Assembly: GCF_009937955.1 (NCBI RefSeq)
Contig: NZ_AP018439.1
Location: forward strand, 4,030,001-4,094,000
Origin: Undibacterium sp. KW1
GTDB lineage: Bacteria > Pseudomonadota > Gammaproteobacteria > Burkholderiales > Burkholderiaceae_D
DNA: 64,000 bases
Direction: 5' to 3'
Part shown: positions 1 through 64,000 of the stretch, in pieces
How the letters are laid out: each line of letters begins with the position of its first letter
Numbering within the stretch: position 1 is the stretch's first letter
Position numbers and translations under genes: made by a program
The notes under the pieces: model-generated
Told to the model about the DNA's origin: nothing
Database searches by the model: none
What the model saw: the letters and a program-made list of their open reading frames with translations, nothing else

Positions 1-7
1 CTGATAG

Positions 8-1921
8 GTGATAACTGAAGTGACAACAGAGGTAAGTACCGCAGTGACAACAGCAGTGACGACAGCAGTGACGGCTGGCTATACGCATACAAATACCGGC
101 AGCAATACGGTAGACCAGGCTCTGCACGTATTGCAGACTGTCTTTGGCTACCCGGCTTTCCGCTCCCAGCAAGGGCAAATCGTCGAGCATGTCGTCAATG
201 GCGGCGATGCCCTGGTGCTGATGCCCACGGGCGGCGGTAAATCTCTGTGCTATCAGATACCGGCTCTGCTGCGCAGTGGCGTAGGCATCGTCGTTTCACC
301 CCTGATCGCCCTCATGCAAGACCAGGTCGATGCCCTGGCCGAGGTAGGTGTACGTGCTGCCTTTTTGAACTCTACCCAGAGCTTTGATGAAATCCTGGCT
401 GTAGAAAAAAAGATGCGCGAAGGCGATATCGACCTGGTGTATATCGCACCGGAACGCCTGCTGACCCAGCGCTGCCTTGAGTTGCTGCAAGTCGTCAACA
501 TTGCCCTGTTTGCGATTGATGAGGCCCACTGCGTCTCGCAATGGGGCCATGATTTCCGTCCTGAATACATCAAGCTGTCGGCCTTGCATGAGCGTTTCCC
601 TAACGTACCGCGCATTGCCCTGACGGCCACCGCTGACCAGCAAACCCGCGATGAAATCATCCACAGGTTGCAACTGGAAAACGCGATGCAGTTCGTGTCG
701 TCTTTTGACCGCCCAAATATCCGCTACCAGATCGTAGAAAAAGCCAATGGCCGCAAGCAATTGCTGGACTTCATCACGGCCCAGCATAGTGGTGATGCGG
801 GCATCGTGTATTGCCTGTCCCGCAAAAAAGTCGAAGAAACATCTGAGTTCCTGAATGAAAACGGCATCACCTCCCTGCCCTATCATGCCGGGATGGAGCT
901 GGCTGACCGTAGCCGCAACCAGGCGCGCTTCCTGCGCGAAGATGGTATCGTCATGTGTGCCACCATTGCCTTTGGCATGGGCATAGACAAACCCGACGTG
1001 CGCTTTGTCGCCCATCTGGATTTACCAAAAAGCATAGAAGGCTATTACCAGGAAACTGGCCGTGCTGGACGCGATGGTGCCAGCGCCAATGCCTGGATGG
1101 CCTATGGTTTGCAGGATGTAGTGCAACAGCGCCGCATGATCGACGAGTCAGAAGCCAATGAGACTTACAAGCGCGTGCAAAGCGTCAAGCTTGATGCCAT
1201 GCTGGCCCTGTGCGAAACCCTGAATTGTCGCCGCACCCACATACTGGAATATTTCGGCCAGGCCGCCCAGCCCTGCGGCAATTGCGATACCTGCATCAGC
1301 CCGCCCAGCTCATTTGATGGCAGTGTGGCTGCGCAAAAAATCTTGTCCACCATTTACCGTGTAGATCAGCGTTTTGCCGCTGGCCATGTCATCGACATCC
1401 TGCGCGGCATAGATACCGAACGTGTGCAGCAATGGCGGCATGAAAAATTATCGACTTACGGCATAGGCTCGGACAAGAGCGAGGCTGAATGGCGTGCCTT
1501 GTTACGCCAATTAATCGCCCTTGGCCTGGTTGCAGTCGATTATGAAAACTATAGCTCGCTAAAACTGACAGAAGCATCCCGCGCCGTACTACGCGGTGAG
1601 ATCAAGGTGCAGCTGCGCCAGTACAAAAAAGCTGAAAAAGCCGTCAAACACAAACGCCAGTCCGCTAAGGACTTTGCAGAGTCTGACCTCGACAGCGCCG
1701 CACAAACCGTCTTTGACAAGCTGCGCTGGTGGCGCGTAGAAACCGCACGCACTCACAATGTGCCCGCCTACGTCATCTTCCCCGACGCCACCCTGCGCGA
1801 AATCGCCCGCCAGCAACCCACCACCCTGCCCGCTTTGCGGGCTATCTCTGGTGTCGGCGACAAGAAGCTGGAGAGCTATGGTAAAGAGATTATTGAGTTG
1901 ATAGAAGAGTTGCGCGCTTGA
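8..1921 (+). CDS. recQ: ATP-dependent DNA helicase RecQ
   Basis: A 3'-5' superfamily 2 helicase that unwinds forked and recombination DNA. From the first possible GTG the protein is 637 residues, slightly longer than the usual ~600. Visible parts are the Walker A motif TGGGKS (Lys78), the DEAH box followed by [13 protein letters not shown] (from Asp171), the helicase C-terminal domain with arginine finger region [10 protein letters not shown], the zinc-binding RQC cysteines ([12 protein letters not shown] then CGNCDTC, about 405-431), and a C-terminal HRDC domain (about 555-635). The family-like sequence only begins near [17 protein letters not shown]. The preceding ~36 residues are VTTA-type repeats with several in-frame GTG codons, so the true start is unresolved and may lie downstream. 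The gene begins only 8 bases into the window, so its promoter is not visible. Function is secure; the start is not. Confidence 0.95.
20..79 (+). repeat. 12-bp tandem repeats at the recQ N-terminus
   Basis: Degenerate 12-bp units of the form GTGACAACAGCA recur about five times in phase with recQ and encode VTTA/VTTE. Each unit brings another in-frame GTG, so the repeat multiplies possible start codons. Confidence 0.7.
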
Positions 1922-1940
1922 TACCAGTCGCGCTTTTGGA

Positions 1941-1969
1941 CGCAGCTATTCGCTCTTGCGAGGCTGTCG
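1941..1969 (+). repeat. 29-bp direct repeat, copy 1
   Basis: This segment (core GCTATTCGCT and TGCGAG) recurs at 3145-3173 in the same orientation with 4 mismatches in 29 positions. The two copies bracket the two minus-strand unknown genes at 1971-2957. Confidence 0.7.
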
Positions 1970-1970
1970 T

Positions 1971-2426
1971 CTAAGTCTCAACCCTCCTCACACGAATACC
2001 ATGCAACAACGCTGTATCGTGAACTTGCTTTGCCAGCTCTGCATCGTCAATCACTAGCGTGGATTTGTTTTGATTGTTTGCAAACAAGTGCCTGGAAGTG
2101 TCGGTTACTTTCTCCAGCACGATCAAACCTTCTTTCCGACAATTTGCGGTAATAATTCTTGCCTGTCTTGACTCGAATCTCCCAAGGGAGTAAGTCTGGC
2201 TTCCGCGCAGACGGGCAATGACCTGGGCAAGTGGAAGAGAACTAAATTCATGCACGGTACGCCTTACCGCCATCATTTCCAAGTTTGATGGCCCAGTGAG
2301 GTCAAATTTTAGCGATAGATCGACATATGCTTGATAAACATAGATCAATTCCCAACCAGGTTGAGAGCCGTCCCAGAGATATTGATATTGAAGAACGACT
2401 TGTGTACTCATGTTTTTTATGTTCAT
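1971..2426 (-). CDS. Hypothetical protein
   Basis: I do not recognise this 151-residue protein. It has no signal peptide and no membrane segment. It is mixed alpha/beta in character, with a basic central stretch (RLRGSQTYSLGRFESRQAR) and an acidic patch near the C-terminus. ATG starts are possible at 2426 and 2411; the upstream one has a weak GAG at suitable spacing. It lies with the next minus-strand gene (2553-2957) between two direct repeats, which suggests the pair could have arrived or moved together. That is inference from layout only. Confidence 0.6.
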   Translation of the reverse strand: MNIKNMSTQVVLQYQYLWDGSQPGWELIYVYQAYVDLSLKFDLTGPSNLEMMAVRRTVHEFSSLPLAQVIARLRGSQTYSLGRFESRQARIITANCRKEGLIVLEKVTDTSRHLFANNQNKSTLVIDDAELAKQVHDTALLHGIRVRRVET

Positions 2427-2552
2427 TTTGGCTCGATCACCTTGAGGCGAACTTAGACCACATTCCTGGTAAGTGATTGCGAGCAGTTCACCGCTCCTGA
2501 TGATATCCGTACATTTCCAGCCCAGCGGGCGATTACTCGTTGCTAATGACCA

Positions 2553-2957
2553 CTACGTGGGACAGGCATTGACTGCACTCCTCAACCAAAAACACTCCCC
2601 CACATCTGTCAATTCACGAATGACAAAGCCGCGTCTTTCCAGTACACGGCGTAATTTCAGGTTGGGCCTGGCGCAATGTACGGCGTGCACCCGCCATTCC
2701 AGAAACTGCAAACCTTCGCGTTGTGCATAGCGATTGGCCAGTGATGCCAGGGCGGGTAAGGCACCTTCGCCGCCGCCATCGACGTGCGCCAGTTCCAGAA
2801 TGAGGGTGTCGCCAGACACGCAAAAGCGGCCCAGCATGTTGGCTGAGCCGGCCTTGAAGACCAGAGCTTCGTCACTGAGTATGATGGATTGCATCAGTTC
2901 AGCAGGAAGGTTCAGGATTTCGTCGGTGGTGTAGCCTTCCAGCAGTATGTTTGACAT
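2553..2957 (-). CDS. Hypothetical protein, GNAT-like in its C-terminal half
   Basis: A soluble protein of 134 residues without a recognisable signal peptide. The segment reading HAVHCARPNLKLRRVLERRG then FVIRE resembles the last helix-strand region of GNAT acyltransferases (a basic helix ending in a glycine before a hydrophobic strand), but no acetyl-CoA loop of the R/QxxGxG/A type can be seen. Enzymatic activity is therefore doubtful. It reads in the same direction as the unknown gene downstream (1971-2426) with a gap of 126 bases. A role as a toxin partner or immunity-like protein is possible but unsupported. Confidence 0.6.
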   Translation of the reverse strand: MSNILLEGYTTDEILNLPAELMQSIILSDEALVFKAGSANMLGRFCVSGDTLILELAHVDGGGEGALPALASLANRYAQREGLQFLEWRVHAVHCARPNLKLRRVLERRGFVIRELTDVGECFWLRSAVNACPT

Positions 2958-3144
2958 GGATTTGATGAACGATCAATATTGGTTAAGGATCATATCAAAA
3001 TTCAGCCAGTCCAGATCCTGTCGTGGCGCAATAGCGGGAGCCGGTCATATCTCGCAGAATGCAAGGTCCTGCTGTCAGATCAAATCGAAACTACCACGTC
3101 TGATATCTATAATCCATACATTTCCAAGCAGACGCGCTATTGCA

Positions 3145-3173
3145 CGCCGCTATTCGCTGCTGCGAGACTGTCG
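3145..3173 (+). repeat. 29-bp direct repeat, copy 2
   Basis: Partner of the copy at 1941-1969, same orientation, 25 of 29 identical. It lies upstream of the MFS transporter and outside its likely reading frame. Confidence 0.7.
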
Positions 3174-3325
3174 CTTGTCCACGCATTTTCTTGATGCCTG
3201 TAAATGTAAATTTAACAAATTTCTGCCATTCACATTTTTGGTTATTTAACCAAAATAAGCTTGCAAGCCAATTCAAACACGACTACCATCAAATATTGGT
3301 CAAACAACCAAATGAAGGAACTGTC

Positions 3326-4639
3326 GTGACTAAGCCCATTACACTGCCAACCAAGCCTACGAAAAGTGCCTTCATGACAAGCAAACCCGCTCTCACTGAC
3401 ACCAGAGCGATGGTGGTATTGGTGTTCCTGACCCTGCTCAATATCCTGAATTTTGCTGACCGCTTTCTGATACAGGGTTTTGCGATAGATATGATCAGGG
3501 ACCTGCATTTAAGCAATCTGGAATTCACTCTCCTGACGGGTTTTGTCTTCACCACTTTTTATACCGTGGTCGGATTGTTCATGGGTGCACTGGCGGACCG
3601 GGTGCACAGGCCGCGCCTGATTGCAGCAGGCATCTTTGGCTGGAGTGCCCTGACTGCCGCCACCGGCTTTGCCGGGAACTTTACACAACTGGCATTGGTG
3701 CGTATGTTCACCGGTGTAGGCGAGGCTGCACTGACACCTGCGGCCCTGGGCTTATTGGGCGAACGCTTCAAGGCACAGCAGCGCGCATTTGCGGCTGGCT
3801 TTTATTATCTGGGGGCACCGATAGGCATAGGCGCAGCTTTCCTGATCGCTGGTACCCTGGGTGCTGCCATAGGCTGGCGCAATTGTTTTTTTGTGCTGGG
3901 TGGACTGGGAGTCGTGCTGACGGTTTTTCTGTTCATGCTGCGTGAGCCACGCGACGAACATAAAATGCAGGCCATTATAGAGAACACCAGTCAGCGCCCC
4001 TTGCTGGCGGTATTTACTGAAGTCAGGCAGGCACTGCGCGCTTCACCTGCGCTGTGCCTGCTGATACTCGGTGGCGTGCTGATGATTTTTGCCCAGGGTG
4101 CTTTTGTGCTTGATCAGTTATGGCTGGTGCAGGAACGGGGTATGCAGGCTCAGCATGCACAGAAACTGGCAGGCATGATGTTTATTGCCGGAGGTGTGCT
4201 GGGTTCTCTGACCGGTGGTTATCTTGCCGACAAAATGCAGGCGCGCCGCAAAGCCGGGCGTTTGTGGTTTCTGGTATTGATTTACCTGCTTGGCTTGCCT
4301 GTAGCTTATCTGTATCGCCTTGTGGATGCTGGCAGCCCTGCATTTTATACATGTATGTTCATCGGCAGCATGATGATTACCATAGGCTATGGCCCGGTGT
4401 TTGCCAGTCTGCAGGACCTGGCACCTACACACCTGAGTTCGACGATGACGGCCTTCATGATCCTCTGCATGACACTGTTTGGCACTTCGCTTGGCAACCT
4501 TGCTGTTGGCGTGCTCGCTGATGCCTTCAAAGCAGCAGCCTTCAGTGCCCCCATCAGTAAGGCCGTCATGCTGGCAATGACACCTTGGCTACTGGCTATC
4601 CCGTGCTTTGCGCTGGCGGCGCGGATAATGGAAAAATGA
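3326..4639 (+). CDS. Major facilitator superfamily transporter
   Basis: An inner-membrane secondary transporter of 437 residues with about 12 hydrophobic segments. The early stretch NILNFADRFLIQGFAIDMI resembles the Spinster/hexuronate-like MFS group (typical xNxxDR in TM1). The MFS signature ALADRVHRPR follows TM2-TM3, and a second half-signature, GYLADKMQARRKAG, marks the start of the C-terminal bundle. I place the start at GTG 3326 because a GAAGGAA ribosome site lies just before it. The open frame extends to 3140, but the extra residues look non-coding. The substrate cannot be deduced, and neighbouring genes on the other strand offer no clue. Confidence 0.85.
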   Translation: MTKPITLPTKPTKSAFMTSKPALTDTRAMVVLVFLTLLNILNFADRFLIQGFAIDMIRDLHLSNLEFTLLTGFVFTTFYTVVGLFMGALADRVHRPRLIAAGIFGWSALTAATGFAGNFTQLALVRMFTGVGEAALTPAALGLLGERFKAQQRAFAAGFYYLGAPIGIGAAFLIAGTLGAAIGWRNCFFVLGGLGVVLTVFLFMLREPRDEHKMQAIIENTSQRPLLAVFTEVRQALRASPALCLLILGGVLMIFAQGAFVLDQLWLVQERGMQAQHAQKLAGMMFIAGGVLGSLTGGYLADKMQARRKAGRLWFLVLIYLLGLPVAYLYRLVDAGSPAFYTCMFIGSMMITIGYGPVFASLQDLAPTHLSSTMTAFMILCMTLFGTSLGNLAVGVLADAFKAAAFSAPISKAVMLAMTPWLLAIPCFALAARIMEK

Positions 4640-4645
4640 CTGAAC

Positions 4646-4906
4646 TTATTCGAGTGAAGCGAGTATCGCATCTATCTTCATTTTGGCATCGCGGATGACG
4701 GCAAGTTTAGCGTCGGTTTCACTTTTGGCCTTGAATGGCCCGCTAAATTGTTGGGCGATTTCCAGTCCCTGCGCGCCAAACTTCTGTACTTCACCGCTGG
4801 CAAACCAATGTCCGTCTTTACGTGGAAATGCGATGACAAAAATATCGTAATTTTTGTAATGCATGGTCGGTGTTCGTTCTATCCTGGTCTCTACCCTGCT
4901 GCTCAT
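4646..4906 (-). CDS. Small hypothetical protein
   Basis: A soluble protein of 86 residues beginning MSSRVETRIERTPTMHYKNY. The start at 4906 is favoured over 4960 because AGGAGA stands at proper distance before it. The sequence ends in a charged helix (ETDAKLAVIRDAKMKIDAIL) after a strand-rich part with DIFVIAFPRKDGHWFASGEV. It is convergent with the MFS gene (6-base gap) and 43 bases downstream of the secreted protein at 4950-5453, so the two may be co-transcribed. No known function. Confidence 0.6.
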   Translation of the reverse strand: MSSRVETRIERTPTMHYKNYDIFVIAFPRKDGHWFASGEVQKFGAQGLEIAQQFSGPFKAKSETDAKLAVIRDAKMKIDAILASLE

Positions 4907-4949
4907 GTTTTCTCCTGAAAGCTGATCCTGCTGTCTTTCAATACTCGTT

Positions 4950-5453
4950 TCAATACTCAACCACTGCCATCAATCTGACACCCCGGTGCGCTGCACCGCG
5001 CAGGCGTATTGCGGCTTTTTCATTGAAACGGTATTCCAGCCACAGATGATCATTCCCGCTTTGTGAATAGCCCAGACCGAAGCGTGACAAAGCGCCCTGC
5101 TTTTCCTGTCTGGGAGCGGGGTTGGCAGACTGCGAATAATATTCTTTAGTCACGCGCGTATACAAATCAGGCCCGTTGGCAGACTGCGTTTTTTCAGGCC
5201 GACCCGCAAGCTGCGCTTTGCTAACAGCCGGGACAGGTGGCCCGTTCAAATCTGCCTGTGTGCTGGTATCTGCCCTCGCACCTGGCTCACCCGGCTCTTG
5301 TGCCACGTTCACGGCCTGGGGTGTTGCCAAACCCGGGGGCGGTTCGGCAGCATCAGCGCTGGCGACAGAATTGCTTTCACTGGCGCAGCTATATTGCGCA
5401 TACATCAACAGACTGCATGTGACGAGAACCAGGTAATGAGCGCTCATGATCAT
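4950..5453 (-). CDS. Secreted hypothetical protein
   Basis: This 167-residue protein starts with a signal peptide (HYLVLVTCSLLMYAQYSCA then S), possibly a lipoprotein given the C-A-S context. A long Pro/Ala/Gly/Glu-rich linker follows. The C-terminal ~50 residues (SRFGLGYSQSGNDHLWLEYR then basic-hydrophobic strands) look like short beta-strands, as in outer-membrane or periplasmic proteins. Two near start codons exist (5453 and 5447). Expected in the cell envelope; no family recognised. Confidence 0.6.
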   Translation of the reverse strand: MIMSAHYLVLVTCSLLMYAQYSCASESNSVASADAAEPPPGLATPQAVNVAQEPGEPGARADTSTQADLNGPPVPAVSKAQLAGRPEKTQSANGPDLYTRVTKEYYSQSANPAPRQEKQGALSRFGLGYSQSGNDHLWLEYRFNEKAAIRLRGAAHRGVRLMAVVEY

Positions 5454-5563
5454 CTCTTGGCAAAAATGGAATTCATTACGGTCATGAGCAATACACCATA
5501 CAAAACAAGCTGTGAAATGCGCATGATCTTCCCCTTGTTAAACTTGCTCAGCCTGTCGATTGC

Positions 5564-5746
5564 TTAGTCCGCAACCAGGTTCAGATGCCCTGGCAATTTC
5601 GAAAACGAACGCCCATGCGGCATATTTATCCTGATGTGGGCATATTCCCATTCAACCTCATTGGCTTCTGCCGCGGCTTTTGCGGTTCTCAAGGCAACGA
5701 GCAGCCATTGTTGAGCGGGCGCCTTGTTAATAGCGATGATGATCAT
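5564..5746 (-). CDS. Small hypothetical protein
   Basis: A possible 60-residue protein located 42 bases downstream of the basic protein gene at 5789-6112 on the same strand. The central KAAAEANEVEWEYAHIRINM has a plausible helix-strand pattern. No motif is recognised, and it may be non-coding. Confidence 0.35.
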   Translation of the reverse strand: MIIIAINKAPAQQWLLVALRTAKAAAEANEVEWEYAHIRINMPHGRSFSKLPGHLNLVAD

Positions 5747-5788
5747 GATCCAGCCTCATGCAAAATATTTATATCTTTTTTGCCTGTA

Positions 5789-6112
5789 CTACCGCCCGCC
5801 ACGCTTGCCTGCATCCAGAGCCTGTTCAAGTTCTGCCTTGTTCATGCCAGAACGTCCACGGATATTTCTCCTGCGTGCTTCTTCATACAATTGCGCATAA
5901 CTGCGGCCCAAAGGGCCACTGTGAGAACCCGGCCCGCTACGTCTTCTTGCCACTTTCTCAAGCCTTGCACTTGTTAAGTCCTGTCTGTTCTTGTTAACGG
6001 AGTCAGAAGCAATTTCTGTAGTGAAACTTTGCTGGTGGACACTTTTATTCACCTTTTCTTTTAACTTCCCGAACTGACGCAATCTTTTTGCGCTCCAGAT
6101 AGTGTGCGGCAT
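5789..6112 (-). CDS. Small basic SAP/Rho-N-like protein
   Basis: A highly basic protein of 107 residues, starting MPHTIWSAKRLRQFGKLKEK. The C-terminal part QLYEEARRRNIRGRSGMNK then AELEQALD matches the helix-extended-helix (SAP / Rho N-terminal-like) fold that binds nucleic acid. A GSHSGPLGRSY linker precedes it. Proteins of this arrangement are common in Proteobacteria and are often annotated as plasmid-stabilisation or Rho-terminator-like proteins, without proven function. The ATG at 6112 is preferred because GGAG lies five bases before it. Likely a DNA- or RNA-binding stress or nucleoid protein; inference only. Confidence 0.65.
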   Translation of the reverse strand: MPHTIWSAKRLRQFGKLKEKVNKSVHQQSFTTEIASDSVNKNRQDLTSARLEKVARRRSGPGSHSGPLGRSYAQLYEEARRRNIRGRSGMNKAELEQALDAGKRGGR

Positions 6113-6298
6113 GCTCACTCCTTTTTTTTATCATTTGACTTGCAGGTCCTGCATCCCTGAGCTGTATGGTAGTCACCCATCGCAAGGAACAACATCAGAC
6201 CAGGATGAAAGTCGCGTAAGACTACGCTGACGTCTTTGTCATGCCGTCAACAAAAGCACAGGGTAAAATCGCACAAATGATCAAAGGGGAAAATTGCC

Positions 6299-6340
6299 AT
6301 GCCTGTAAACCCAAGTGAGTATCCACATGTCACGTGCTGA
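6299..6340 (+). other. Possible 13-codon leader ORF overlapping the YafY regulator start
   Basis: ATG at 6299 follows a strong AAAGGGGA ribosome site with 8-base spacing and reads 13 codons to TGA at 6338-6340. It overlaps the start of the regulator in another frame. The regulator's own start codons (GTG 6315, ATG 6327) lack a comparable site, so translational coupling is plausible. Confidence 0.4.
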
Positions 6341-7019
6341 GCGCTTGCTACAGTTGATGCAAATCCTGCGCAGGCATCGTTATCCCGTCAGCGGTGCTGC
6401 CTTGTCACAGGAACTGGGTATCAGTCTGCGCAGCCTGTACCGCGATATCGCCACCCTGCAAAACCAGGGAGCAAAAATTGCCGGTGAAGCTGGCGTAGGC
6501 TATGTCTTGCAGCCGGGCTTTACCCTGCCACCCTTGATGTTCACTGAAGAAGAAATCGCCGCCATTGCCCTTGGCTCAAAATGGGTGGCGCAACAGGCGG
6601 ACCATAAACTGGCATTGGCTGCGCGTGATGCACTGGCAAAAATTGCCTCAGTCTTGCCAGCAGAAGCCAGGCTGGAACTAGAGACCTGCGGTTTGCTGAT
6701 AGGCCCCAGCAGCAAGAACGCTGGCAACGATGAGCAGTTGCGCGAGATACGCCTGGCAATACGCAAACAGCACAAACTGGTACTTGAATACCAGGATGAA
6801 ACCGGCAAGGCCAGCGAACGCATCATCTGGCCCTGCGCTCTGTCTTTCTTTGATAATCTGCGCATCATCGTTGCCTGGTGCGAATTACGCAATGACTTCA
6901 GGCACTTCCGCACTGACCGCATACAGGCCTTGCAGGTGGCAGATCAAACCTACCCGCGCTCGCGCCAGGCCTTGTTGAAGGAATGGCGTGAGCAACAGGG
7001 GATCAGGGCCGAGCGCTAA
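6327..7019 (+). CDS. YafY/DeoR-type HTH regulator with WYL domain
   Basis: A cytoplasmic transcription regulator of about 230 residues. The N-terminal winged helix reads RHRYPVSGAALSQELGISLR then SLYRDIATLQNQGA, the hallmark of the YafY family (HTH_11). A linker PLMFTEEEIAAIALG follows. The C-terminal WYL-type ligand domain includes RKQHKLVLEYQDE and, instead of strict W-Y-L, an IWPCALSFFDNLRIIVAWCE segment followed by a basic FRTDRIQAL strand. The ATG at 6327 gives the N-terminus usual for the family (MSRAERLLQLMQIL); GTG 6315 is the alternative. Targets are unknown. It stands alone, upstream of the LacI gene with a 122-base gap. Confidence 0.85.
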   Translation: MSRAERLLQLMQILRRHRYPVSGAALSQELGISLRSLYRDIATLQNQGAKIAGEAGVGYVLQPGFTLPPLMFTEEEIAAIALGSKWVAQQADHKLALAARDALAKIASVLPAEARLELETCGLLIGPSSKNAGNDEQLREIRLAIRKQHKLVLEYQDETGKASERIIWPCALSFFDNLRIIVAWCELRNDFRHFRTDRIQALQVADQTYPRSRQALLKEWREQQGIRAER

Positions 7020-7141
7020 AACAGCCGGGCTGTGCAAAGCAGGTTCCACGCTAAACTGCATATTTGCCGCTAATGCTGATTTCGGTTTTATAATGGGCTT
7101 GAGAAGAGCTCAGTACATACACCCAAATTAAGAACAAGAAG

Positions 7142-8200
7142 ATGAAAGCCAAGACGGACCTTACAACAGACACAATCAAGTCCGCCAGCAAAGAACAGCG
7201 CCGTTTGCAGATGGCTGATATCGCCAGGCTGGCAGGTGTTTCGACCTCGACGGTGTCACGCGCCCTGAGTGGCAGCACGCTGGTCAATGATGAAACCCGT
7301 CAGCGCATTGCCGAACTGGCACGCTCGCTCAAATATTCCATCAATATCGATGCCCGTAATTTGCGCCTCAAGCAGACACGCACGATTGCCGTGGTCGTAC
7401 CCTTTGATTCTGAAACCCGTCAGCATTTGTCTGACCCTTTTTTCCTCGGTATCTTGGGCAGTCTCGCCGATGCATTGACAGACCGTGGTTTTGACATGTT
7501 GTTGTCACGCGTAGATGCAGAACATCTCGATAATGCCGCGCAGATTTTTGATACTGGCCGGGTGCTGGGCGTGATCCTGATAGGCCAGTGGCGTCACCAT
7601 GACCAGTTGAACCAGTTGGCGGCGCGCCATGTGCCCATCGTGGTATGGGGCGCGCAATTGCCGCAGCAATTGTACGTGACCGTCGGTAGCGACAATGTCA
7701 CTGGCGGGCAAAAAGCCACTGAGCACCTGCTGCAAAGCGGGCACAAGCGCATTGCCTTTTTTGGGGACACGCAATTGCCTGAAGTGGCGCAACGCTACGA
7801 GGGGTATTGCAAGGCGCTGGCGCAGCATGGCATTGCCCTTGATGAAAAACTGGTCGTGCCCGCCTCATTCATAGAAGAAGGCGGCAAGCTGGCAGTGGCA
7901 GAACTGTGCAGCCGGAAAATCAGTTTCGATGCCCTGTTTGCCTGCAGTGATTTGCTGGCCATGACCAGTATCAACAGCCTGCGCGAGAAAAATTACCGTG
8001 TGCCGGATGACGTGGCCGTGGTTGGCTATGACGACATAGAACTGGCGCGCTACTTTCACCCGCCCTTGACGACCGTGCGTCAGCCCATGGCACAGGCAGG
8101 CCTGGCGCTGGTCGATGCCTTGTTATCCCTGATAGAAGATGGGAATAGCGAGGCGCAGTTATTGCCTACCGAATTGATGATCAGGGCGAGCAGTATTTGA
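7142..8200 (+). CDS. LacI-family regulator, probable sucrose-locus repressor
   Basis: A 352-residue LacI/GalR regulator. The DNA-binding domain begins at residue 24 (MADIARLAGVSTSTVSRALS), then a hinge helix, and a periplasmic-binding-protein-like effector domain (RTIAVVVPFDSE, VGSDNVTGGQKATEHLL, VVGYDDIELARYFHPPLTTV). An N-terminal extension of ~20 residues precedes the HTH. The ribosome site AAGAAG sits just before ATG 7142. Two palindromes of the kind LacI proteins bind lie directly downstream, in the leader of the TonB receptor gene, and the next four genes form a sucrose pathway. I infer repression of that locus with sucrose or a derivative as inducer. The family and DNA motif are seen; the ligand is not. 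Confidence 0.9.
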   Translation: MKAKTDLTTDTIKSASKEQRRLQMADIARLAGVSTSTVSRALSGSTLVNDETRQRIAELARSLKYSINIDARNLRLKQTRTIAVVVPFDSETRQHLSDPFFLGILGSLADALTDRGFDMLLSRVDAEHLDNAAQIFDTGRVLGVILIGQWRHHDQLNQLAARHVPIVVWGAQLPQQLYVTVGSDNVTGGQKATEHLLQSGHKRIAFFGDTQLPEVAQRYEGYCKALAQHGIALDEKLVVPASFIEEGGKLAVAELCSRKISFDALFACSDLLAMTSINSLREKNYRVPDDVAVVGYDDIELARYFHPPLTTVRQPMAQAGLALVDALLSLIEDGNSEAQLLPTELMIRASSI

Positions 8201-8264
8201 CTGCAACGTCAGACACGTCCTGCGGGACGGGAAAACCATGGATTATTTGCATTACTGACAATCT

Positions 8265-8280
8265 ATGCAACCGATTGCAA
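8265..8280. promoter_or_regulatory. LacI-type operator O1
   Basis: ATGCAACCGATTGCAA matches the perfect palindrome at 8564-8579 in 14 of 16 positions and has the central CG typical of LacI operators. It lies 65 bases beyond the lacI-like stop and 299 bases from O2, suiting a loop-forming auxiliary site. Confidence 0.65.
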
Positions 8281-8563
8281 TATATTTCAAAAATTCGAAG
8301 TATTCCTACAGAAAACTCAAAGACCTCCTCCTGATTTTCATTGTGCATCGCAGCATATATAAGCCTACCCAGTCTTTCTGTTGCTTGCAAAATACATGCG
8401 ATGACGGCCATTTTTTTTACGCCTCAGAAGATAAAAATACGAGAGATTGCCGGCCAGATTTCATAGTACGCAATCCTTTGCGTCAATATCTCCCCTCCTC
8501 ATCTTCGTGCATGTCTGAAATTTACCCAAAAGAAATGTTGCACCACTTTATTGCACCGCACCT

Positions 8564-8602
8564 TTGCAATCGATTGCAATAAAATCCGGTTTACCAGATA
8601 AT
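8564..8602 (+). promoter_or_regulatory. Operator O2 overlapping a sigma70 promoter
   Basis: TTGCAATCGATTGCAA (8564-8579) is a perfect 16-bp palindrome. Its right half supplies a -35 box TTGCAA (8574-8579), followed by exactly 17 bases and a -10 box GATAAT (8597-8602). A repressor bound here would block RNA polymerase. It leaves a ~265-base leader before the TonB receptor start at 8876. The rest of the 8201-8875 gap shows no convincing gene. Confidence 0.75.
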
Positions 8603-8875
8603 TCTCTACACCTGCACTACAAAAGATCTTCAACAGCGTTTGCCTTGGCAAACCAGGGATCGCAAAAAAAAAGCGTCATAGAGTACGACGGCTGATTGCA
8701 ATGTCAACAGCCTGAACGTCCAAAGAGCGCGGCGAAAATTGTTGGAGGTCTTTTGTGACTGACACGGCATCACCGCTACCGGCGTGATGCCTGTGCTCAG
8801 GCAACAAGGTAAGAGACATGCATGCACAGACCTGTTCTGTGCGGCTTTATAAAAATGATGACAGCGGAGACAGCA

Positions 8876-11188
8876 ATGAAATCATCACACATCAAAATGA
8901 CGCGCATGGCCAGCGTCATTTCCCTGGCCTTACTGCACATGAACGGTGCTTGGGCACAAGACAACACAGCGGCACAGGATAAAGATAAAAACTCACTGAA
9001 CCTGAATTCAGTCATCGTGACGGGTACCCCTATAGGCACTTCCAAAATGAAGGCCAGTGTGTCCATCAGTACTATCGATGCTGACCAGATCGCCCAGTCC
9101 GCGCCGACCAATGCGGCAGAAATCTTGCGCTCCATCCCTGGTGTGCGGGCAGAATCCTCAGGTGGCGAAGGTAATGCCAACCTGACAGTGCGCGGCGTAC
9201 CTATTTCTGCTGGCGGTGCGCGTTATGTACAGTTCCAGGAAGATGGCTTGCCGCTGCTGCAATTTGGTGACATCGCCTTCGTCACACCTGACATGTATTT
9301 GCGCGCCGATGGCAGCCTTTCGCATCTGGAAGTAGTACGCGGTGGCACGGCATCAACCATGGCCACCAATTCGCCAGGCGGCATCATCAACTTCATCAGC
9401 AAGACTGGGAAGGAAAAAGGCGGCAGCATAGGCATCACCAAAGGTGTGGATTTTAGCCAGACCCGCTTTGATTTTGACTATGGCGCTGCCCTGTCTGACA
9501 AGACCCGCGCCTTTATCGCTGGTTATTACCGTAGTGGCGACAGTTCACGCCCTGCTGGCATGACAGCGGAAGAAGGCGGCCAACTGCGTGCCAATATCAC
9601 GCATGAACTGGACAATGGTTACCTGCGCCTGAGTTTCAAGCATCTGGATGACAAAACGCCGATGAATATGCCAGTGCCAGTCAGGACGGTGAATGGAAAT
9701 ATCTCTGAACTGCCCGGCATAGACCCGCGCACCGCCAGTTTTTATTCCCCCTACTGGACCCGCGATATAGTCCTCGATAAAAACAATAACAAGATCGCGA
9801 CGAATGTGAATGATGGCCTGCATGTCGTCAACAATGCCTTTGGTGCAGAAGCATCCTTGAAGCTGGGCGGTGGCTGGACCCTGGATGAAAAATTCCGCAA
9901 GTCGAATAACACAGGCCGCTTTATTTCCATTTTCCCGGCGGATGCAGGCGTGACCGGTGCCGCAGCGACGAACATGACTTATGCTACCGGCCCCAATGCA
10001 GGCAAGGCATATACAGGCGCTGCATTTACGGCGACCGTGTTCAATACTTCGATTGATGACCTGGGCAGTACCGTCAATGACATGAAATTGTCCAAAGTAT
10101 TTGAGACATCCGGTGGCAAGTTCGCCACCACGGTGGGCTGGTATTCATCCCTGCAAAACCTGGGCGTGACCTGGAACTTCAATCAATACCTGATGCAGGC
10201 CAGCGGTGACAAACCAGCGCTATTGAATTCAAATGGCACGATTGCTGGCACACCCGGTTTGCTGGCACAAGGTACAGATGTATTTGGCGGCTGCTGCAAC
10301 CGCAATATCGATGCACAATACAAGACCAATGCCATGTATGCCAACCTCGGTTGGGAAAGCGGCAACTGGAACCTGGATGGTAGCCTGCGCTATGACAAGC
10401 AGGATGCCAGCGGCACGTTTATTCAGGCAGTCAATCAAAGCTATCGTGCGGCCAATACCAAATTCATCAACTATGGCGTGAACCATACTTCTTACTCTTT
10501 CGGTGCCAATTACCGTGTCACCAAAGACATCGCCGTATTTGCCCGCGTCAGCGAAGGCATCGCCTTCAATGCCGACCGCATCATGTTTGGCAACCCACTC
10601 GATGGCAGCACACCGATCAGTACCAATATCGTCAAGCAGACCGAGGCAGGTGTGAAATGGAAAGCAGGCAGCTTCAGCAGCTTTGTGACCCTGTTTCAGG
10701 CCAAGACAGAAGAATCGAATTTTGAAGCAACGACACAAAAATTCACCGCCAACAGCTACGATGCCAAGGGTGTGGAAATCGAAGCCAGCTATCGCTACGA
10801 TGCCTTCCGCGTTACTGGCGGCCTGACTTACACCAATGCCAGCATCACGGCAGCCAATGACAAGTCAGTGGTCGGCAAAACCCCACGCCGCCAGGCCAGC
10901 TACACCTACCAGATTGCCCCCACCTATACCATGGGTGAAGCCGTCTTCGGTGCCAGCCTGATAGGCACGGGCAAATCTTACGGTGACGACGCCAACACCC
11001 TGATCCTGCCCGCCTTCCACGTCCTGAACGCCTTCATCAACTACAACATCAACGACAAAGTCCAGGTATCCCTGAGCGTCAACAACCTGACAAACAACAT
11101 AGGCTACACCGAAGTAGAAGGCGACGGACACGCAGCAAGATCCATCAATGGACGCAGTATTAAAGCGTCACTTAAGTATAGTTTTTAA
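8876..11188 (+). CDS. TonB-dependent outer-membrane receptor, probably for sucrose
   Basis: A 770-residue outer-membrane transporter. It has a signal peptide (MASVISLALLHMNGAWA then QDN), a TonB box-like SVIVTG, a plug domain (APTNAAEILRSIPGVRAESS, NLTVRGVPISAGG, VVRGGTAS...NSPGGIINFISKTGK) and a 22-strand barrel ending in the aromatic KASLKYSF. The start at 8876 follows GCGGAGA; upstream in-frame codons would add a non-signal extension. As first gene of the sucrose cluster behind the operator/promoter, it likely imports sucrose or sucrose-containing oligosaccharides across the outer membrane, energised by TonB-ExbBD encoded elsewhere. Substrate is inferred from neighbours. Confidence 0.9.
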   Translation: MKSSHIKMTRMASVISLALLHMNGAWAQDNTAAQDKDKNSLNLNSVIVTGTPIGTSKMKASVSISTIDADQIAQSAPTNAAEILRSIPGVRAESSGGEGNANLTVRGVPISAGGARYVQFQEDGLPLLQFGDIAFVTPDMYLRADGSLSHLEVVRGGTASTMATNSPGGIINFISKTGKEKGGSIGITKGVDFSQTRFDFDYGAALSDKTRAFIAGYYRSGDSSRPAGMTAEEGGQLRANITHELDNGYLRLSFKHLDDKTPMNMPVPVRTVNGNISELPGIDPRTASFYSPYWTRDIVLDKNNNKIATNVNDGLHVVNNAFGAEASLKLGGGWTLDEKFRKSNNTGRFISIFPADAGVTGAAATNMTYATGPNAGKAYTGAAFTATVFNTSIDDLGSTVNDMKLSKVFETSGGKFATTVGWYSSLQNLGVTWNFNQYLMQASGDKPALLNSNGTIAGTPGLLAQGTDVFGGCCNRNIDAQYKTNAMYANLGWESGNWNLDGSLRYDKQDASGTFIQAVNQSYRAANTKFINYGVNHTSYSFGANYRVTKDIAVFARVSEGIAFNADRIMFGNPLDGSTPISTNIVKQTEAGVKWKAGSFSSFVTLFQAKTEESNFEATTQKFTANSYDAKGVEIEASYRYDAFRVTGGLTYTNASITAANDKSVVGKTPRRQASYTYQIAPTYTMGEAVFGASLIGTGKSYGDDANTLILPAFHVLNAFINYNINDKVQVSLSVNNLTNNIGYTEVEGDGHAARSINGRSIKASLKYSF

Positions 11189-11233
11189 GAGCAAGGGTGG
11201 AGCGTAGCGAACTTCCGCGCCCCCCCGTGCGTA

Positions 11234-11355
11234 GGAAGCGTGGAGGGGGCGTAGCGAGCGGCGTCAGTTTGGGTTGAGAAGCGCAGTCGTACTTTAAGTA
11301 CGATGAGCATCGCCAACTCAAAATCACGTCGCGCAGTAGTCCCCTCCACGCTTCC
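11234..11355. repeat. 122-bp long imperfect palindrome
   Basis: The outer 15 bases GGAAGCGTGGAGGGG (11234-11248) pair perfectly with 11341-11355. The two ~60-base arms stay similar throughout and meet at a 17-base palindrome TCGTACTTTAAGTACGA centred on 11295. The whole segment can form one long hairpin and looks like a miniature inverted-repeat element. Confidence 0.7.
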
Positions 11356-11380
11356 GGCAAAAGTCCCTGGTAGCACTTTA

Positions 11381-11420
11381 GGCTCCCCTACACCCCCAAC
11401 ATGTGGGGGAGCCATTTTTA
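11381..11420 (+). terminator. Probable Rho-independent terminator or attenuator
   Basis: GGCTCCCC (11381-11388) pairs with GGGGAGCC (11406-11413), followed by ATTTTTAA. It stands between the TonB receptor and amylosucrase genes, ending about 33 bases before the amylosucrase start, so it may reduce read-through into the enzymes. Confidence 0.55.
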
Positions 11421-11452
11421 ATGACCCGTTTTTCTAAGGCACTACCTGCACC

Positions 11453-13399
11453 ATGTCTGCCGCAACGAACACAACACCTTTCCTCACAACCCTGCTCAGC
11501 AAGCTGGCACCGGGCATGCACGCGCGCATAGAGGCCAGGCTGGCAAAGCATCTTCCCGATTTATACCAAACGCTACAGACACTGTATGGCACTAAATTCA
11601 GCAATGAACAAGCGTATGCCACATGGCTGACAGAACTCTTGCAAGTCGCAGGCGAGGCCATCGCAGCACGCCCCCTGCCCCTGCAACTTCTGGATGATGC
11701 CAGAAGCACCGACAAAAACTGGTTCACCAAAGAAAACATGCTTGGCTATTGCTGCTATGCTGACCGCTTTGCCGGTGACTTGCGCGGCGTGCAACAACGC
11801 ATACCGCATTTGCAGGAACTGGGTGTAACTTACCTGCACCTGCTACCCTTTTTAAAAGCCCGCGCTGGTGAAAATGATGGCGGTTTTGCCGTAGCCGATT
11901 TTGATGCAATAGAACCGCGTCTTGGCAACATGGCAGACCTGGAAGAACTCAGCACTGCCCTGCGTGCAGCGGGTATCAGCCTGTGTTCTGACTTTATCCT
12001 CAACCACGTGGCAGACGATCACCCCTGGGCTATCGCGGCAAAGCAAGGTGACCCGCACTACCGCGATTATTTTTATCACTATCCTGATCGCACAGAACCA
12101 GACAATTACGAAAGAAACCTGGGTCAGGTCTTCCCGCAAGTTGCTCCCGGCAATTTCAGCTTTGCACCTGAATTGCAGGAATGGGTATGGACCACCTTCT
12201 ACCCTTATCAATGGGATCTGAATTACAGCAATCCAAACGTCTTTGCCGACATGGCTGCAGCCTTGTTGCGCCTCGCTAACCGTGGGGTAGAAGCTTTTCG
12301 TCTCGATTCCACCGCCTTCTTGTGGAAGCGCGCTGGCACAAAATGCATGAACCAGCCAGAAGCCCACCAGATTTTGCAAGCCTTGCGCAGTCTGGTAGAA
12401 ATTGCTGCCCCAGGTGTTTTGCTGAAGGCAGAAGCCATTGTTGAGACGGCAGAATTGCCTGCCTACCTTGGCAACAACGACGGTGCAAATTCAAAGCACG
12501 AATGCCACCTCGCCTACCACAGCAGCCTGATGGCAGCCTCCTGGGTCGCGCTGGCAGAACAAGACACCAGCCTGATGCGCCATGTATTTGCAGGCACGCC
12601 AGCGCAGCCAGAGCAAAGCAGTTGGCTGACTTATGTCCGCTGCCATGACGACATAGGCTGGAATGTGCTGCGGCCAGAAGCAAGTCTGGAAGCAGAAGAT
12701 GTACAGCAAAGGCTGGCCAGGGTATCCCGCTTCTATAGTGGCGAGGGCAGCTATGCGCGCGGCGCCAGTTTCCAGGCCAATGACCCGGCAGCGGTGCATG
12801 GCACGGTAGGCATGGCGGCAGCGTTAACCGGTTTTTCCAGCGCACACACAGCAACAGAAAAACATCTGTCCAGGCAACGTCTGCTACTCTTGTATGGGCT
12901 GAGTTTTTGCTTTGGCGGCATGCCGCTGATTTATATGGGCGATGAGCTGGCACAGACAAATGATGACGCATACAGGCAGGTACCCGCACAGGCTGCAGAC
13001 AGCCGCTGGTTGCACAGGCCAGTCTGGGATGAAGAATTATATGCCCAGCGCCATTCCGGTTCGCATGAAGCGGGTACGGTATTCAATGCGCTTTGTCACT
13101 TGTTGCAGCAGCGTAGGCAATTGCCGCAACTTGCTGCGCAGGAAGCACGACAACTGTTGAAAGCAAACAATCCTGCCGTGCTGGCTTTTTTGCGCGGCAG
13201 CGTGGATGATCCTTTGCTATTTTTAGGGAATTTTTCAGAGCACAGTATCAGCCTGGATATGGCGGAACTGCTGACGGACCATGATATTCCTGGGCAAGGC
13301 TGGGTTGATCAGTTGAGCAAGCTTGATGTTGATCTTACCGTGACATTACAAGCATATTCTCAATTGTGGTTGGTAAGGAAACAGGGGCTTACAATTTAA
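11453..13399 (+). CDS. Amylosucrase (GH13)
   Basis: A 648-residue alpha-glucan-forming transglucosidase that uses sucrose as donor and releases fructose. It aligns end-to-end by eye with Neisseria amylosucrase. Features are the helical N-terminal domain, GYCCYADRFAGDLRGVQQRI, and SDFILNHVADDHPW. The catalytic set is nucleophile Asp285 (AFRLDSTAF), acid/base Glu327 (LLKAEAIVE) and Asp399 (RCHDDIGWN). The B' domain with FARG-like SYARGASFQ follows, and finally a C-terminal beta-domain. No signal peptide, so it acts in the cytoplasm on imported sucrose. Fructokinase and a sugar permease follow directly, consistent with use of the released fructose. A sucrose hydrolase of the same subfamily cannot be excluded by eye. 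Confidence 0.9.
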   Translation: MSAATNTTPFLTTLLSKLAPGMHARIEARLAKHLPDLYQTLQTLYGTKFSNEQAYATWLTELLQVAGEAIAARPLPLQLLDDARSTDKNWFTKENMLGYCCYADRFAGDLRGVQQRIPHLQELGVTYLHLLPFLKARAGENDGGFAVADFDAIEPRLGNMADLEELSTALRAAGISLCSDFILNHVADDHPWAIAAKQGDPHYRDYFYHYPDRTEPDNYERNLGQVFPQVAPGNFSFAPELQEWVWTTFYPYQWDLNYSNPNVFADMAAALLRLANRGVEAFRLDSTAFLWKRAGTKCMNQPEAHQILQALRSLVEIAAPGVLLKAEAIVETAELPAYLGNNDGANSKHECHLAYHSSLMAASWVALAEQDTSLMRHVFAGTPAQPEQSSWLTYVRCHDDIGWNVLRPEASLEAEDVQQRLARVSRFYSGEGSYARGASFQANDPAAVHGTVGMAAALTGFSSAHTATEKHLSRQRLLLLYGLSFCFGGMPLIYMGDELAQTNDDAYRQVPAQAADSRWLHRPVWDEELYAQRHSGSHEAGTVFNALCHLLQQRRQLPQLAAQEARQLLKANNPAVLAFLRGSVDDPLLFLGNFSEHSISLDMAELLTDHDIPGQGWVDQLSKLDVDLTVTLQAYSQLWLVRKQGLTI

Positions 13400-13436
13400 G
13401 TGCTAGTTTGATTAGCCGAAACCCATCCCCACCCTG

Positions 13437-13457
13437 CCCTCCCCTTGAAAGGGAGGG
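13437..13457. repeat. Short GC-rich hairpin repeat, copy 1
   Basis: CCCTCCC and GGGAGGG flank a CTTGAAA loop, preceded by AACCCATCCCCACCCTG. The same arrangement occurs at 18601-18640, so this is a small dispersed palindrome between amylosucrase and fructokinase. Confidence 0.6.
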
Positions 13458-13531
13458 ATTTATGAATGGTATCAAGGATTTGAAACTTGCAATTAAACCG
13501 CAACTAAAGCCCGCTAACAGAAAAGAAACCC

Positions 13532-14536
13532 ATGTCACTGCAAAGCAAACCCATCATCATCTTTGGCGAAACCCTGATTGATGATTTCCCTGATCAGCCT
13601 GTCGTTGGCGGTGCGCCTTTCAATGTGGCGCGTAGCCTGGGTTATTTTGATTGTGCTCCCCTGATGATTTCTCGCGTGGGTAATGATGCCACTGCGAAAT
13701 TGATACTTGCTGACATGCAGCGGTTCAAGTTGCCAGTGACTGGTTTGCAAACTGACCAGCTTTACCCCACAGGGCGCGTCAAGGTGACACAAGACAACAG
13801 CGCAGACAAGGCCAGTCACAAGTTCGACATCTTGCCTGACCAGGCCTATGACAATATAGAAAGCCATGCAGCCTTAACAGCCATGCTACAGGGTGGCCCT
13901 GAACATGACCAGGGCATCTTTTACTTTGGCACACTGGCACAAAGAAACCCTGTATCACGCGCTGCCTTGTATGCCTTGCTAAAAGAGACACTGGCGCTCA
14001 AATACCTGGATTTGAATTTGCGTGCCATGCAATATAGCCTGGCTACCATAGAACAGTCATTGCAGTTCGCCGACATACTCAAGGTCAATGAAGAAGAATT
14101 GCAGATACTGGCAGAGATTTACCTGGATAAACCCAAGGCAGACAGCGTGGTCACACTGGATGATGCAGATATTCTGATCAATGCAAAAGCATTGATAAGC
14201 CTGTTCAAGCTGCAAGCCATTATCACCACCCTGGGTGAACGCGGTTATGCCTATCTGGATGAGGCTGGGCAGTACCTGCGCAGTGCAAGTGAAGCTGTTA
14301 AAGTTGAAGTCGTTGATACCGTAGGCGGCGGTGATGCCTTCTCTGCCATCTTCATACTTGGCATGCAGCGCGGATGGCCTTTGCACCTCAGCCTGCAGCG
14401 TGCCCACCAATTTGCGGCAGGCATTTGCGGTGTACGCGGTGCAGTTGCCAGCGATGCTGACTTTTATGAACAATGGCAACAACGCTGGAATGCAGAAACC
14501 CTGCCAGTCATTGCAAGCAGCGGAGCAAACCCATGA
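13532..14536 (+). CDS. Fructokinase, PfkB family
   Basis: A cytoplasmic sugar kinase of 334 residues. The N-terminal PfkB signature region is IIIFGETLIDDFP then VVGGAPFNVARSLGYF. The C-terminal signature is DTVGGGDAFSAIFILGMQRG, with catalytic base Asp268. The usual anion-hole sequence G-A-G-D is G-G-G-D here, a mild variant. It overlaps the next gene (sugar permease) by four bases (ATGA), showing translational coupling. The amylosucrase upstream releases fructose, so fructose 6-phosphorylation is the likely reaction. Related mannofructokinases have the same architecture, so exact specificity is inferred. Confidence 0.9.
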   Translation: MSLQSKPIIIFGETLIDDFPDQPVVGGAPFNVARSLGYFDCAPLMISRVGNDATAKLILADMQRFKLPVTGLQTDQLYPTGRVKVTQDNSADKASHKFDILPDQAYDNIESHAALTAMLQGGPEHDQGIFYFGTLAQRNPVSRAALYALLKETLALKYLDLNLRAMQYSLATIEQSLQFADILKVNEEELQILAEIYLDKPKADSVVTLDDADILINAKALISLFKLQAIITTLGERGYAYLDEAGQYLRSASEAVKVEVVDTVGGGDAFSAIFILGMQRGWPLHLSLQRAHQFAAGICGVRGAVASDADFYEQWQQRWNAETLPVIASSGANP

Positions 14537-15885
14537 ATGCAGCCACAAGCAGCCCGCAACAGGTGACAGGCAAACCCCGACTGTCATTCTGGCAAATCAT
14601 CAACATGAACTTTGGCTTTTTTGGCATACAGTTCAGTTTTGGCTTGCAGCAAAGCAGCATGAGTCCCATCTATGCCTACCTGGGTGCTGACGAAGCCAGC
14701 CTGCCCTATTTGTGGCTGGCCGGGCCAGTGACAGGCCTGCTGGTGCAACCTCTGATTGGTGCCATGAGTGACCGCACCATCAGCCGCTGGGGCAGACGTA
14801 CGCCTTACTTCCTGATTGGAGCCGTGCTGTGCAGCCTGGGTTTATTGATCATGCCGTTCAGCTCTACACTGTGGATGGCTGCTGGTTTGCTGTGGATACT
14901 TGATGCTGCCAATAATGTGACGATGGAGCCCTACCGCGCCTTTGTCAGCGACAAGCTCGATGCCAGCCAGCATTCTGTCGGCTTCCTGACGCAAAGCGCT
15001 TTCACTGGTCTGGGGCAAACCCTGGCCTACCTGACGCCATCGATCCTGGTGGTGGCAGGCATGAACAGCAATAGCGTTAACAGCCATCACATTCCCTATA
15101 TTGTCATTGCGGCTTTCATCATAGGTGCGATATTTTCGATTGCCTCTATCTTGTGGACCTTGAAGACGACGCCAGAAATCCCTTTGACTGCAGAGCAACT
15201 GGCGCAAATCAGGCAACAAGCCACCGGCTGGCGCGCCACTCTTGCCGAGATAGGCCTGGCAATAAAAGAAATGCCGCCCACCATGCGCCAACTGGCGCTG
15301 GTCAAACTATTCCAGTGGTATGCCATGTTTTGCTACTGGCAGTACATCATGCTGTCACTGGGCCGCAGCATATTTGGCACCAGTGACCCCAGTTCTGCCG
15401 GTTTTCGTGAAGCGGGATTATTGAATGGGCAGATAGGCGCTTTCTATAATTTCATCGCCTTCATTGCCGCCTTTGCGCTGGTGCCTTTCACCCGTCGCTT
15501 TGGCCCAAAAATCAGCCATGCCACTTGCCTGACACTGGCGGGCTTGTGCATGGTCAGCATACCAGCCATACATACACCAGCGCTCTTATTCATTCCCATG
15601 CTGGGCGTGGGCCTGGCCTGGGCCAGTATCATGGGCAATCCTTATATCATGCTGGCAGGCAGCATACCGGCAGAGCGCACGGGGGTGTATATGGGAATTT
15701 TCAACATGTTCATCGTCATCCCCATGATCATACAAATCTTCACCCTGCCGCTGTATTACCAGGCCTGGCTGGGTGGCAATCCTGAAAACGTGATCAGGCT
15801 GGCGGGTGGCTTGCTGATTTGTGCGGCGCTGGCGGTGGGTATCGTCAAATTACCAAAAAGAACACTACCCACCATCAAGACTTAA
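14533..15885 (+). CDS. MFS sugar permease (sucrose/GPH-like)
   Basis: An inner-membrane transporter of 450 residues with about 12 hydrophobic segments. The N-terminal [20 protein letters not shown] then YAYLGADE and the loop [19 protein letters not shown] (an RxGRR motif) are typical of the plant/bacterial sucrose-type (SLC45/GPH-like) MFS transporters. The start ATG 14533 overlaps the fructokinase stop. The longer open frame from 14473 is disregarded because it lies within the kinase gene. As last gene of the locus it would move sucrose from periplasm to cytoplasm after outer-membrane uptake. Its stop codon overlaps the soxB relic on the other strand. Confidence 0.88.
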
Positions 15886-15953
15886 ACCAGGCCAGGATTA
15901 CCAGCAACGCCAATCAAACGCGGCGTATTCAATTTGCGTGGTGTGATTTTTAT
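15882..15953 (-). pseudogene. Relic of a second soxB 3' end
   Basis: Read on the minus strand this stretch encodes KITPRKLNTPRLIGVAGNPG then LV and stop, matching the C-terminus of the intact soxB (16478-18196) residue for residue until the last two or three. The two DNA segments differ at six codons, all synonymous. It is therefore the tail of a diverged soxB allele, not a fresh duplicate. Only the last ~23 codons survive. It overlaps the stop codon of the sugar permease on the other strand. Confidence 0.8.
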
Positions 15954-15999
15954 AGTCGGCCTTAAACTTAAACTGGACAACTATCTGTTCGGGGCTCTT

Positions 16000-16407
16000 T
16001 TATTCTTTCAGTTGAAATGCGGCAATTGCTGCCATTACCATGCTTGCTAGCCATACGTAATAGCCAGTTGCAGCAAGGTATGGAAATTCGCCTGCACTAC
16101 CGACCGCGATCAACTTTCCAAAAAGAAAAGAGCAGGCAAGGACCAAGGAAAGAACCGCGAACACCACAGACTGACCTCTTGTCTCGTCCGTATGCTTAAA
16201 CCAGGAGAGCCACAAGAGTAGATTGGCCAGCCAGGAAAAATGGCCAGCAAACAAACCTACAGGGCCAAGCAAGAATGCTTCCAGCCCGTAGTGCACCGAC
16301 GTCTTTCCATAGTAATCAGTCGTGTATGCGGGGAGGGCCAGGCATGCGACAAACGCCGTCAAACTGGCCCTTAGCGACCAATATGATAAAGATTTTCGTG
16401 TGATCAT
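16000..16407 (-). CDS. Small four-helix membrane protein
   Basis: A protein of 135-139 residues with about four hydrophobic helices (SLTAFVACLALPAY, EAFLLGPVGLFAGHF then LANLLLWLSWF, VVFAVLSLVLACSFLFG, and YYVWLASMVMAAIAAF). GTG 16419 is the alternative start. No family is recognised. It is wedged between the soxB relic and the intact soxB, so it appears to have been inserted at, or carried in with, a recombination event at the end of the sox operon. It may simply be a passenger. Confidence 0.6.
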   Translation of the reverse strand: MITRKSLSYWSLRASLTAFVACLALPAYTTDYYGKTSVHYGLEAFLLGPVGLFAGHFSWLANLLLWLSWFKHTDETRGQSVVFAVLSLVLACSFLFGKLIAVGSAGEFPYLAATGYYVWLASMVMAAIAAFQLKE

Positions 16408-16477
16408 AGGTTGAGGCACCAGACTTGCGATACCTCACTAATTTTAAAGCGTTACATTATAACTTAGCAAACCCTCA

Positions 16478-18196
16478 TCAACCCAACATGCCAGGATTAC
16501 CAGCGACGCCAATCAAACGTGGTGTATTCAGTTTGCGCGGCGTGATTTTTTTGTGGGTACGCAGCCATTGCGCAACCACGTCCCAGACTGGCTCACCTTT
16601 GGCACCTTCAGCCACTGGTGCCCAGCCAGCCACCTTATAGACTTTGCCATCTGCCAGAGGCTGGCCGTTCAGGCGCATGTCCTGTATGCGCTTGCCCATG
16701 GCGGCTGCTGGTTCTATGGCATAACTCAAACCACCAACGCGCACCATGTCACCGCCCTGCTGGTAGTAAGGATCAGGATTGAACAGGTTGTCGGCAACGT
16801 CTTCCAGTACGGTCTTGATGGCTGCGCCTGTCATTTCTGTGACAGTAGTGTAGGAATAAGTCGTGGCGGTCTGGTCCATCACATGTTCCATGGTGATGGC
16901 GCTATTCGGCAGCAGAGATGTACCCCAGCGGAAGCCCGGTGAGAAAGCGATTTCTGCATCCTTGACTTCCATGAGGGCATCGACAATCAACTGGTCAAAG
17001 CTGCCATTGAAATTGCCACGGCGATACAGCGCACCCTCGGTCACCGCCAGTTTTTCAGCCAGTTTTGCGCTGTAGGGTGCACGAATTTTTTGTATCAGTG
17101 ACTGCATGTCGGCATCCGCAGGCAGGAAGTTGGCAAACACTGGCAGCAGCTTGTACTGGAAGCCCTGAATGCGCCCTTCTTTCACATCAAAATCAAGAAC
17201 GCCGAGAAACTTGCTGTTGCTACCCGCATTGGTCACCAGGGTTTTGCCGCCGCCGTTTTCTACGATGACAGGTGCAGGCATGCCGTCGTGGGTATGCCCA
17301 CCCAGAATGGCATCGATGCCGCGCACGCGTGAGGCCATCTTGAGATCCACATCCATGCCGTTGTGCGATAGGACGACGACGACCTTCGCACCCTTGGCAC
17401 GAGCCGCATCGACTGTCTTTTGCATATTCTCTTCCTGTATGCCAAAGCTCCATTCGGGTACCAGATAGCGCGGGTTGGCAATGGGCGTATAAGGGAAGGC
17501 CTGGCCGATGATGGCGACTGGCACGCCATTCATTTCTTTCATGACAAAAGCTTCAAAGACCGGATCACCAAAATCGGTAGTCTGGATATTTTGCGCGACA
17601 AAATCGACCTTACCCTTGAAGTCATTCTCGACAATCTGCTTGACGCGCTTGTCACCGAGGGTCATTTCCCAGTGCGCCGTCATGACATTCACACCCATCT
17701 GCAGGCAGGCATCGACCATGTCCTGCCCCTTGGTCCATAGGGCCGTCGCCGAACCTTGCCAGGTGTCACCACCATCGAGCAAGAGCGCACCGGGCCGGTT
17801 GCCCTTGATGCGCTTGACCAAGGTTGTCAGATGCGCAAAGCCACCGACCTTGCCATAGGCTGCTGCCGCCTGTTCAAAGTTCAGGCAGCTAAAGGCATGG
17901 GCTTCAGGTGTATTGGGCTTGATGCCAAATTGCTTGAGCAAATGTTCCCCCACCAGATGCGGACTTTTACCAAATGCCGCACCTATGCCCAGATTGACAC
18001 TGGGCTCACGAAAATACAGCGGCAACAACTGCGCATGACAATCGGTGAAATGCATGAGGTGCACATTGCCAAAGCGTGGCAAGTCGTAGAGCTTGTCTGC
18101 AGCAGGATTAGCGATGGCAGCCTGCGCATCTATCTGCATGCCACCTGCGGCGGCAATGGCCATTACTTGTAAAAAATCGCGACGATTCAGGCCCAT
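16478..18196 (-). CDS. soxB: SoxB, sulfate thiohydrolase
   Basis: A periplasmic dimanganese enzyme of 572 residues that hydrolyses the sulfonate from the thiocysteine-S-sulfate adduct on SoxY, releasing sulfate. It starts with a twin-arginine signal (MGLNRRDFLQVMAIAAAGG). The metallophosphoesterase-like core shows LMHFTDCHAQLLPLY, LLDGGDTWQGSATALW, VVVLSHNGMDVDL and DAILGGHTHDG, with a 5'-nucleotidase-type C-terminal domain after that. ATG 18196 gives the family's usual length; upstream in-frame codons fall in a repeat element. It is the last gene of soxCDYZAXB but is separated from soxX by 452 bases. The intervening structured repeat may affect its expression. Confidence 0.95.
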   Translation of the reverse strand: MGLNRRDFLQVMAIAAAGGMQIDAQAAIANPAADKLYDLPRFGNVHLMHFTDCHAQLLPLYFREPSVNLGIGAAFGKSPHLVGEHLLKQFGIKPNTPEAHAFSCLNFEQAAAAYGKVGGFAHLTTLVKRIKGNRPGALLLDGGDTWQGSATALWTKGQDMVDACLQMGVNVMTAHWEMTLGDKRVKQIVENDFKGKVDFVAQNIQTTDFGDPVFEAFVMKEMNGVPVAIIGQAFPYTPIANPRYLVPEWSFGIQEENMQKTVDAARAKGAKVVVVLSHNGMDVDLKMASRVRGIDAILGGHTHDGMPAPVIVENGGGKTLVTNAGSNSKFLGVLDFDVKEGRIQGFQYKLLPVFANFLPADADMQSLIQKIRAPYSAKLAEKLAVTEGALYRRGNFNGSFDQLIVDALMEVKDAEIAFSPGFRWGTSLLPNSAITMEHVMDQTATTYSYTTVTEMTGAAIKTVLEDVADNLFNPDPYYQQGGDMVRVGGLSYAIEPAAAMGKRIQDMRLNGQPLADGKVYKVAGWAPVAEGAKGEPVWDVVAQWLRTHKKITPRKLNTPRLIGVAGNPGMLG

Positions 18197-18259
18197 GGTG
18201 ATTTGCTTTCTGATTTTGGTGTTGCTTTGTCGTTGATTTTGACGTTGCTGTTGATTTTG

Positions 18260-18495
18260 ATGTTGTCGTTGCTTTTGACTTTGGCAGTTCCGATGTGTCG
18301 ATGCCTTTGCTGCGAGACAGAAAATGGAAAAAGAAAGGCCGCTGTTTGAGCCGCAGGCGAGTTTCGGACTTTCCCATTTTTTGACTTGCAGCAAAGGGAA
18401 CCCCGAAGGGGCAGCGACGCCTCGGTCGCCTTTCTTTGATTCCTTTCTTTGGCGAAGCAAAGAAAGGGATTCGGCTGCCGGGCCGAAACCCGGCC
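18260..18495 (-). repeat. Structured dispersed element, copy A
   Basis: Read on the minus strand this ~235-bp segment is about 75% identical to copy B at 33468-33700 and carries the same ordered stems. The stems are GCCGGG/CCCGGC (18477-18494), CCTTTCTTTG/CAAAGAAAGG (18442-18467), CCCC/GGGG (18401-18411), and a long stem CCTTTGCTGC/GCAGCAAAGG (18304-18313 with 18388-18397) enclosing AAAATGG/CCATTTT. It ends in a CA-rich tail leading into the soxB start. Stem sequences differ between the copies yet remain paired. Confidence 0.75.
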
Positions 18496-18544
18496 TGGTT
18501 CTACGAAGGGCAATCGTCTTAATCAAAACACGGCACAGCATTGA

Positions 18545-18579
18545 ACGTCACTGGATTCCTGCCTTCGCAGGAATGACGT
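18545..18579. repeat. Common proteobacterial hairpin repeat
   Basis: ATTCCTGC and GCAGGAAT (18555-18574, loop CTTC) sit inside an outer ACGTCA/TGACGT pair. The GCGAAGGCAGGAATCCAG type is a widespread intergenic palindrome in Proteobacteria. It lies between soxX and soxB. Confidence 0.7.
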
Positions 18580-18617
18580 CAATATAAATGCCGTTTATCA
18601 ACCAAACCCCATCCCAA

Positions 18618-18639
18618 CCTTCCCCCTTGAAGGGGAAGG
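18618..18639. repeat. Short GC-rich hairpin repeat, copy 2
   Basis: CCTTCCCC and GGGGAAGG around CTTGAA, preceded by AACCCCATCCCAA. This is the same design as 13437-13457. It lies just beyond the soxX stop on its transcript and could slow transcription, but there is no U-tract. Confidence 0.6.
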
Positions 18640-18648
18640 AGAGCCCAT

Positions 18649-19284
18649 TCACTTATTCACCGGCGATTCCCCATCCAGCAACAAAGCCATCACATCCTTC
18701 AACTGCGCCTCAGTCAATACCCCATTATGCCCAAACCTCGGCATACGGGAACAGGCGTTATAGGCCTGTGCGTTATACAGCTTGCCCCAGGTATATTTCA
18801 CGATATCGGGGCCAGCACCACGCAGCTTGCCGTATTGGTATAGCGAAGGCCCGATATTGCCGAACGAGATTTCTGTCTTGCTCATCTGGTGGCAAGCATA
18901 GCAATTGCCGCCATTGACTGAACCCATCGCGTCTGAAGACTGCATGCCACGGCCATTCTGAGCGATTTTTTCGCCATTCTTCCAGTCGCCCATATACTGA
19001 CCATCCGCCGGATATTTAACCGTCGTGAGTTGTGCCTGTTCGAGCTTCTTGGCTGGCTTGGCTTTCAGTCCTTGCGGGTTGGCGCTGCACAGGGCCTGGG
19101 CTTCGTCCTGTTGCACCATGCGCTCCATGGTAGCCGGGCCCTTGGCTTTGAAATCAGATTTCATCATTTCCAGTGCGGCTTTGGCATAGTCTGGTTCAGC
19201 AGCAGAAACCAGTGCCGTGCTACCGATGGCTAACAGCAAGATACTGATATGGCTTATGCGTGGATTTATGCGTAAATTTTTCAT
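18649..19284 (-). CDS. soxX: SoxX, c-type cytochrome subunit of SoxAX
   Basis: A periplasmic monoheme cytochrome of 211 residues that joins SoxA to couple thiosulfate to the SoxY cysteine. It shows a signal peptide (HISILLLAIGSTALVSAAEP), the heme motif CYACH in GGNCYACHQMSKTEISFGNI, and a distal Met-containing region near SRMPRFGHNG. The extra N-terminal segment between the signal peptide and the heme domain is typical of longer SoxX variants. It starts 10 bases after the soxA stop. Confidence 0.92.
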   Translation of the reverse strand: MKNLRINPRISHISILLLAIGSTALVSAAEPDYAKAALEMMKSDFKAKGPATMERMVQQDEAQALCSANPQGLKAKPAKKLEQAQLTTVKYPADGQYMGDWKNGEKIAQNGRGMQSSDAMGSVNGGNCYACHQMSKTEISFGNIGPSLYQYGKLRGAGPDIVKYTWGKLYNAQAYNACSRMPRFGHNGVLTEAQLKDVMALLLDGESPVNK

Positions 19285-19294
19285 GCCTATCCCC

Positions 19295-20134
19295 TTAGCG
19301 TTTCAATGCAGGTGCATTCATGACCGCGCCATCGGCAGATTTTGCCAGGAACATGGTCAGTGCAGTGATGGTGTCTGACGCATAGTCAGGCACGGGGAAG
19401 CGTTGCTGGCGGAAACAGTCATTGAGTCTGTGCTGCATGGTCCTGACTTCACCTTGCGAAACGCGGTAAGCGGGCCAGGTTGAATAAGCTGCCTGGGCAT
19501 TTTCCTTGTTGTTCAGATTCGGCAAGTCTTGCAGGCGTATGCGCTGGCCATCTGCCGAGTGGCAGGATGCACAGGAAAAATCGTGGGAACCGGCGCGGTA
19601 ATAGAATATCTTCTTGCCGATTTCATAGGCCTGTTTTTCTGCCGGATGCTTGGTGCTGATCGCCAGTTTCATGCCGCGTGACTCTGCCGTCAAAAAAGAC
19701 ACCAGGGCTTCGATATCAGACGGGTTACCGGCAGAACCAAAAGGTGTTTTCACCGCTTGCTCACGTGTCAGACCTTGCAGATTCATGCGACAGTGCATGA
19801 GGCGCTGCTCCAGGTCCATGACCTTGTTGGTGTCTTTAAAATAGCGCGGCAATTCTGCATACGCACCCTTGGTCACGCCTGGGCCTTTACCCAGATCACA
19901 TTGCTCCAGCGACGCCTGATTGGGGCCAAGCTTTTTTTGCCAGAGTTCCTGGCCGCGCATTTCCCATAATTCTGCCGGATTACCATCGGCCAGCATCTGG
20001 CGGTATTTGGCGATTTCTTCAGTTGCAGAAGTTTGAGAAGCGGCTTGTGCCTTCGCAGAACCAGACATTGCACACAACGCGACACAGACCGCTAGCGGCA
20101 CGGCTTGCGCAAGTTTAAAGACAGCATATGACAT
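19295..20134 (-). CDS. soxA: SoxA, monoheme-type L-cysteine S-thiosulfotransferase subunit
   Basis: The periplasmic catalytic subunit of SoxAX, 279 residues. It has a signal peptide (LAQAVPLAVCVALCAMSGSA), one CASCH heme motif (SHDFSCASCHSADG) and a later conserved cysteine in RLNDCFRQQRFP, placed where the catalytic/heme-ligand cysteine lies in SoxA. The N-terminal domain keeps cysteines (SLEQCDLGKG, LMHCRMNLQGL) but no second CxxCH, so this is the single-heme form. The start at 20134 follows soxZ by 13 bases; the longer frame overlapping soxZ is rejected. Confidence 0.92.
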   Translation of the reverse strand: MSYAVFKLAQAVPLAVCVALCAMSGSAKAQAASQTSATEEIAKYRQMLADGNPAELWEMRGQELWQKKLGPNQASLEQCDLGKGPGVTKGAYAELPRYFKDTNKVMDLEQRLMHCRMNLQGLTREQAVKTPFGSAGNPSDIEALVSFLTAESRGMKLAISTKHPAEKQAYEIGKKIFYYRAGSHDFSCASCHSADGQRIRLQDLPNLNNKENAQAAYSTWPAYRVSQGEVRTMQHRLNDCFRQQRFPVPDYASDTITALTMFLAKSADGAVMNAPALKR

Positions 20135-20147
20135 AGTTCTTTCCTTT

Positions 20148-20459
20148 TCAGGCGATGACGGCTTCATCACTACGTTGATCACCCTTGTTGTCTGTCCAGG
20201 TAACCGATACTTTTTCTCCTTTAACACCGCCTTTGAACTTGAAGGACAAAAACGGGTCTTTGGATACAGAGGGGCCAAATTGCGCGTCCAGCACCAGCTT
20301 GTCTTTCCATTTTGCTTGCAGTGTCTTGATGAAATGGGCAGGAACAACTTTGCCTTCAAGGTCCTTGCGCTGACCTGTTTCCATATCGTGACGTATCAAT
20401 ACTTTTACCTCGACAGCTTCGCCTACAACTGCCGCCCGAATACGCATAGGATCGCCCAT
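20148..20459 (-). CDS. soxZ: SoxZ, sulfur-carrier complex subunit
   Basis: A 103-residue immunoglobulin-like protein that pairs with SoxY. The sequence runs GDPMRIRAAVVGEAVEVKVL, KVVPAHFIKTLQAKWKDKLV, SVSKDPFLSFKFKGGVKGEK, the standard SoxZ pattern. There is no signal peptide; export as a complex with the Tat-targeted SoxY is the known route. A GGAG site precedes ATG 20459. Unlike most sox clusters, soxY and soxZ are separated by 170 bases rather than adjoining. Confidence 0.92.
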   Translation of the reverse strand: MGDPMRIRAAVVGEAVEVKVLIRHDMETGQRKDLEGKVVPAHFIKTLQAKWKDKLVLDAQFGPSVSKDPFLSFKFKGGVKGEKVSVTWTDNKGDQRSDEAVIA

Positions 20460-20523
20460 GATGTCTCCTTTTTTGCTAATTTTAAATAGATACTTGATTA
20501 AGACTGGTCAAGACCTGAAAGCT

Positions 20524-20561
20524 CACCACAGAGGCACGGAGACACAGAGGTGCACAGAGAA
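20524..20561. repeat. CACAGAGGCAC-type dispersed repeat inside the sox operon
   Basis: The stretch CACCACAGAGGCACGGAGAC then ACAGAGGTGCACAGAG resembles the widespread CACAGAGGCACAGAGG repeat of bacterial intergenic DNA. It occupies the soxY-soxZ gap (20460-20629), which otherwise holds no gene. Confidence 0.6.
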
Positions 20562-20629
20562 ACCCGCTTGTATCTGCTTCTCCAGGCTTACGATGCATCA
20601 CAGTAGCACCTGACCTGAAACTCTAAAAA

Positions 20630-21118
20630 TTAACCGCCGCAACCACCCAGAGTAACCTTGATCTCTTTCGATGCAACCAGCCATTTACCATCGGCCCTCA
20701 CCAGAGCATGCACATTCGACGTTTCGCCGACCTTGACACGTGTTCCTACCTGGGGTTCAGTACCTTCGGGTATGGTAAATGCTGCCGACATGGCATTTGG
20801 ATTTTTTTCAATCAAGATCGCAATGTATTCTGTATTGGCGGCCTTGCTGCTGACGTTAACCTGAACCACGGCACCATTTTCTGCAATGTCCGGTGCGCCA
20901 ATGATGACATCAGCACTGACAGCAGGGCTGCCCGCGCCCAACGCAGCAAACGCATCTTGCAGGCTCTTGGCTTCAAAAGCCTTGGCTTGCCATTCTGCAG
21001 CAAATACATCGGATGGTTTGAGCAGACCAGCGGCAAAGGCCAGGCCAAATACTGTGGATATGCGCAAAAAATCACGGCGTTGCTGGCCGTCATCGTTGAT
21101 CTTGAATGCCTGCTTCAT
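20630..21118 (-). CDS. soxY: SoxY, thiosulfate-binding carrier protein
   Basis: The periplasmic carrier that holds sulfur intermediates on its C-terminal cysteine. It is 162 residues long with a Tat signal (QQRRDFLRISTVFGLAFAAG) and the defining end sequence VTLGGCGG, in which the Cys is the attachment point. A GGAG ribosome site precedes ATG 21118; upstream in-frame starts are rejected because they lengthen the signal beyond the Tat motif. It lies 120 bases after soxD and before soxZ. Confidence 0.95.
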   Translation of the reverse strand: MKQAFKINDDGQQRRDFLRISTVFGLAFAAGLLKPSDVFAAEWQAKAFEAKSLQDAFAALGAGSPAVSADVIIGAPDIAENGAVVQVNVSSKAANTEYIAILIEKNPNAMSAAFTIPEGTEPQVGTRVKVGETSNVHALVRADGKWLVASKEIKVTLGGCGG

Positions 21119-21238
21119 TACTGTCTCCTGAGTAAGCGTACTGCCGCTATAGTGCGAACTAAAAAAGTTTGATAAGCTTAACGCGAAATCGTTCCATCGA
21201 TATGACAAAACTGAAAAAACCTTGCCGCTGCACGATGC

Positions 21239-22261
21239 TCACTGACGCATGACCCAGCCCAGCATGGTCTTGATGTCTGCATCCTTGATATGGCCTTGCG
21301 GTGGCATGGGGATATCGCCCCAGGCACCGCTGCCGCCCGTCTTGATTTTTTTGATCAGATTGGCTTCCGCATTGGCGTCACCCTTGTATTTTGCAGCGAT
21401 CTGGGCAAAGCCGGGGCCCACTACTTTGTCCTTGACGCCATGGCAGGCCGTGCAGGCATATTGTTTGGCCAGTTTCAAACCTTCATCTGCGGCTGGCGCA
21501 CTGACTTTGATGACGGCAGCCTTGCTCAGATCGATACCGCGCACGGCACCAATAGTACGGTTTTGCTCTACCGGGTTACCGTTCGCACTACGGGCAAAGG
21601 CTGGCAGTTCAGAAGTGATCTTGACTTCCTTCAGGCAGTCTTTCATGCAGGCAGTGTTCTTCACATCTGGCTTGCCGCTGGTTTGCCACAGACCATGTTT
21701 CTCTGTCATGCCATCACGGTTGGGCATGCGCTTTTGCACTTCGGCGATGTTCTCGTCCGACATGGTAAAGTCGTCAGCAACAACGCCTCCCAGGTTAAGA
21801 ATATACGCGGTGACGGCATACACTTCATCGGTGGTCAGAGTCTTGGGTGCATTCCAGGGCATGGCGCGGTTGATGTAGTCCCACAAGGTAGAAACTGTGG
21901 CGACTTTCATCAGGGTGGTACGTTGCGGCTGGCTATTGCCCGTCAATGCAGCGACGCGGCCATTCTTGACATCGTCTTTTGTCGTGCCACCGACTATGGG
22001 TGTGAAAACCTGGTTCGATTCACCGAAGGTACCGTGACAGGAGGCACATTTGCCATCCCATACCTGCTGCCCCTGATCGACACTGCCGCGCCCTTTGGGC
22101 AAACCCCTGAAGTCGGGGCGCACATCAATGTCCCAGGCAGCGACTTCCTTAGGGGTCGCCGCACGGCCTATATTGCTATAGTCTGCAGCACTGGCGGCAA
22201 GACTGAAGCCAGCCAGCACAAGGACAGATAAAGACTTACGCAACTCAGGCCACTTGTACAT
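21239..22261 (-). CDS. soxD: SoxD, diheme cytochrome c subunit of sulfur dehydrogenase
   Basis: The electron-accepting subunit of SoxCD, 340 residues. It has a signal peptide (LRKSLSVLVLAGFSLAASAAD) and two heme motifs: CASCH in DGKCASCHGTFGES and CTACH in QYACTACHGVKDKVVG. The C-terminal cytochrome domain ends IPMPPQGHIKDADIKTMLGW. ATG 22261 has GCGAGG before it and overlaps the soxC stop by 17 bases, so the two are translationally coupled. Longer in-frame starts lie fully inside soxC. Confidence 0.92.
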   Translation of the reverse strand: MYKWPELRKSLSVLVLAGFSLAASAADYSNIGRAATPKEVAAWDIDVRPDFRGLPKGRGSVDQGQQVWDGKCASCHGTFGESNQVFTPIVGGTTKDDVKNGRVAALTGNSQPQRTTLMKVATVSTLWDYINRAMPWNAPKTLTTDEVYAVTAYILNLGGVVADDFTMSDENIAEVQKRMPNRDGMTEKHGLWQTSGKPDVKNTACMKDCLKEVKITSELPAFARSANGNPVEQNRTIGAVRGIDLSKAAVIKVSAPAADEGLKLAKQYACTACHGVKDKVVGPGFAQIAAKYKGDANAEANLIKKIKTGGSGAWGDIPMPPQGHIKDADIKTMLGWVMRQ

Positions 22262-23609
22262 TGCTGACCTCGCCGTCTTCATTGATTTTCCACGATTGAA
22301 TAGCATTATTGTGATAAATCGATTTGGTGCCGCGCACTTCGCGCAACTGGTTGATCTTGGGTTGTACATAGCCGGTTTCATCTATCGCCCGTGATTGCAA
22401 GATCGCTGGCCCGCCATCCCAGTTCCAGTCCATGTTGAAGCGGGTCAGGCATTTGCCCAGTATTGGTCCCTCCAGCCTGGCGGTGCGCCAGCTACGGCCA
22501 CCGTCAGCAGAGACATCGACACGCTTGACCTTGCCACGGCCTGACCAAGCCAGGCCGGTGATATTGTGAAAACCTTTTTCCAGCAGCATCTGCCCGCCAG
22601 AAGGTGTGGTGATGACGGACTTGCATTCTTGCACCGAGGTATATTGCCTGTGCAGGCCGCTGGGTTGCAGGTCTATATAATGTATCGCTTCATCCTTGGC
22701 GGCCCAGGGCTGGTCACCAACTTCGATACGGCGCAACCACTTGACCCAGGACACCCCCTGGACGCCGGGTACGACCAGGCGCAGCGGATAACCATTTTCT
22801 GGCCGCAGCATTTCACCGTTCATGGCATAGGCAACGATAACATCATCCATGGCACGGGCGATATCGATGGTGCGCGTCATGGCGGAACCATCGCCACCTT
22901 CGGCCAGGACAAATTTGGCTTTCTTGCGGTCTATACCACAATCATCGAGCAGGACAGACAAGGGCACACCTGTGTATTCACAACAGCTCAGCATGCCATG
23001 GGTGTATTGCACGGTCGGCACGGCGACATTACCCCATTCAGTCGCGCTGTTCGCACCGCATTCGATGAAGTGCATACGTGATACTGAAGGCAGGCGCATG
23101 AGGTCATCCATGGTATACACCTTGGCTTCGCGTACCAGGCCATTGATCATGAAGCGGTGTTGTGCAGGGTCGATATCTATCCAGCCCTGATGGTGGCGTT
23201 CAAAATGCAGGCCATTCGGTGTGATGATGCCAAAGAAGCCCTGTAAGGGTGCGAACGACACGGAAGCCTGTGGCACCCGTGTGAGACCAGGTGACTGGCG
23301 GCGCTGCAGATTACTTTCAAACTTGGATGGCTGGCCATAGCCCTGCATGACAACCGGGTTGCCGAGTGTCTTGGCCTGATCCTGCAAATTCAGTATCAGC
23401 GGGTCGCCATCATCTTCAGGCATGCTGCCAGGTCTGGCCATGGCTGCACCGCTTGCCAAGGCTGCCGTGGCGGCTGCAAAGCTCTTGCGCAAGAAGCCGC
23501 GACGCTCATCATTCAAGCCTTGCTCAGTAATGGCCTCGCGCAATGGTGCATCCAAAAAATTCTCGGGTGCACGGCGCAAAAGACCGGACTTTTTTATCTG
23601 GATAGACAT
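22245..23609 (-). CDS. soxC: SoxC, molybdopterin sulfane dehydrogenase
   Basis: The molybdenum subunit that oxidises the sulfane sulfur on SoxY by six electrons, 454 residues. After a Tat-like region (NDERRGFLRKSFAAATAALA) comes a sulfite-oxidase fold. Visible parts are the Mo-coordinating cysteine in MHFIECGANSATEWG, substrate/cofactor strands ENGYPLRLVVPGVQGVSWVK, and the C-terminal dimerisation domain (VKRVDVSADGGRSW, MDWNWDGG). With soxD present the organism should oxidise thiosulfate fully to sulfate without sulfur globules. It is the first gene of the operon. ATG 23609 is preferred for its GGAAAG site. No soxR/S/V/W genes are nearby. Confidence 0.93.
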   Translation of the reverse strand: MSIQIKKSGLLRRAPENFLDAPLREAITEQGLNDERRGFLRKSFAAATAALASGAAMARPGSMPEDDGDPLILNLQDQAKTLGNPVVMQGYGQPSKFESNLQRRQSPGLTRVPQASVSFAPLQGFFGIITPNGLHFERHHQGWIDIDPAQHRFMINGLVREAKVYTMDDLMRLPSVSRMHFIECGANSATEWGNVAVPTVQYTHGMLSCCEYTGVPLSVLLDDCGIDRKKAKFVLAEGGDGSAMTRTIDIARAMDDVIVAYAMNGEMLRPENGYPLRLVVPGVQGVSWVKWLRRIEVGDQPWAAKDEAIHYIDLQPSGLHRQYTSVQECKSVITTPSGGQMLLEKGFHNITGLAWSGRGKVKRVDVSADGGRSWRTARLEGPILGKCLTRFNMDWNWDGGPAILQSRAIDETGYVQPKINQLREVRGTKSIYHNNAIQSWKINEDGEVSNVQVA

Positions 23610-23887
23610 GAGACTGAAACTTTCCAATGAGATACTGGGTTCATGCTGCGCCTGTATGCTGCCACCATCCGTACTATCAGTGACAGCATAGTTTATTCTC
23701 CAAGCACAGTTTTCACGATCTGTTTTTGATCAAGCTCAAATAATACTATTTGCGCATATAATTAAATAAGGAAGGATAAAAGGCAAATACTTTCTTTTGT
23801 GCAATGCACAAATGAAAAATCCCTGGGCTTGCAAAGCTGCTTTCGTGATAAATTCTTGCTCTCGCATAAGCATGCAAAATCAGCAAG

Positions 23888-24493
23888 ATGAGCCAGAAAA
23901 AACTTTTACCCATATCGCCTGTAGCAATTCTTCTCTTTGTGCTGATATTGGCGGGCTGGACTTGCTCTGTCCTGTATTTCGGAAAATCTTTTTTTGCCTC
24001 GCAAAAATCCGTACTCCTGCCGCAGTTGGGTGCGGCAACCGGGGAGCTGTTCACCAGCCATGAATGGTGGCGTTTGCTGGTCTCGCAATTCCTGCATGTA
24101 CATTTCCTGCACATGCTGTTCAATGCCTTGTCCATACTCATCATTGCCAGCAGCCTGGAAAGGGCAAGAGGCTGGCTGGCCCTGCTGGCGATTTACTTCA
24201 TTGGCGGCCTCACCGGCCAAGCTGCCAGCGTCTGGCACTACCCTGCACTCGTCACCGACGGTGCCTCACAGGCGCTGATGGCCTTGTGTGCAGGCGCGTT
24301 GGTCTTGCAGCCACGCAGCAAAGTGACCTGGTTTGCCGGCCTGGTAGTCGCCATACAAGTAGCGCTGGATGTGCATGCGATAGCAGCTATCAAGGCCGGG
24401 CATTTGTATGGGTTTGTTGCGGGATTATTGGTCAGTCTGCTGATTGCACTGCGACAAAAAAATCAACTTGCAAAAGAGAATGCATCCTTATGA
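23888..24493 (+). CDS. Rhomboid-family intramembrane serine protease
   Basis: A 201-residue inner-membrane protein with about six helices. The L1/TM2 region reads EWWRLLVSQFLHVHFLHMLF then N, typical of rhomboids (WR and HxxxN). The nucleophile region is TDGASQALMAL with Ser127, and the histidine is in AGHLYGFVAG (His172). The usual GxSG is GASQ here, so the glycine after serine is replaced. Activity is likely but not certain. It is convergent with the LysR gene and overlaps its end by six bases. Confidence 0.82.
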   Translation: MSQKKLLPISPVAILLFVLILAGWTCSVLYFGKSFFASQKSVLLPQLGAATGELFTSHEWWRLLVSQFLHVHFLHMLFNALSILIIASSLERARGWLALLAIYFIGGLTGQAASVWHYPALVTDGASQALMALCAGALVLQPRSKVTWFAGLVVAIQVALDVHAIAAIKAGHLYGFVAGLLVSLLIALRQKNQLAKENASL

Positions 24494-25390
24494 TGAGACC
24501 GCATGTGCCTTTGCTGGCAAACCAAACCTACCCACCATAAATTCTATAAACGTAGAAAGCTTGGGCGTGGGCTGCCTGTCGCGAGGATAAAGCAAATGCA
24601 TGGGGCGTGATGCAGGCAGGTAGTCTTCCATCAGTGGCACCAGTCTGCCTGCAGCAACTTCACTGGCGAGCAGCAGTTCAGATTGCATGACGATACCGAA
24701 ACCCGCCACGGCAGCACTCTTCAAGGCCTGGCCATTATTCGAACGCAGGCGGCTGACGGGGATGTCCGTGACATCTTCGCTCAGACGCCAGCGCACATGC
24801 TTGTTCCAGTGTAAAAAATCCAGGCATTCATGCGCTGTCAGATCGGCAGGTTTAAGCGGTATGCCCTTGCGTTGCAGGTAAGCAGGCGCGGCACAGATCA
24901 TCATGCGGTAAGGCCGCAACGGGCGGGCAATCAGAGTGGAGTCTTCCAGCCTGCCTATGCGTATGGCGGCATCATAGCCATCTTCGACCACATCCACCAG
25001 TCTGTCATTCATGTGCAGGTCGGCGCGCATCTCGGGATATTGCGCGAGATAATCAACCATGGCCGGGGCCAGCAATTCACTGCCAAAGGTCACGGGGGAG
25101 GTGATCTTCAGCACGCCACGGGCACCGCCACGCATCCTGGCGGCACCGGACTCTGCCTCACTGATCTGCGCCAGTATGGCCCGGCATTGCTCGGCATATT
25201 GCAAACCCAGCTCGGTCAGACTCTGGCGGCGCGTCGTGCGTGTCAACAGACGCGCAGCGAGCAGTTCTTCCAGAAACTGTATGTGTTTGCCGACCATGAC
25301 AGGCGAGATTTCGCACTGCGCTGCGGCAGCCGTAAAACTGCCTGCATCGACAACGGCGACGAATACTTCCATGCTGCGCAATTTATCCAT
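24488..25390 (-). CDS. LysR-family transcriptional regulator
   Basis: A 300-residue LysR protein. The winged HTH occupies residues 1-60 (MDKLRSMEVFVAVVDAGSFT then AAAAQCEISPVMVGKHIQFL), followed by the linker helix and a periplasmic-binding-like effector domain (VLKITSPVTFGSELLAPAMV, YDAAIRIGRLEDSTLIARPL). It belongs to the large AaeR/DsdC-like group with a QxP-less ISPVMVGKHI recognition helix. It is divergent from the SDR gene starting at 25536 across 145 bases, the classical layout for a LysR protein controlling its neighbour. The promoter region is in that gap. Confidence 0.9.
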   Translation of the reverse strand: MDKLRSMEVFVAVVDAGSFTAAAAQCEISPVMVGKHIQFLEELLAARLLTRTTRRQSLTELGLQYAEQCRAILAQISEAESGAARMRGGARGVLKITSPVTFGSELLAPAMVDYLAQYPEMRADLHMNDRLVDVVEDGYDAAIRIGRLEDSTLIARPLRPYRMMICAAPAYLQRKGIPLKPADLTAHECLDFLHWNKHVRWRLSEDVTDIPVSRLRSNNGQALKSAAVAGFGIVMQSELLLASEVAAGRLVPLMEDYLPASRPMHLLYPRDRQPTPKLSTFIEFMVGRFGLPAKAHAVSS

Positions 25391-25535
25391 TGCTTACCTC
25401 AATTACTAACCATGAGTTTGCAATATATGCTTTTCCTAGATATTTATCCACATTAAAAATCGGAGGATACTTAATTCCTGAAACACAGCTCCAGAATTAT
25501 GTAAATTCATGCAATCACCACGAAAGGAACAAACC

Positions 25536-26135
25536 ATGAAACTCATCATCATCGGTGCCAACGGCACAGTAGGCAGCGCTATCAGCAATGAACTCGGTGC
25601 CCGTCATGAACTTATCCGCGTTGGCAAGAGCAGCGGTGACATACAGCTGGACATCAGCAGTAGCGAACAGATACAGGCACTGTTTGCCCACACTGGCAAG
25701 GTCGATGGCGTGGTGGTCGCGGCAGGCCATGTGCATTTTGCCCCATTGGGTGAAATCGAAGAACAGCACTATCATATCGGCCTCAACAGCAAGCTCATGG
25801 GCCAGGTGAATGTTGCGCGCATTGCCCAGGACTATCTGCATGATGGCGGCTCTATCACGCTGACCAGCGGTTTCGTCGGCGACATACAAATACGTGCTGG
25901 CGCGAGCGCTGCGATGGTCAATGGCGCCATCGAAGGTTTTGTGCGCGGTGCAGCAATAGAATTGCCACGCGGCTTGCGCATCAATGTTGTCAGCCCCGGC
26001 TTGCTGGAAGCCTCGGTCGCGGCACTGGGCAGCTTCTTCCCTGGCTTTGAAGCAGTATCCGCAAAACGTGTGGGGCTGGCCTACGCCAGGAGCGTGGAAG
26101 GGGCGCAAACCGGGCAGGTTTACGCTGTGCGCTAG
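25536..26135 (+). CDS. Short-chain dehydrogenase/reductase-like protein
   Basis: A cytoplasmic Rossmann-fold protein of 199 residues. It starts MKLIIIGANGTVGSAISNEL (the GxxGxxG of SDRs, here GANGTVG), then DGVVVAAGHVHFAPL (NAG-like motif) and SITLTSGFVGD. Where the catalytic YxxxK should follow, the sequence is GASAAMVNGAIEGFV, so neither Tyr nor Lys is present. Such atypical SDRs exist as a recognised subgroup and may reduce unusual substrates or act non-enzymatically. A GGAAC site precedes ATG 25536. It is divergent from the LysR gene, which probably regulates it. Confidence 0.85.
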   Translation: MKLIIIGANGTVGSAISNELGARHELIRVGKSSGDIQLDISSSEQIQALFAHTGKVDGVVVAAGHVHFAPLGEIEEQHYHIGLNSKLMGQVNVARIAQDYLHDGGSITLTSGFVGDIQIRAGASAAMVNGAIEGFVRGAAIELPRGLRINVVSPGLLEASVAALGSFFPGFEAVSAKRVGLAYARSVEGAQTGQVYAVR

Positions 26136-26255
26136 GTAGGCAGGACTTATCAAAAAAATAGCGCAAAACAGCGATTACCAGTTAGCATGGCCCTGCAACG
26201 CCGCTGGCAGCAATGCGTGCCAGCGGCCATCATCCATGCGACCGGGAGTGCTACC

Positions 26256-27107
26256 TTGAATAATGAAAACTTTGATGCCCCCATCTTCATAGAAGATGGG
26301 CCTTATATAGACTTGCTGCCCGGCGTATATCCTTACCTGTATAACGAGCGCGGTCACTGCAGACAATTGCGCCAGGCTTTTGGCACCGAGATCAGCATCG
26401 CCAAAGATAATCCCGATCTTGAGCTGGGTACAAAATACAAGGGCATCAGCCACCAGCCCAAGACCATACCGAATGATGGTCACCCTTACCAGATTACCGA
26501 GTTCAATTTCAAGGTGGCAGAAGTCCATTACGAAGCAATCACCGCCACCAGGGAAAGCGTGCAGGCCTTTGGCATGACCCTACTGAAAAGCGGTGAATGC
26601 CTGCGCTTTGAATACGATGGCATGATCATGGCCCAATACACGTATGGGAAATGGGCAGGTCACCAGTCCCCCTACATAGGAGGCCGCCGGCGGCGCGAGT
26701 TGCTGACCCATAATCCCACTGACCTTGAGTTCCATGACTTTCCTCACATCTTCTTTTCGCAGGATGACTTACCCCTGGTCATCAGCGTGGCACGCTGGCG
26801 CCCCTATGTGCAGGAAATCTCGCTGGCAGACCTGTGGGTGGCACCAGGTGATGCCATCGTCCTGCCACCGAAGACCAGACCAGCGCCACCTAAAGGGCAA
26901 CTGTCAGAAGAACAGGCCAGGCGCATCATCATAGACCTGCACGGCAACCGCAATTCTGCCCTCGCTTGCTGGGGTAGTGACAAAGCCGCACTGACGACAA
27001 CGACTGTACTGGGTAATGCTCACACCATGGAAACCCGTGCGCCGAATTACCATGAAGAGCAGCATCCCAGCAAACACCCTTACCCTGGCAGCAGACTCGC
27101 TGGGTGA
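26256..27107 (+). CDS. Hypothetical protein next to the RING/TerD gene
   Basis: I do not recognise this protein. It has about 283 residues from TTG 26256 (GGGAG site at 26244-26248) or 306 from ATG 26187, which lacks a ribosome site. It is soluble and rich in aromatic and acidic residues (ENFDAPIFIEDGPYIDLLPG, RFEYDGMIMAQYTYGKW, DFPHIFFSQDDLPLVISVAR). A Pro-rich linker (LPPKTRPAPPKGQ) precedes a charged helical C-terminus. There is no catalytic motif. The following 280 bases (27108-27387) show no gene, only a CCTGAT/ATCAGG hairpin near 27309-27325. Co-function with the RING/TerD protein is possible but unproven. Confidence 0.6.
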   Translation: MNNENFDAPIFIEDGPYIDLLPGVYPYLYNERGHCRQLRQAFGTEISIAKDNPDLELGTKYKGISHQPKTIPNDGHPYQITEFNFKVAEVHYEAITATRESVQAFGMTLLKSGECLRFEYDGMIMAQYTYGKWAGHQSPYIGGRRRRELLTHNPTDLEFHDFPHIFFSQDDLPLVISVARWRPYVQEISLADLWVAPGDAIVLPPKTRPAPPKGQLSEEQARRIIIDLHGNRNSALACWGSDKAALTTTTVLGNAHTMETRAPNYHEEQHPSKHPYPGSRLAG

Positions 27108-27387
27108 TGACATCGGCCTCATCGTATCGAGCGGAATACGGTATGAAGGGCCGGGGTTTTAGCGCATCGCTTTCAAACCTATCCTTTTCCCAAACCCTTG
27201 ATCTCCGGGTGCTACTTGCGCTAGCATCTGTATTGCGAAGGCTCAGACTGGGCTTCCTTCTACAACCTGAAACAGCCCGGTCGATTTCCTTCGCAACTTA
27301 TTTCTTCACCTGATTTCATATCAGGGATACTTTGTTCATCAGCGGAAGGTGGCTCGGGCCCTCTTCCGTTTTTTGTTGGAAGCGTGC

Positions 27388-29988
27388 ATGACTTTGCCAT
27401 TTTCTGCGACACAGGCTTTACTGCTCAGAAGAAAACATCTGGTTTTTGTAGAAGCAGGCACAGACGCCAGCCTGCTGCCAGAATCCCATCTGCAAGCTTT
27501 TGAAATCAATCTGGCGAAACTGGGTTATGCCGTCTCCACCCGTCTGCGTCTGGCCTTGCAAAGCCAGAGTGCCAATGCACTGACGCAGATCCAAAAGCAT
27601 GTATGGAAAGTTTTACTGGAAAAGGTCGGCGGTAACCAGCAGTTGATGCCGCAATTTCGTCGCTTCCCTGAAGATGTGCCCGTAGATACGCATGCACTGT
27701 GGCGTCAACGTGTGCTCAGCCACTTCCTGCAACTAGCTGATCAGCCCTGTCTGTTCTGTTCACAAACTGGCAGCACACATGTATTGGCGCCATGTGAGCA
27801 TGTGGCATGCAGTCATTGCTATGATGGCAGCAATTATTCTGCCTGCCCCATCTGCGGCCAGCAAACAGAGTCGTCAGCATTCTTCAAGCCAGCCCTAGCA
27901 CGCCAGCAGCCAAAAGAAAACATTATTTTCAAGCTGCTGGATCTGGGCCAGGATGTAGATGCCGCAGCAAAAGAACTCTTGCACAGCCTGTGCGAGCGCA
28001 AACAGGCCATGTCTCCAGTGGACAAGGACGACTTCACCGCCATCGTGCAAGAGTATGGGATGGCAGTCATACCATGGTTGCCGGAAGTAATACCTGTGCG
28101 TGAAAACATTGCCCTTTTATTTGGCAACTTGTTGAAGCAATGTGAGCCTGCCCTGGTCATGGATGCAGCAAAATCGTATATCAGCACTGCCACCGATGTG
28201 CTGCGCCTGATCGCAGCCTATTCGGGCGCTGACCCCGCCTTACAGGGCCAAACTGTTTACCGGCAACTCGCCATTGCAGAAATGCGTGGTGTCAAAAAAT
28301 ACCGGTTATGGTTTGAATCCAGCCACTGGCTAGCCTGGGCCAAACGCCACACCCATATGCAAGTCACCCGGCTGGTCAAACGCTTTAAAGTTGCCAAACT
28401 GAGCCGCCCACTACGCAAGTCGCTTCTAGGCTTCATGGAAAGCCTGCGTCCTGATTTGCTGACTGAAGACATGCTCAGGCACAGGTCGTATTGGGTATGG
28501 ATGGGCGAATTCCTGCATCCGCATGAATACAAAAACCGCTACCCTCAGGTGGCAGCCGCCTTTACCATCATCCGCAAAAAATCTGCCGACGGCACGCCAG
28601 CGCCTGCCTTCCAGACTTTTTACGGTAAGCTCGAAGCCAGCCTGCGCCTGGGCGATGCAGGCACCATGGCTGGATTGCTGGCGCAAAGGCCGGGTGAACT
28701 TGCGCGCCGCCTGGATTTACTATTGCGAACTGCGGGTACCGATGAAACGGCACTTGCCCAGGTCAAGTCTGCTTTTCAGAAGGCACTGCCGCAATTTGCC
28801 ACACCAGTGCTGCTCACTTTACTGGCTCACCTGCCAGTCAGGAGACAAGCTGTAAAAACCAGGATATATTGGCCCAAGGGCCAGGTTGCCAAAGCAGTGT
28901 TTGCACCTGAGACCAGAGCAAACCTGGACGCAAATACCATAGTAGAAATAGTCACCGCGCTGGAAGAACAACTCATGCAGCGCTTTGCTGCAAAACCCCA
29001 CTATGATCAATTCATCATAGACCGGGCATTACAAGACATCATCGTACCTTTCAATGAGAGAACTGCCAGCAAATCAGCGATCAGCCTGCCGCGCGGCTCC
29101 AGCATTGCTGTCACGCCAGAAAAAACAGCACGCCTGTTTTTACACTGGTGCCAGCCTGAGAACAATGCCAGCCGTACTGACCTCGATTTGTCAGTCGGTT
29201 TTTATGACACTGACTGGCAGTATCAGGGAGTTTGCTCTTATTACCAATTGCAGTTGCAGAGCAAAAATGGCCAGCATATCGCCAGCAGTTCTGGCGATAT
29301 CACCAGCGCCCCCTTCCCTGATGGCGCCAGTGAATTTGTCGATGTCGATCTTGAAGCAGCCCAACTGCAAGGCATACGCTATGCAGTGGTGGTCTTGAAT
29401 AATTATTCAGGTATGGCTTTTGAAGACCTGGAACGTGCCTATGCTGGCATCATGTTCAGGGACGATGTTCAAGGGCATCATTTTGACCCGCGCACGGTCG
29501 AGCTCAGGTTCAATCTGCAAGGGGCCAATGGCATCTTCCTGCCCATGGTCATCGACCTGCAAGAGGCGCGCCTGCACTGGCTGGACATGTATTCCACAGG
29601 CATGTTCGCCATGAATAATGTCGCCAGTTCAAACAATGCCATCACCACCATTTGCCCCGAATTGATCGCCTACTTTGCCAGCGGCACGCGTCCATCCATG
29701 TATGAGCTATGCCTTCTGCATGCTGCCTCGCGTGGCCAGGAAGTGCTGTTGCGCGGCAAGGGCTTGCAGCGTTTTATACGTGCAGAGAACGAAACCAATG
29801 CGGCATTTCTGGCACGCTTGCGACGTGAATCTGGTCAGCAGTTACTCGCAGATGCATTGCACTTTGAGTGCAGCATTTTTGCAGCCCTGTATGAAGGTAA
29901 CCTGCCCTTGCCCGAAGGCAGTGCAATCTTTGCCCTGAAACCTGCAGCCATCACAGGAAATCTGGCTGCCAGCGATCTGCTAAGTTGA
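27388..29988 (+). CDS. RING-finger and TerD-domain protein (MXAN_6230/SCO0930-like)
   Basis: A soluble protein of 866 residues. At about 135-170 is a treble-clef RING-type zinc motif (CLFCSQTGSTHVLAPCEHVA, CSHC, CPICG) with Cys/His spacing like eukaryotic RING fingers. A long helical middle follows. Near 590-720 is a TerD-like domain (RTDLDLSVGFYDTDWQYQG, FPDGASEFVDVDLEA, IRYAVVVLNNYSGMAFEDL), the calcium-binding fold of tellurite/stress-response proteins, and the C-terminus is helical. This arrangement matches the MXAN_6230/SCO0930 family, whose function is unknown. The ATG at 27388 is preceded by TTGGAAG. A signalling or scaffold role in a Ter-type stress response is inference; ubiquitin-like activity is not implied. 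Confidence 0.8.
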   Translation: MTLPFSATQALLLRRKHLVFVEAGTDASLLPESHLQAFEINLAKLGYAVSTRLRLALQSQSANALTQIQKHVWKVLLEKVGGNQQLMPQFRRFPEDVPVDTHALWRQRVLSHFLQLADQPCLFCSQTGSTHVLAPCEHVACSHCYDGSNYSACPICGQQTESSAFFKPALARQQPKENIIFKLLDLGQDVDAAAKELLHSLCERKQAMSPVDKDDFTAIVQEYGMAVIPWLPEVIPVRENIALLFGNLLKQCEPALVMDAAKSYISTATDVLRLIAAYSGADPALQGQTVYRQLAIAEMRGVKKYRLWFESSHWLAWAKRHTHMQVTRLVKRFKVAKLSRPLRKSLLGFMESLRPDLLTEDMLRHRSYWVWMGEFLHPHEYKNRYPQVAAAFTIIRKKSADGTPAPAFQTFYGKLEASLRLGDAGTMAGLLAQRPGELARRLDLLLRTAGTDETALAQVKSAFQKALPQFATPVLLTLLAHLPVRRQAVKTRIYWPKGQVAKAVFAPETRANLDANTIVEIVTALEEQLMQRFAAKPHYDQFIIDRALQDIIVPFNERTASKSAISLPRGSSIAVTPEKTARLFLHWCQPENNASRTDLDLSVGFYDTDWQYQGVCSYYQLQLQSKNGQHIASSSGDITSAPFPDGASEFVDVDLEAAQLQGIRYAVVVLNNYSGMAFEDLERAYAGIMFRDDVQGHHFDPRTVELRFNLQGANGIFLPMVIDLQEARLHWLDMYSTGMFAMNNVASSNNAITTICPELIAYFASGTRPSMYELCLLHAASRGQEVLLRGKGLQRFIRAENETNAAFLARLRRESGQQLLADALHFECSIFAALYEGNLPLPEGSAIFALKPAAITGNLAASDLLS

Positions 29989-30013
29989 GCTTGCGCTGAC
30001 AGCTGACAAGGGC

Positions 30014-30595
30014 TCATTCATCATTGAGTCCCTTGCCATCCAATATCTGTGGAATCGCTTTTTCCACTCTTGATTCGCGGGTCTTGGATTGCTTGGCGGC
30101 TGAGAAATGCAGCAGGTATGCTCTTTGTCGTCCAGGTGTCAGGGCTTCAAACGCTTTTTTCAAAGCGGGCATGCTGTCAAGTTTGATCTGGAATTCTTCA
30201 GGCATATTAAATTCTGTCGTCTTTTTGAATTCCACCTTCAGCCCGGCTTTTTCTACTGCAATCGCATCCTTGATATAAGCTTTGATTGCAGTTTTTTTCT
30301 TGCTGATTTCATCAACGCTGGTGAACCGAAGTTGCCTCGCCGCCTGGGTATTCTCGGTCTGCTGTACCAGCAAACCCTTGCTGTCTTTTAGCAGCGCTCC
30401 CTTGAAAAACAGCAGGGCAGCATATTCCTTGAAGACATGAATGAGGACGATATTTGTATCCTCATGCGTATAGCAGGGGTTGCCCCACTTGAATTCTTCA
30501 GTCAACAGGCATTCCAGGACTATGCTGCGCAATTGCGCGATTTCTTCTTTCCAGGTCTCGGCTTTGCTGACGTAGGCATCAACTTTGGGGTTCAT
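30014..30595 (-). CDS. YdeI/OmdA-like DUF1801 protein
   Basis: A cytoplasmic protein of 193 residues. The N-terminal DUF1801 fold reads WKEEIAQLRSIVLECLLTEE then FKWGNPCYTH and LFFKGALLKD. The C-terminal OmdA-like bacteriocin-protection helix pair is MPALKKAFEALTPGRQRAYL then SRVEKAIPQILDGKG. Family members are of unknown biochemical role; links to bacteriocin or stress tolerance are reported for the OmdA part. It is convergent with the RING/TerD gene (25-base gap), with no visible terminator between. Confidence 0.8.
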   Translation of the reverse strand: MNPKVDAYVSKAETWKEEIAQLRSIVLECLLTEEFKWGNPCYTHEDTNIVLIHVFKEYAALLFFKGALLKDSKGLLVQQTENTQAARQLRFTSVDEISKKKTAIKAYIKDAIAVEKAGLKVEFKKTTEFNMPEEFQIKLDSMPALKKAFEALTPGRQRAYLLHFSAAKQSKTRESRVEKAIPQILDGKGLNDE

Positions 30596-30643
30596 ATTTT
30601 CTCGCAGATAAAATATGCAGCATGGCTCACATAAAATTATGGC

Positions 30644-31285
30644 TCACCACTTAGGCGTAATCCGCTCACCTGGCAAGACTTCATAAGGATGTGCCCAGCC
30701 CGGCAAGGCACGCAAGCGGTCCAGCCAGGCGACGATGTGCGGGTAGCGGTCTGTCAGCTTGTAGCCACTCTCTTCTTCAGGATAAAACAGGTAGGAACTC
30801 AGGGAAAAATCAGCGATGGTTGGTGCATCGCCGACCAGGTATTCTCGGCCTGCCAGATGTTTGTTGACAATAGTGAAGGCATTGTCGATGCGCCCCAACA
30901 GCCAGGCCTGGACAGCCGGATCGGGGGCAGCGGGACCAAAGGATTTATTGAAGCGGTAGCTGGCAAAATAGCTGGTGAATTTGTGGTTATCAAATAAAAG
31001 CCAGCGCAGCACTTCGAGCTTTTCATCTTCATTCTTGCCGCCAAAAGCGCCATGCTTATTAGACAGGTAGCTGAGGATTACGCCAGACTGTGTCAGCCTG
31101 CGTTCGCCGTCTTCAAGTATCGGCACCTCCCCCATTTCATTGGCTTGCTCGCGCCATTCATTGCTGCGGGTAACGCCCTGGAACATATCGACAAAGGCGT
31201 TCTCAAAAGGCTGGTTCAGTGCGCGCAGCAGGAAAGCGACCTTGAAGGAATTTCCTGACTGGCAGAGGCTATACAGTTTGTACAT
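30644..31285 (-). CDS. Glutathione S-transferase family protein
   Basis: A cytoplasmic enzyme of 213 residues. The N-terminal thioredoxin-like domain is MYKLYSLCQSGNSFKVAFLL, with the cis-Pro segment EVPILEDG and the glutathione gamma-glutamyl site QSGVILSYL. A helical C-terminal domain includes VGDAPTIADFSLSSYLF with the N-capping TIADF motif. ATG 31285 is chosen for its GAGGA site. The substrate is unknown. It lies 72 bases downstream of the XRE-type regulator on the same strand and may be co-transcribed. Confidence 0.88.
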   Translation of the reverse strand: MYKLYSLCQSGNSFKVAFLLRALNQPFENAFVDMFQGVTRSNEWREQANEMGEVPILEDGERRLTQSGVILSYLSNKHGAFGGKNEDEKLEVLRWLLFDNHKFTSYFASYRFNKSFGPAAPDPAVQAWLLGRIDNAFTIVNKHLAGREYLVGDAPTIADFSLSSYLFYPEEESGYKLTDRYPHIVAWLDRLRALPGWAHPYEVLPGERITPKW

Positions 31286-31356
31286 GATGCTTGTCCTCGG
31301 ATGGGAAGGGAACAGGCATCTTACCAAGATTTAGCGAATGTGCATAATCGCAGCAA

Positions 31357-32181
31357 TCATGCTCCCATCGCCTTCAAGAAAACTTCGGTTTGTGTATCTG
31401 CCGGATAAAACAATTCCACGCACAGTTCATGCAGGGTGATGTCGCGCGGGCTGCCAAAGGTGGTCAGGGTCGTGAAGAGCGAAAGTTCATGGCCATGCAG
31501 CTCCATGATGCAGGGTATCAGCAAAGAAGGTTCTGTCGCTTGCGTGACGGGTGTTTGCTGTTTGAGGGCGATGACATTGGGATAGGCATGCACTTCTTCC
31601 ACCAAGGCGATGATGGCTTCATCGCGAGCACTCAACATCAGCCTTTGCAGGACTTGCAAAAGATAGCTACCCCATTCTGCAAAGTTTTTAGTGAAAGCCG
31701 CAAAGCCTTGCGGATGCAGACTGGCTCTGAAAATATTGATTTCCGGCCCCAGTAATTCTGGCGGCAACAGGCTCATGAGTTTTACAGCCGCACTGTTATG
31801 CAAGACCACATTCCAGTGCCTGTCCAGCGCGACGCCGGGGTAAGGGTCATGGGTATCGAGCAGTCGCTGCACTGCAGCCTTGGCCTGCGCCATGCGGGCC
31901 GTATCGAGTCCCTGTTCGCTATAGCGCGGTGCATAGCCTGCTGCCAGCAGCCAGGTATTACGGGCACGCAGGGGTACATCAAGCTGGCTGGCGATGCTCA
32001 TCAAGAGTTCTGCGCTGGGGCGTGAACGGCCAGTTTCTACAAAGCTCAGGTGACGTGGCGAGATATCGATGTCCAGCGCCAGCTCCATCTGGCTTATTTT
32101 GCGTTGCGTGCGCCATTCACGTATCAGGGTACCGACTGGTGCCTCCGTCTGTTCTGCTGTCGTCGATGTGAGATGAGCCAT
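31357..32181 (-). CDS. XRE-family regulator with MmyB-like ligand domain
   Basis: A 274-residue regulator. The N-terminal helix-turn-helix reads IREWRTQRKISQMELALDID then ISPRHLSFVETGRSRPS. The C-terminal MmyB-like (MLTR) ligand-binding domain contains YPGVALDRHWNVVLHNSAAV and the usual FTTLTTFGSPRDITLHEL. AAGGGAAG precedes ATG 32181. It is divergent from a four-helix membrane protein (starts 32321) across 139 bases, so that gene is its likeliest target. The ligand is unknown; related domains bind fatty-acid-like molecules. Confidence 0.88.
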   Translation of the reverse strand: MAHLTSTTAEQTEAPVGTLIREWRTQRKISQMELALDIDISPRHLSFVETGRSRPSAELLMSIASQLDVPLRARNTWLLAAGYAPRYSEQGLDTARMAQAKAAVQRLLDTHDPYPGVALDRHWNVVLHNSAAVKLMSLLPPELLGPEINIFRASLHPQGFAAFTKNFAEWGSYLLQVLQRLMLSARDEAIIALVEEVHAYPNVIALKQQTPVTQATEPSLLIPCIMELHGHELSLFTTLTTFGSPRDITLHELCVELFYPADTQTEVFLKAMGA

Positions 32182-32320
32182 TGCGCTTCCCTTAAGAAAT
32201 ATGGATACCTGATGCATTATCCCTGCCCTGTTGCATGAGCACCATTACCTGTCAGGTAATCGACTCGCTGCAAATGTAGAGCGAAACTGCAATCCCCTCA
32301 ACTGTTTTTGGAGATACATC

Positions 32321-32740
32321 ATGTCAACTGCTTCTAATGCATCTGCTGCCGTTAAATTGCATGCCCCTGCCCTGTCGCTGCGCACCATACTGGCACTGGA
32401 TGCCATCACCGGCCTTGCCATGGGCTTGCTGCTGGTTGCCACGTCTGGTCTGTTGTCTGGCCTGCTGGGCTTGCCCAAAGACTTTTTGTTCATGGCAGGT
32501 GCCAGCCTGTTCCCGGTTGCTGCACTGGTGGGTTTTACCAGCCGTGCCGGTGGCGAAACAAAGCCGCCTGCCCCACTGGTATGGATCGTCATACTCGGCA
32601 ACCTGGGCTGGGTCATCGCCAGCATATTGACGATGGAAGTCTGGTTTGAACCCAGTATATTGGGATTTGTTTTTGTCAGTGTACAGGCACTGGTGGTGCT
32701 GGCTTTCAGTGTGCTGGAATATCGTGGGCTGCGCAATTAA
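32321..32740 (+). CDS. Four-helix integral membrane protein
   Basis: A 139-residue inner-membrane protein with four hydrophobic segments (TILALDAITGLAMGLLLVAT, FLFMAGASLFPVAALVGF, PLVWIVILGNLGWVIASIL, and SILGFVFVSVQALVVLAFSV). TTGGAGATAC precedes ATG 32321. It resembles small membrane proteins often found beside MmyB-type regulators. Function is unknown. It is divergent from the XRE regulator, which probably controls it. Confidence 0.75.
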   Translation: MSTASNASAAVKLHAPALSLRTILALDAITGLAMGLLLVATSGLLSGLLGLPKDFLFMAGASLFPVAALVGFTSRAGGETKPPAPLVWIVILGNLGWVIASILTMEVWFEPSILGFVFVSVQALVVLAFSVLEYRGLRN

Positions 32741-32865
32741 GGCCTTGGTGCTTGGTAATGAGGGGCAAGCCTGGCTTGTCTCTTACTTCTCAAGCAAGAT
32801 TGCCGGAATTGCAATATACTAAGACACTTACTTAGTCCCATTTTGCTATTGATCTTAAGCCTGCA

Positions 32866-33234
32866 ATGAAACTAGCTGCTCTCAAAAAATTATGTGCCGG
32901 TTATGCTGGCGCCAGCGAAAAACTACACGCAGCTCCCAGTAATGTGCTGGCCTATAGCGTGGGTGAAAAATCCTTTGCCTACTTCAAGACCAGCGAGCCT
33001 GAGCGCTGGCGTTTCAGCATACGGGTGACACCTGCTCGCTTTCTTGAGCTGACTGATATGCCGGGCGTAAAACCGGCGCGGTATATGGGACGATTTCATT
33101 GGATCACCATCGTCGCTGTCGAGCAATTTCCTGAAGAGTATTTGCGGGAATTGCTGGAGTATTCTTATCAAAAGGCTTTGTCGGGCTTGACGAAGAAAAA
33201 GCGGGACGAGGTTTTGGTGGGTGGTGCAGATTGA
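32866..33234 (+). CDS. MmcQ/YjbR-family protein
   Basis: A cytoplasmic protein of 122 residues with the YjbR fold (double-wing DNA-binding-like). The sequence runs LCAGYAGASEKLHAAPSNVL, KSFAYFKTSEPERWRFSIRV, then MPGVKPARYMGRFHWITIVA, the family's conserved P-A-xYxxRxxWI segment. The C-terminal helix is LRELLEYSYQKALSGL. Function in vivo is unknown despite the DNA-binding label. It is a single gene followed by the structured element copy B. Confidence 0.82.
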   Translation: MKLAALKKLCAGYAGASEKLHAAPSNVLAYSVGEKSFAYFKTSEPERWRFSIRVTPARFLELTDMPGVKPARYMGRFHWITIVAVEQFPEEYLRELLEYSYQKALSGLTKKKRDEVLVGGAD

Positions 33235-33467
33235 ACTGTACGCCCATTTAGTGCCGACAATGTTTAAAGTTTTTTAGTCGCAATTATCACGTTGCTTCTG
33301 ATAAGCCATATTCGTGTTAACGTCATTCCTGCATGCTTTTGGTTGAAATCTAGAAGGTAGGCGCTTCAGTGGCATTCTTAACATACTGCAAAGTACATTA
33401 CCATCAGAATTGCATGCGGCTACGAACTTGATTCTAAAATGTCTTCTCACGTGATCGACGATTGCTG

Positions 33468-33700
33468 GTCGGGGGTAGCCCGACAGCTACATACCTTTCT
33501 TGCGTCGCCAAGAAAGGTATGCCAAAGAAGGCGCCCCAGGCGTCGTCGCCCCCTAAAGGGGGTACCCGTTTATGCGGTACAAAAAATGGGAAGATCCGAA
33601 ACTCGCTTCGCTCAAACAGCGGCTCTTCTTTTTCCATTTTCTGTACCGCACAAACGGCGCCGACACATGGGAACTACGAAAATCAAAAGCAACATCAACA
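33468..33700 (+). repeat. Structured dispersed element, copy B
   Basis: Partner of copy A at 18260-18495. The stems are GTCGGG/CCCGAC (33468-33473, 33479-33484), a perfect 12-bp ATACCTTTCTTG/CAAGAAAGGTAT (33491-33502, 33509-33520), CCCCC/GGGGG around TAAA (33549-33562), and a long stem CCGTTT and TGCGGTACA (33566-33581) pairing with TGTACCGCA and AAACGG (33642-33657), enclosing AAAATGG/CCATTTT. A CA-rich tail follows. The rest of the 33235-33755 gap shows no gene. Confidence 0.75.
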
Positions 33701-33755
33701 CAACCTGTAATCATATTGCGAACTGAAGACAATGTTCGTCGTAGTTAAGAGAACC

Positions 33756-34193
33756 TTAAACCGTCTCCAAATCGTTTGCCCTCACCTCACTCACCGGCAT
33801 AATCACACACCGCAAAAACATCTTCGCTGCATCCTCATGCGCGAGTAAATCCTGCAATTCTGCCGGTATCTGCGTGGTAAAGGCAAAGCCTGATCTGGTA
33901 TGCATGCCAGCTTCCCGCTCTGTCCACAGCAGTTGTATCTGGCAATCGCCCAGTGCCATGTCAAGTTGGGCTTCATCTGGTAAAAAACTCAGTTGATACT
34001 GACCAGGTGGCATTTCGGATTCAAGCTCAGTCAGCACCTGCAGGCCACCTGTGCTGAGATTGACCAACAGGGCTGGCAGGGCATCGGCATGCTTGGGGGA
34101 GTTGAATACCCAGACCGGGCGTATCTCGTGGGTACCGAGGGGAACTAAGAAGAATTGCACGCGTTGGTGGCGACGGTTTTCAGATGGATTCAT
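33756..34193 (-). CDS. PilZ-like domain protein
   Basis: A 145-residue soluble protein whose N-terminal half fits a PilZ domain. The basic start NRRHQRVQFFLVPLG supplies the arginine motif (RxxxR), and LLVNLSTGGLQVL supplies the (D/N)xSxxG motif that clamps cyclic-di-GMP. The strand pattern through CQIQLLWTEREAGMHTRSGF also matches. It would act as a c-di-GMP receptor, and a GGDEF/EAL protein is encoded in this window, but no direct link is shown. No neighbour shares its strand closely. Confidence 0.7.
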   Translation of the reverse strand: MNPSENRRHQRVQFFLVPLGTHEIRPVWVFNSPKHADALPALLVNLSTGGLQVLTELESEMPPGQYQLSFLPDEAQLDMALGDCQIQLLWTEREAGMHTRSGFAFTTQIPAELQDLLAHEDAAKMFLRCVIMPVSEVRANDLETV

Positions 34194-34321
34194 GGCATCA
34201 ATGATCAGTTCAGGTGGAGGAAATTTCTGTCAAAACAGCAGACAGAAATTTATTCCAGATTTATGTCATGAACATGACCAGACTATGCGTTGCCTCTCTC
34301 CTCCACCAAGCCACCACGCCA

Positions 34322-35218
34322 TCATGCCGCCTTGGCCTCAAAGATCATGGACTGGTGAGCTGCCACTCCTGCCATTGCGCCATCAGCCACGGCCATTGCC
34401 ACATTGCCTGCCATGCGGGCGGCATCACCACAGGCGAATACGCCGGGCACGCTGGTGGCCTTGATCTCATTGGTGCGGATAACCGTGCCCATGGGGCCTT
34501 CTGTCATTTCGCAAGCCAATTGTGTGGCGAAGGGACTGTTGATGCGAATAGTGCCCATGGTGAACAGGCCATCCATGTCATGTTGCCTGCCGTCTTGCAG
34601 CTCTACCGTGGCAAGGCCGCTGATTTTGCTCACAGGTGCGGCTTCTATTGTGACGCCACGTTTTTGCAAAGCCGCCAATTGCTCAGCATCTGGCTCAAAG
34701 CATAAATTGGTGAACAGCGTAACTTGTCCCCAGTCTGGCAGCATCATCGCATGGTGATACGACAGCGGGCTGGTAGCCAGTACACCAATGCGGCCATTAT
34801 CAATTTCATAGCCGTGACAATATGGGCAGTGGAAGATGCTGCGGCCCCAACGTTCTGCCAGGCCTTCAATCGCGGGCAAGTCATCTGTCACACCGGTGGC
34901 GAGTATCAGCCTCCGTGCCTGGTAATTGCCCTGTCCCTCAACGGTTACGATAAACCCATCATCCTGACGAGCTACCGATGTTGCCTGCCCTTCTACCCAG
35001 GTGACGGTTTTATAGGCCATCAACTGTTCCTTGCCTTCACTGGCAATGGCGCTGGCTTTCTTGCCATCTTGTCCCAGAAAACCGTGTGAGTATTCAACAA
35101 AGCGGTTACGGCGCTGCCCACCATCGATGACCAGCACATGCCGCCTGGCGCGTGCGAGTTGCATGGCGGCAGAAAGCCCGGCATAGCTGCCACCGATGAT
35201 GATGGCATCAAACATCAT
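34322..35218 (-). CDS. Thioredoxin-reductase-like flavoprotein
   Basis: An FAD/NAD(P)H oxidoreductase of 298 residues. FAD-binding GxGxxG-type MMFDAIIIGGSYAGLSAAMQ opens the protein, followed by the redox motif FHCPYCHGYEID (CPYC, as in thioredoxin-reductase-like proteins) and the C-terminal FAD motif SVPGVFACGDAARMAGNVAM. The NADPH domain between them appears reduced in its GxGxxA motif (GVLATSPLSYHHAMML). It starts 4 bases after the stop of the Rrf2 gene, so the two form an operon. It probably reduces a small thiol protein or acts as a disulfide oxidoreductase; the partner is unknown. Confidence 0.88.
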   Translation of the reverse strand: MMFDAIIIGGSYAGLSAAMQLARARRHVLVIDGGQRRNRFVEYSHGFLGQDGKKASAIASEGKEQLMAYKTVTWVEGQATSVARQDDGFIVTVEGQGNYQARRLILATGVTDDLPAIEGLAERWGRSIFHCPYCHGYEIDNGRIGVLATSPLSYHHAMMLPDWGQVTLFTNLCFEPDAEQLAALQKRGVTIEAAPVSKISGLATVELQDGRQHDMDGLFTMGTIRINSPFATQLACEMTEGPMGTVIRTNEIKATSVPGVFACGDAARMAGNVAMAVADGAMAGVAAHQSMIFEAKAA

Positions 35219-35222
35219 GCAT

Positions 35223-35687
35223 TTAGTGATGATGGTCATGGCCTTTTCCCTTGTTCTTGCTGTGTGCATTAAATTTGCGGCTGAACTCTGTCGCCAGATC
35301 AGCCAGCGTTACGTCACCCAGACGGGCGATGAGCAAGGCCTCTGCTTCGTCAAAGGCAGTTGCGAGTGCTTCGTTGACGACTTGCTCGACCAGACATTCA
35401 GGCTTGTCATTGCGGTTGCCCATGGCAAATACGGTAGGTGCGCCGAGGGCATCGTAGATGTCTCGCAAGGTCACTGTTTGCAAGTCGCAAGAAATCACCC
35501 AGCCGCCACCATGGCCCTTGTCAGAACTCACGTAGCCACGGCTGCGCAAGCCCGCCAGCACACGCCTGACCAGCACCGGATTGGTTGTCAGGTATTGTGC
35601 CAGTTCTTCAGAAGTCATGGCCCGTTGTCCATGCGCCATGTGCAATAGCACGTGGAGGATGGAAGAAAGTTTACTGTCTTTTCTCAT
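35223..35687 (-). CDS. Rrf2-family transcriptional regulator
   Basis: A 154-residue regulator with the Rrf2 winged helix (LSSILHVLLHMAHGQRAMTS then EELAQYLTTNPVLVRRVLAG, and the wing SSDKGHGGGWVISCD). Cysteines are few: one near the wing (ISCDLQ) and one in KPECLVEQVVN. The three-cysteine Fe-S cluster set of IscR/NsrR is therefore absent, and sensing is likely by another route. The C-terminus is His/Lys-rich (GKGHDHHH). It precedes the flavoprotein gene with a 4-base gap and probably regulates it together with itself. Confidence 0.87.
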   Translation of the reverse strand: MRKDSKLSSILHVLLHMAHGQRAMTSEELAQYLTTNPVLVRRVLAGLRSRGYVSSDKGHGGGWVISCDLQTVTLRDIYDALGAPTVFAMGNRNDKPECLVEQVVNEALATAFDEAEALLIARLGDVTLADLATEFSRKFNAHSKNKGKGHDHHH

Positions 35688-35753
35688 GTAACTTATGATA
35701 GTACATAATTGAGAAATGTGCTGGGATTTTTAAAGTACAGAAAATAGTCACAA

Positions 35754-35784
35754 TAAAAAAAGGGTGGCCATGATCAGGCCACCC
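35754..35784 (-). terminator. Rho-independent terminator of the 35813-36232 gene
   Basis: On the minus strand GGGTGGCC (35784-35777) pairs with GGCCACCC (35769-35762) around a 7-base loop and is followed by seven U residues (35761-35755). It ends the secreted-protein transcript. Confidence 0.85.
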
Positions 35785-35812
35785 CATTCTTATCTTTTGC
35801 GGTCGATGAGTT

Positions 35813-36232
35813 TTATTTATCCACTTCCCTCGTCAGCATTTCCCATGAAGGCTGGGAAGTGCCATCAGTCGTTGCTGAGACTTTACCGCCAGCAAACTTG
35901 AGGTAAGTCGTCGCAGCCTTGCTGAATTCTATGGACTTCATCTTGCACATGGCTTTCTTTGTCGCGGCATCAGCGCAATAGGAAGCAACATTGTCCTTGA
36001 TGGTAGCGGCAAAATACTTGATCTTGAACATGTCGTCAGTGCTTTGAAAACTGTCGGCCTTGATATCGAATTTGACGTCGCAACCACAAGATGTTTTCAA
36101 GCTGCTGGTGGCAGCCTTGACTGCGGGCTCAACTTCATTGCTCATGAAGTCGCGCTCTGCCTTGCCTGCAAATGCAGTCAGTGGCAAGAGCAAGGCGATG
36201 CAGGAGATGGCGGCGAGTCTGGAAATTTTCAT
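35813..36232 (-). CDS. Periplasmic hypothetical protein
   Basis: A 139-residue exported protein with a clear signal peptide (KISRLAAISCIALLLPLTAF then AGKAERDF). The mature part holds four cysteines (SCGCDVKFD, ASYCADAATKKAMC), likely disulfide-bonded, and is lysine-rich. No family is recognised. It has a strong terminator directly downstream and stands alone, so it is a monocistronic unit. Confidence 0.7.
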   Translation of the reverse strand: MKISRLAAISCIALLLPLTAFAGKAERDFMSNEVEPAVKAATSSLKTSCGCDVKFDIKADSFQSTDDMFKIKYFAATIKDNVASYCADAATKKAMCKMKSIEFSKAATTYLKFAGGKVSATTDGTSQPSWEMLTREVDK

Positions 36233-36435
36233 GCTGGTGTCCTTGTGTGGTTAAAACCTGGAATGTCTTGAAGAGTTTTGCATTCTAAGTTTCAAGAACA
36301 GCATGCGGCTAAATGTTTGTAAGTAATTCACGCTGGAAAAATGCCGCTCACAGTGCGTGTCATTTTACTTTGTCACCAGTGCTTACACTTTTGATCACAG
36401 TGCATTCTTTCCAAATTCTGGTTCACCGGGATTAT

Positions 36436-36950
36436 TCATCCCAGTGCTTTTCTTTGCCGCCACCAATGGAAAGCCCAGCGCCAGCAATAGATCAGGCTGA
36501 CTAAGAATAAACTGATCCAGCAGACAATCGCCAGCACACCGCCGGCTTGCGGCGTTCCCCACACCAGCACCCAAAAGAACAAGGCTGGGCCAGCAAGCAC
36601 ACTGGCCAGCAAGGTAATGATGACTTGTGTTTTTTCCTTAAAAACCAGCAGCCCACAAGGCAGAAAAAAACGGCAAGTACTGCGAGCATGGTCAAGCTGC
36701 TTGCCAGCGTTTTGCTTTTGCGCACGTCCTCCCAACCGTCGATCAATAAGACATAGCCATATAGTAAATTATCTTTCGCAACCACTTTCACGGCCTCTTT
36801 CCCCACCTCATTTTGCTTAGCCTGGTCATTTGCAGTTTGCGATTGAGCTTCCTTTTGCGGCTGCATTTTTGATTCGCATTTGGAAAGAGGCAGTACAAAA
36901 CAAAGCAATAAAAGAAGGGAAGAAATTTTCCTGATCAAGCTCACCGTCAT
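36436..36950 (-). pseudogene. Membrane protein gene with a frameshift at a T7 run
   Basis: The first frame reads MTVSLIRKISSLLLLLCFVL then a lipoprotein-like LSKCES, a charged linker and one membrane helix (SSLTMLAVLAVFFCLVG). The second frame continues with KTQVIITLLASVLAGPALF then two more hydrophobic helices to RWAFHWWRQRKALG. The switch falls at a run of seven T (minus strand, 36670-36664). One extra T, or a -1 slip on U UUU UUC, restores a single ~171-residue protein. It may be a disabled gene, a programmed slippage site or a sequencing error. No known family. Confidence 0.6.
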
Positions 36951-37204
36951 GATGTGAACTTTCGAATGAATGTGGACTTTCGAATTAAAGAGTACTCGCG
37001 GCCCAATCGAAGCACCTGCCGGATTCAACACCAGCGCTTAGCTATCTACAAACCTGTTGCTACTTTATCAAAGTATTACCACTAAATATACTGACATCAG
37101 CTGTTCGGCATGTGTTGAACAGAAATAAAAACATTGAACAGCAATCAGCAGCTATTCAAGTTTTTGCCCCTCACTTTAGATACAAGATAAATCAGGAAAA
37201 CATC

Positions 37205-37495
37205 ATGTTCATACTCAATGCCAGCTATAGTAAAAACCCTGGCGAAGTAGAGCCACATATCAAAGCCCATGGCGAATGGGTGAGCCGTTACCTGAAGGAA
37301 GGTATATTCCTGTTCGCTGGCCCCAAAAAGAGTGGGCTCGGCGGCATCATCGCCGTACAGAGCATCAGCAAGGAAAGGCTCTTGCAAATACTGGCGGAAG
37401 ATTCATATGTGCAGGCAGATGTCGCGGATTACCAGATCATTGATTTTGATTGCAAGGCGACGCAAAGCACGCTGGAAGCTTTGAAGCTGGCTTGA
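37205..37495 (+). CDS. YciI-like protein
   Basis: A 96-residue cytoplasmic protein of the YCII/ferredoxin-like dimeric fold (MFILNASYSKNPGEVEPHIK then AHGEWVSRYLKEGIFLFAGP, with the conserved H and GP). Related proteins include small enzymes and stress proteins of unknown activity. ATG 37205 gives the family's usual N-terminus; the longer frame from 37112 is rejected. It stands alone, convergent with gdx across the 151-bp hairpin element. Confidence 0.78.
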   Translation: MFILNASYSKNPGEVEPHIKAHGEWVSRYLKEGIFLFAGPKKSGLGGIIAVQSISKERLLQILAEDSYVQADVADYQIIDFDCKATQSTLEALKLA

Positions 37496-37568
37496 GCATA
37501 TAGTCTTCAAAGCCCTTGGCATACAAAGCCAGATCAAGGGCTTTGCCATAAAAACAGCGATCTCGTGA

Positions 37569-37719
37569 ACTGTAACAGTGAAAATCGGAGTGCCTGCCAT
37601 GCGCGCGACGATCATGGCTGCGTTGCAAATACTCGCGATAGCCCCGCTATCGCTGTGTTTTGCGTCTTGCCCTGATGCGCCGGGCGCATGTCTTTCACTC
37701 TCGATTCCACTGTTACAGT
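37569..37719. repeat. 151-bp long hairpin element
   Basis: Terminal inverted repeats ACTGTAACAGTG (37569-37580) and CACTGTTACAGT (37708-37719) are perfect and stay similar for ~40 bases inward. The centre is another perfect palindrome, GCGATAGC/GCTATCGC (37635-37653). The whole stretch folds on itself, a MITE-like element, and lies between the convergent yciI-like and gdx genes, ending 3 bases from the gdx stop. It may also stop transcription from both sides. Confidence 0.75.
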
Positions 37720-37722
37720 CCA

Positions 37723-38043
37723 CTAGTGCGGTGAAGACATTTTCATGAAGACCAGGCCACAGATGATGAGCAACAATGCACAAATGCGCATGAAATTCAG
37801 TTGCTCTCCAAAGAAGACGATCCCGAGAATAAAGGCACCGACGGCACCTATGCCTGTCCACATGGTATAGGCGGTGCCTAATGGCAGGGTACGCATGGAT
37901 AAGGCCAGCAAGGCAAAGCTGACTATCATGCCTGCGATGGTGACGATAGAGGGGACAACTTTCGTGAAACCTTCAGACTGCTTCATGGCGAAAGCCCAGA
38001 CGACTTCAAACAGCCCCGCCAGTATCAATAATATCCAAGCCAT
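37723..38043 (-). CDS. gdx: Guanidinium exporter Gdx (SugE), SMR family
   Basis: A four-helix small multidrug resistance protein of 106 residues. The sequence MAWILLILAGLFEVVWAFAM then KQSEGFTKVVPS and LPLGTAYTMWTGIGAVGAF matches the Gdx/SugE subtype, including the active-site Glu13 (FEVVW) and the Gdx-typical W and G positions, rather than the EmrE subtype. It exports guanidinium in exchange for protons as an antiparallel dimer in the inner membrane. A guanidine-II-like riboswitch precedes it. GAAAGGAG provides the ribosome site for ATG 38043. Confidence 0.9.
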   Translation of the reverse strand: MAWILLILAGLFEVVWAFAMKQSEGFTKVVPSIVTIAGMIVSFALLALSMRTLPLGTAYTMWTGIGAVGAFILGIVFFGEQLNFMRICALLLIICGLVFMKMSSPH

Positions 38044-38049
38044 GACTGC

Positions 38050-38113
38050 TCTCCTTTCAAAGAGCCGGGCCGTCCCGGACATTCATTCCCAAACTGGGGA
38101 AGGTCGTTCCTCC
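38050..38113 (-). promoter_or_regulatory. Probable guanidine-II (mini-ykkC) riboswitch
   Basis: Minus-strand reading gives two small hairpins and then the ribosome site. P1 is GGAGG/CTTCC (38113-38098) with ACGA in the loop. P2 is a perfect CCGGG-ACGG-CCCGG (38078-38065). Two hairpins with ACGR loops, a short linker and an adjacent GAAAGGAG (38057-38050) are the mini-ykkC consensus, and the gene controlled encodes the guanidinium exporter. An A-C mismatch closes the P1 loop. Confidence 0.72.
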
Positions 38114-38203
38114 TGATGGAATCCGTATGGATTCACTTGAATGAGCTGATTAGCCCAATGATGCCAGGAGCAAATTATAGCTTAGCTACCGCCCTGCTGC
38201 ACA

Positions 38204-38668
38204 TCACGGCCTGATGTAAGCATAGCCCTGCTGCTGCCGCCTGATCAGTTGCGACACGCCTGCTTCAACATAATCGAGATTGTCGAGCATGTCTGATTTG
38301 CTGATTTTTTGTGCGCGCATGGTGTTCTCGCAGATCACGACATGGGCACCGAGCTTCATGACTTCTTCTATGCGGCTTGCTACGGGTGTCTCAAACTTGA
38401 ACATGTCTATGCCGGGGCCATAGGCGACGATTTCTACCTCGACATTTTCCTTGCCCAGGTCTTTGATGACATTCTTCACGTTATTCAAAGCCAGTTCCCA
38501 TTTGCGGCTTTCGCCATCACTGACCTGAAAAACTACTTTGGATTTTTGTGTTGCCTGCGCTTTGGCAGGCGCGGGTGTTTGTGCCATGACGCTGGCCTGG
38601 CCCAGGCTGCTGACTAACAGGACCAGGACTGCTGCCACATTACGGCCATAGTTGGAAAACTGGTTCAT
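38204..38668 (-). CDS. Periplasmic DsrE/DsrF-like protein
   Basis: A 154-residue exported protein. After a signal peptide (NVAAVLVLLVSSLGQASVMA) comes a DsrE/F-type alpha/beta fold. Visible parts are KVVFQVSDGESRKWELALNN then VKNVIKDLGKENVEVEIVAY, and the loop LGAHVVICENTMRAQKISKS with a cysteine at the position used for sulfur transfer in DsrE-like proteins. GGAG precedes ATG 38668. A role in periplasmic sulfur metabolism fits the sox genes 15 kb away but is not shown. It stands alone. Confidence 0.82.
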   Translation of the reverse strand: MNQFSNYGRNVAAVLVLLVSSLGQASVMAQTPAPAKAQATQKSKVVFQVSDGESRKWELALNNVKNVIKDLGKENVEVEIVAYGPGIDMFKFETPVASRIEEVMKLGAHVVICENTMRAQKISKSDMLDNLDYVEAGVSQLIRRQQQGYAYIRP

Positions 38669-38948
38669 ATTCACTCCGCTATTTAAAAGTGCTGATTTAT
38701 GCGGCAACAATAGCAGATTTATAGGCAAACTGATCATGAAATTTTCTGCTTCCTTGCATGGTTTATTTGGCAACACATTACTTTTTTGACAGGTTGCAAA
38801 AAAGCATTCTACAAAAACAAGAATGTTAAAAATGGTTGCTTGCATCAGCTTATCTGGATTAAAGTTGGCCTTTCCGCAATTTGCGTTGGCGTAACCGGTC
38901 ACCCATCAGTTGCATGCGTCTGGTGTTGGCGTATGTGATCAATACGCG

Positions 38949-38981
38949 ACAACCACATGACAACTACGTGACAACTGCGTG
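38949..38981 (+). repeat. Three 11-bp tandem repeats
   Basis: ACAACCACATG, ACAACTACGTG and ACAACTGCGTG follow one another directly, 36 bases before the start of the PhnD-like gene. They may be tandem binding sites or a chance repeat. Confidence 0.55.
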
Positions 38982-39016
38982 ACAAGAATGTTGAACAGTT
39001 TCCCAGGAAGACGGAT

Positions 39017-39832
39017 ATGAAAAAAGTTCTCTCGATTGCAGCTTGCTGCCTGGCTGGTTTTACTGCTCAGGTGCAGGCGCAAAACAACTATAGTCTCTAC
39101 GTCAGTGAAGGCACATCTGGCGGGCTTGATGCGGCCCAGGTCATAGAAAAATATACTGGCCTGGCAGAAGTCATGGGCAAGGCCCTGGGTAAAAAAGTCA
39201 CGGTGGTGGTAGCGCGTGAGTTTTCCCAGCTTGAGGAAGGCATGAAAGCCGGCAAGATGGATTTTGTGATTGCCCGGCCCAGTGATTATCCGGCGCGCGG
39301 CGTGCGCGACTATAAATATCAACTGGTCTCGACATCCAAGCCTGATGGTCAGTGCCTGCTGATCGTACCCAATGCATCACCATTGAAGAGTATCGCTGAC
39401 GTGAAGGGCAAACGCATTGCCTTGCCTGAAAAAATTTCTTATATGTCGAAATTCTGTTCGGCAGAATTGACACACAATGGTTTCAACCTGGCGACAGAGA
39501 AAATCCAGTATGCCAAAGAACAGGGTGCAGTACTGTTTTACCTGGACAATCTGCTGGCCGATGTTGGTGGCATTGCCTCTTACTCAGGCGTAGCCAAGAA
39601 CCTTGAAAAAACCGGCCACCGCGTTATCCACACCAGCCAGCCACAACCTTACCAGCCTTTGATTGCCCACCCCAAGATCACGGCAGCGCAAATCCAGGCA
39701 TTGAAAAAAGAACTTGGGCTACTCGATGAAACCGAAGCAGGCAAACCCACGCTGAAGCAAATCGGTATCAAGGAATTTGATACCGGCAATAATGAACAAC
39801 GCCTGCGCGATTTGCTGAAGTGGCTGGGCTAA
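39017..39832 (+). CDS. PhnD-like periplasmic binding protein
   Basis: A 271-residue periplasmic solute-binding protein with a signal peptide (KKVLSIAACCLAGFTAQVQA). It has the PhnD/phosphite-binding fold: YTGLAEVMGKALGKKVTVVV, QLEEGMKAGKMDFVIARPSD, and KSIADVKGKRIALPEKISY. No ABC membrane or ATPase genes follow it, so it is an orphan receptor that may feed another transporter or a sensor. The ligand is unknown (phosphonate-like anions are the family norm). Confidence 0.85.
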   Translation: MKKVLSIAACCLAGFTAQVQAQNNYSLYVSEGTSGGLDAAQVIEKYTGLAEVMGKALGKKVTVVVAREFSQLEEGMKAGKMDFVIARPSDYPARGVRDYKYQLVSTSKPDGQCLLIVPNASPLKSIADVKGKRIALPEKISYMSKFCSAELTHNGFNLATEKIQYAKEQGAVLFYLDNLLADVGGIASYSGVAKNLEKTGHRVIHTSQPQPYQPLIAHPKITAAQIQALKKELGLLDETEAGKPTLKQIGIKEFDTGNNEQRLRDLLKWLG

Positions 39833-39879
39833 GCCTTAGCTCCAGTTCCAACTCCAGCGCCTCTATCCCATTCCATTCA

Positions 39880-40470
39880 TTAATACGAATGGGATGCAGC
39901 CTGGGTAAGCGGGTCATAAATCGATGGCATCATGGGCATGGATGGAACCGGGGTTTTCACCTGTTCTGCCATGTCAAGCATCATCAGCTTTTGCGTACGC
40001 AGATAAGGGCTGGGTACTGCCCTTTCTACCACGATGTTCCAGCGCTTCAGGTAGTTGGTCACTGAGCGAATATGGATTTTGACGCCCAGGTGTTTGCTGA
40101 TGAGCTCAGCGACGGCAGGACGTGTCCATTCAGCAAAGTCCATCTGCAACTGACGTGGTTTGTTGTCACGTATCAGTTGTTGTATTTGCTCTTCCTGCTC
40201 GGTACTCATGGCACGGCCTTCGCCTGAACGGCGGCCACGGCGGTGCGGCAGAATGGCATCTGCGCCCTGCTCCTGGTAGCGGGCAATAATCAGGCAGACT
40301 GCAGTATAGCTAAGCCCCAGTTCACGTGCGATCTGGACTTTTCTGGCACCGCGCTGGTGGGCGCGTATGACCTGGCGGCGGCGTTCATACTGTTCCAGCG
40401 CGCTCAGACTTCTGGCATCTTCTTTTTTGGCGGCAGGTGCAAATACTTGCATGGGCAGTGGCATATTCAT
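39880..40470 (-). CDS. Solo IS630-type helix-turn-helix protein
   Basis: A 196-residue protein whose N-terminal two thirds match the DNA-binding part of IS630-family transposases. Visible parts are the homeodomain-like HTH RRRQVIRAHQRGARKVQIAR then ELGLSYTAVCLIIARYQEQG, the GRRSGEGRAMSTEQEEQIQQ linker, and a winged helix (RPAVAELISKHLGVKIHIRS then VTNYLKRW). The DDE catalytic domain is absent. Instead there is a unique Met/Pro-rich tail (KTPVPSMPMMPSIYDPL) and no inverted repeats at the gene edges. It is likely a domesticated DNA-binding protein rather than a fragment. Confidence 0.75.
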   Translation of the reverse strand: MNMPLPMQVFAPAAKKEDARSLSALEQYERRRQVIRAHQRGARKVQIARELGLSYTAVCLIIARYQEQGADAILPHRRGRRSGEGRAMSTEQEEQIQQLIRDNKPRQLQMDFAEWTRPAVAELISKHLGVKIHIRSVTNYLKRWNIVVERAVPSPYLRTQKLMMLDMAEQVKTPVPSMPMMPSIYDPLTQAASHSY

Positions 40471-40525
40471 ACTGAGATCCTTAATGTTGACTATTCAACG
40501 AAGAGATGCAGTGAATATAGGCGAT

Positions 40526-40738
40526 TTACAGCTTTATGTGCCCTATACTAAAGTATGAATACAGCACTTCCAGGGTGATTTTCCCTACCTTGATACCAAG
40601 GCATTCCCAGATATCGCCCTCTTTCCCGTCATACTGACAAGCCAGCATGAGTGACTTACCGGCCGATACAGTCACTTCTGGCGGCGTCAGCAATATTGCC
40701 GTGAATAAAAAAACTGCACAAAGTAGCAGGATGCGCAT
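40526..40738 (-). CDS. Small exported protein of the ABC operon
   Basis: A 70-residue protein with a signal peptide (RILLLCAVFLFTAILLTPPE) and two cysteines in the mature part (LACQYDGKEGDIWECLGIK). It starts 10 bases beyond the stop of the ABC-2 permease gene on the same strand, so it is the last member of the gntR-ABC-permease operon. No family is recognised. Confidence 0.55.
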   Translation of the reverse strand: MRILLLCAVFLFTAILLTPPEVTVSAGKSLMLACQYDGKEGDIWECLGIKVGKITLEVLYSYFSIGHIKL

Positions 40739-40748
40739 GTTCTTGTCC

Positions 40749-42173
40749 TCACACTGCCCGGCCAGCGGGGAAAATGGCTGCCACTTTTGCCAGCCTGAGC
40801 CATCGCCAGTAAAGGATGATAGCTGTTGTCAAAGTAATCGCCGCGCAAATCTGCCAGGCTGAGATGAATCCTGACTGTACGTACACCACAATGGAGATGA
40901 TGCCAAGCACCACTGGTATTCCCATTGCGGCCAGCAATGAAGTTTGGTAAGTAGATTCCATACGGGCATAGTTGTTCAAACTCAGCACGCTCACCGGCAA
41001 CAGGCAAAAACTGATGATACAGATGATCGCAGACATACGTGTTGACGTTTGCAGGAGATAGATCGCACTGCCAAATATGAAAGTTGTTGTCAGCCACAAA
41101 CCGAGGAACTGGCGCAACATGGATTGCAAGAGCAGCCTGCCCTGCTGATGTGGATCAGGTAACTTGGCTGTCAACATCAGCAGCCCCAGCTCTCCCTTGC
41201 GCTGATAGACCAAGGAGCGCACGATGGAGCTGTATATCGGTGACAGCATGATCAGAGACACCAGACCAACAAAGTAAGCCAGGCCTATATTTTTTTCGTC
41301 AAACTTGCTGCTGTGGTTGCCCAAAACCGCAAAGACGATGAACAACAGGGCTGCCATGAATACGACTGAAAAGAAACTGGTCATCCAAAAAACTTGAGCC
41401 CCCAGAGAAAACAGCATTAGATCGCCGGCTTTTGCCGGGTTCCTTTTCACTTTTTTCATACTCAGGCGCAACAATAGAGCATAAGGATTGATGAAATTCA
41501 GGCTGTAGTACCTGTTCGAAATTTCTTCGCCATTCATTTGCTTTTGCATCATGGCAAAATTCTCTTTGTGCCTGAAATGCTGGTCACCATGGAGCTTAAA
41601 AACCCAGTGAAGTACCAATACAGTTAAACCGAGGCCAGCGGCAAAGAATAATACCGGTTGACTCCATGTCGGATCAATGAAAAAACTTTTACCCTTGTCA
41701 AAAGCAAAGGGTGTCAGAAATAGCAGCGTGACCACTAAATAAGCCCATTGTGTGCGTATGGCCGCAGTATAAATAAGGAGAGCCACTACCCCAAAAAACC
41801 AGCTCAAAGAGAAATGGTCATGATTTAAGCATGCAAAACCCAATGGCATCAGCAAGACAGGAATAGCAAGTGCCACTTGCAAATTACGCTTCAGACCTGG
41901 TACCAGCGATGCATTCGCAGGTGTGTATTGCAGGGTAATGTTGGGCACCAGCATGACGAACCAGGTGAAAATCAAAGTAGCCAGAATTCCCCCAGCACAA
42001 ACGAGCAAGGCCCATATCATTGCTCGCAAACCTGGCTCTTCTGTGCTAGCAAAATAGAGGACGACAAGCGATGCAAGCGTGGTCAGACTCAACAAAATAT
42101 ACATGGTCTTTGACATGCCGACATTCTTGCGCGCATAAACCGGCTGCATCCACACTGAAATAATGGCTTTCAT
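40749..42173 (-). CDS. ABC-2-type permease
   Basis: An inner-membrane protein of 474 residues with about 12 hydrophobic segments (for example MYILLSLTTLASLVVLYFAS, SAIICIISFCLLPVSVLSL). A long cytoplasmic loop lies in the middle (QHFRHKENFAMMQKQMNGEE). It has no ATPase motif; the partner ATPase gene ends 58 bases upstream on the same strand. With the YtrA-type regulator this resembles YtrBCDEF-like transport systems induced by cell-wall antibiotics, though the substrate is unknown. Confidence 0.8.
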   Translation of the reverse strand: MKAIISVWMQPVYARKNVGMSKTMYILLSLTTLASLVVLYFASTEEPGLRAMIWALLVCAGGILATLIFTWFVMLVPNITLQYTPANASLVPGLKRNLQVALAIPVLLMPLGFACLNHDHFSLSWFFGVVALLIYTAAIRTQWAYLVVTLLFLTPFAFDKGKSFFIDPTWSQPVLFFAAGLGLTVLVLHWVFKLHGDQHFRHKENFAMMQKQMNGEEISNRYYSLNFINPYALLLRLSMKKVKRNPAKAGDLMLFSLGAQVFWMTSFFSVVFMAALLFIVFAVLGNHSSKFDEKNIGLAYFVGLVSLIMLSPIYSSIVRSLVYQRKGELGLLMLTAKLPDPHQQGRLLLQSMLRQFLGLWLTTTFIFGSAIYLLQTSTRMSAIICIISFCLLPVSVLSLNNYARMESTYQTSLLAAMGIPVVLGIISIVVYVQSGFISAWQICAAITLTTAIILYWRWLRLAKVAAIFPAGRAV

Positions 42174-42231
42174 GTTTTCTCTCTCAACGCAGGTATTATG
42201 TTGAATAAATGATGTGTTCAGTCCACAGTGT

Positions 42232-43119
42232 TCACAATGTCATTTCTATGAACAAATCTTCCAGGCTCAGTTTGTCTAGGCGCACATCGCGTCGTACCTG
42301 CAATGCCTGCAGTTGTTCATGGCTGAACTGCGCCAGCATCTTGCCTTCTGCAGCATCACCGTCTTTGGCAGTGGTTGACTGGCGCAATATTTTTGTCGGC
42401 TGCAATTCTTGCAATACCGCTGGTGCCGCGATGACGCGCACGGTGTTGTCCATCATGTCGTCCAGTGATTGCTGGTGCACGATCTGTCCGCCATTGAGGA
42501 AGGCGACATCCATCGCTACCCTTTCCAGATCAGACAGGATATGAGTAGAGAACACGATGGTCGTCTGCTTTTCGATGACGCGGTCTATGAGTTCGCGCAA
42601 AAATTCACGGCGGCCTGCGGGGTCAAGGCTGGATACTGGCTCATCCAGGATAAGCAACTCAGGATCATGGGCCAGTGCACGGATGATGGACAGGCGTTGC
42701 TTTTGTCCTACCGAGAGTTTGTTGATGGCCTTGTCATAAGGTAGCTCCCAGGCTTGCATCAGTGACTGAACCTTGCTGTCGTTCCAGCGTGGGTACAGTA
42801 GCTGGAAGTAGGCCAGCATCTGCCTTGCCGTCAGCCATTCAAACAGGTCACTGCACTGTGGCACATAGGCTATCCGGGCTCGGGTCTCTGCACTGAGTTG
42901 CCCTGCTGCTTCGCCATACAGACTGGACTTGCCGCCATCGATATCACGCAAACCCAGCAGGCATTCTATCAATGTCGATTTGCCTGCGCCATTGCGCCCC
43001 AACAGACCGACGATACTGCCCGGTGCAATCTGCCAGTCCAGATTTTTCAAGACAGCTTGCCCACTGAACGATTTACTCAATCCCTGGATATGCACGGGTG
43101 CATTTAAATGAACTTGCAT
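42232..43119 (-). CDS. ABC transporter ATP-binding protein
   Basis: A 295-residue ABC ATPase with all key motifs: Walker A GLLGRNGAGKSTLIECLLG, Q-loop YVPQCSD, signature NKLSVGQKQRLSIIRALAHD, Walker B PELLILDEPVSSLDP, and H-switch FSTHILSDLERV. It belongs to the YtrB/antibiotic-resistance exporter-type group. It starts 2 bases after the GntR stop (ribosome site AAAGGAAA), so the genes are co-transcribed. It drives the permease encoded next. Confidence 0.92.
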   Translation of the reverse strand: MQVHLNAPVHIQGLSKSFSGQAVLKNLDWQIAPGSIVGLLGRNGAGKSTLIECLLGLRDIDGGKSSLYGEAAGQLSAETRARIAYVPQCSDLFEWLTARQMLAYFQLLYPRWNDSKVQSLMQAWELPYDKAINKLSVGQKQRLSIIRALAHDPELLILDEPVSSLDPAGRREFLRELIDRVIEKQTTIVFSTHILSDLERVAMDVAFLNGGQIVHQQSLDDMMDNTVRVIAAPAVLQELQPTKILRQSTTAKDGDAAEGKMLAQFSHEQLQALQVRRDVRLDKLSLEDLFIEMTL

Positions 43120-43121
43120 GC

Positions 43122-43544
43122 TTATTTTCCTTTAAGAATACTGGTCAAGAGTGCGATGACTGCGCTGGAGTCAAGTTCGAGCTGGCTGGCTTCCAGTGCG
43201 ATACGTTCAAGACTGGGGCGTAATAATTCCAGCCTGGACGCCAGGGCAGAATTGCCACTGGCCAGGGCCGCCACTTCCATCCCCAGGCCACGGCGACGCA
43301 CCAGCAAACCCTCGGCTTCGAGCATGCTGTAAGCCTTGGATACTGTCATGGGATTAACTCCCAGCCCGCTGGCGACATCGCGCACAGATGGCATGGCATC
43401 GCCTGCAGTAATTTGCCCACCCGCCTGCAGACGTCGTAATTGTTCTATCAACTGGCGATAGATAGGCTCGCTACTGCCGGTAGAAACCTGGAAAATCTCT
43501 GCGCCCAACTGGCGCGGCTTTATGTTTGTCATGCCTGGTGCCAT
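43122..43544 (-). CDS. GntR regulator, YtrA subfamily
   Basis: A short GntR protein of 140 residues. The winged HTH reads SEPIYRQLIEQLRRLQAGGQ then ITAGDAMPSVRDVASGLGVN and PMTVSKAYSMLEAEGLL. The tail is only ~50 residues, as in YtrA-type members, with no large effector domain. GGAGCG precedes ATG 43544. It heads the operon with the ABC transporter genes. A palindrome GTGTATTA/TAATACAC in front of it is a typical YtrA operator, so autorepression of the operon is likely. Confidence 0.9.
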   Translation of the reverse strand: MAPGMTNIKPRQLGAEIFQVSTGSSEPIYRQLIEQLRRLQAGGQITAGDAMPSVRDVASGLGVNPMTVSKAYSMLEAEGLLVRRRGLGMEVAALASGNSALASRLELLRPSLERIALEASQLELDSSAVIALLTSILKGK

Positions 43545-43666
43545 GTCTCACGCTCCATGTTCCGGCCTCTCATCGTGTTTAAACGAATACCTGAACACCT
43601 CCATCGTCAGGATGAATGCGTCGTGGTAGCTTCACATGGGGTTAATGACTAATACATCACCTTCAC

Positions 43667-43688
43667 GTGTATTAATATAGTAATACAC
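43667..43688. promoter_or_regulatory. Probable GntR/YtrA operator
   Basis: GTGTATTA (43667-43674) and TAATACAC (43681-43688) are perfect inverted repeats with six bases between, in AT-rich DNA that also offers a minus-strand promoter. It lies 123 bases upstream of the gntR start. The remaining 43545-43873 gap has no gene. Confidence 0.75.
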
Positions 43689-43777
43689 TAATTTTACCAT
43701 TTCAAGCAATTTTCAGAAAATGCTGGGAGATTTGCTGGATGCAGCAAGTTGACGCAAAAAGTGAGTGGACGGGATGT

Positions 43778-43802
43778 AAAAAAACGCCAGCAAAGCTGGC
43801 GT
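43778..43802 (-). terminator. Rho-independent terminator of the S-layer-like gene
   Basis: On the minus strand ACGCCAGC (43802-43795) pairs perfectly with GCTGGCGT (43791-43784) around a 3-base loop, and seven U follow (43784-43778). It lies about 72 bases after the stop at 43874. Confidence 0.9.
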
Positions 43803-43873
43803 CTTGAGTAGCGTGTTACTGCGATACCGTGGACAAGGATCAAAACTGATACCTGTCCTCGAGAAGCACTACT

Positions 43874-46800
43874 TTATGCAATCAGATTACCCGTGGATAT
43901 AGTCCCGACCGTACCTGTCAATTGCACAAAGAAGTCAGTGTTATCAAACTGGCTGGTATCTGTACCGGTGTTCTGGAACAGATAAGTACCTGCTGCGGTA
44001 CCTGTCTGTATCGTGATCAGGTAAGCCTGACCAGTGTTATTTAGCACGACTGACAAACCAGCAGTGATGGTAGCGAGGTAATTAGACGTATCGGCATTGC
44101 CGATGATGTAAGAACCGACACTCGCTGCATTGACGCCAGTCTTGAAGTAATCCACTCCCGTCGCATTGAAATTACCGACCACGTCTATCTGCGTCTTATT
44201 CGACATATTGGCGCCGGTTTCTATCAATGTTTCCGAGCCGGAACCAGCGGTCTGCAGATTAATCGTATCCACCGCCGCACCACCTGTAATGGTAGTCGCT
44301 GCAGGACTGGAACCCAACAGGTTCAATGTCTGGCCACCACTACCCAGGGTAATGGTGTTGTCACCCGTGCTCTTGGTATAGTTCAGCGTGACACCTGCGC
44401 CATTCATGTTGGTGAGACTGGCCGTACCTATACTGCCTGCCACGTTAATGATTTCAATATTGGCGACTTTGGTACTCAGATCAATGTTCTGGGTTGTGGT
44501 AGCACCGATGTTGAGTGTATCTGTACCATTGCCGCCATCCACCGTGGTCAGGTAGGTGATGATCTGGTTGGAAGTGAAGTTGAAGGTATCAGCACCTGTG
44601 CCACCGATTACGCTGACAGCCACGTTAGTAGAAGTGAAGTTATTGGTGCCATTGGCGAGGTTATACTTCTCTATCGTGTTGAAGGCATTGAAACTACCAG
44701 CCGTAGCCAGGTTCAGCGTCTCGGTTCCTGCGGCATTGACGACGCCGGTAAACTGCGACATCTGGGCAATGGTTGCCGTGATGTTGGCATTATTGGTCAC
44801 TGTCAGATTTTCAAAGCCGGTGATCGTGGCATTGCTGATATCGGGTGTCGCTGAGAAGAACGCCAGACTATCTGTACCCGTGCCACCAGTATAAGTGCCG
44901 AGGATGGTCACGCCATTGAGAGCCAGGCTATTGTTGCCGTTACCCAATGCCGCCGTGCTGGAAACAGTGGCGTTGATCGTGATGTTGTCGTTGCCACTAC
45001 CGCCAGTGTAGTTAACACCTGCAGTGGCAGAATTCATGTTGACGGTGTTGGTACCGCTTGCACTGCCTTTGACAGTAGCTGCGCCTGTCAGGGCACCGGA
45101 TGTCCAGGTAAAGCCACCAAGGGTAATGCCGCTTGCATCCACCGTCGTCAACGCGGTGCTCGATGATGACAGGGTCAGGCCTGCATTGCCACTCACATTG
45201 ATGGTTTTGACTGAGTTACCCAGCCAGGTCACGTTGTCATTGAAAGCGCCTGTCGGTGTAGCCTGGCTATCAACGGTTGTGATATTCGCAGTCTCAACAC
45301 CGGATGCTGTAATACCGGTGGTCGCAAAAGAAACGCCACCAGTGCTACCATCCGTCAGCGTCAGGTTAATGACATCGTTGACGCCACCCGCAAAGGCGGC
45401 ATTGGCAAGGGTAACGGCGGTTCCTGCGCCATTGAGCGTGATATTGCTATTGCCAGCCACGTTGGTCAATGTCAGTCCATTGGCGCCAGAGAAAGTGACG
45501 TCGTTATAATTACCCAGTACCTGCAAGTCGACGGTCTGGTTGGTGACGTTGGTGAGTGTCAATTTCTCAAAGCCAGTGACATTGGCAGCAAAGGTACCGG
45601 AACCTGAAGCTGTGGCAGCATAAGCAGCCGACAGCACTATCGTGTCAGTGCCGGAGCCGCCATTCACAACGATAGGTAACAAGGCTGAGTTGGGAATGAA
45701 GGTATCATCGCCTGTACCGCCATTGATCGTAGCAAAGCCGGCCGAGTTGTTATAGGTAATCGTGTTGGTGCCATTAGCCAGGTTCAATACCTTGATGTTG
45801 CTGATGGTGCCGCCAGTAGCACCATTATTGAGGGTGACAGTGCCAGCCGTGGTCAGTGTCAGTACATCGGTATCTGCTGCATTGCCAGCAATAGTCGACC
45901 CATTGAGACCAGGAATGCTGGACATGAAGATGTCATTAGCGCCAGAGACACCATTGAACGTGCCGCCAGCAGTGACACCGACGGCATTGGCAATACCAAA
46001 GTCACTGGCCACAATACTGCCTGTGGTACCACCCAATTTGACGATAAAGTCGCTGCCATCCACTGCTGTTGCGCTACTACCCGAATTCTGGAAGGCATAG
46101 GTACCTGCTGCTGTACCACTATTAACGGTGATGGTATAAGCCTGGCCAGTATTGGCAAGGCTCGCCCCCGCTGCTGTTGCCGCAGTCGCAATGGCTGCTG
46201 CCAGGTTGCTGCTGTCAGCATTGGCAATAGTCAGGTTAAACAGCGAGGTCGCGATAACGCCAGTTCCGAAACTGTCTGCACCTGCTGCCTTGAAATTATT
46301 GACAGTATCCATGGCATTGATGTTCGAGCCTGCCACAATCACATCTGCACCGCTTGCCGTGGTGGACAAATTGATGATATCAGCACCAGAACCGCCAGTG
46401 ATGGTACTCGCACCTGTGCCCGTACCCAGGATATTGAGGGTCTGGCCGCCAGAACCCAGCGTGATGCCATTGATCGCCGTCGAAGCTGACTTGGTGAAGT
46501 TCAGGGTGACGCCAGCGCCGTTTTCATTGGCGACGGTCCAGGTTGCAGTTGTGCCACCTGTGACATTGACTGTTTCTACATTGCTGACTTTGGCAGACAT
46601 ATCCAAAGAGGCGGTTACCGCACCGACATTCAAGGTATCTGTCCCCGCACCACCATTGATGGCTGTGGAAGCAGTAATCATGGCGGAGCTGGCATTGATG
46701 GTGTCATTGCCCGTACCACCCGTCACCGATACCAGGCCGGTTGCGGCAGTAAAGGTATTGCTGCCATTGGCCAGTACATAGTTTTCTACATTGGTCTTGC

Positions 46801-49800
46801 CAGCGATGGTGCCCGCAGTGGTAAAGTTGACTGTCTCGGCACCTGGTGCAATGATGGTGGTGAAGCCGCCATATTGTGCTGCTGTCATGGTGACGGAGGC
46901 ATTATTGGCGATATTGACCGTTTCAAAGCCACTCACATTGGCTGCGCTGATATTGCTGCCATTGAAGAGGTTCAGTGCATCACTCGTACCCGCACCTGCC
47001 ACGAATGTGCCAGTGTAAGACTTGCCTTCCAGCGTCAGGGTATTATTGCCCGCGCCCAGATTAATATTGCCAGCCAGTAAGGAGCTGCCAGAATTGGTCA
47101 GGTTGACATCGTCGTTGCCAGTTCCGCCGTTGATGGTGGTGATGCCGGAGGTAGCGACAGTGAAGTTGACACTGGTTGCGGTGTTGTCGGTAGCCAGGGT
47201 CTTGATATTGGTGATGGTGTTACCATTACCAATGTTGACCGAACCGCCGCCAGAGATGGTGATGGTGTCTGCGTCACTACCATTGCCGTTGACGGTTGTG
47301 CCGACCAGTGCGGCCACATTGCCGGTGAAGTTTTCATTGAGGCCAGCTGTGCCATTGAATATACCGCCTGCAGTCAGCACAGTGCTGTTGGCAGACTGGC
47401 CATTGCCATTCGATGGACTAGTGCCTATTGTTCCAGCGATGGCCGATGCCCCACCAGACACCACAATCGCATTGGAAGTGGTCATATTATTGACACTGCC
47501 GCCCGCCGCATTCGAAGCCGAAGTCACGTCATACACCAGGGTACCGCCAGTGATGGAGATATACGACAGGTCAATGTTGTTCCCACCTGCCACGTCATCC
47601 ACAATTGTCAACTGATGTGGACCCGCGCCAGTGAATGTCAGTACCGGACCGGACAGGTTCAATGCAGCACGCGCTGCGATTAATGCAGCGTATTGGGAAG
47701 CAGTGATCACAACAGCAGAGTTTGCTGTGATGTTTTCAATACCGGACAGAGTTGCACCAGCCAGGTTGATCGCACCGTAAGTGACCAGTGTATCGTTACC
47801 TGTACCCAGGTTGATCGTGTCTGTCACAACACGTGCCACGGCATTTGCTGTGGATTGTGCGTTCAGGTTCACACCGTTTTCTGTCGTGTTGTAAGTACCG
47901 GCAACATAGTTACCCAGCAAGACAACGCGGTCAGCACCAGCACCCAGGCTCAGGAAGTTGGCGCCACGGGCCAGAGTCACGTCCAGAGCAGATTGTGCTG
48001 TCAATGCGCCTGCATCGATCGATACACCAACAGTGGCGTTAGCAACGTTGACGTTGTCCAGTGCGCGGATAGTCAGACGTTCTACGTGTGTTGTTGTGTT
48101 AGCAGCCTGGTAGCCGTCAACCAGTGCATCAACGATCGTGTCGTTCAACTGGATTTGGGACACTTGGGTGACTGCTGTGTCGTTGGTCAGTTCGATGTTA
48201 CCGATGTTGCTGATACCGTTGAAGTCACCGATCGCTGCGTTTGTTGCATTGCGCAGTTCGATGACGTCATCATTCTTCTGGCTGTTGTTGGTGGTGTTGT
48301 TGTCCACTGCACCGCCGTTGATGGCGTGTGTACCATTGAAGTTGGCATCTGTGAAGATGATACGGTCTGCTGTGCGGCTTGCACCTTCTTCGCCGTTGTA
48401 GCTGAAGCGGCTTGTGGCGCTCAGGCTACGGGCGTCGATGACGACTGCGCTTTCAACGGCTGTACCAGCTGTGTCTGCGGCGTTAGCTGCATCATTGGCT
48501 GTGTCGTTGTCGTTGACGATAGCCAGAACACCACCGTTGTTGTTGGCAGCGATCAGGGCATCTGTCAATGTCAGACGGTAGTTACCTGCACCGTCAACAC
48601 CGGCGTTGTTGGAGGTACCAACCAGACGGATTGTTTCGAAACCGGAAACGTTAGTCCATTCAGACGCGCCCAGAGCGATGGTGTCGCCCAGTGCTGCACC
48701 TGTCAGGTCGCCGTCGATGACGAGTGTGTCTGTACCAGCACCACCTACGACTGTGTCGGAGATTGTCAGGCCAGCACGTGTGTCTTGCAGGTTATCGAAA
48801 GTGACTGTGTCGTTACCAGCACCCATCTTGATGTTTTGCGCGCCGTTAGCTGCACCGCTGGTGGAAACACGAACGATAACGCTGGCTGTTTCTGCGGATG
48901 CATCGATGTTAGCGGCGATCAGTTTGATCTGGCCAGCTGTTTTGGACAACTCTTGTACGCCAGCGATGTTGGCTGCGGCGCCGCCTGTTGTGTCGATACG
49001 GTACAAACCACCGTTACCAGCGACTGTGGTGTCGAGGTTGAGGAATGTTGTTGTGGAACCAGCACCTGCTGTTGTACCAATCGTGATGGTGCCTGTGTGG
49101 GCAGCAACGTTGGCGAGAGCAACTGTGTTGGATTCTGTATCAGCATCGACCAGAGTGATGTTTTCAACAGCGTTGGTGTTCAATACGAAGTTGAAACGTG
49201 GGTCAACGTTCAAGCCTTCAGCGATCGTGACAGCAACGGTATCGGATGCACCAGTCGCAGTCGCCAGGTTGGCGTTGATGGTGGATTGGCCGATGGCGTT
49301 GGAGCCTGTGTCGCTATGACGGATGGTGATGGCTGCAGCTTGACCAACACTCAGGTTGTTGAGTGTGAACACGTCTGTACCAGCGACTGGTGCGGAGTTC
49401 GCAGGAGCTGCGACGTTGGTGTTGGAGACGTTGCGAACCAGTACGCCTGTGACGTCTGGCAGTTTGGCGAAGTCAACTGTGGAAGCGGCGTTGTTCAACA
49501 ACACTTGCACTGCTTCTACTTTGGTGATGATGGAGGAACCAGCTGCACCGGCTGTGACGTTACCGCCGTTGACGATGACCAGGGTATCTGTACCGTCGCC
49601 GCCTGTGATGCTGTCGCCTGTTTCTACTGTGTCTGCCAGGTAGAATGTGTCGTTACCAGAACCGCCAGTGATGGTGACGTTTTGAACGGAACCGGATGTG
49701 TCAGCTTTACCAGTGGTGAAGATGCCATTGCCGAGGTTCAGGGTCAGGTTGCCTTTGAATGCGGATGCATCAATGGCGGACAGACGGCCTGCTGCTTGGA

Positions 49801-51097
49801 GGATACCACCGGAGAAGTTGGTGGATTCAATGGTTGTTACACCATTAACAACATTGGATGTTTGGGCCAGTGTGAGGTCTTTGTCGCCAGTGATGATGAC
49901 TTTGCCTGCTGTACCTGTGTCCATTGGCAGGTTGAGTGTGCCGATGTTGTTGGTGTTGCCTGTGCTGTTGATGGTCAGTGTTTCGTAACCTTGGTTGCCT
50001 ACGCCTGCGGCGGATGTGCCGGAGGTGTTTTGACCAATGTTGACGGTACCAACTTGGACGTCGGACAGGTTCAGTGTACCTGCATTGGCGCCGAGCAGTG
50101 TGCCGTTGCCGAAGGAGAATTCAACGACGCCAGCGTTGTTGGCGTTGGTGCTTGTCAGGGACAGTGTGTCGAGAACGGATTTGATGTTTTCGATACGGGC
50201 AACGTTTGTACCTGCTGTGGAGGCGATACGGTTGATACCAACATTCTTCAAGCCAGTGGCATCTTGCAAGTCAACTGCAACAACGGCGTTGTTGTTGACG
50301 TTTTGTGCATCAGCAGAGCCAGTGAACGTGAAGTTCGCTGTCTGGATGTTTTTGAGCGTTGGGGTGATGATTGGCGCGCCGTTGTCATTGGAGTTACCCA
50401 GTGTGGCTGTCAATTTGTTGTTGGCTGTGGCGGATGTGTTGGAGCCTGTCAGGACGTCTTCGTCTTGCAGGGCGTTGACACGGGAACCACCGTTTGGTGT
50501 GTAGACGAGGCCAGCTGTGAAGTTCTCAGCTGTAGCGATGTCTGTGTTGCTGGTCAGTGCGAAGTCTTTAACACCACCACCGTTGACGATGGATGTCAGG
50601 ACTGCATCTTGAACTGCGATCTGGGATGCTTGTGTGGCGGAATCCAACACTTTGCTGAGCCAGTCCTTGGCCAGGGCTGTGTTGGCTGGCAGGGAGTAGG
50701 CAACGATTTCTTCGTTGGTGTCGATGGCTGTTGTGAAGGATGTCGCTGCAGCAACTTTGGAGTCAACGGCAACTTTGTCTGCACCAGTAGCACCACCGAG
50801 GATGGCCAGAGCGGCTTGACCCAGTGTGACTTTGCCGTTCAACAGTTGGCCTGTCCAGTAGTTGAGACCGGCTACGTCAGCTTTGTGGCCGAACAGGTTG
50901 TTGTAGATGGTGTTGACGGTGTCTTCTGTTGTTTTACCAGCGAATACGGTGGCGTATTCTGCTTGTTTGGAGAAGCTGTCGGCGATTTGGTTCAGTGTCA
51001 AACCTTGGGCCATCCAGTAGGCCAGACCATTTGGGTCTGCTGGGCGGTTGAAATATGCGATGTAAAGCTTTTGGATATCAGCAGACGTATTAGCCAT
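43874..51097 (-). CDS. Giant S-layer/RTX-like surface protein with DUF4214
   Basis: A 2407-residue, Thr/Ala/Gly/Asn-rich, nearly Cys-free protein. The N-terminus has no signal peptide but a DUF4214 domain (IQKLYIAYFNRPADPNGLAY, then NTIYNNLFGHKADVAGLNYW). The rest is beta-rich repeats with nonapeptide-like motifs (GGSGNDTFYL, GGTGNDTINA, GGSGADIINL). Absence of a signal peptide plus such repeats points to type I secretion via the C-terminus, as for S-layer proteins and RTX adhesins; no T1SS genes are in the window. ATG 51097 has a GGGG site. A strong terminator follows and a 21-bp palindrome precedes it. Codon use changes sharply near 47.69 kb, and the C-terminal module is duplicated. Confidence 0.85.
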   Translation of the reverse strand: MANTSADIQKLYIAYFNRPADPNGLAYWMAQGLTLNQIADSFSKQAEYATVFAGKTTEDTVNTIYNNLFGHKADVAGLNYWTGQLLNGKVTLGQAALAILGGATGADKVAVDSKVAAATSFTTAIDTNEEIVAYSLPANTALAKDWLSKVLDSATQASQIAVQDAVLTSIVNGGGVKDFALTSNTDIATAENFTAGLVYTPNGGSRVNALQDEDVLTGSNTSATANNKLTATLGNSNDNGAPIITPTLKNIQTANFTFTGSADAQNVNNNAVVAVDLQDATGLKNVGINRIASTAGTNVARIENIKSVLDTLSLTSTNANNAGVVEFSFGNGTLLGANAGTLNLSDVQVGTVNIGQNTSGTSAAGVGNQGYETLTINSTGNTNNIGTLNLPMDTGTAGKVIITGDKDLTLAQTSNVVNGVTTIESTNFSGGILQAAGRLSAIDASAFKGNLTLNLGNGIFTTGKADTSGSVQNVTITGGSGNDTFYLADTVETGDSITGGDGTDTLVIVNGGNVTAGAAGSSIITKVEAVQVLLNNAASTVDFAKLPDVTGVLVRNVSNTNVAAPANSAPVAGTDVFTLNNLSVGQAAAITIRHSDTGSNAIGQSTINANLATATGASDTVAVTIAEGLNVDPRFNFVLNTNAVENITLVDADTESNTVALANVAAHTGTITIGTTAGAGSTTTFLNLDTTVAGNGGLYRIDTTGGAAANIAGVQELSKTAGQIKLIAANIDASAETASVIVRVSTSGAANGAQNIKMGAGNDTVTFDNLQDTRAGLTISDTVVGGAGTDTLVIDGDLTGAALGDTIALGASEWTNVSGFETIRLVGTSNNAGVDGAGNYRLTLTDALIAANNNGGVLAIVNDNDTANDAANAADTAGTAVESAVVIDARSLSATSRFSYNGEEGASRTADRIIFTDANFNGTHAINGGAVDNNTTNNSQKNDDVIELRNATNAAIGDFNGISNIGNIELTNDTAVTQVSQIQLNDTIVDALVDGYQAANTTTHVERLTIRALDNVNVANATVGVSIDAGALTAQSALDVTLARGANFLSLGAGADRVVLLGNYVAGTYNTTENGVNLNAQSTANAVARVVTDTINLGTGNDTLVTYGAINLAGATLSGIENITANSAVVITASQYAALIAARAALNLSGPVLTFTGAGPHQLTIVDDVAGGNNIDLSYISITGGTLVYDVTSASNAAGGSVNNMTTSNAIVVSGGASAIAGTIGTSPSNGNGQSANSTVLTAGGIFNGTAGLNENFTGNVAALVGTTVNGNGSDADTITISGGGSVNIGNGNTITNIKTLATDNTATSVNFTVATSGITTINGGTGNDDVNLTNSGSSLLAGNINLGAGNNTLTLEGKSYTGTFVAGAGTSDALNLFNGSNISAANVSGFETVNIANNASVTMTAAQYGGFTTIIAPGAETVNFTTAGTIAGKTNVENYVLANGSNTFTAATGLVSVTGGTGNDTINASSAMITASTAINGGAGTDTLNVGAVTASLDMSAKVSNVETVNVTGGTTATWTVANENGAGVTLNFTKSASTAINGITLGSGGQTLNILGTGTGASTITGGSGADIINLSTTASGADVIVAGSNINAMDTVNNFKAAGADSFGTGVIATSLFNLTIANADSSNLAAAIATAATAAGASLANTGQAYTITVNSGTAAGTYAFQNSGSSATAVDGSDFIVKLGGTTGSIVASDFGIANAVGVTAGGTFNGVSGANDIFMSSIPGLNGSTIAGNAADTDVLTLTTAGTVTLNNGATGGTISNIKVLNLANGTNTITYNNSAGFATINGGTGDDTFIPNSALLPIVVNGGSGTDTIVLSAAYAATASGSGTFAANVTGFEKLTLTNVTNQTVDLQVLGNYNDVTFSGANGLTLTNVAGNSNITLNGAGTAVTLANAAFAGGVNDVINLTLTDGSTGGVSFATTGITASGVETANITTVDSQATPTGAFNDNVTWLGNSVKTINVSGNAGLTLSSSSTALTTVDASGITLGGFTWTSGALTGAATVKGSASGTNTVNMNSATAGVNYTGGSGNDNITINATVSSTAALGNGNNSLALNGVTILGTYTGGTGTDSLAFFSATPDISNATITGFENLTVTNNANITATIAQMSQFTGVVNAAGTETLNLATAGSFNAFNTIEKYNLANGTNNFTSTNVAVSVIGGTGADTFNFTSNQIITYLTTVDGGNGTDTLNIGATTTQNIDLSTKVANIEIINVAGSIGTASLTNMNGAGVTLNYTKSTGDNTITLGSGGQTLNLLGSSPAATTITGGAAVDTINLQTAGSGSETLIETGANMSNKTQIDVVGNFNATGVDYFKTGVNAASVGSYIIGNADTSNYLATITAGLSVVLNNTGQAYLITIQTGTAAGTYLFQNTGTDTSQFDNTDFFVQLTGTVGTISTGNLIA
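43877..45085 (-). repeat. C-terminal module, copy 2 (end of the S-layer-like protein)
   Basis: About residues 2004-2407. It shares with the copy at 45985-47150 an ordered set of phrases, for example NYTKSTGDNTITLGSGGQTL, GQAYLITIQTGTAAGTYLFQ and a D-F-F-V-Q-L-type end followed by the C-terminus. Confidence 0.75.
45985..47150 (-). repeat. C-terminal module, copy 1 (internal)
   Basis: About residues 1316-1704. Matching phrases are NFTKSASTAINGITLGSGGQ, GQAYTITVNSGTAAGTYAFQ and SDFIVKLGGTTGSIVASDF. It reads as an older C-terminus now buried inside the protein. Confidence 0.75.
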
Positions 51098-51150
51098 TAA
51101 CAACCCCAGAAAAAATTCACGTATAAAACGTTACAATTAGAATAAGTACC

Positions 51151-51171
51151 AATGTTACTAATAGTAACATT
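51151..51171. promoter_or_regulatory. 21-bp palindrome upstream of the S-layer-like gene
   Basis: AATGTTACTA and TAGTAACATT are perfect 10-base arms around a single central A, 54 bases before the start codon. Such a site in a promoter region suggests a dimeric regulator. Confidence 0.65.
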
Positions 51172-51306
51172 GCTGGAAAAGAAAAATTTCCATTCCAGCT
51201 TGGGCAACATAAATATAACAATTTTTAAATTTCTCTTTACATTGTTCCAGAACAAACCAATGCCATTTGTAGTTATTTGACAACTTCCACATCTATTTTT
51301 CGCCTC

Positions 51307-51337
51307 TTGCACCTGACTCAGGGTCAGGGTTTATCAT
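51307..51337 (+). promoter_or_regulatory. MerR-type promoter with 19-bp spacer and operator
   Basis: The -35 TTGCAC (51307-51312) and -10 TATCAT (51332-51337) are separated by exactly 19 bases, the overlong spacer that MerR proteins correct. The spacer contains CCTGAC and GTCAGG as inverted repeats. It lies in front of the MerR-family gene and probably mediates autoregulation. Confidence 0.8.
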
Positions 51338-51350
51338 CCTGGCCACGATC

Positions 51351-51398
51351 AAGTAAGCACGTAAGTAAGCAAATAAGTAAGCAAATAAGTAAGCACAT
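51351..51398 (+). repeat. Four 12-bp tandem repeats in the merR-like leader
   Basis: AAGTAAGCACGT, AAGTAAGCAAAT (twice) and AAGTAAGCACAT occur head-to-tail between the promoter and the start codon at 51412. Copy number could vary by slippage and change the leader. Confidence 0.7.
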
Positions 51399-51411
51399 GA
51401 GCAGGCGAAAA

Positions 51412-52425
51412 ATGAAATTAAAAGTAGGTGAGCTTGCAAAACGCACCGGTCTGACCGTCCGCGCCTTGCATCACTATGACAAGATAGGCCTGTTACGTCC
51501 CTCGGTAAGAGCTGACAATACTTACCGTCTGTATGATGATGACGACGTCTTGCGGCTATATCGCATACAGGCACTGCGCCGCCTGCAGTTATCGCTGGAT
51601 GAAATCGGGGTGATACTCGCTGATAACAATGTCAGCATGACCGATATTGTCAGTCAGCAAATCAGCCTGATGGAAAAACAGGCGCGTGAAGCCCTGGCCT
51701 TGCGCGACCACTTGCTCACACTCTCGGAACATCTTGCCGGTCAACAATTACCAGTTGTCGATGACTGGCTGACTGCGCTGGAAATGACAGTCCACAGCGA
51801 AAAATATTTCACTCCTGCAGAACTCACGGCATTACGGCAAAGACGCAGCGCCGTGGATACGATTGACAAATCGGCACTCATTAAAGCCTTGCGTGAATTG
51901 ATGGAAAAACAGGTATCACCACAGGATGAACTGGCTCAATCCCTGAGCCAGCGCTGGCTGCAGTGCATGCAGGAAGAAAGTGGGGGTGATGCCGCGATCC
52001 TGATCAAGTTTTACCAGATGCAGAGTGAAGAAAAAGCGCTGCAATTATTCTCAGGACTGGATCAGGCCACGCTTGATTACATGGTACGCGCCCTCGCCTG
52101 CGCCACACTGCACCTGTATGCAGCATATTGCCTGCCGGATGAAATAGAAGTCTTGCGCCAGCATAGTCTGACAGATGCCGCTCACTGGCCTGCACTGATC
52201 GCCGCCCTGCACCTGGAATGCGAAGCGGGTACCCGTGTACACCATCTCAAAGTACAGGAACTGGCAAAAAAATGGCTGGCATTGTCCTTGAAGAAAGCGG
52301 GCAACAGTCCCGGCTTGCAAAAGAAAATCCAGCAAGCTTTTGCAGAACACCCAGTCTTGCGCATGGGCATAGACAATCGCCTGTTTGACTACCTGCAGTC
52401 AGCATTGAAAACAGTAGCACTATAA
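51412..52425 (+). CDS. MerR-family regulator with long effector domain
   Basis: A 337-residue MerR protein. The N-terminal HTH and wing read MKLKVGELAKRTGLTVRALH then HYDKIGLLRPS, a Y/H-D/K-IGLL hallmark. A dimerisation helix follows, and then a large helical C-terminal domain containing two TipAS-like segments. The ligand is not predictable. ATG 51412 follows AGGCG; earlier in-frame codons would translate the tandem repeats. The promoter in front has the MerR 19-bp spacer. It is divergent from the S-layer-like gene and could influence both. Confidence 0.88.
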   Translation: MKLKVGELAKRTGLTVRALHHYDKIGLLRPSVRADNTYRLYDDDDVLRLYRIQALRRLQLSLDEIGVILADNNVSMTDIVSQQISLMEKQAREALALRDHLLTLSEHLAGQQLPVVDDWLTALEMTVHSEKYFTPAELTALRQRRSAVDTIDKSALIKALRELMEKQVSPQDELAQSLSQRWLQCMQEESGGDAAILIKFYQMQSEEKALQLFSGLDQATLDYMVRALACATLHLYAAYCLPDEIEVLRQHSLTDAAHWPALIAALHLECEAGTRVHHLKVQELAKKWLALSLKKAGNSPGLQKKIQQAFAEHPVLRMGIDNRLFDYLQSALKTVAL

Positions 52426-52460
52426 AATGTACGCATATTCTTTTGATCAGACACATATTC

Positions 52461-53231
52461 ATGAAACCAGCAAGTATCCATCAGGCAGCCCAAATTTTGC
52501 TGGACAGGCGGCACAGCGGTGAACAGGGTGATGCACTGCCCGCCTCGCTCCGGCCTGATAATCTGACCACCGCATTTGCGATACAGTGCGAGCTCAGTCA
52601 CATCATTGATCAACCCATCGCTGGCTGGAAATGCGGTATGCCTGCTGCTGACAAATGGGTGCTGGCCCCTATCTATGCGATTGATGTGCATGATGCGAAC
52701 ACGCCAACCTGCCCGGTTCGTGTCAGGCAGGGGCAAATCAACATCGAGCCGGAACTGGCTTTTATACTCGCCCATGACCTGCCTGCAAGAGCGGCAAGTT
52801 ATACGCCAGCAGATGTTGATGCGGCAATAGCAGAAACCAGGCTGGCGCTGGAATTGATAGATAGCCGCTACACGCATCCTGAGCAATTGAATTTCCATGA
52901 TCACTTTGCTGATGGGCTGTTTAACCAAGGTCTGCTACTCGGTCCTATCGTTGATGATGAAGCGGCAAAACAGAGCAGGCAACTGGACATCAAATTGTGC
53001 GTTGCTGGCCAGCCAGAGCTCAGCCTGGATGGACAGCACCCGGCAGGTCAAGCTCGCCTGCCACTGTACTGGCTGGCAGAATTTTTGCGCAGCCAGGGGC
53101 TGGGTTTGCAGGCAGGTCAGGCAATCATTACAGGATCATATGCAGGCAGCCCTCAAGTGCCCGTCCACACTGAAGTGGAAGTGCAGTTTGCCAGCCTGGG
53201 CAGCATAAAGGTGCGGTTTGAAAGAAAATAA
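52461..53231 (+). CDS. 2-keto-4-pentenoate hydratase-like (FAH family) protein
   Basis: A cytoplasmic enzyme of 256 residues in the hydratase/decarboxylase branch of the fumarylacetoacetate hydrolase superfamily. The sequence runs QPIAGWKCGMPAADKWVLAP, then the metal-ligand segment QINIEPELAFILAHDLP with Glu-x-Glu, AAIAETRLALELIDSRYT, and the usual C-terminal GSYAGSPQVPVHTEVEVQF. Members hydrate 2-hydroxypenta-2,4-dienoate or decarboxylate oxalocrotonate in aromatic meta-cleavage. No other pathway genes are present. It overlaps the SNF2 gene by 14 bases. Confidence 0.82.
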   Translation: MKPASIHQAAQILLDRRHSGEQGDALPASLRPDNLTTAFAIQCELSHIIDQPIAGWKCGMPAADKWVLAPIYAIDVHDANTPTCPVRVRQGQINIEPELAFILAHDLPARAASYTPADVDAAIAETRLALELIDSRYTHPEQLNFHDHFADGLFNQGLLLGPIVDDEAAKQSRQLDIKLCVAGQPELSLDGQHPAGQARLPLYWLAEFLRSQGLGLQAGQAIITGSYAGSPQVPVHTEVEVQFASLGSIKVRFERK

Positions 53232-55725
53232 ACCTGCACCACGTGGCCTGCCTGAGTTCACGGGGCATTTCCGCCCTCGCATCACTTTGCAGACCCTGCA
53301 CCGTGGTGATGGCTTGCTGGGCATGAAGCCCAGCGGTGACTTTGGGCCGCGTGGTGGCAGTGTCACAGTGGTAGAAATCGACTGGCTATATCACACCGAC
53401 ACTGGGCTGCGCTGGCAAACCCCGGCACCCACTGCCCTGCTGAACCGCAGGCCGCATTCCACCCAGTTGTTGCATGATGAAGATGGCAAAGCTTTGAGCC
53501 TGCTACGTGATCTGGGTGCAGAGGCAGATGCACTGGACAAGGTCTGGGAAATCGCCCTGCAACCCCTGCCCGCAGCGAGCCTGCAGTGGCGCAACGACAG
53601 TATTGCAGAAAATTTTGGCCCGCTGTGGAGCTTGGTGCAGGAAGCTTTCTTTGCCGATTTTTGGGCAGAGAAATTGCCGGAGATGCAGACACTGGGCTGG
53701 CAAGTCGTGGTGCGCCCCGGCTTTGCGCATGAGAGTGTACCTGTCGATGCCTGGCATCTGATCATCGATGAAGACACCGGTGCTATCACTGGCAAGCAGG
53801 TGGCATCTCGCATGCGTGGCCGTAAGGAGATCATCACCCCGCTAGGCCTGCCTGCGCGTGAAGGTTCATGGATGCTGAGCCTGGGGATAGAAATCGAAGG
53901 TGAGGTGCTGGACCTGGTGCCCATGCTGGCCCATCTGCTGCAACGCGATGCGCGCTGGCTGAATGCGAGGCAGATACGCCTCATCGATGATATGGCCGTC
54001 ATACAATTGCGCGCACCCGGTGGCAAGCGCATTGATGCCATGGCGGCACCACTGAAAGCCATCGTCATCCACATGCTGGATTTGCTGACTGACAGGCCGC
54101 AGGTGGAAGGACCGGTCCCATTGTCAGCCTGGGACAGCTACAGGCTGGAAGCCTTGCGTGTCAGTCTGCTCGATAGCCAGCCTGCGCGCGCGGGAGAATA
54201 CGGTGGCTGGCAATTGCAGGGCGATATGGGCTTGCGCAGCCTGGCGCAACGTCTGAAGAAAGTTGGCAGCCCGCGTGCGGTCGCTGCACCCGATGGCCTG
54301 GGCGTGACGCTGCGCCCGTATCAATTGCATGGCGTGGCATGGTTGCAATACCTGCGCGAACAGCATCTGGCGGGCATCTTGGCTGATGATATGGGTTTGG
54401 GTAAAACCGCACAGGTACTCGCCCACTTGCTGATAGAGAAGCAGCAAGGCCGTATGGATATTCCTGCCCTTATTGTCTTGCCAACTTCATTGATTTTCAA
54501 CTGGCAGGCAGAGGCCAGACGCATGGCCCCTGCCCTGCGCGTATTAACGCTGCAAGGGACAGAGCGCGCTGACTTGTTTGCCGATATCAAACAGGCAGAT
54601 GTGGTGCTGACGACTTACCCTTTGTTATGGCGCGACCTCGACGTATTGAAGGCGCAAGAATTTCATTTACTGATCCTTGATGAAGCGCAAACAGTCAAAA
54701 ATGCGGCCAGTCGCAGTGCCGATGCGGTACGCCAGATCAATGCGCGCCACAGGCTGTGCATGACAGGCACGCCACTGGAAAATAATCTGGGCGAGCTGTG
54801 GGCGCAGTTTGATTTTTTAATGCCGGGCTTTCTGGGTGATATGCGCAGTTTTTCAAGGTTGTGGCGCAAACCCATAGAGGTCAACGGCGAGACACTGCGC
54901 GCACAATTACTGGCGCAAAGAGTGCGTCCCTTCATCTTGCGAAGACGCAAAGATGAAGTGGCAACAGAATTGCCACCCCGTACCGAAGTTATCAAGCGCT
55001 TGCGTCTGCAAGGCAAGCAACGCGAATTATATGAAAGCGTGCGTGTCGCGGCTGATGAGCAGGTGCGCCGCATTTTGCAGCGCAAGGGCTTTGATGGGGC
55101 GCAGATCACGATACTTGATGCGCTGTTAAAGCTGCGCCAGGTCTGCTGCGACCCGGCTTTGCTGAAAGGCCAGAACCTGCCACCGGAGATGGAAAGAGCC
55201 AAGCTGGAAATGCTCAGCGACATGCTGCCAGCCCTGGTGGCAGAAGGCCGCCGCATACTGGTGTTTTCGCAATTCACAGAAATGCTGGAACTGATTGCCT
55301 CAGCTCTGATGGACATGAATCTGAATTATCTGATGTTGACTGGCAAAACGGCTACAGCAGACCGTGGTGCGGTAGTCGCCAGCTTCCAGGACAAACAAGT
55401 ACCCATCATGCTGATCAGTCTGAAGGCAGGCGGCGTCGGCTTGAACCTGACAGCCGCAGACACGATCATCCATATGGACCCATGGTGGAACCCGGCGGTG
55501 GAAGAACAAGCCAATGCCCGCGCCCACCGCATAGGCCAGGAACAAGCTGTCTTCATCTACAAATTGCTGATCGAAGGCAGCATAGAAGAACGGATTTTGG
55601 GCCTGCAGGCACGCAAGGCTGCACTGGCAGAAGGAGTACTGGGGAGTGACACTGCCTTTGCCAGCAAATTCAGCGCTGAAGACTTGCAGGCCCTGCTAGC
55701 GCCATTAAGCAGCCGCATCACTTGA
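53218..55725 (+). CDS. SNF2-family DNA translocase/helicase
   Basis: An 835-residue superfamily 2 ATPase of the SNF2/RapA type. After a ~350-residue N-terminal region come the motifs LRPYQLHGVAWLQYLREQHL, GILADDMGLGKTAQVLAHLL (Walker A), ALIVLPTSLIFNWQAEARR, LLILDEAQTVKN (DEAQ box), CMTGTPLENNLGELWAQFDF, ILVFSQFTEMLELI, and SLKAGGVGLNLTAADTIIHM then DPWWNPAVEEQANARAHRIG. It would move along duplex DNA or displace bound proteins. The start is TTG 53218, overlapping the hydratase end by 14 bases, with AAAGG in front. Confidence 0.92.
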   Translation: MKENKPAPRGLPEFTGHFRPRITLQTLHRGDGLLGMKPSGDFGPRGGSVTVVEIDWLYHTDTGLRWQTPAPTALLNRRPHSTQLLHDEDGKALSLLRDLGAEADALDKVWEIALQPLPAASLQWRNDSIAENFGPLWSLVQEAFFADFWAEKLPEMQTLGWQVVVRPGFAHESVPVDAWHLIIDEDTGAITGKQVASRMRGRKEIITPLGLPAREGSWMLSLGIEIEGEVLDLVPMLAHLLQRDARWLNARQIRLIDDMAVIQLRAPGGKRIDAMAAPLKAIVIHMLDLLTDRPQVEGPVPLSAWDSYRLEALRVSLLDSQPARAGEYGGWQLQGDMGLRSLAQRLKKVGSPRAVAAPDGLGVTLRPYQLHGVAWLQYLREQHLAGILADDMGLGKTAQVLAHLLIEKQQGRMDIPALIVLPTSLIFNWQAEARRMAPALRVLTLQGTERADLFADIKQADVVLTTYPLLWRDLDVLKAQEFHLLILDEAQTVKNAASRSADAVRQINARHRLCMTGTPLENNLGELWAQFDFLMPGFLGDMRSFSRLWRKPIEVNGETLRAQLLAQRVRPFILRRRKDEVATELPPRTEVIKRLRLQGKQRELYESVRVAADEQVRRILQRKGFDGAQITILDALLKLRQVCCDPALLKGQNLPPEMERAKLEMLSDMLPALVAEGRRILVFSQFTEMLELIASALMDMNLNYLMLTGKTATADRGAVVASFQDKQVPIMLISLKAGGVGLNLTAADTIIHMDPWWNPAVEEQANARAHRIGQEQAVFIYKLLIEGSIEERILGLQARKAALAEGVLGSDTAFASKFSAEDLQALLAPLSSRIT

Positions 55726-56021
55726 CATCAGTCCAGATTGGTAAATCCCGCTCAATCAATTTTGGGGTTTTACGCAAGTTTTTATGTCAATTTTACAAAT
55801 TTTGCCATTTTGTACATTGACAAAAAAATACACATGGCACATCTTGTTAGTAAGTGGCATTCAGACATGTTAGGCTTACAAGATAAGTCCATGCGGCAAT
55901 ACTTCTTGACCCGAGGATAAATCCAGATTCGCATTCACCGTAATCCCGAGTTGATGTCAATAAGCACATAAATAACACCGGGCTTGACCTTCTTCATCAA
56001 TGCAGAAACGGCAGGATCTTT

Positions 56022-59000
56022 ATGATGACTAACCCGCGCAATCGCTATATCAGCATCGTCACGGTTCTTTATCTGTTATTTGCGTTGGCATGGATATTTC
56101 TTTCCGACAGTCTGCTGAGCAGTTTAAGCAACCTCGATACCATCACTTGGTTTTCTACTGTCAAGGGCGTGTTTTTTGTGGTTGTTACTACAGCATTATT
56201 TTTTCTTGCAATGCGGGCAGTGCCGCAATTGCCTGCAGGTGAGCAGCTTGCATCGGACAACCCCTTGCTGGAAGCATTTCATCCTCAGAATAAAATCCGG
56301 TGGCCCATTTATTTGCTGGCGATTGCCCTGCCACTCTCGGTGCTTTTATTGCGCCTGGCCATGGCAACCACTTTTGAAAACCGGCCCATGCTGATCATGT
56401 TTGTCTTGCCCATCGTGCTGAGCGCGATGCTGGGGGGGCTGGGACCAGGCTTGCTGTCAACATTGATTGCAAGTCTAGGACTTTGCTACTTCCTTATTCC
56501 ACCTCTTTACAGCTTCAGTATTAAAACAAGCCAGGACATTTTACAACTGGGCTTTCTTATCGTTGACGGGATTGCTGTCAGTCTGCTCAGCGAAGCCTTG
56601 CGACAATCCTTGCTTAAGGTACGAAACAATCGCAATTTGCTTGATGCCATCATCAGAGGCACTTCAGACGCCATTTTTGTCAAGGATTTGAAGGGACGAT
56701 ATGTGTTGGTTAATGAATCTGCCGCTAGCTTCGTTGGCAAACCCGTACAAGACATCTTGGGGCATGATGATTTTTCCCTATTCCCAAGGCAATCTGCTGA
56801 ATTAATCGCTGCGGTCGACCACGGGGTAGTGACAAGCGGAGAAATAAAGACACGTGATGAATGCATAGATACCTTCGATGGCAAATCGCTGGTCTTCATG
56901 GTGACCAAGGGACCACTGCTGGATAAGGATAAGAATGTACAGGGCTTGTTTGGTATTGCCCGGGATATCACCGAGCGCAAGGAGGCTGAAGCTGCGCTCA
57001 AAGAAAGTGAAGCCGCCATGAAAGTAGCGCAACGCCTGGCGGCGGTCGGCAGTTGGAACTGGGATGTACGCACGGACTTGCATACCTGGTCGGAAGAAGT
57101 GTATGCGATCTACGGCCGTGACACTAAGCTGCCACCCGCCGTTTATCCTGAGGTACAGCAATACTTCACACCTGAGAGTTGGACCAGACTGGCAAATGCA
57201 GTCGAACAAGCGATCAATACCTTCACACCATACACCTGTGATGCGGAAGTGATCAGGCCAAATGGTGACCATCGCTGGATTATCGCCCGCGGTGAGACTG
57301 TACTAGATACCGATGGCAAGCTGATCAGGCTGCATGGCAGCGTGCAAGACATCACTGAGCGCAAAGCCGCTGCCATGCGACTGCAGGCCAGCGAAGAACG
57401 CCTGCAAATGGCAATAGCTGCTACCAGCGAGGCACTGTGGGATTGGGACGTAGCGACTGGCAAAGTCTATCGATCTCAGCGCTACTATGAAATGACGGGA
57501 TACACAGAAAGCGAAGACACGCAAGACCTTGAATTTATCAAGCGCCAGGTACACCCCGACGATGTCGACCTGGTGCTGCAGCATATCAAAAACTATAAAA
57601 CCACGCATTGTGGTGACGTGGATTTTGAATACCGGCTACTGACCAGGCAAGGCGAAATCAAGTGGGTACATGCGCGTGGCCGCGTCGTCAGTCGTGATGC
57701 CAGTGGCAATGCCTTGCGCGTAGTGGGCACCCTGGCTGATATCAATGAGAAAAAAATCATCGCCGCCGAATTACTTGAGAGAGAACAAAGGCTGGAGCGC
57801 GTGATGCTGGGTTCTGACCTGGGCTACTGGGACTGGGACCTGGTCACCAATACCTTCAAGGTCAGTGCCCGCTGGGAAACCATGCTGGGCTATGAGCCAG
57901 GTGAAATGAATGTCAGCCCTGAGCATTGGTCAGATCACATCCATCCCGATGACATGAAAGCTGCCCATGCTTCACTCGACCGCCATATCAAAGGGCAAAC
58001 CGCCAGCCATGAGATGGAGTTGCGCTTACGTAGCAAGTCAGGAGAATGGCGCTGGATACTGACGCGGGGCGCCATCGTGGCCTGGGACGACACTGGCAAT
58101 CCCCTCATCATGTCAGGTACACACACTGATATCACTGGACAAAAAATCCTGGAAATGACGCAGCGTGAAGCTGCTACAGTGTTTTCCAGTAGTTTTGAAG
58201 GCATCATGATGGTTGATCCACGTGGCTGCATCACCAAGATCAATCCCGCATTCACGCGTATTACCGGTTATACCGAAAAAGAAGTCTATGGCAACTCCAC
58301 CAGGATACTGGCTTCTGGCCGCCACAACGCCAGCTTTTATGCAGAAATGTGGAAGGCCGTAACAGAAGATGATTTCTGGCGCGGTGAAATCTGGAACAAG
58401 CGTAAGAATGGTGAAATATTTCCTGAATTGATGTCGATTTCTGCGGTACGCGATGCACGAGGAGAAATTCAGCATTATGTTGGCATTTTTACCGATATAA
58501 GCGAACTCAAAACCCATGAAGCACAGCTCGACCGCATGGCCCACTACGACCCACTGACAGGTGCACCAAACCGGCGTTTACTAGCAGACCGTCTGAGCCA
58601 GGCAGTCAACCGTGCCAACCGCACCAGCAAATCACTGGCAGTGTGCTTCATTGACCTGGACGGTTTCAAGGAAATCAACGATAAATTTGGGCACACCGTC
58701 GGCGACCGTCTATTGATTGGCGTCACAGAAAATCTGAAGCAAGTCCTGCGGGCCGACGATACGCTTGCGCGTCTGGGCGGCGACGAATTCGCTGTGCTGC
58801 TGTCTGACATTTCATCTGCAGAAGAAAGCGCCATGATACTGGATCGTGTCCTGGCGGGTATCAGTAAAACCATACAAATCGACTTGAAATCAATCAGCAT
58901 TTCGGCCAGCATTGGTGTCAGCCTGTATCCTGACGATAACGTCGATGCGGACACCCTGTTACGACACGCAGACCACGCCATGTACCTGGCAAAGGAAGCA

Positions 59001-59702
59001 GGCAAAAACCGCTACCATCTTTTTGATCCCGAAAGTGACCGTAAAGCACAGCAGCGTAGACAGATACTGGAGAGACTGGAAATTGCGCTTGATCAGGACG
59101 AATTTGTTTTGTATTACCAGCCCAAGGTCGATTTGATCAGTGGCGAAATCGTCGGTGCAGAAGCCCTGATACGCTGGCAGCATCCAAACCGCGGCATACT
59201 TGCACCCGGCGAATTTTTGCCGCACATTTATGGCAGCAAACTCGAAAAGCCTTTGGGAGAATGGGTGATCAAGGCCGCGATACAGCAAGCCTATCACTGG
59301 CAATTGCGGGGCATCGCGATACGCGTCAGCGCCAATATCAGTGCCCATCATTTGCTGGCACCAGAGTTTTGCGATTACCTGCAAACAGCATTACGCGTCC
59401 ACCCCTACTTCCAGGCCAGCAATTTTGAACTGGAAGTATTGGAAACTGCCGCCATTGCCGATATGGAACAAGCCGTTGCGATTCTGAACCGCTGCCGACA
59501 ATTAGGAGTCCACTTTTCGCTTGATGATTTTGGTACTGGCTATTCGTCACTGACCTACCTGCGCAAGTTGCCAGTAGATACCCTGAAAATAGACCAGAGT
59601 TTTGTGCGTGATATGCTGACCGATGTCGAAGACTTGGACATAGTTGAAGGCGTAATACGCCTGGCAGGTGCTTTTGACCGTCAAGTCATTGCCGAGGGGT
59701 AG
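56022..59702 (+). CDS. Multi-PAS GGDEF/EAL protein, truncated by frameshift
   Basis: A membrane cyclic-di-GMP enzyme, 1226 residues as read. Two N-terminal helices come first, then a DUF4118-like four-helix part (ALPLSVLLLRLAMATTFENR then IVLSAMLGGLGPGLLSTLIA). About five PAS/PAC modules follow, then a GGDEF domain (GGDEF 919-923, inhibitory-site RADD 910-913 intact) and an EAL domain (Glu1047, DDFGTGYSSLTYLRKLPVD). The frame ends at VIAEG-stop, where family members continue with VET. Adding one G to the GGGG run restores the missing ~57 residues up to 59875. Cyclase activity should survive; phosphodiesterase activity is doubtful. AGGA precedes ATG 56022. The 55726-56021 gap holds no gene. 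Confidence 0.85.
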   Translation: MMTNPRNRYISIVTVLYLLFALAWIFLSDSLLSSLSNLDTITWFSTVKGVFFVVVTTALFFLAMRAVPQLPAGEQLASDNPLLEAFHPQNKIRWPIYLLAIALPLSVLLLRLAMATTFENRPMLIMFVLPIVLSAMLGGLGPGLLSTLIASLGLCYFLIPPLYSFSIKTSQDILQLGFLIVDGIAVSLLSEALRQSLLKVRNNRNLLDAIIRGTSDAIFVKDLKGRYVLVNESAASFVGKPVQDILGHDDFSLFPRQSAELIAAVDHGVVTSGEIKTRDECIDTFDGKSLVFMVTKGPLLDKDKNVQGLFGIARDITERKEAEAALKESEAAMKVAQRLAAVGSWNWDVRTDLHTWSEEVYAIYGRDTKLPPAVYPEVQQYFTPESWTRLANAVEQAINTFTPYTCDAEVIRPNGDHRWIIARGETVLDTDGKLIRLHGSVQDITERKAAAMRLQASEERLQMAIAATSEALWDWDVATGKVYRSQRYYEMTGYTESEDTQDLEFIKRQVHPDDVDLVLQHIKNYKTTHCGDVDFEYRLLTRQGEIKWVHARGRVVSRDASGNALRVVGTLADINEKKIIAAELLEREQRLERVMLGSDLGYWDWDLVTNTFKVSARWETMLGYEPGEMNVSPEHWSDHIHPDDMKAAHASLDRHIKGQTASHEMELRLRSKSGEWRWILTRGAIVAWDDTGNPLIMSGTHTDITGQKILEMTQREAATVFSSSFEGIMMVDPRGCITKINPAFTRITGYTEKEVYGNSTRILASGRHNASFYAEMWKAVTEDDFWRGEIWNKRKNGEIFPELMSISAVRDARGEIQHYVGIFTDISELKTHEAQLDRMAHYDPLTGAPNRRLLADRLSQAVNRANRTSKSLAVCFIDLDGFKEINDKFGHTVGDRLLIGVTENLKQVLRADDTLARLGGDEFAVLLSDISSAEESAMILDRVLAGISKTIQIDLKSISISASIGVSLYPDDNVDADTLLRHADHAMYLAKEAGKNRYHLFDPESDRKAQQRRQILERLEIALDQDEFVLYYQPKVDLISGEIVGAEALIRWQHPNRGILAPGEFLPHIYGSKLEKPLGEWVIKAAIQQAYHWQLRGIAIRVSANISAHHLLAPEFCDYLQTALRVHPYFQASNFELEVLETAAIADMEQAVAILNRCRQLGVHFSLDDFGTGYSSLTYLRKLPVDTLKIDQSFVRDMLTDVEDLDIVEGVIRLAGAFDRQVIAEG

Positions 59703-59875
59703 AGACAATGGCGCATGGGGCCAAACTGCTGGAACTGGGATGCCGACTCGCACAGGGCTATGGCATTGCCCGCCCCATGCCTGCTGACCAGTTCGTAGAA
59801 TGGTCGGTACGCTGGAAATCAGAAGCGCGCTGGCGTGACTTGCGTGCAAGGCCCACTCTGCAAGTCTTGCAGTAA
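59698..59875 (+). pseudogene. Out-of-frame tail of the EAL domain
   Basis: Read one frame over, this stretch encodes VETMAHGAKLLELGCRLAQG then YGIARPMPADQFVEW and onward to a stop at 59873-59875. That is the expected end of an EAL domain (VET, GC, QGYGIARPM). It belongs to the gene at 56022 and is separated by a single-base loss in a G4 run. Confidence 0.85.
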
Positions 59876-59919
59876 GCCGATAGCACGCAAACAAAATGCA
59901 GATTTGATACTGACCTCGC

Positions 59920-60636
59920 TTACTTCTTGCGGAATACCAGATCCCATACGCCATGGCCAAGGCGCAGGCCACGGTTTTCGAATTTTGTCACAGGACGGTA
60001 ATCAGGCCGCGCCGCAAAGCCATCGGCAGTATTTTCCAGTGCCGGCTCAGCCCTCAATACTTCCAGCATCTGCACTGCATAGTCCTCCCAGTCAGTAGCA
60101 CAGTGCAGATAGCCGCCAGGTGCCAGACGAGATGCAAGCAAGGCCACCAGTGGGCCCTGTATCAGGCGGCGCTTGTTATGACGGGCTTTATGCCAGGGGT
60201 CAGGAAAAAACACATGGATGCCATGCAGAGAAGCTGGCGTGATCATGTTTGTCAGCACTTCAAAGGCGTCATGCTGAATGATACGCTGATTTTGCAAACC
60301 CAATTCGTCCGTCAGCTTGAGCAGGCTACCCACACCCGGCGTATGCACTTCAACGCCGATGAAATTTTTCTCTGGCATTCCAGCAGAAATCTTGGCACTG
60401 GTCTCACCCATGCCAAATCCAATCTCAAACACGGTCGGCGCATTGCGGCCAAATGCCGCATCCACATCCAGCGGCGCTTTTTGGTAAGGGATGCAAAAGA
60501 GTGGGCTCAGGCTTTCTATCGCCCTGGCCTGGGCATCAGACAAGCGTCCGGCACGGGTGACAAAGCTACGAATGCGGCGCTCGGTAGGGTCATAAAACAT
60601 CGGCTTGGCACCGTCAGCAGGTTTGGAATCAGACAT
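59920..60636 (-). CDS. trmB: tRNA (guanine-N7-)-methyltransferase
   Basis: A cytoplasmic tRNA-modifying enzyme of 238 residues that methylates G46 with S-adenosylmethionine. It shows the Rossmann SAM site [13 protein letters not shown], acidic [13 protein letters not shown], the TrmB hallmark [20 protein letters not shown], and the C-terminal [19 protein letters not shown]. Length and motifs are full. It is convergent with the GGDEF/EAL gene with 44 bases between the two stops. Confidence 0.95.
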
Positions 60637-60942
60637 ACGGAAAATCAGAAAGAAGGAAGAATGGCAGTTGCGAACTCAAGGCTAAAGCCATCATGGCATC
60701 AAAGCACAACGACCGACTCTGACTGATCGTTACCTAAGGTAAGCCCAATATCCGCGAAACAGGCATTTTACCAGATGAACGCGATGCTTAATATTAATAA
60801 AAACAGTTCTTAACAGTTCTTACAAGCAGGCGGCCATTGGGAAATATCGTCCTTGATCATTCCGACAAGATAACTCAAGGCAAACAATACCAAGCTTTGC
60901 TTGAACATCACTCGGGCACGCCCAGCTCAAATTCAATCAGAA
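60637..60942. other. Intergenic region without a recognised gene
   Basis: AT-rich DNA upstream of trmB. It contains a tandem pair of AACAGTTCTT (60802-60821) and otherwise nothing I can assign. Confidence 0.5.
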
Positions 60943-61419
60943 CTAATCTATATCTTTCTCTACAAGTCCGGTATAAAAAGAGAACGAAAATCCCCGTTTG
61001 GATGGCATGCTAACACCTAATATTTTTTCAGCAAGCCTGGAATTCTCTCTATTTGCCGCAGGTGGCCTCAACAAGAATTTAAAGCTTACAGGATCAATAA
61101 TGCCGTATTCCCTTACGCATGCAGATCCGCCGCAGTCACGCGAAAAAAGAAGTTGCTCATTGCCACGATAGTCTTTGACGCAGTTAATCGACAAATGATC
61201 GCCATCCACGGTATACAAATTCCGTGTCTTGCCATGAGTTCTGCCGTAAAGTGTAAACATATAGTAGAAATCATCCTTGATCCCCATATGCCTAACAAGT
61301 TTAGCCTTCACTTCAAATTGTGTTCCGCCACACTGAAACGACACAATCTCTGCACATGCATTATTCAAAGCAAGAAAAAAAGAGAGAATGAAAAACAAAA
61401 ATTTGTATACGCTCGGCAT
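60943..61419 (-). CDS. Small exported protein, candidate immunity partner
   Basis: A 158-residue protein with a signal peptide (MPSVYKFLFFILSFFLALNN then ACAEIV) and cysteines in the mature part (SFQCGGTQF, INCVKDY, SRDCGGSACVREY), suitable for periplasmic disulfides. No family is recognised. It lies 244 bases downstream of the lytic-transglycosylase-like gene on the same strand. A periplasmic protein directly after a peptidoglycan-degrading effector is the usual place of an immunity protein; this is inference from order and localisation. DNA here is AT-rich relative to the window. Confidence 0.6.
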   Translation of the reverse strand: MPSVYKFLFFILSFFLALNNACAEIVSFQCGGTQFEVKAKLVRHMGIKDDFYYMFTLYGRTHGKTRNLYTVDGDHLSINCVKDYRGNEQLLFSRDCGGSACVREYGIIDPVSFKFLLRPPAANRENSRLAEKILGVSMPSKRGFSFSFYTGLVEKDID

Positions 61420-61663
61420 GGAAATATCTCTTATTAAATCAGTGAATACAGGCTGACTACAGTAAGTCATTACGATGCCACAAGCTTTTCACTTTGTCTG
61501 CGTGATGCCTCAGAAATTTACTAAAAAAATATGCATTGAATCTGAAGGGCTTGAGATTATTTTTCAGTGGGGCATTTCACAAAAACCGCTTTTTTTGAAA
61601 AATTGTCAATATAGAATTTTATGAGAAGATATTATCAGGAATTCATTCATTATGGTGTGCACA

Positions 61664-63010
61664 TTACTCCCCTCTTAAGATTTTAAGAAAAGTTTTTGCA
61701 CGCGGCATGATCTCGCTTCGTGAAATATCCATGCCTTCAGATTTGCTATGAAGATCATTGCTCTCGCGCTTGTTTGGGCCGTCATGATGATACTTATACA
61801 CATATTCAGGCCCCCTTAGTCGCTTCTTTGCCAATCGTTCATTGTCCATTGTAAGTTTGATCATGGTGTCGGCCTGTGCGTCAATATCCCACATATTGCT
61901 GTCATCAAGCCTGTACTTTTTTCTGGTATCGTTGGTGAATTGCCCCAGGCCAGTTGCACTCGAAGTCCCGGCTGCTGCATCTGGATTAAAGCCAGATTCT
62001 TTATGTGCGATCGCCAGGATCAATGCGGTCTGCTCATCGTTTAAACCTGCCTGCTTGGATTTCTCTATCAATGTATTGATTGCAGCCCTTTGCACTGCTG
62101 GATCGGCATCTCCAGAGATTCGGGAACGACCGGCAGCTCTGCCGCTCGAATAGTCAATAGGTGCGTTGATATGCGAATCCTGAATAATCTGGTTCTTCCT
62201 GTAAGCCGCTGCTTTAGGCGCATATAATTGATTGTAGTCAATTCCGTAATCTGGATATTTATTTATCGGATCAAGACCATGACTTTCTGCCGTATCTGTC
62301 GGCACACCTGCACTCTTTAACTCCGCCTCCAAGAAACGCATGAAACCTGCTGCGTTGTCATTTTGAGGATCTGTATTTACCTCAAGCATGCTTTTTGTGC
62401 GGAATGGTAAAGCTGCGCGTGCCATGACACTCGGCACGGCTGTATGCTTATAGCCTGACAAGGCTGTGCTATTTGACATGGCTACAGCCGGATACCCAAA
62501 TAGCGGAAACTCATCATTCGCACAGTACCTGGTAGCATTATCACCACCAGATCCAGCTACAACAAGTAACGGCCGATTTGACTTTTTTAAACCAGCTTCA
62601 GAACTTGGTATATAAGCAGAAGCGCCAAAGTCAAACTGACTTGTCAACGCACCATTTCCCGGGAGATCATACTCGTTAATCACATCAGAATTTTTCAACG
62701 ACAAGCTGTTTCGTGCAAGATCATAGGTAGCAAGCGATAGCAATCCTCTCGGGCGATCTGACTGCCGCATGTACATGATATCCATATCGTCAATACCTGA
62801 TCTGGAAGGTAAATCGGTATTAGATGCTAGCTCAAAGTTTCTTCCTGGGCGATCTGCGTGATGAGTTGGCAGCATCAATTTCTGCGCAGAATCGTCCAGA
62901 AACTGATTGCTATTTGAGAATATATCGTCGCTTTCATTCAAGCCTGTCCCTGAGGTATCAATGAGATATGGAAGTCCATCATTCCCAAAAATTCTCTGAA
63001 GATTTGCCAT
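61664..63010 (-). CDS. Large protein with C-terminal lytic-transglycosylase-like domain
   Basis: A 448-residue protein without a signal peptide. The first ~320 residues are unfamiliar, rich in Asp/Asn/Ser (DTSGTGLNESDDIFSNSNQF). The C-terminal part carries an SLT-type fold (LNDEQTALILAIAHKESGFN then AAAGTSSATGLGQFTNDTRK), with catalytic Glu338 in HKES and the GLGQF motif. Such an N-terminal unknown domain plus a peptidoglycan-cutting domain and no export signal is typical of antibacterial effectors delivered by specialised secretion, though phage endolysin origin is an alternative. AAAGGAAAATA precedes ATG 63010. Confidence 0.75.
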   Translation of the reverse strand: MANLQRIFGNDGLPYLIDTSGTGLNESDDIFSNSNQFLDDSAQKLMLPTHHADRPGRNFELASNTDLPSRSGIDDMDIMYMRQSDRPRGLLSLATYDLARNSLSLKNSDVINEYDLPGNGALTSQFDFGASAYIPSSEAGLKKSNRPLLVVAGSGGDNATRYCANDEFPLFGYPAVAMSNSTALSGYKHTAVPSVMARAALPFRTKSMLEVNTDPQNDNAAGFMRFLEAELKSAGVPTDTAESHGLDPINKYPDYGIDYNQLYAPKAAAYRKNQIIQDSHINAPIDYSSGRAAGRSRISGDADPAVQRAAINTLIEKSKQAGLNDEQTALILAIAHKESGFNPDAAAGTSSATGLGQFTNDTRKKYRLDDSNMWDIDAQADTMIKLTMDNERLAKKRLRGPEYVYKYHHDGPNKRESNDLHSKSEGMDISRSEIMPRAKTFLKILRGE

Positions 63011-63095
63011 TATTTTCCTTTCAATTGAATAATGCGATGCGAATTCTGAGCAAAGCGTGTGCATTGCTATCAGCAAGCGTCCATAATCTGGATAT

Positions 63096-63123
63096 AAAAA
63101 AAGCTATCCATACTGGATAGCTT
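63096..63123 (-). terminator. Rho-independent terminator, minus strand
   Basis: AAGCTATCCA (63101-63110) and TGGATAGCTT (63114-63123) form a perfect stem around three bases. On the minus strand a run of seven U follows (63102-63096). It would stop transcripts entering from the IS side before the effector-like gene. Confidence 0.8.
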
Positions 63124-63159
63124 CCTCATTTGAGTGTTTTTTGAATATTTTTACTTAAC

Positions 63160-63184
63160 CGGGTCGAGCGGGTCGAGCGGGTCG
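63160..63184. repeat. 9-bp tandem repeat
   Basis: CGGGTCGAG occurs twice and then CGGGTCG, in otherwise AT-rich intergenic DNA between the effector-like gene and the IS. Confidence 0.6.
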
Positions 63185-63354
63185 TTTACTAACCGCGACC
63201 AAGCCATTGAACAAACTGGTGACGAAAAGCAAGGCAGCTTCCATCTGCGGCGCATCAACGCTTAGATTAGTACTATTGATTTTTACGTAAATCATGACAA
63301 CCGTTTTTGATTTCATTCGTTATCCCAATATAATGTCCGTACTGGAGGTATGAG

Positions 63355-63837
63355 ATGGCGAAAGAAATAGAAGATGGAGCAAAGCGACGAGTCAAGGCGG
63401 GTCGGCTTCTGCTGCAAGGCAAAGGGTGCGCCGAAGTAGCGCTGGTGGTCGGCGTAGCACGCAACACGGTATATACCTGGAAAGCCATACTCGATGAAGG
63501 AGGGCTTGACGCGCTGCGCGCAGTAGGTGGAAAGGGGCGGCCTGCACAACTTGATGCCATGGAATTAGGGGAGTTGCGGCGCTGCCTTCTCGATAGTCCG
63601 ACGGAACATGGTTTTGGCACCGAGTTGTGGACACTTAAACGCGTGCGTCTACTTATTGAAAGAAAGTTCGAAGTGTCGTTCAGTGAAGTGCACGTTTGGC
63701 GCATTCTTGGCGCACTGGGATTCAGTAACCAAAAGCCGGAGCGTCGCGCCATCGAACGTAACGAAGATGCTGTACAGGAGTTCAAGAAAAAGACCTGGCC
63801 TGCGCTCAAAAAAAAGCCTCGAGAGAGAATCGACTGA
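63355..63837 (+). CDS. IS630 transposase, first frame (DNA-binding part)
   Basis: A 160-residue reading frame with the IS630 helix-turn-helix (RVKAGRLLLQGKGCAEVALV then VGVARNTVYTWKAILDEGGL) and winged-helix segment GFGTELWTLKRVRLLIERKF, VSFSEVHVWRILGALGFSNQ. GGAGG precedes ATG 63355. The frame ends at TGA just after a run of eight A. The sequence CTC AAA AAA AAG contains the slippery heptamer A AAA AAG in the zero frame, so a -1 shift fuses it to the DDE part that follows. Confidence 0.88.
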   Translation: MAKEIEDGAKRRVKAGRLLLQGKGCAEVALVVGVARNTVYTWKAILDEGGLDALRAVGGKGRPAQLDAMELGELRRCLLDSPTEHGFGTELWTLKRVRLLIERKFEVSFSEVHVWRILGALGFSNQKPERRAIERNEDAVQEFKKKTWPALKKKPRERID

Positions 63838-64000
63838 TTGTATTCATCGACGAGTCCGGAATCAGCGAACGGCCTACCCGTGTGCGTACTTGGGCACTCA
63901 AAGGGAAAACGCCGATTATTCAGTTTCATTTCAACTGGAAACATTTGTCCGTGATTGCAGGTGTGACCAGGAAGAACTACTTGTTCCGCTTCCACGAGGG
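63816..64000 (+). CDS. IS630 transposase, second frame (DDE part), partial
   Basis: In the -1 frame after the A8 run (63808-63815) the sequence reads ASRENRLIVFIDESGISERP then TRVRTWALKGKTPIIQ, the start of the DDE superfamily endonuclease domain with its first aspartate in FIDESG. It continues past the window end. It has no start codon of its own, so it depends on frameshifting. Confidence 0.85.

Follow-up and report, generated by a model that had tools for sequence, protein, structure and literature searches.

What kind of sequence is repeated when two intergenic segments of about 235 bp, read from opposite strands, carry the same ordered series of stems? The question is raised by copies A and B in the window, by which we mean the whole stretch of 64,000 nucleotides from Undibacterium sp. 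KW1 that was analysed. An initial annotation of this DNA had described them as a dispersed structured element belonging to no family that it could name, with stems preserved by paired changes, and had ascribed the preservation to selection on either a folded RNA or a mobile hairpin.

The two copies and their fold

Copies A and B lie where the annotation had put them, on opposite strands and with the same parts in the same order (Table 1). The CTTTCTT stem, the C/G stem, the AAAATGG/CCATTTT segment and the CA-rich tail are all present in the sequence, as are the arms that had been quoted for the long stem, namely CCTTTGCTGC/GCAGCAAAGG in copy A and CCCGTTTATGCGGTACA/TGTACCGCACAAACGG in copy B. 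Their identity, previously put at roughly 75%, amounts to 81% when averaged over the columns of an alignment of the two and to 78% by BLAST (query 39-261). Both copies fold more stably than their composition predicts, with z-scores of -3.64 for copy A (18260-18510) and, for copy B (33455-33690), -7.63 as RNA and -7.83 with DNA parameters; in each of the three cases none of 200 dinucleotide shuffles folded as well. The repeat unit exceeds 235 bp, since a GTCATTCC..GGAATCC hairpin module stands upstream in most of 24 aligned Undibacterium copies and the tail continues on the 3' side as variable 6-bp units, which for copy A extend to the 5' leader of a soxB-like gene.

Table 1. Positions of the parts of copies A and B in the window
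Feature	Position	Strand	Evidence
Copy A structured core (solitary end)	18268..18497	-	nhmmer core model, 227 bits
R1 module of copy A (stems 1-2, including the GGCGACC stretch)	18424..18501	-	R1 covariance model, 69.1 bits
Long stem (R2 module) of copy A	18295..18410	-	R2 covariance model, 119.6 bits
Copy A long-stem arms quoted in the initial annotation	18304-18313 and 18388-18397	-	inside R2 module
Copy A variable CA-rich tail, 6/12-bp units	18211..18283	-	Tandem Repeats Finder and sequence
Hairpin module GTCATTCC..GGAAT upstream of copy A	18554..18580	-	sequence
Copy B structured core (solitary end)	33461..33693	+	nhmmer core model, 243 bits
R1 module of copy B (stems 1-2)	33461..33536	+	R1 covariance model, 97.4 bits
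Long stem (R2 module) of copy B	33553..33666	+	R2 covariance model, 125 bits
Short CA-rich tail of copy B, last letters ACAACCTG	33670..33707	+	sequence and copy alignments
Copy B upstream GTCATTCC hairpin module	33321..33350	+	sequence and alignments

Copy A is situated between genes that we take, from their sequences, to be soxX-like and soxB-like, inside an apparent sox operon (16478-20359 of the window, minus strand) with presumed soxA-, soxX- and soxB-like genes. The soxB-like product matches Pfam 5_nucleotid_C and the soxX-like product has no Pfam match. A 687-aa ORF (16478-18541, minus strand) runs across copy A into the soxB-like gene.

Distribution of the family

With copy B as query, the 6.69-Mb genome of strain KW1 itself (G000) returned 50 pieces at E<=10, the final few of them no better than chance, and joining the split pieces by hand left about 28 copies. 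Among 41 further genomes a match was found in 24, including 21 of the 24 Undibacterium relatives, and a pattern scan of named genomes gave 94 stretches, in entries bearing the titles of Undibacterium species or MAGs and in two Burkholderiales MAGs. The covariance search of related genomes that had been proposed for these repeats was carried out with two models, R1 for stems 1-2 (76 positions) and R2 for the long stem (115 positions). R1 matches 71 of 200 sampled Burkholderiales genomes, representing 44 of 109 genera, and R2 only 9 of the 200, the KW1 genome being included in both counts. The 5' part of the repeat is thus widely common, and the long stem elsewhere differs in sequence and keeps its position in the units that were read. 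One end from elsewhere in the family folds with a z-score of -3.44.

A comparison with Rfam, likewise proposed, gave no match (none in the window at the gathering score and none for seven loci at E<=0.1), and no known element end was recognised, IS databases lying outside this comparison. No paper naming such an element was found in the literature covered, which leaves out preprints and most subscription papers. Copy B has no match among phage and plasmid records, and an end from another genus gave a single weak Variovorax match among plasmids (31% of the query) and none among phages. On viral contigs two stretches with the R1-type pattern and none with the long-stem pattern were detected; both receive full R1 model matches and one of them (L301) an R2 model match as well, and the element is therefore rare rather than absent on such contigs.

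Covariation and selection on the fold

For the study of the fold, 177 full-length hits were reduced to 159 distinct sequences and these to 43 representatives at <88% identity. The alignment used has 42 rows, consisting of copy B, copy A (which replaces the row for its own locus, L020) and 40 other representatives, with L204 and L206 left out. RNAalifold predicts 43 pairs for this alignment, 21 of which have changed on both sides. Of 1800 pair cells, 97.8% are paired against 87.8% after shuffling, and both sides have changed in 178 cells against 54.3, values that none of 500 shuffles reached, in a test that ignores the relatedness of the copies and takes its structure from the alignment being tested. 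When the 3' partner was shifted by 1-3 columns, only 38.7-54.4% of cells remained paired; a weaker measure, the number of further pair types, was matched by 22 of the 500 shuffles. The arms of individual copies, 149 of the 159 being parsed, tell the same story: in the representatives, pairing with the copy's own partner is 0.79 against 0.57 for shuffled partners in the lower arm and 0.64 against 0.52 in the apical arm, both beyond all 1000 shuffles, which again ignore relatedness. Wobble cells favour the strand as written, with 98 G-U against 17 A-C, an excess that falls to 26 against 17 when two fixed wobble positions are removed.

The proposal that stems are kept by paired changes is therefore borne out by covariation across 42 diverse copies and by arms that fit their own partners better than shuffled ones. 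Neither finding that the annotation had named as telling against its proposal turned up. It needs amending for the difference between A and B in the long stem, part of which is block replacement rather than stepwise compensation, as orthologs of locus A show (see below). Selection on a folded RNA or a mobile hairpin is likewise supported, and the pairs and cargo that we describe in other genera favour the mobile hairpin.

The same covariation and strand bias could be expected of a structured RNA element, for example a terminator, an mRNA-stability element or a leader, selected at the level of RNA and repeated because it is useful at the ends of genes. Its genomic setting is in keeping with this: of 120 crudely called contexts, 52 have convergent genes on either side and 9 have divergent genes (an ORF spans the copy at 15 further spots), and old copies have been retained at orthologous sites, including copy A in its sox-like operon. 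We nevertheless regard an RNA element as unlikely. It has no Rfam family and no fixed link to one type of gene, a U-run following the long stem is missing from the sequence of both A and B, and the convergent pairing around cargo would be unexpected for a regulator.

How copies change at orthologous sites

At locus A, five relatives have the element at the same site. Stems 1-2 are nearly constant among these orthologs; variation in stem 3 and the long stem comes in blocks, with both arms swapped together. Four relatives at a greater distance lack the element and have in its place a short gap that is too diverged for mapping of the junction. At locus B the element is found in G043 and G051, its 5' part without the core is retained in G048 and G019, and G004 gives no alignment across the site. 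At the tip of its long stem, L019 has a loop insert that its ortholog L184 lacks. Block exchange, internal deletion and loop insertion therefore all act on these repeats and explain part of the difference between A and B. We have here a case of real covariation in a repeated hairpin that owes part of its spread to the exchange of blocks among copies, which calls for caution when RNAs are sought through covariation.

The loop insert at this tip, present in some copies (L019, L021, L023, L024 and those at other loci), includes a CGCTTGCAAGCG palindrome.

Most of the copies fetched from G000 are orthologous to copies in its close relative G043. Because most are thus old and common to both genomes, recent movement is not seen. 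Five G000 copies are without a counterpart among the fetched G043 loci. At L027, 404 bp in G000 correspond to 6 bp in G043; opposite L016, L022 and L024, G043 has 148, 388 and 495 bp, respectively, of other sequence with other repeat modules, and only one flank of L021 could be located. Conversely, the G043 copy L199, bordered by a CGTCRYTCC hairpin module on its 5' side and ending after AACGTCAATG on its 3' side, faces a 34-bp gap in G000. A third genome, a MAG, also has this copy (L032), so its absence from G000 may be a loss. The MAG locus L044, compared with L074, is another present/absent site. No clear target-site duplication was found at the present/absent sites: the L199/L221 junction is compatible with a 3-bp AAT repeat or with a microhomology deletion, and L027 and L044 have no clear repeat.

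Much of this could have been left behind by an old intergenic mosaic, comparable to the NIMEs of Neisseria, that has spread by homologous exchange, has no mobility of its own today and has had its palindromes sharpened by template switching. The block-swapped alleles at locus A, the internal deletion at locus B, the loop insert gained or lost between L019 and L184, and the other modules that G043 has in place of a clean gap opposite L016, L022 and L024 all fit such an origin. The short gaps facing L027 and L199, of 6 and 34 bp respectively, fit it poorly, as do three features of the family in other genera, that is, strict convergent pairing in many of them, two separated size classes and single-gene cargo, and we think it improbable that a mosaic accounts for the whole.

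Convergent pairs and their spacers in Undibacterium

Where two copies are neighbours within 1.5 kb at the Undibacterium loci, they mostly face one another. A hand count gave 31 convergent cases in 36, with four in the order - - and one in the order + +; this count includes orthologous rows, and L026 is one split copy. The spacer of one orthologous pair measures 93 bp in G051 and 614 and 545 bp in G000 and G043, respectively, where it includes a 97-aa ORF with five database relatives, the two named ones being from Undibacterium. In G019 the spacer of the same pair (L287, between 1349 and 1748) is 398 bp long and consists mostly of a GGGGTT hexamer array, an expansion of the tail unit, with a run of N, which could hide sequence; no ORF was seen in this spacer or in that of G051. 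At L015 (1503-1778, G000) two copies are fused head to head, apparently through recombination of a left half with an inverted copy.

Four Undibacterium species have an orthologous pair enclosing a gene that we read, from its sequence, as enoyl-CoA-hydratase-like and that may be either cargo or a resident; given this gene, the candidate identification of these four pairs as a transposon was rejected.

Convergent units and passenger genes in other genera

R1 hits were listed in 25 R1-positive genomes that were chosen non-randomly, by number or score of hits, and of which the first five were taken because pairs had already been seen there. At least 304 R1 hits are listed across these genomes, with 8 more outside the count. 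Among 79 neighbouring hits no more than 2 kb apart, 68 are convergent, 8 are in the order - -, 2 are + + and 1 is divergent. The 12 R1 hits of G109 make up six pairs; six of the 25 genomes (G137, G119, G084, G061, G191 and G074) have no convergent pair. The 68 convergent units fall into two size classes with none between, 53 of 230-768 bp and 15 of 1114-1898 bp, and the 2-kb limit omits longer units, such as stretches of 2.5 and 4.0 kb (L273 and L275) that were read and left uncounted.

Each of the 15 long units was read, as were 16 of the 53 shorter units. The short units so read have no ORF longer than 126 aa, and such ORFs as were found in them mostly run through the ends. In 14 of the 15 long units there is one main ORF of 153-343 aa that is not a transposase (L247 has an additional small second ORF, and the cargo of L248 was scanned as 300 aa). 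The fifteenth, L291 (555-2378, G220), has an IS481-type transposase gene by Pfam that is located inside one end, and we read it as a later insertion into that end. Six of the 14 cargo proteins match Pfam above the cut-off (DUF6988/DUF5677, methyltransferase, macro domain, Mrr, HNH_2 and PEP-CTERM), one matches only below it (FG-GAP) and seven have no Pfam match. PADLOC models match six of the 14, a raw count from which we claim no enrichment for defence; three of these matches are partial (RTasPDDEXK, DarG and mad2), and the full ones are to an Mrr-type IV enzyme (E=2.4e-89), an HNH protein (8.5e-29) and PDC-S52 (1.8e-20).

Single short genes of this sort, which in 8 cases of 14 fail to reach the Pfam cut-off, bring integrons to mind, and the long units might be gene cassettes of integrons inserted into or among repeats, with ends unrelated to the cargo. 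The relatives of two cargo proteins would suit that origin: the 175-aa protein has 1153, one of them at 68% identity and named as from a Verrucomicrobiota MAG, and the 165-aa protein has 488, many of the 120 listed each time being on contigs of <5 kb. A simple search for attC core sites found no pairs in the inner parts of the 14 units, a weak test given a mean of 0.74 in shuffled sequence, and the ends form inverted pairs around the gene; an integron origin of the cargo was accordingly rejected, and we hold it to be very improbable.

Other palindromes (GTCATTGCGAGC.., CCGTTCGT..CTGAGC.. and CCCTCTCCC..), which we take to belong to widespread bacterial families, were seen beside or inside units at L249, L254, L255, L257 and others, as if repeats cluster.

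Search for an enzyme or a parent transposon

No enzyme serving the ends was found. The 12 Y1_Tnp loci of the KW1 genome have no core copy within 1.5 kb and no R2 match, their single marginal R1 match being one of 25 bases at L156 (E=0.032), and a RAYT neighbourhood is thus not supported in this genome. As for a parent transposon with the same ends, none of the 15 long units, a small sample, is a transposase flanked by intact ends. A copy at L073 (5605-6354), in a region matching the flank of a G000 Y1_Tnp locus (L157, 2965-3038), is absent at the G000 site, and the correspondence may be due to chance.

A proposed non-autonomous element with folded ends

Our best explanation, to which we would give an even chance, is that A and B each represent a solitary end of a REPIN/MITE-like element that is non-autonomous, has large inverted ends that fold, can hold a passenger gene and is served by an enzyme in trans. 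We take them as solo ends because the arrangement matches the logic of REPINs. A complete unit, such as those found in other Burkholderiales, would consist of two multi-hairpin ends of about 240 bp facing each other with their tails inward and, between them, a short spacer or one passenger gene. The whole would move as a unit. RAYT and IS200/IS605 enzymes recognise a folded single strand of DNA, and the fold and the strand bias suggest that the enzyme acting here in trans would do the same. Solo ends would arise by the decay or deletion of one end.

The points in favour of such an element are the covariation, the copy number and wide distribution, convergent pairing in most of the genomes examined, single-ORF cargo, the presence/absence sites, the turnover of a spacer ORF at one orthologous pair and the strand bias. 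Against it stand the missing enzyme, the want of a clear target-site duplication, the 6 of 25 genomes without a convergent pair, the age of most copies, the possible loss at L199 in G000, the shrinking of the G-U excess and the use of shuffles that ignore relatedness, and no transposition event was seen in the genomes compared.

More tentatively, and with the chances against it, the units could represent a gene-cassette system of the Burkholderiales that is separate from integrons, in which two large folded inverted ends would remain fixed as a unit and single genes, several matching defence families, would be gained, lost or exchanged by an enzyme. Our main explanation, if right, would join REPIN-like folded doublets with gene cargo, two things usually kept apart, and add a further route for the shuffling of single genes in the Burkholderiales, with a mechanism that could be tested through the enzyme recognising the folded end.

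Comparison with known systems

We do not claim membership in the REPIN, MITE, mobile insertion cassette or integron families; the likenesses are nonetheless instructive. Integron gene cassettes are single, exchangeable small genes with a folded single-strand recombination site, features that recall the long units, which differ in having two inverted ends per gene, in being dispersed and in giving no attC-like core pairs in the simple search. The intergenic mosaic elements of Neisseria, with dRS3, are modular intergenic repeats in which ATTCC..GGAAT-type hairpins stand beside other modules. As to flanking in the present family, a GTCATTCC..GGAAT hairpin precedes most of the 24 aligned Undibacterium copies and a related palindrome stands on either side of L249; other units have other outer palindromes. 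To our knowledge, no convergent cargo units have been described for the Neisseria elements and the core fold is not common to them.

Mobile insertion cassettes hold a passenger gene between the ends of an element. The likeness to these cassettes, which are named in PMC6542083, lies in a passenger gene between inverted ends without a transposase, as found in 14 of the 15 long units; the difference lies in the multi-hairpin ends and in there being no recognised parent insertion sequence. MITEs, as defined in PMC3116915, are similarly non-autonomous, small and intergenic with inverted ends, and the present units depart from them in that their ends are far longer and folded and neither a parent transposon nor a clear target-site duplication has been identified.

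There are parallels also with REPINs and the REP-RAYT system, for which the same paper (Bertels and Rainey 2011, PMC3116915) proposes the inverted doublet as the unit and derives singlets from doublets, and which offer dispersed extragenic palindromes, singlets as decayed doublets, hairpins in single strands and an enzyme in trans. The ends described here, of about 240 bp with several stems, differ from the short REPs and can have a gene between them, and no Y1_Tnp neighbour was found in the KW1 genome. Inverted doublets with a short spacer prevail among the neighbouring R1 hits of the 25 genomes, 68 of 79 hits being convergent and 53 of the units so formed measuring 230-768 bp.
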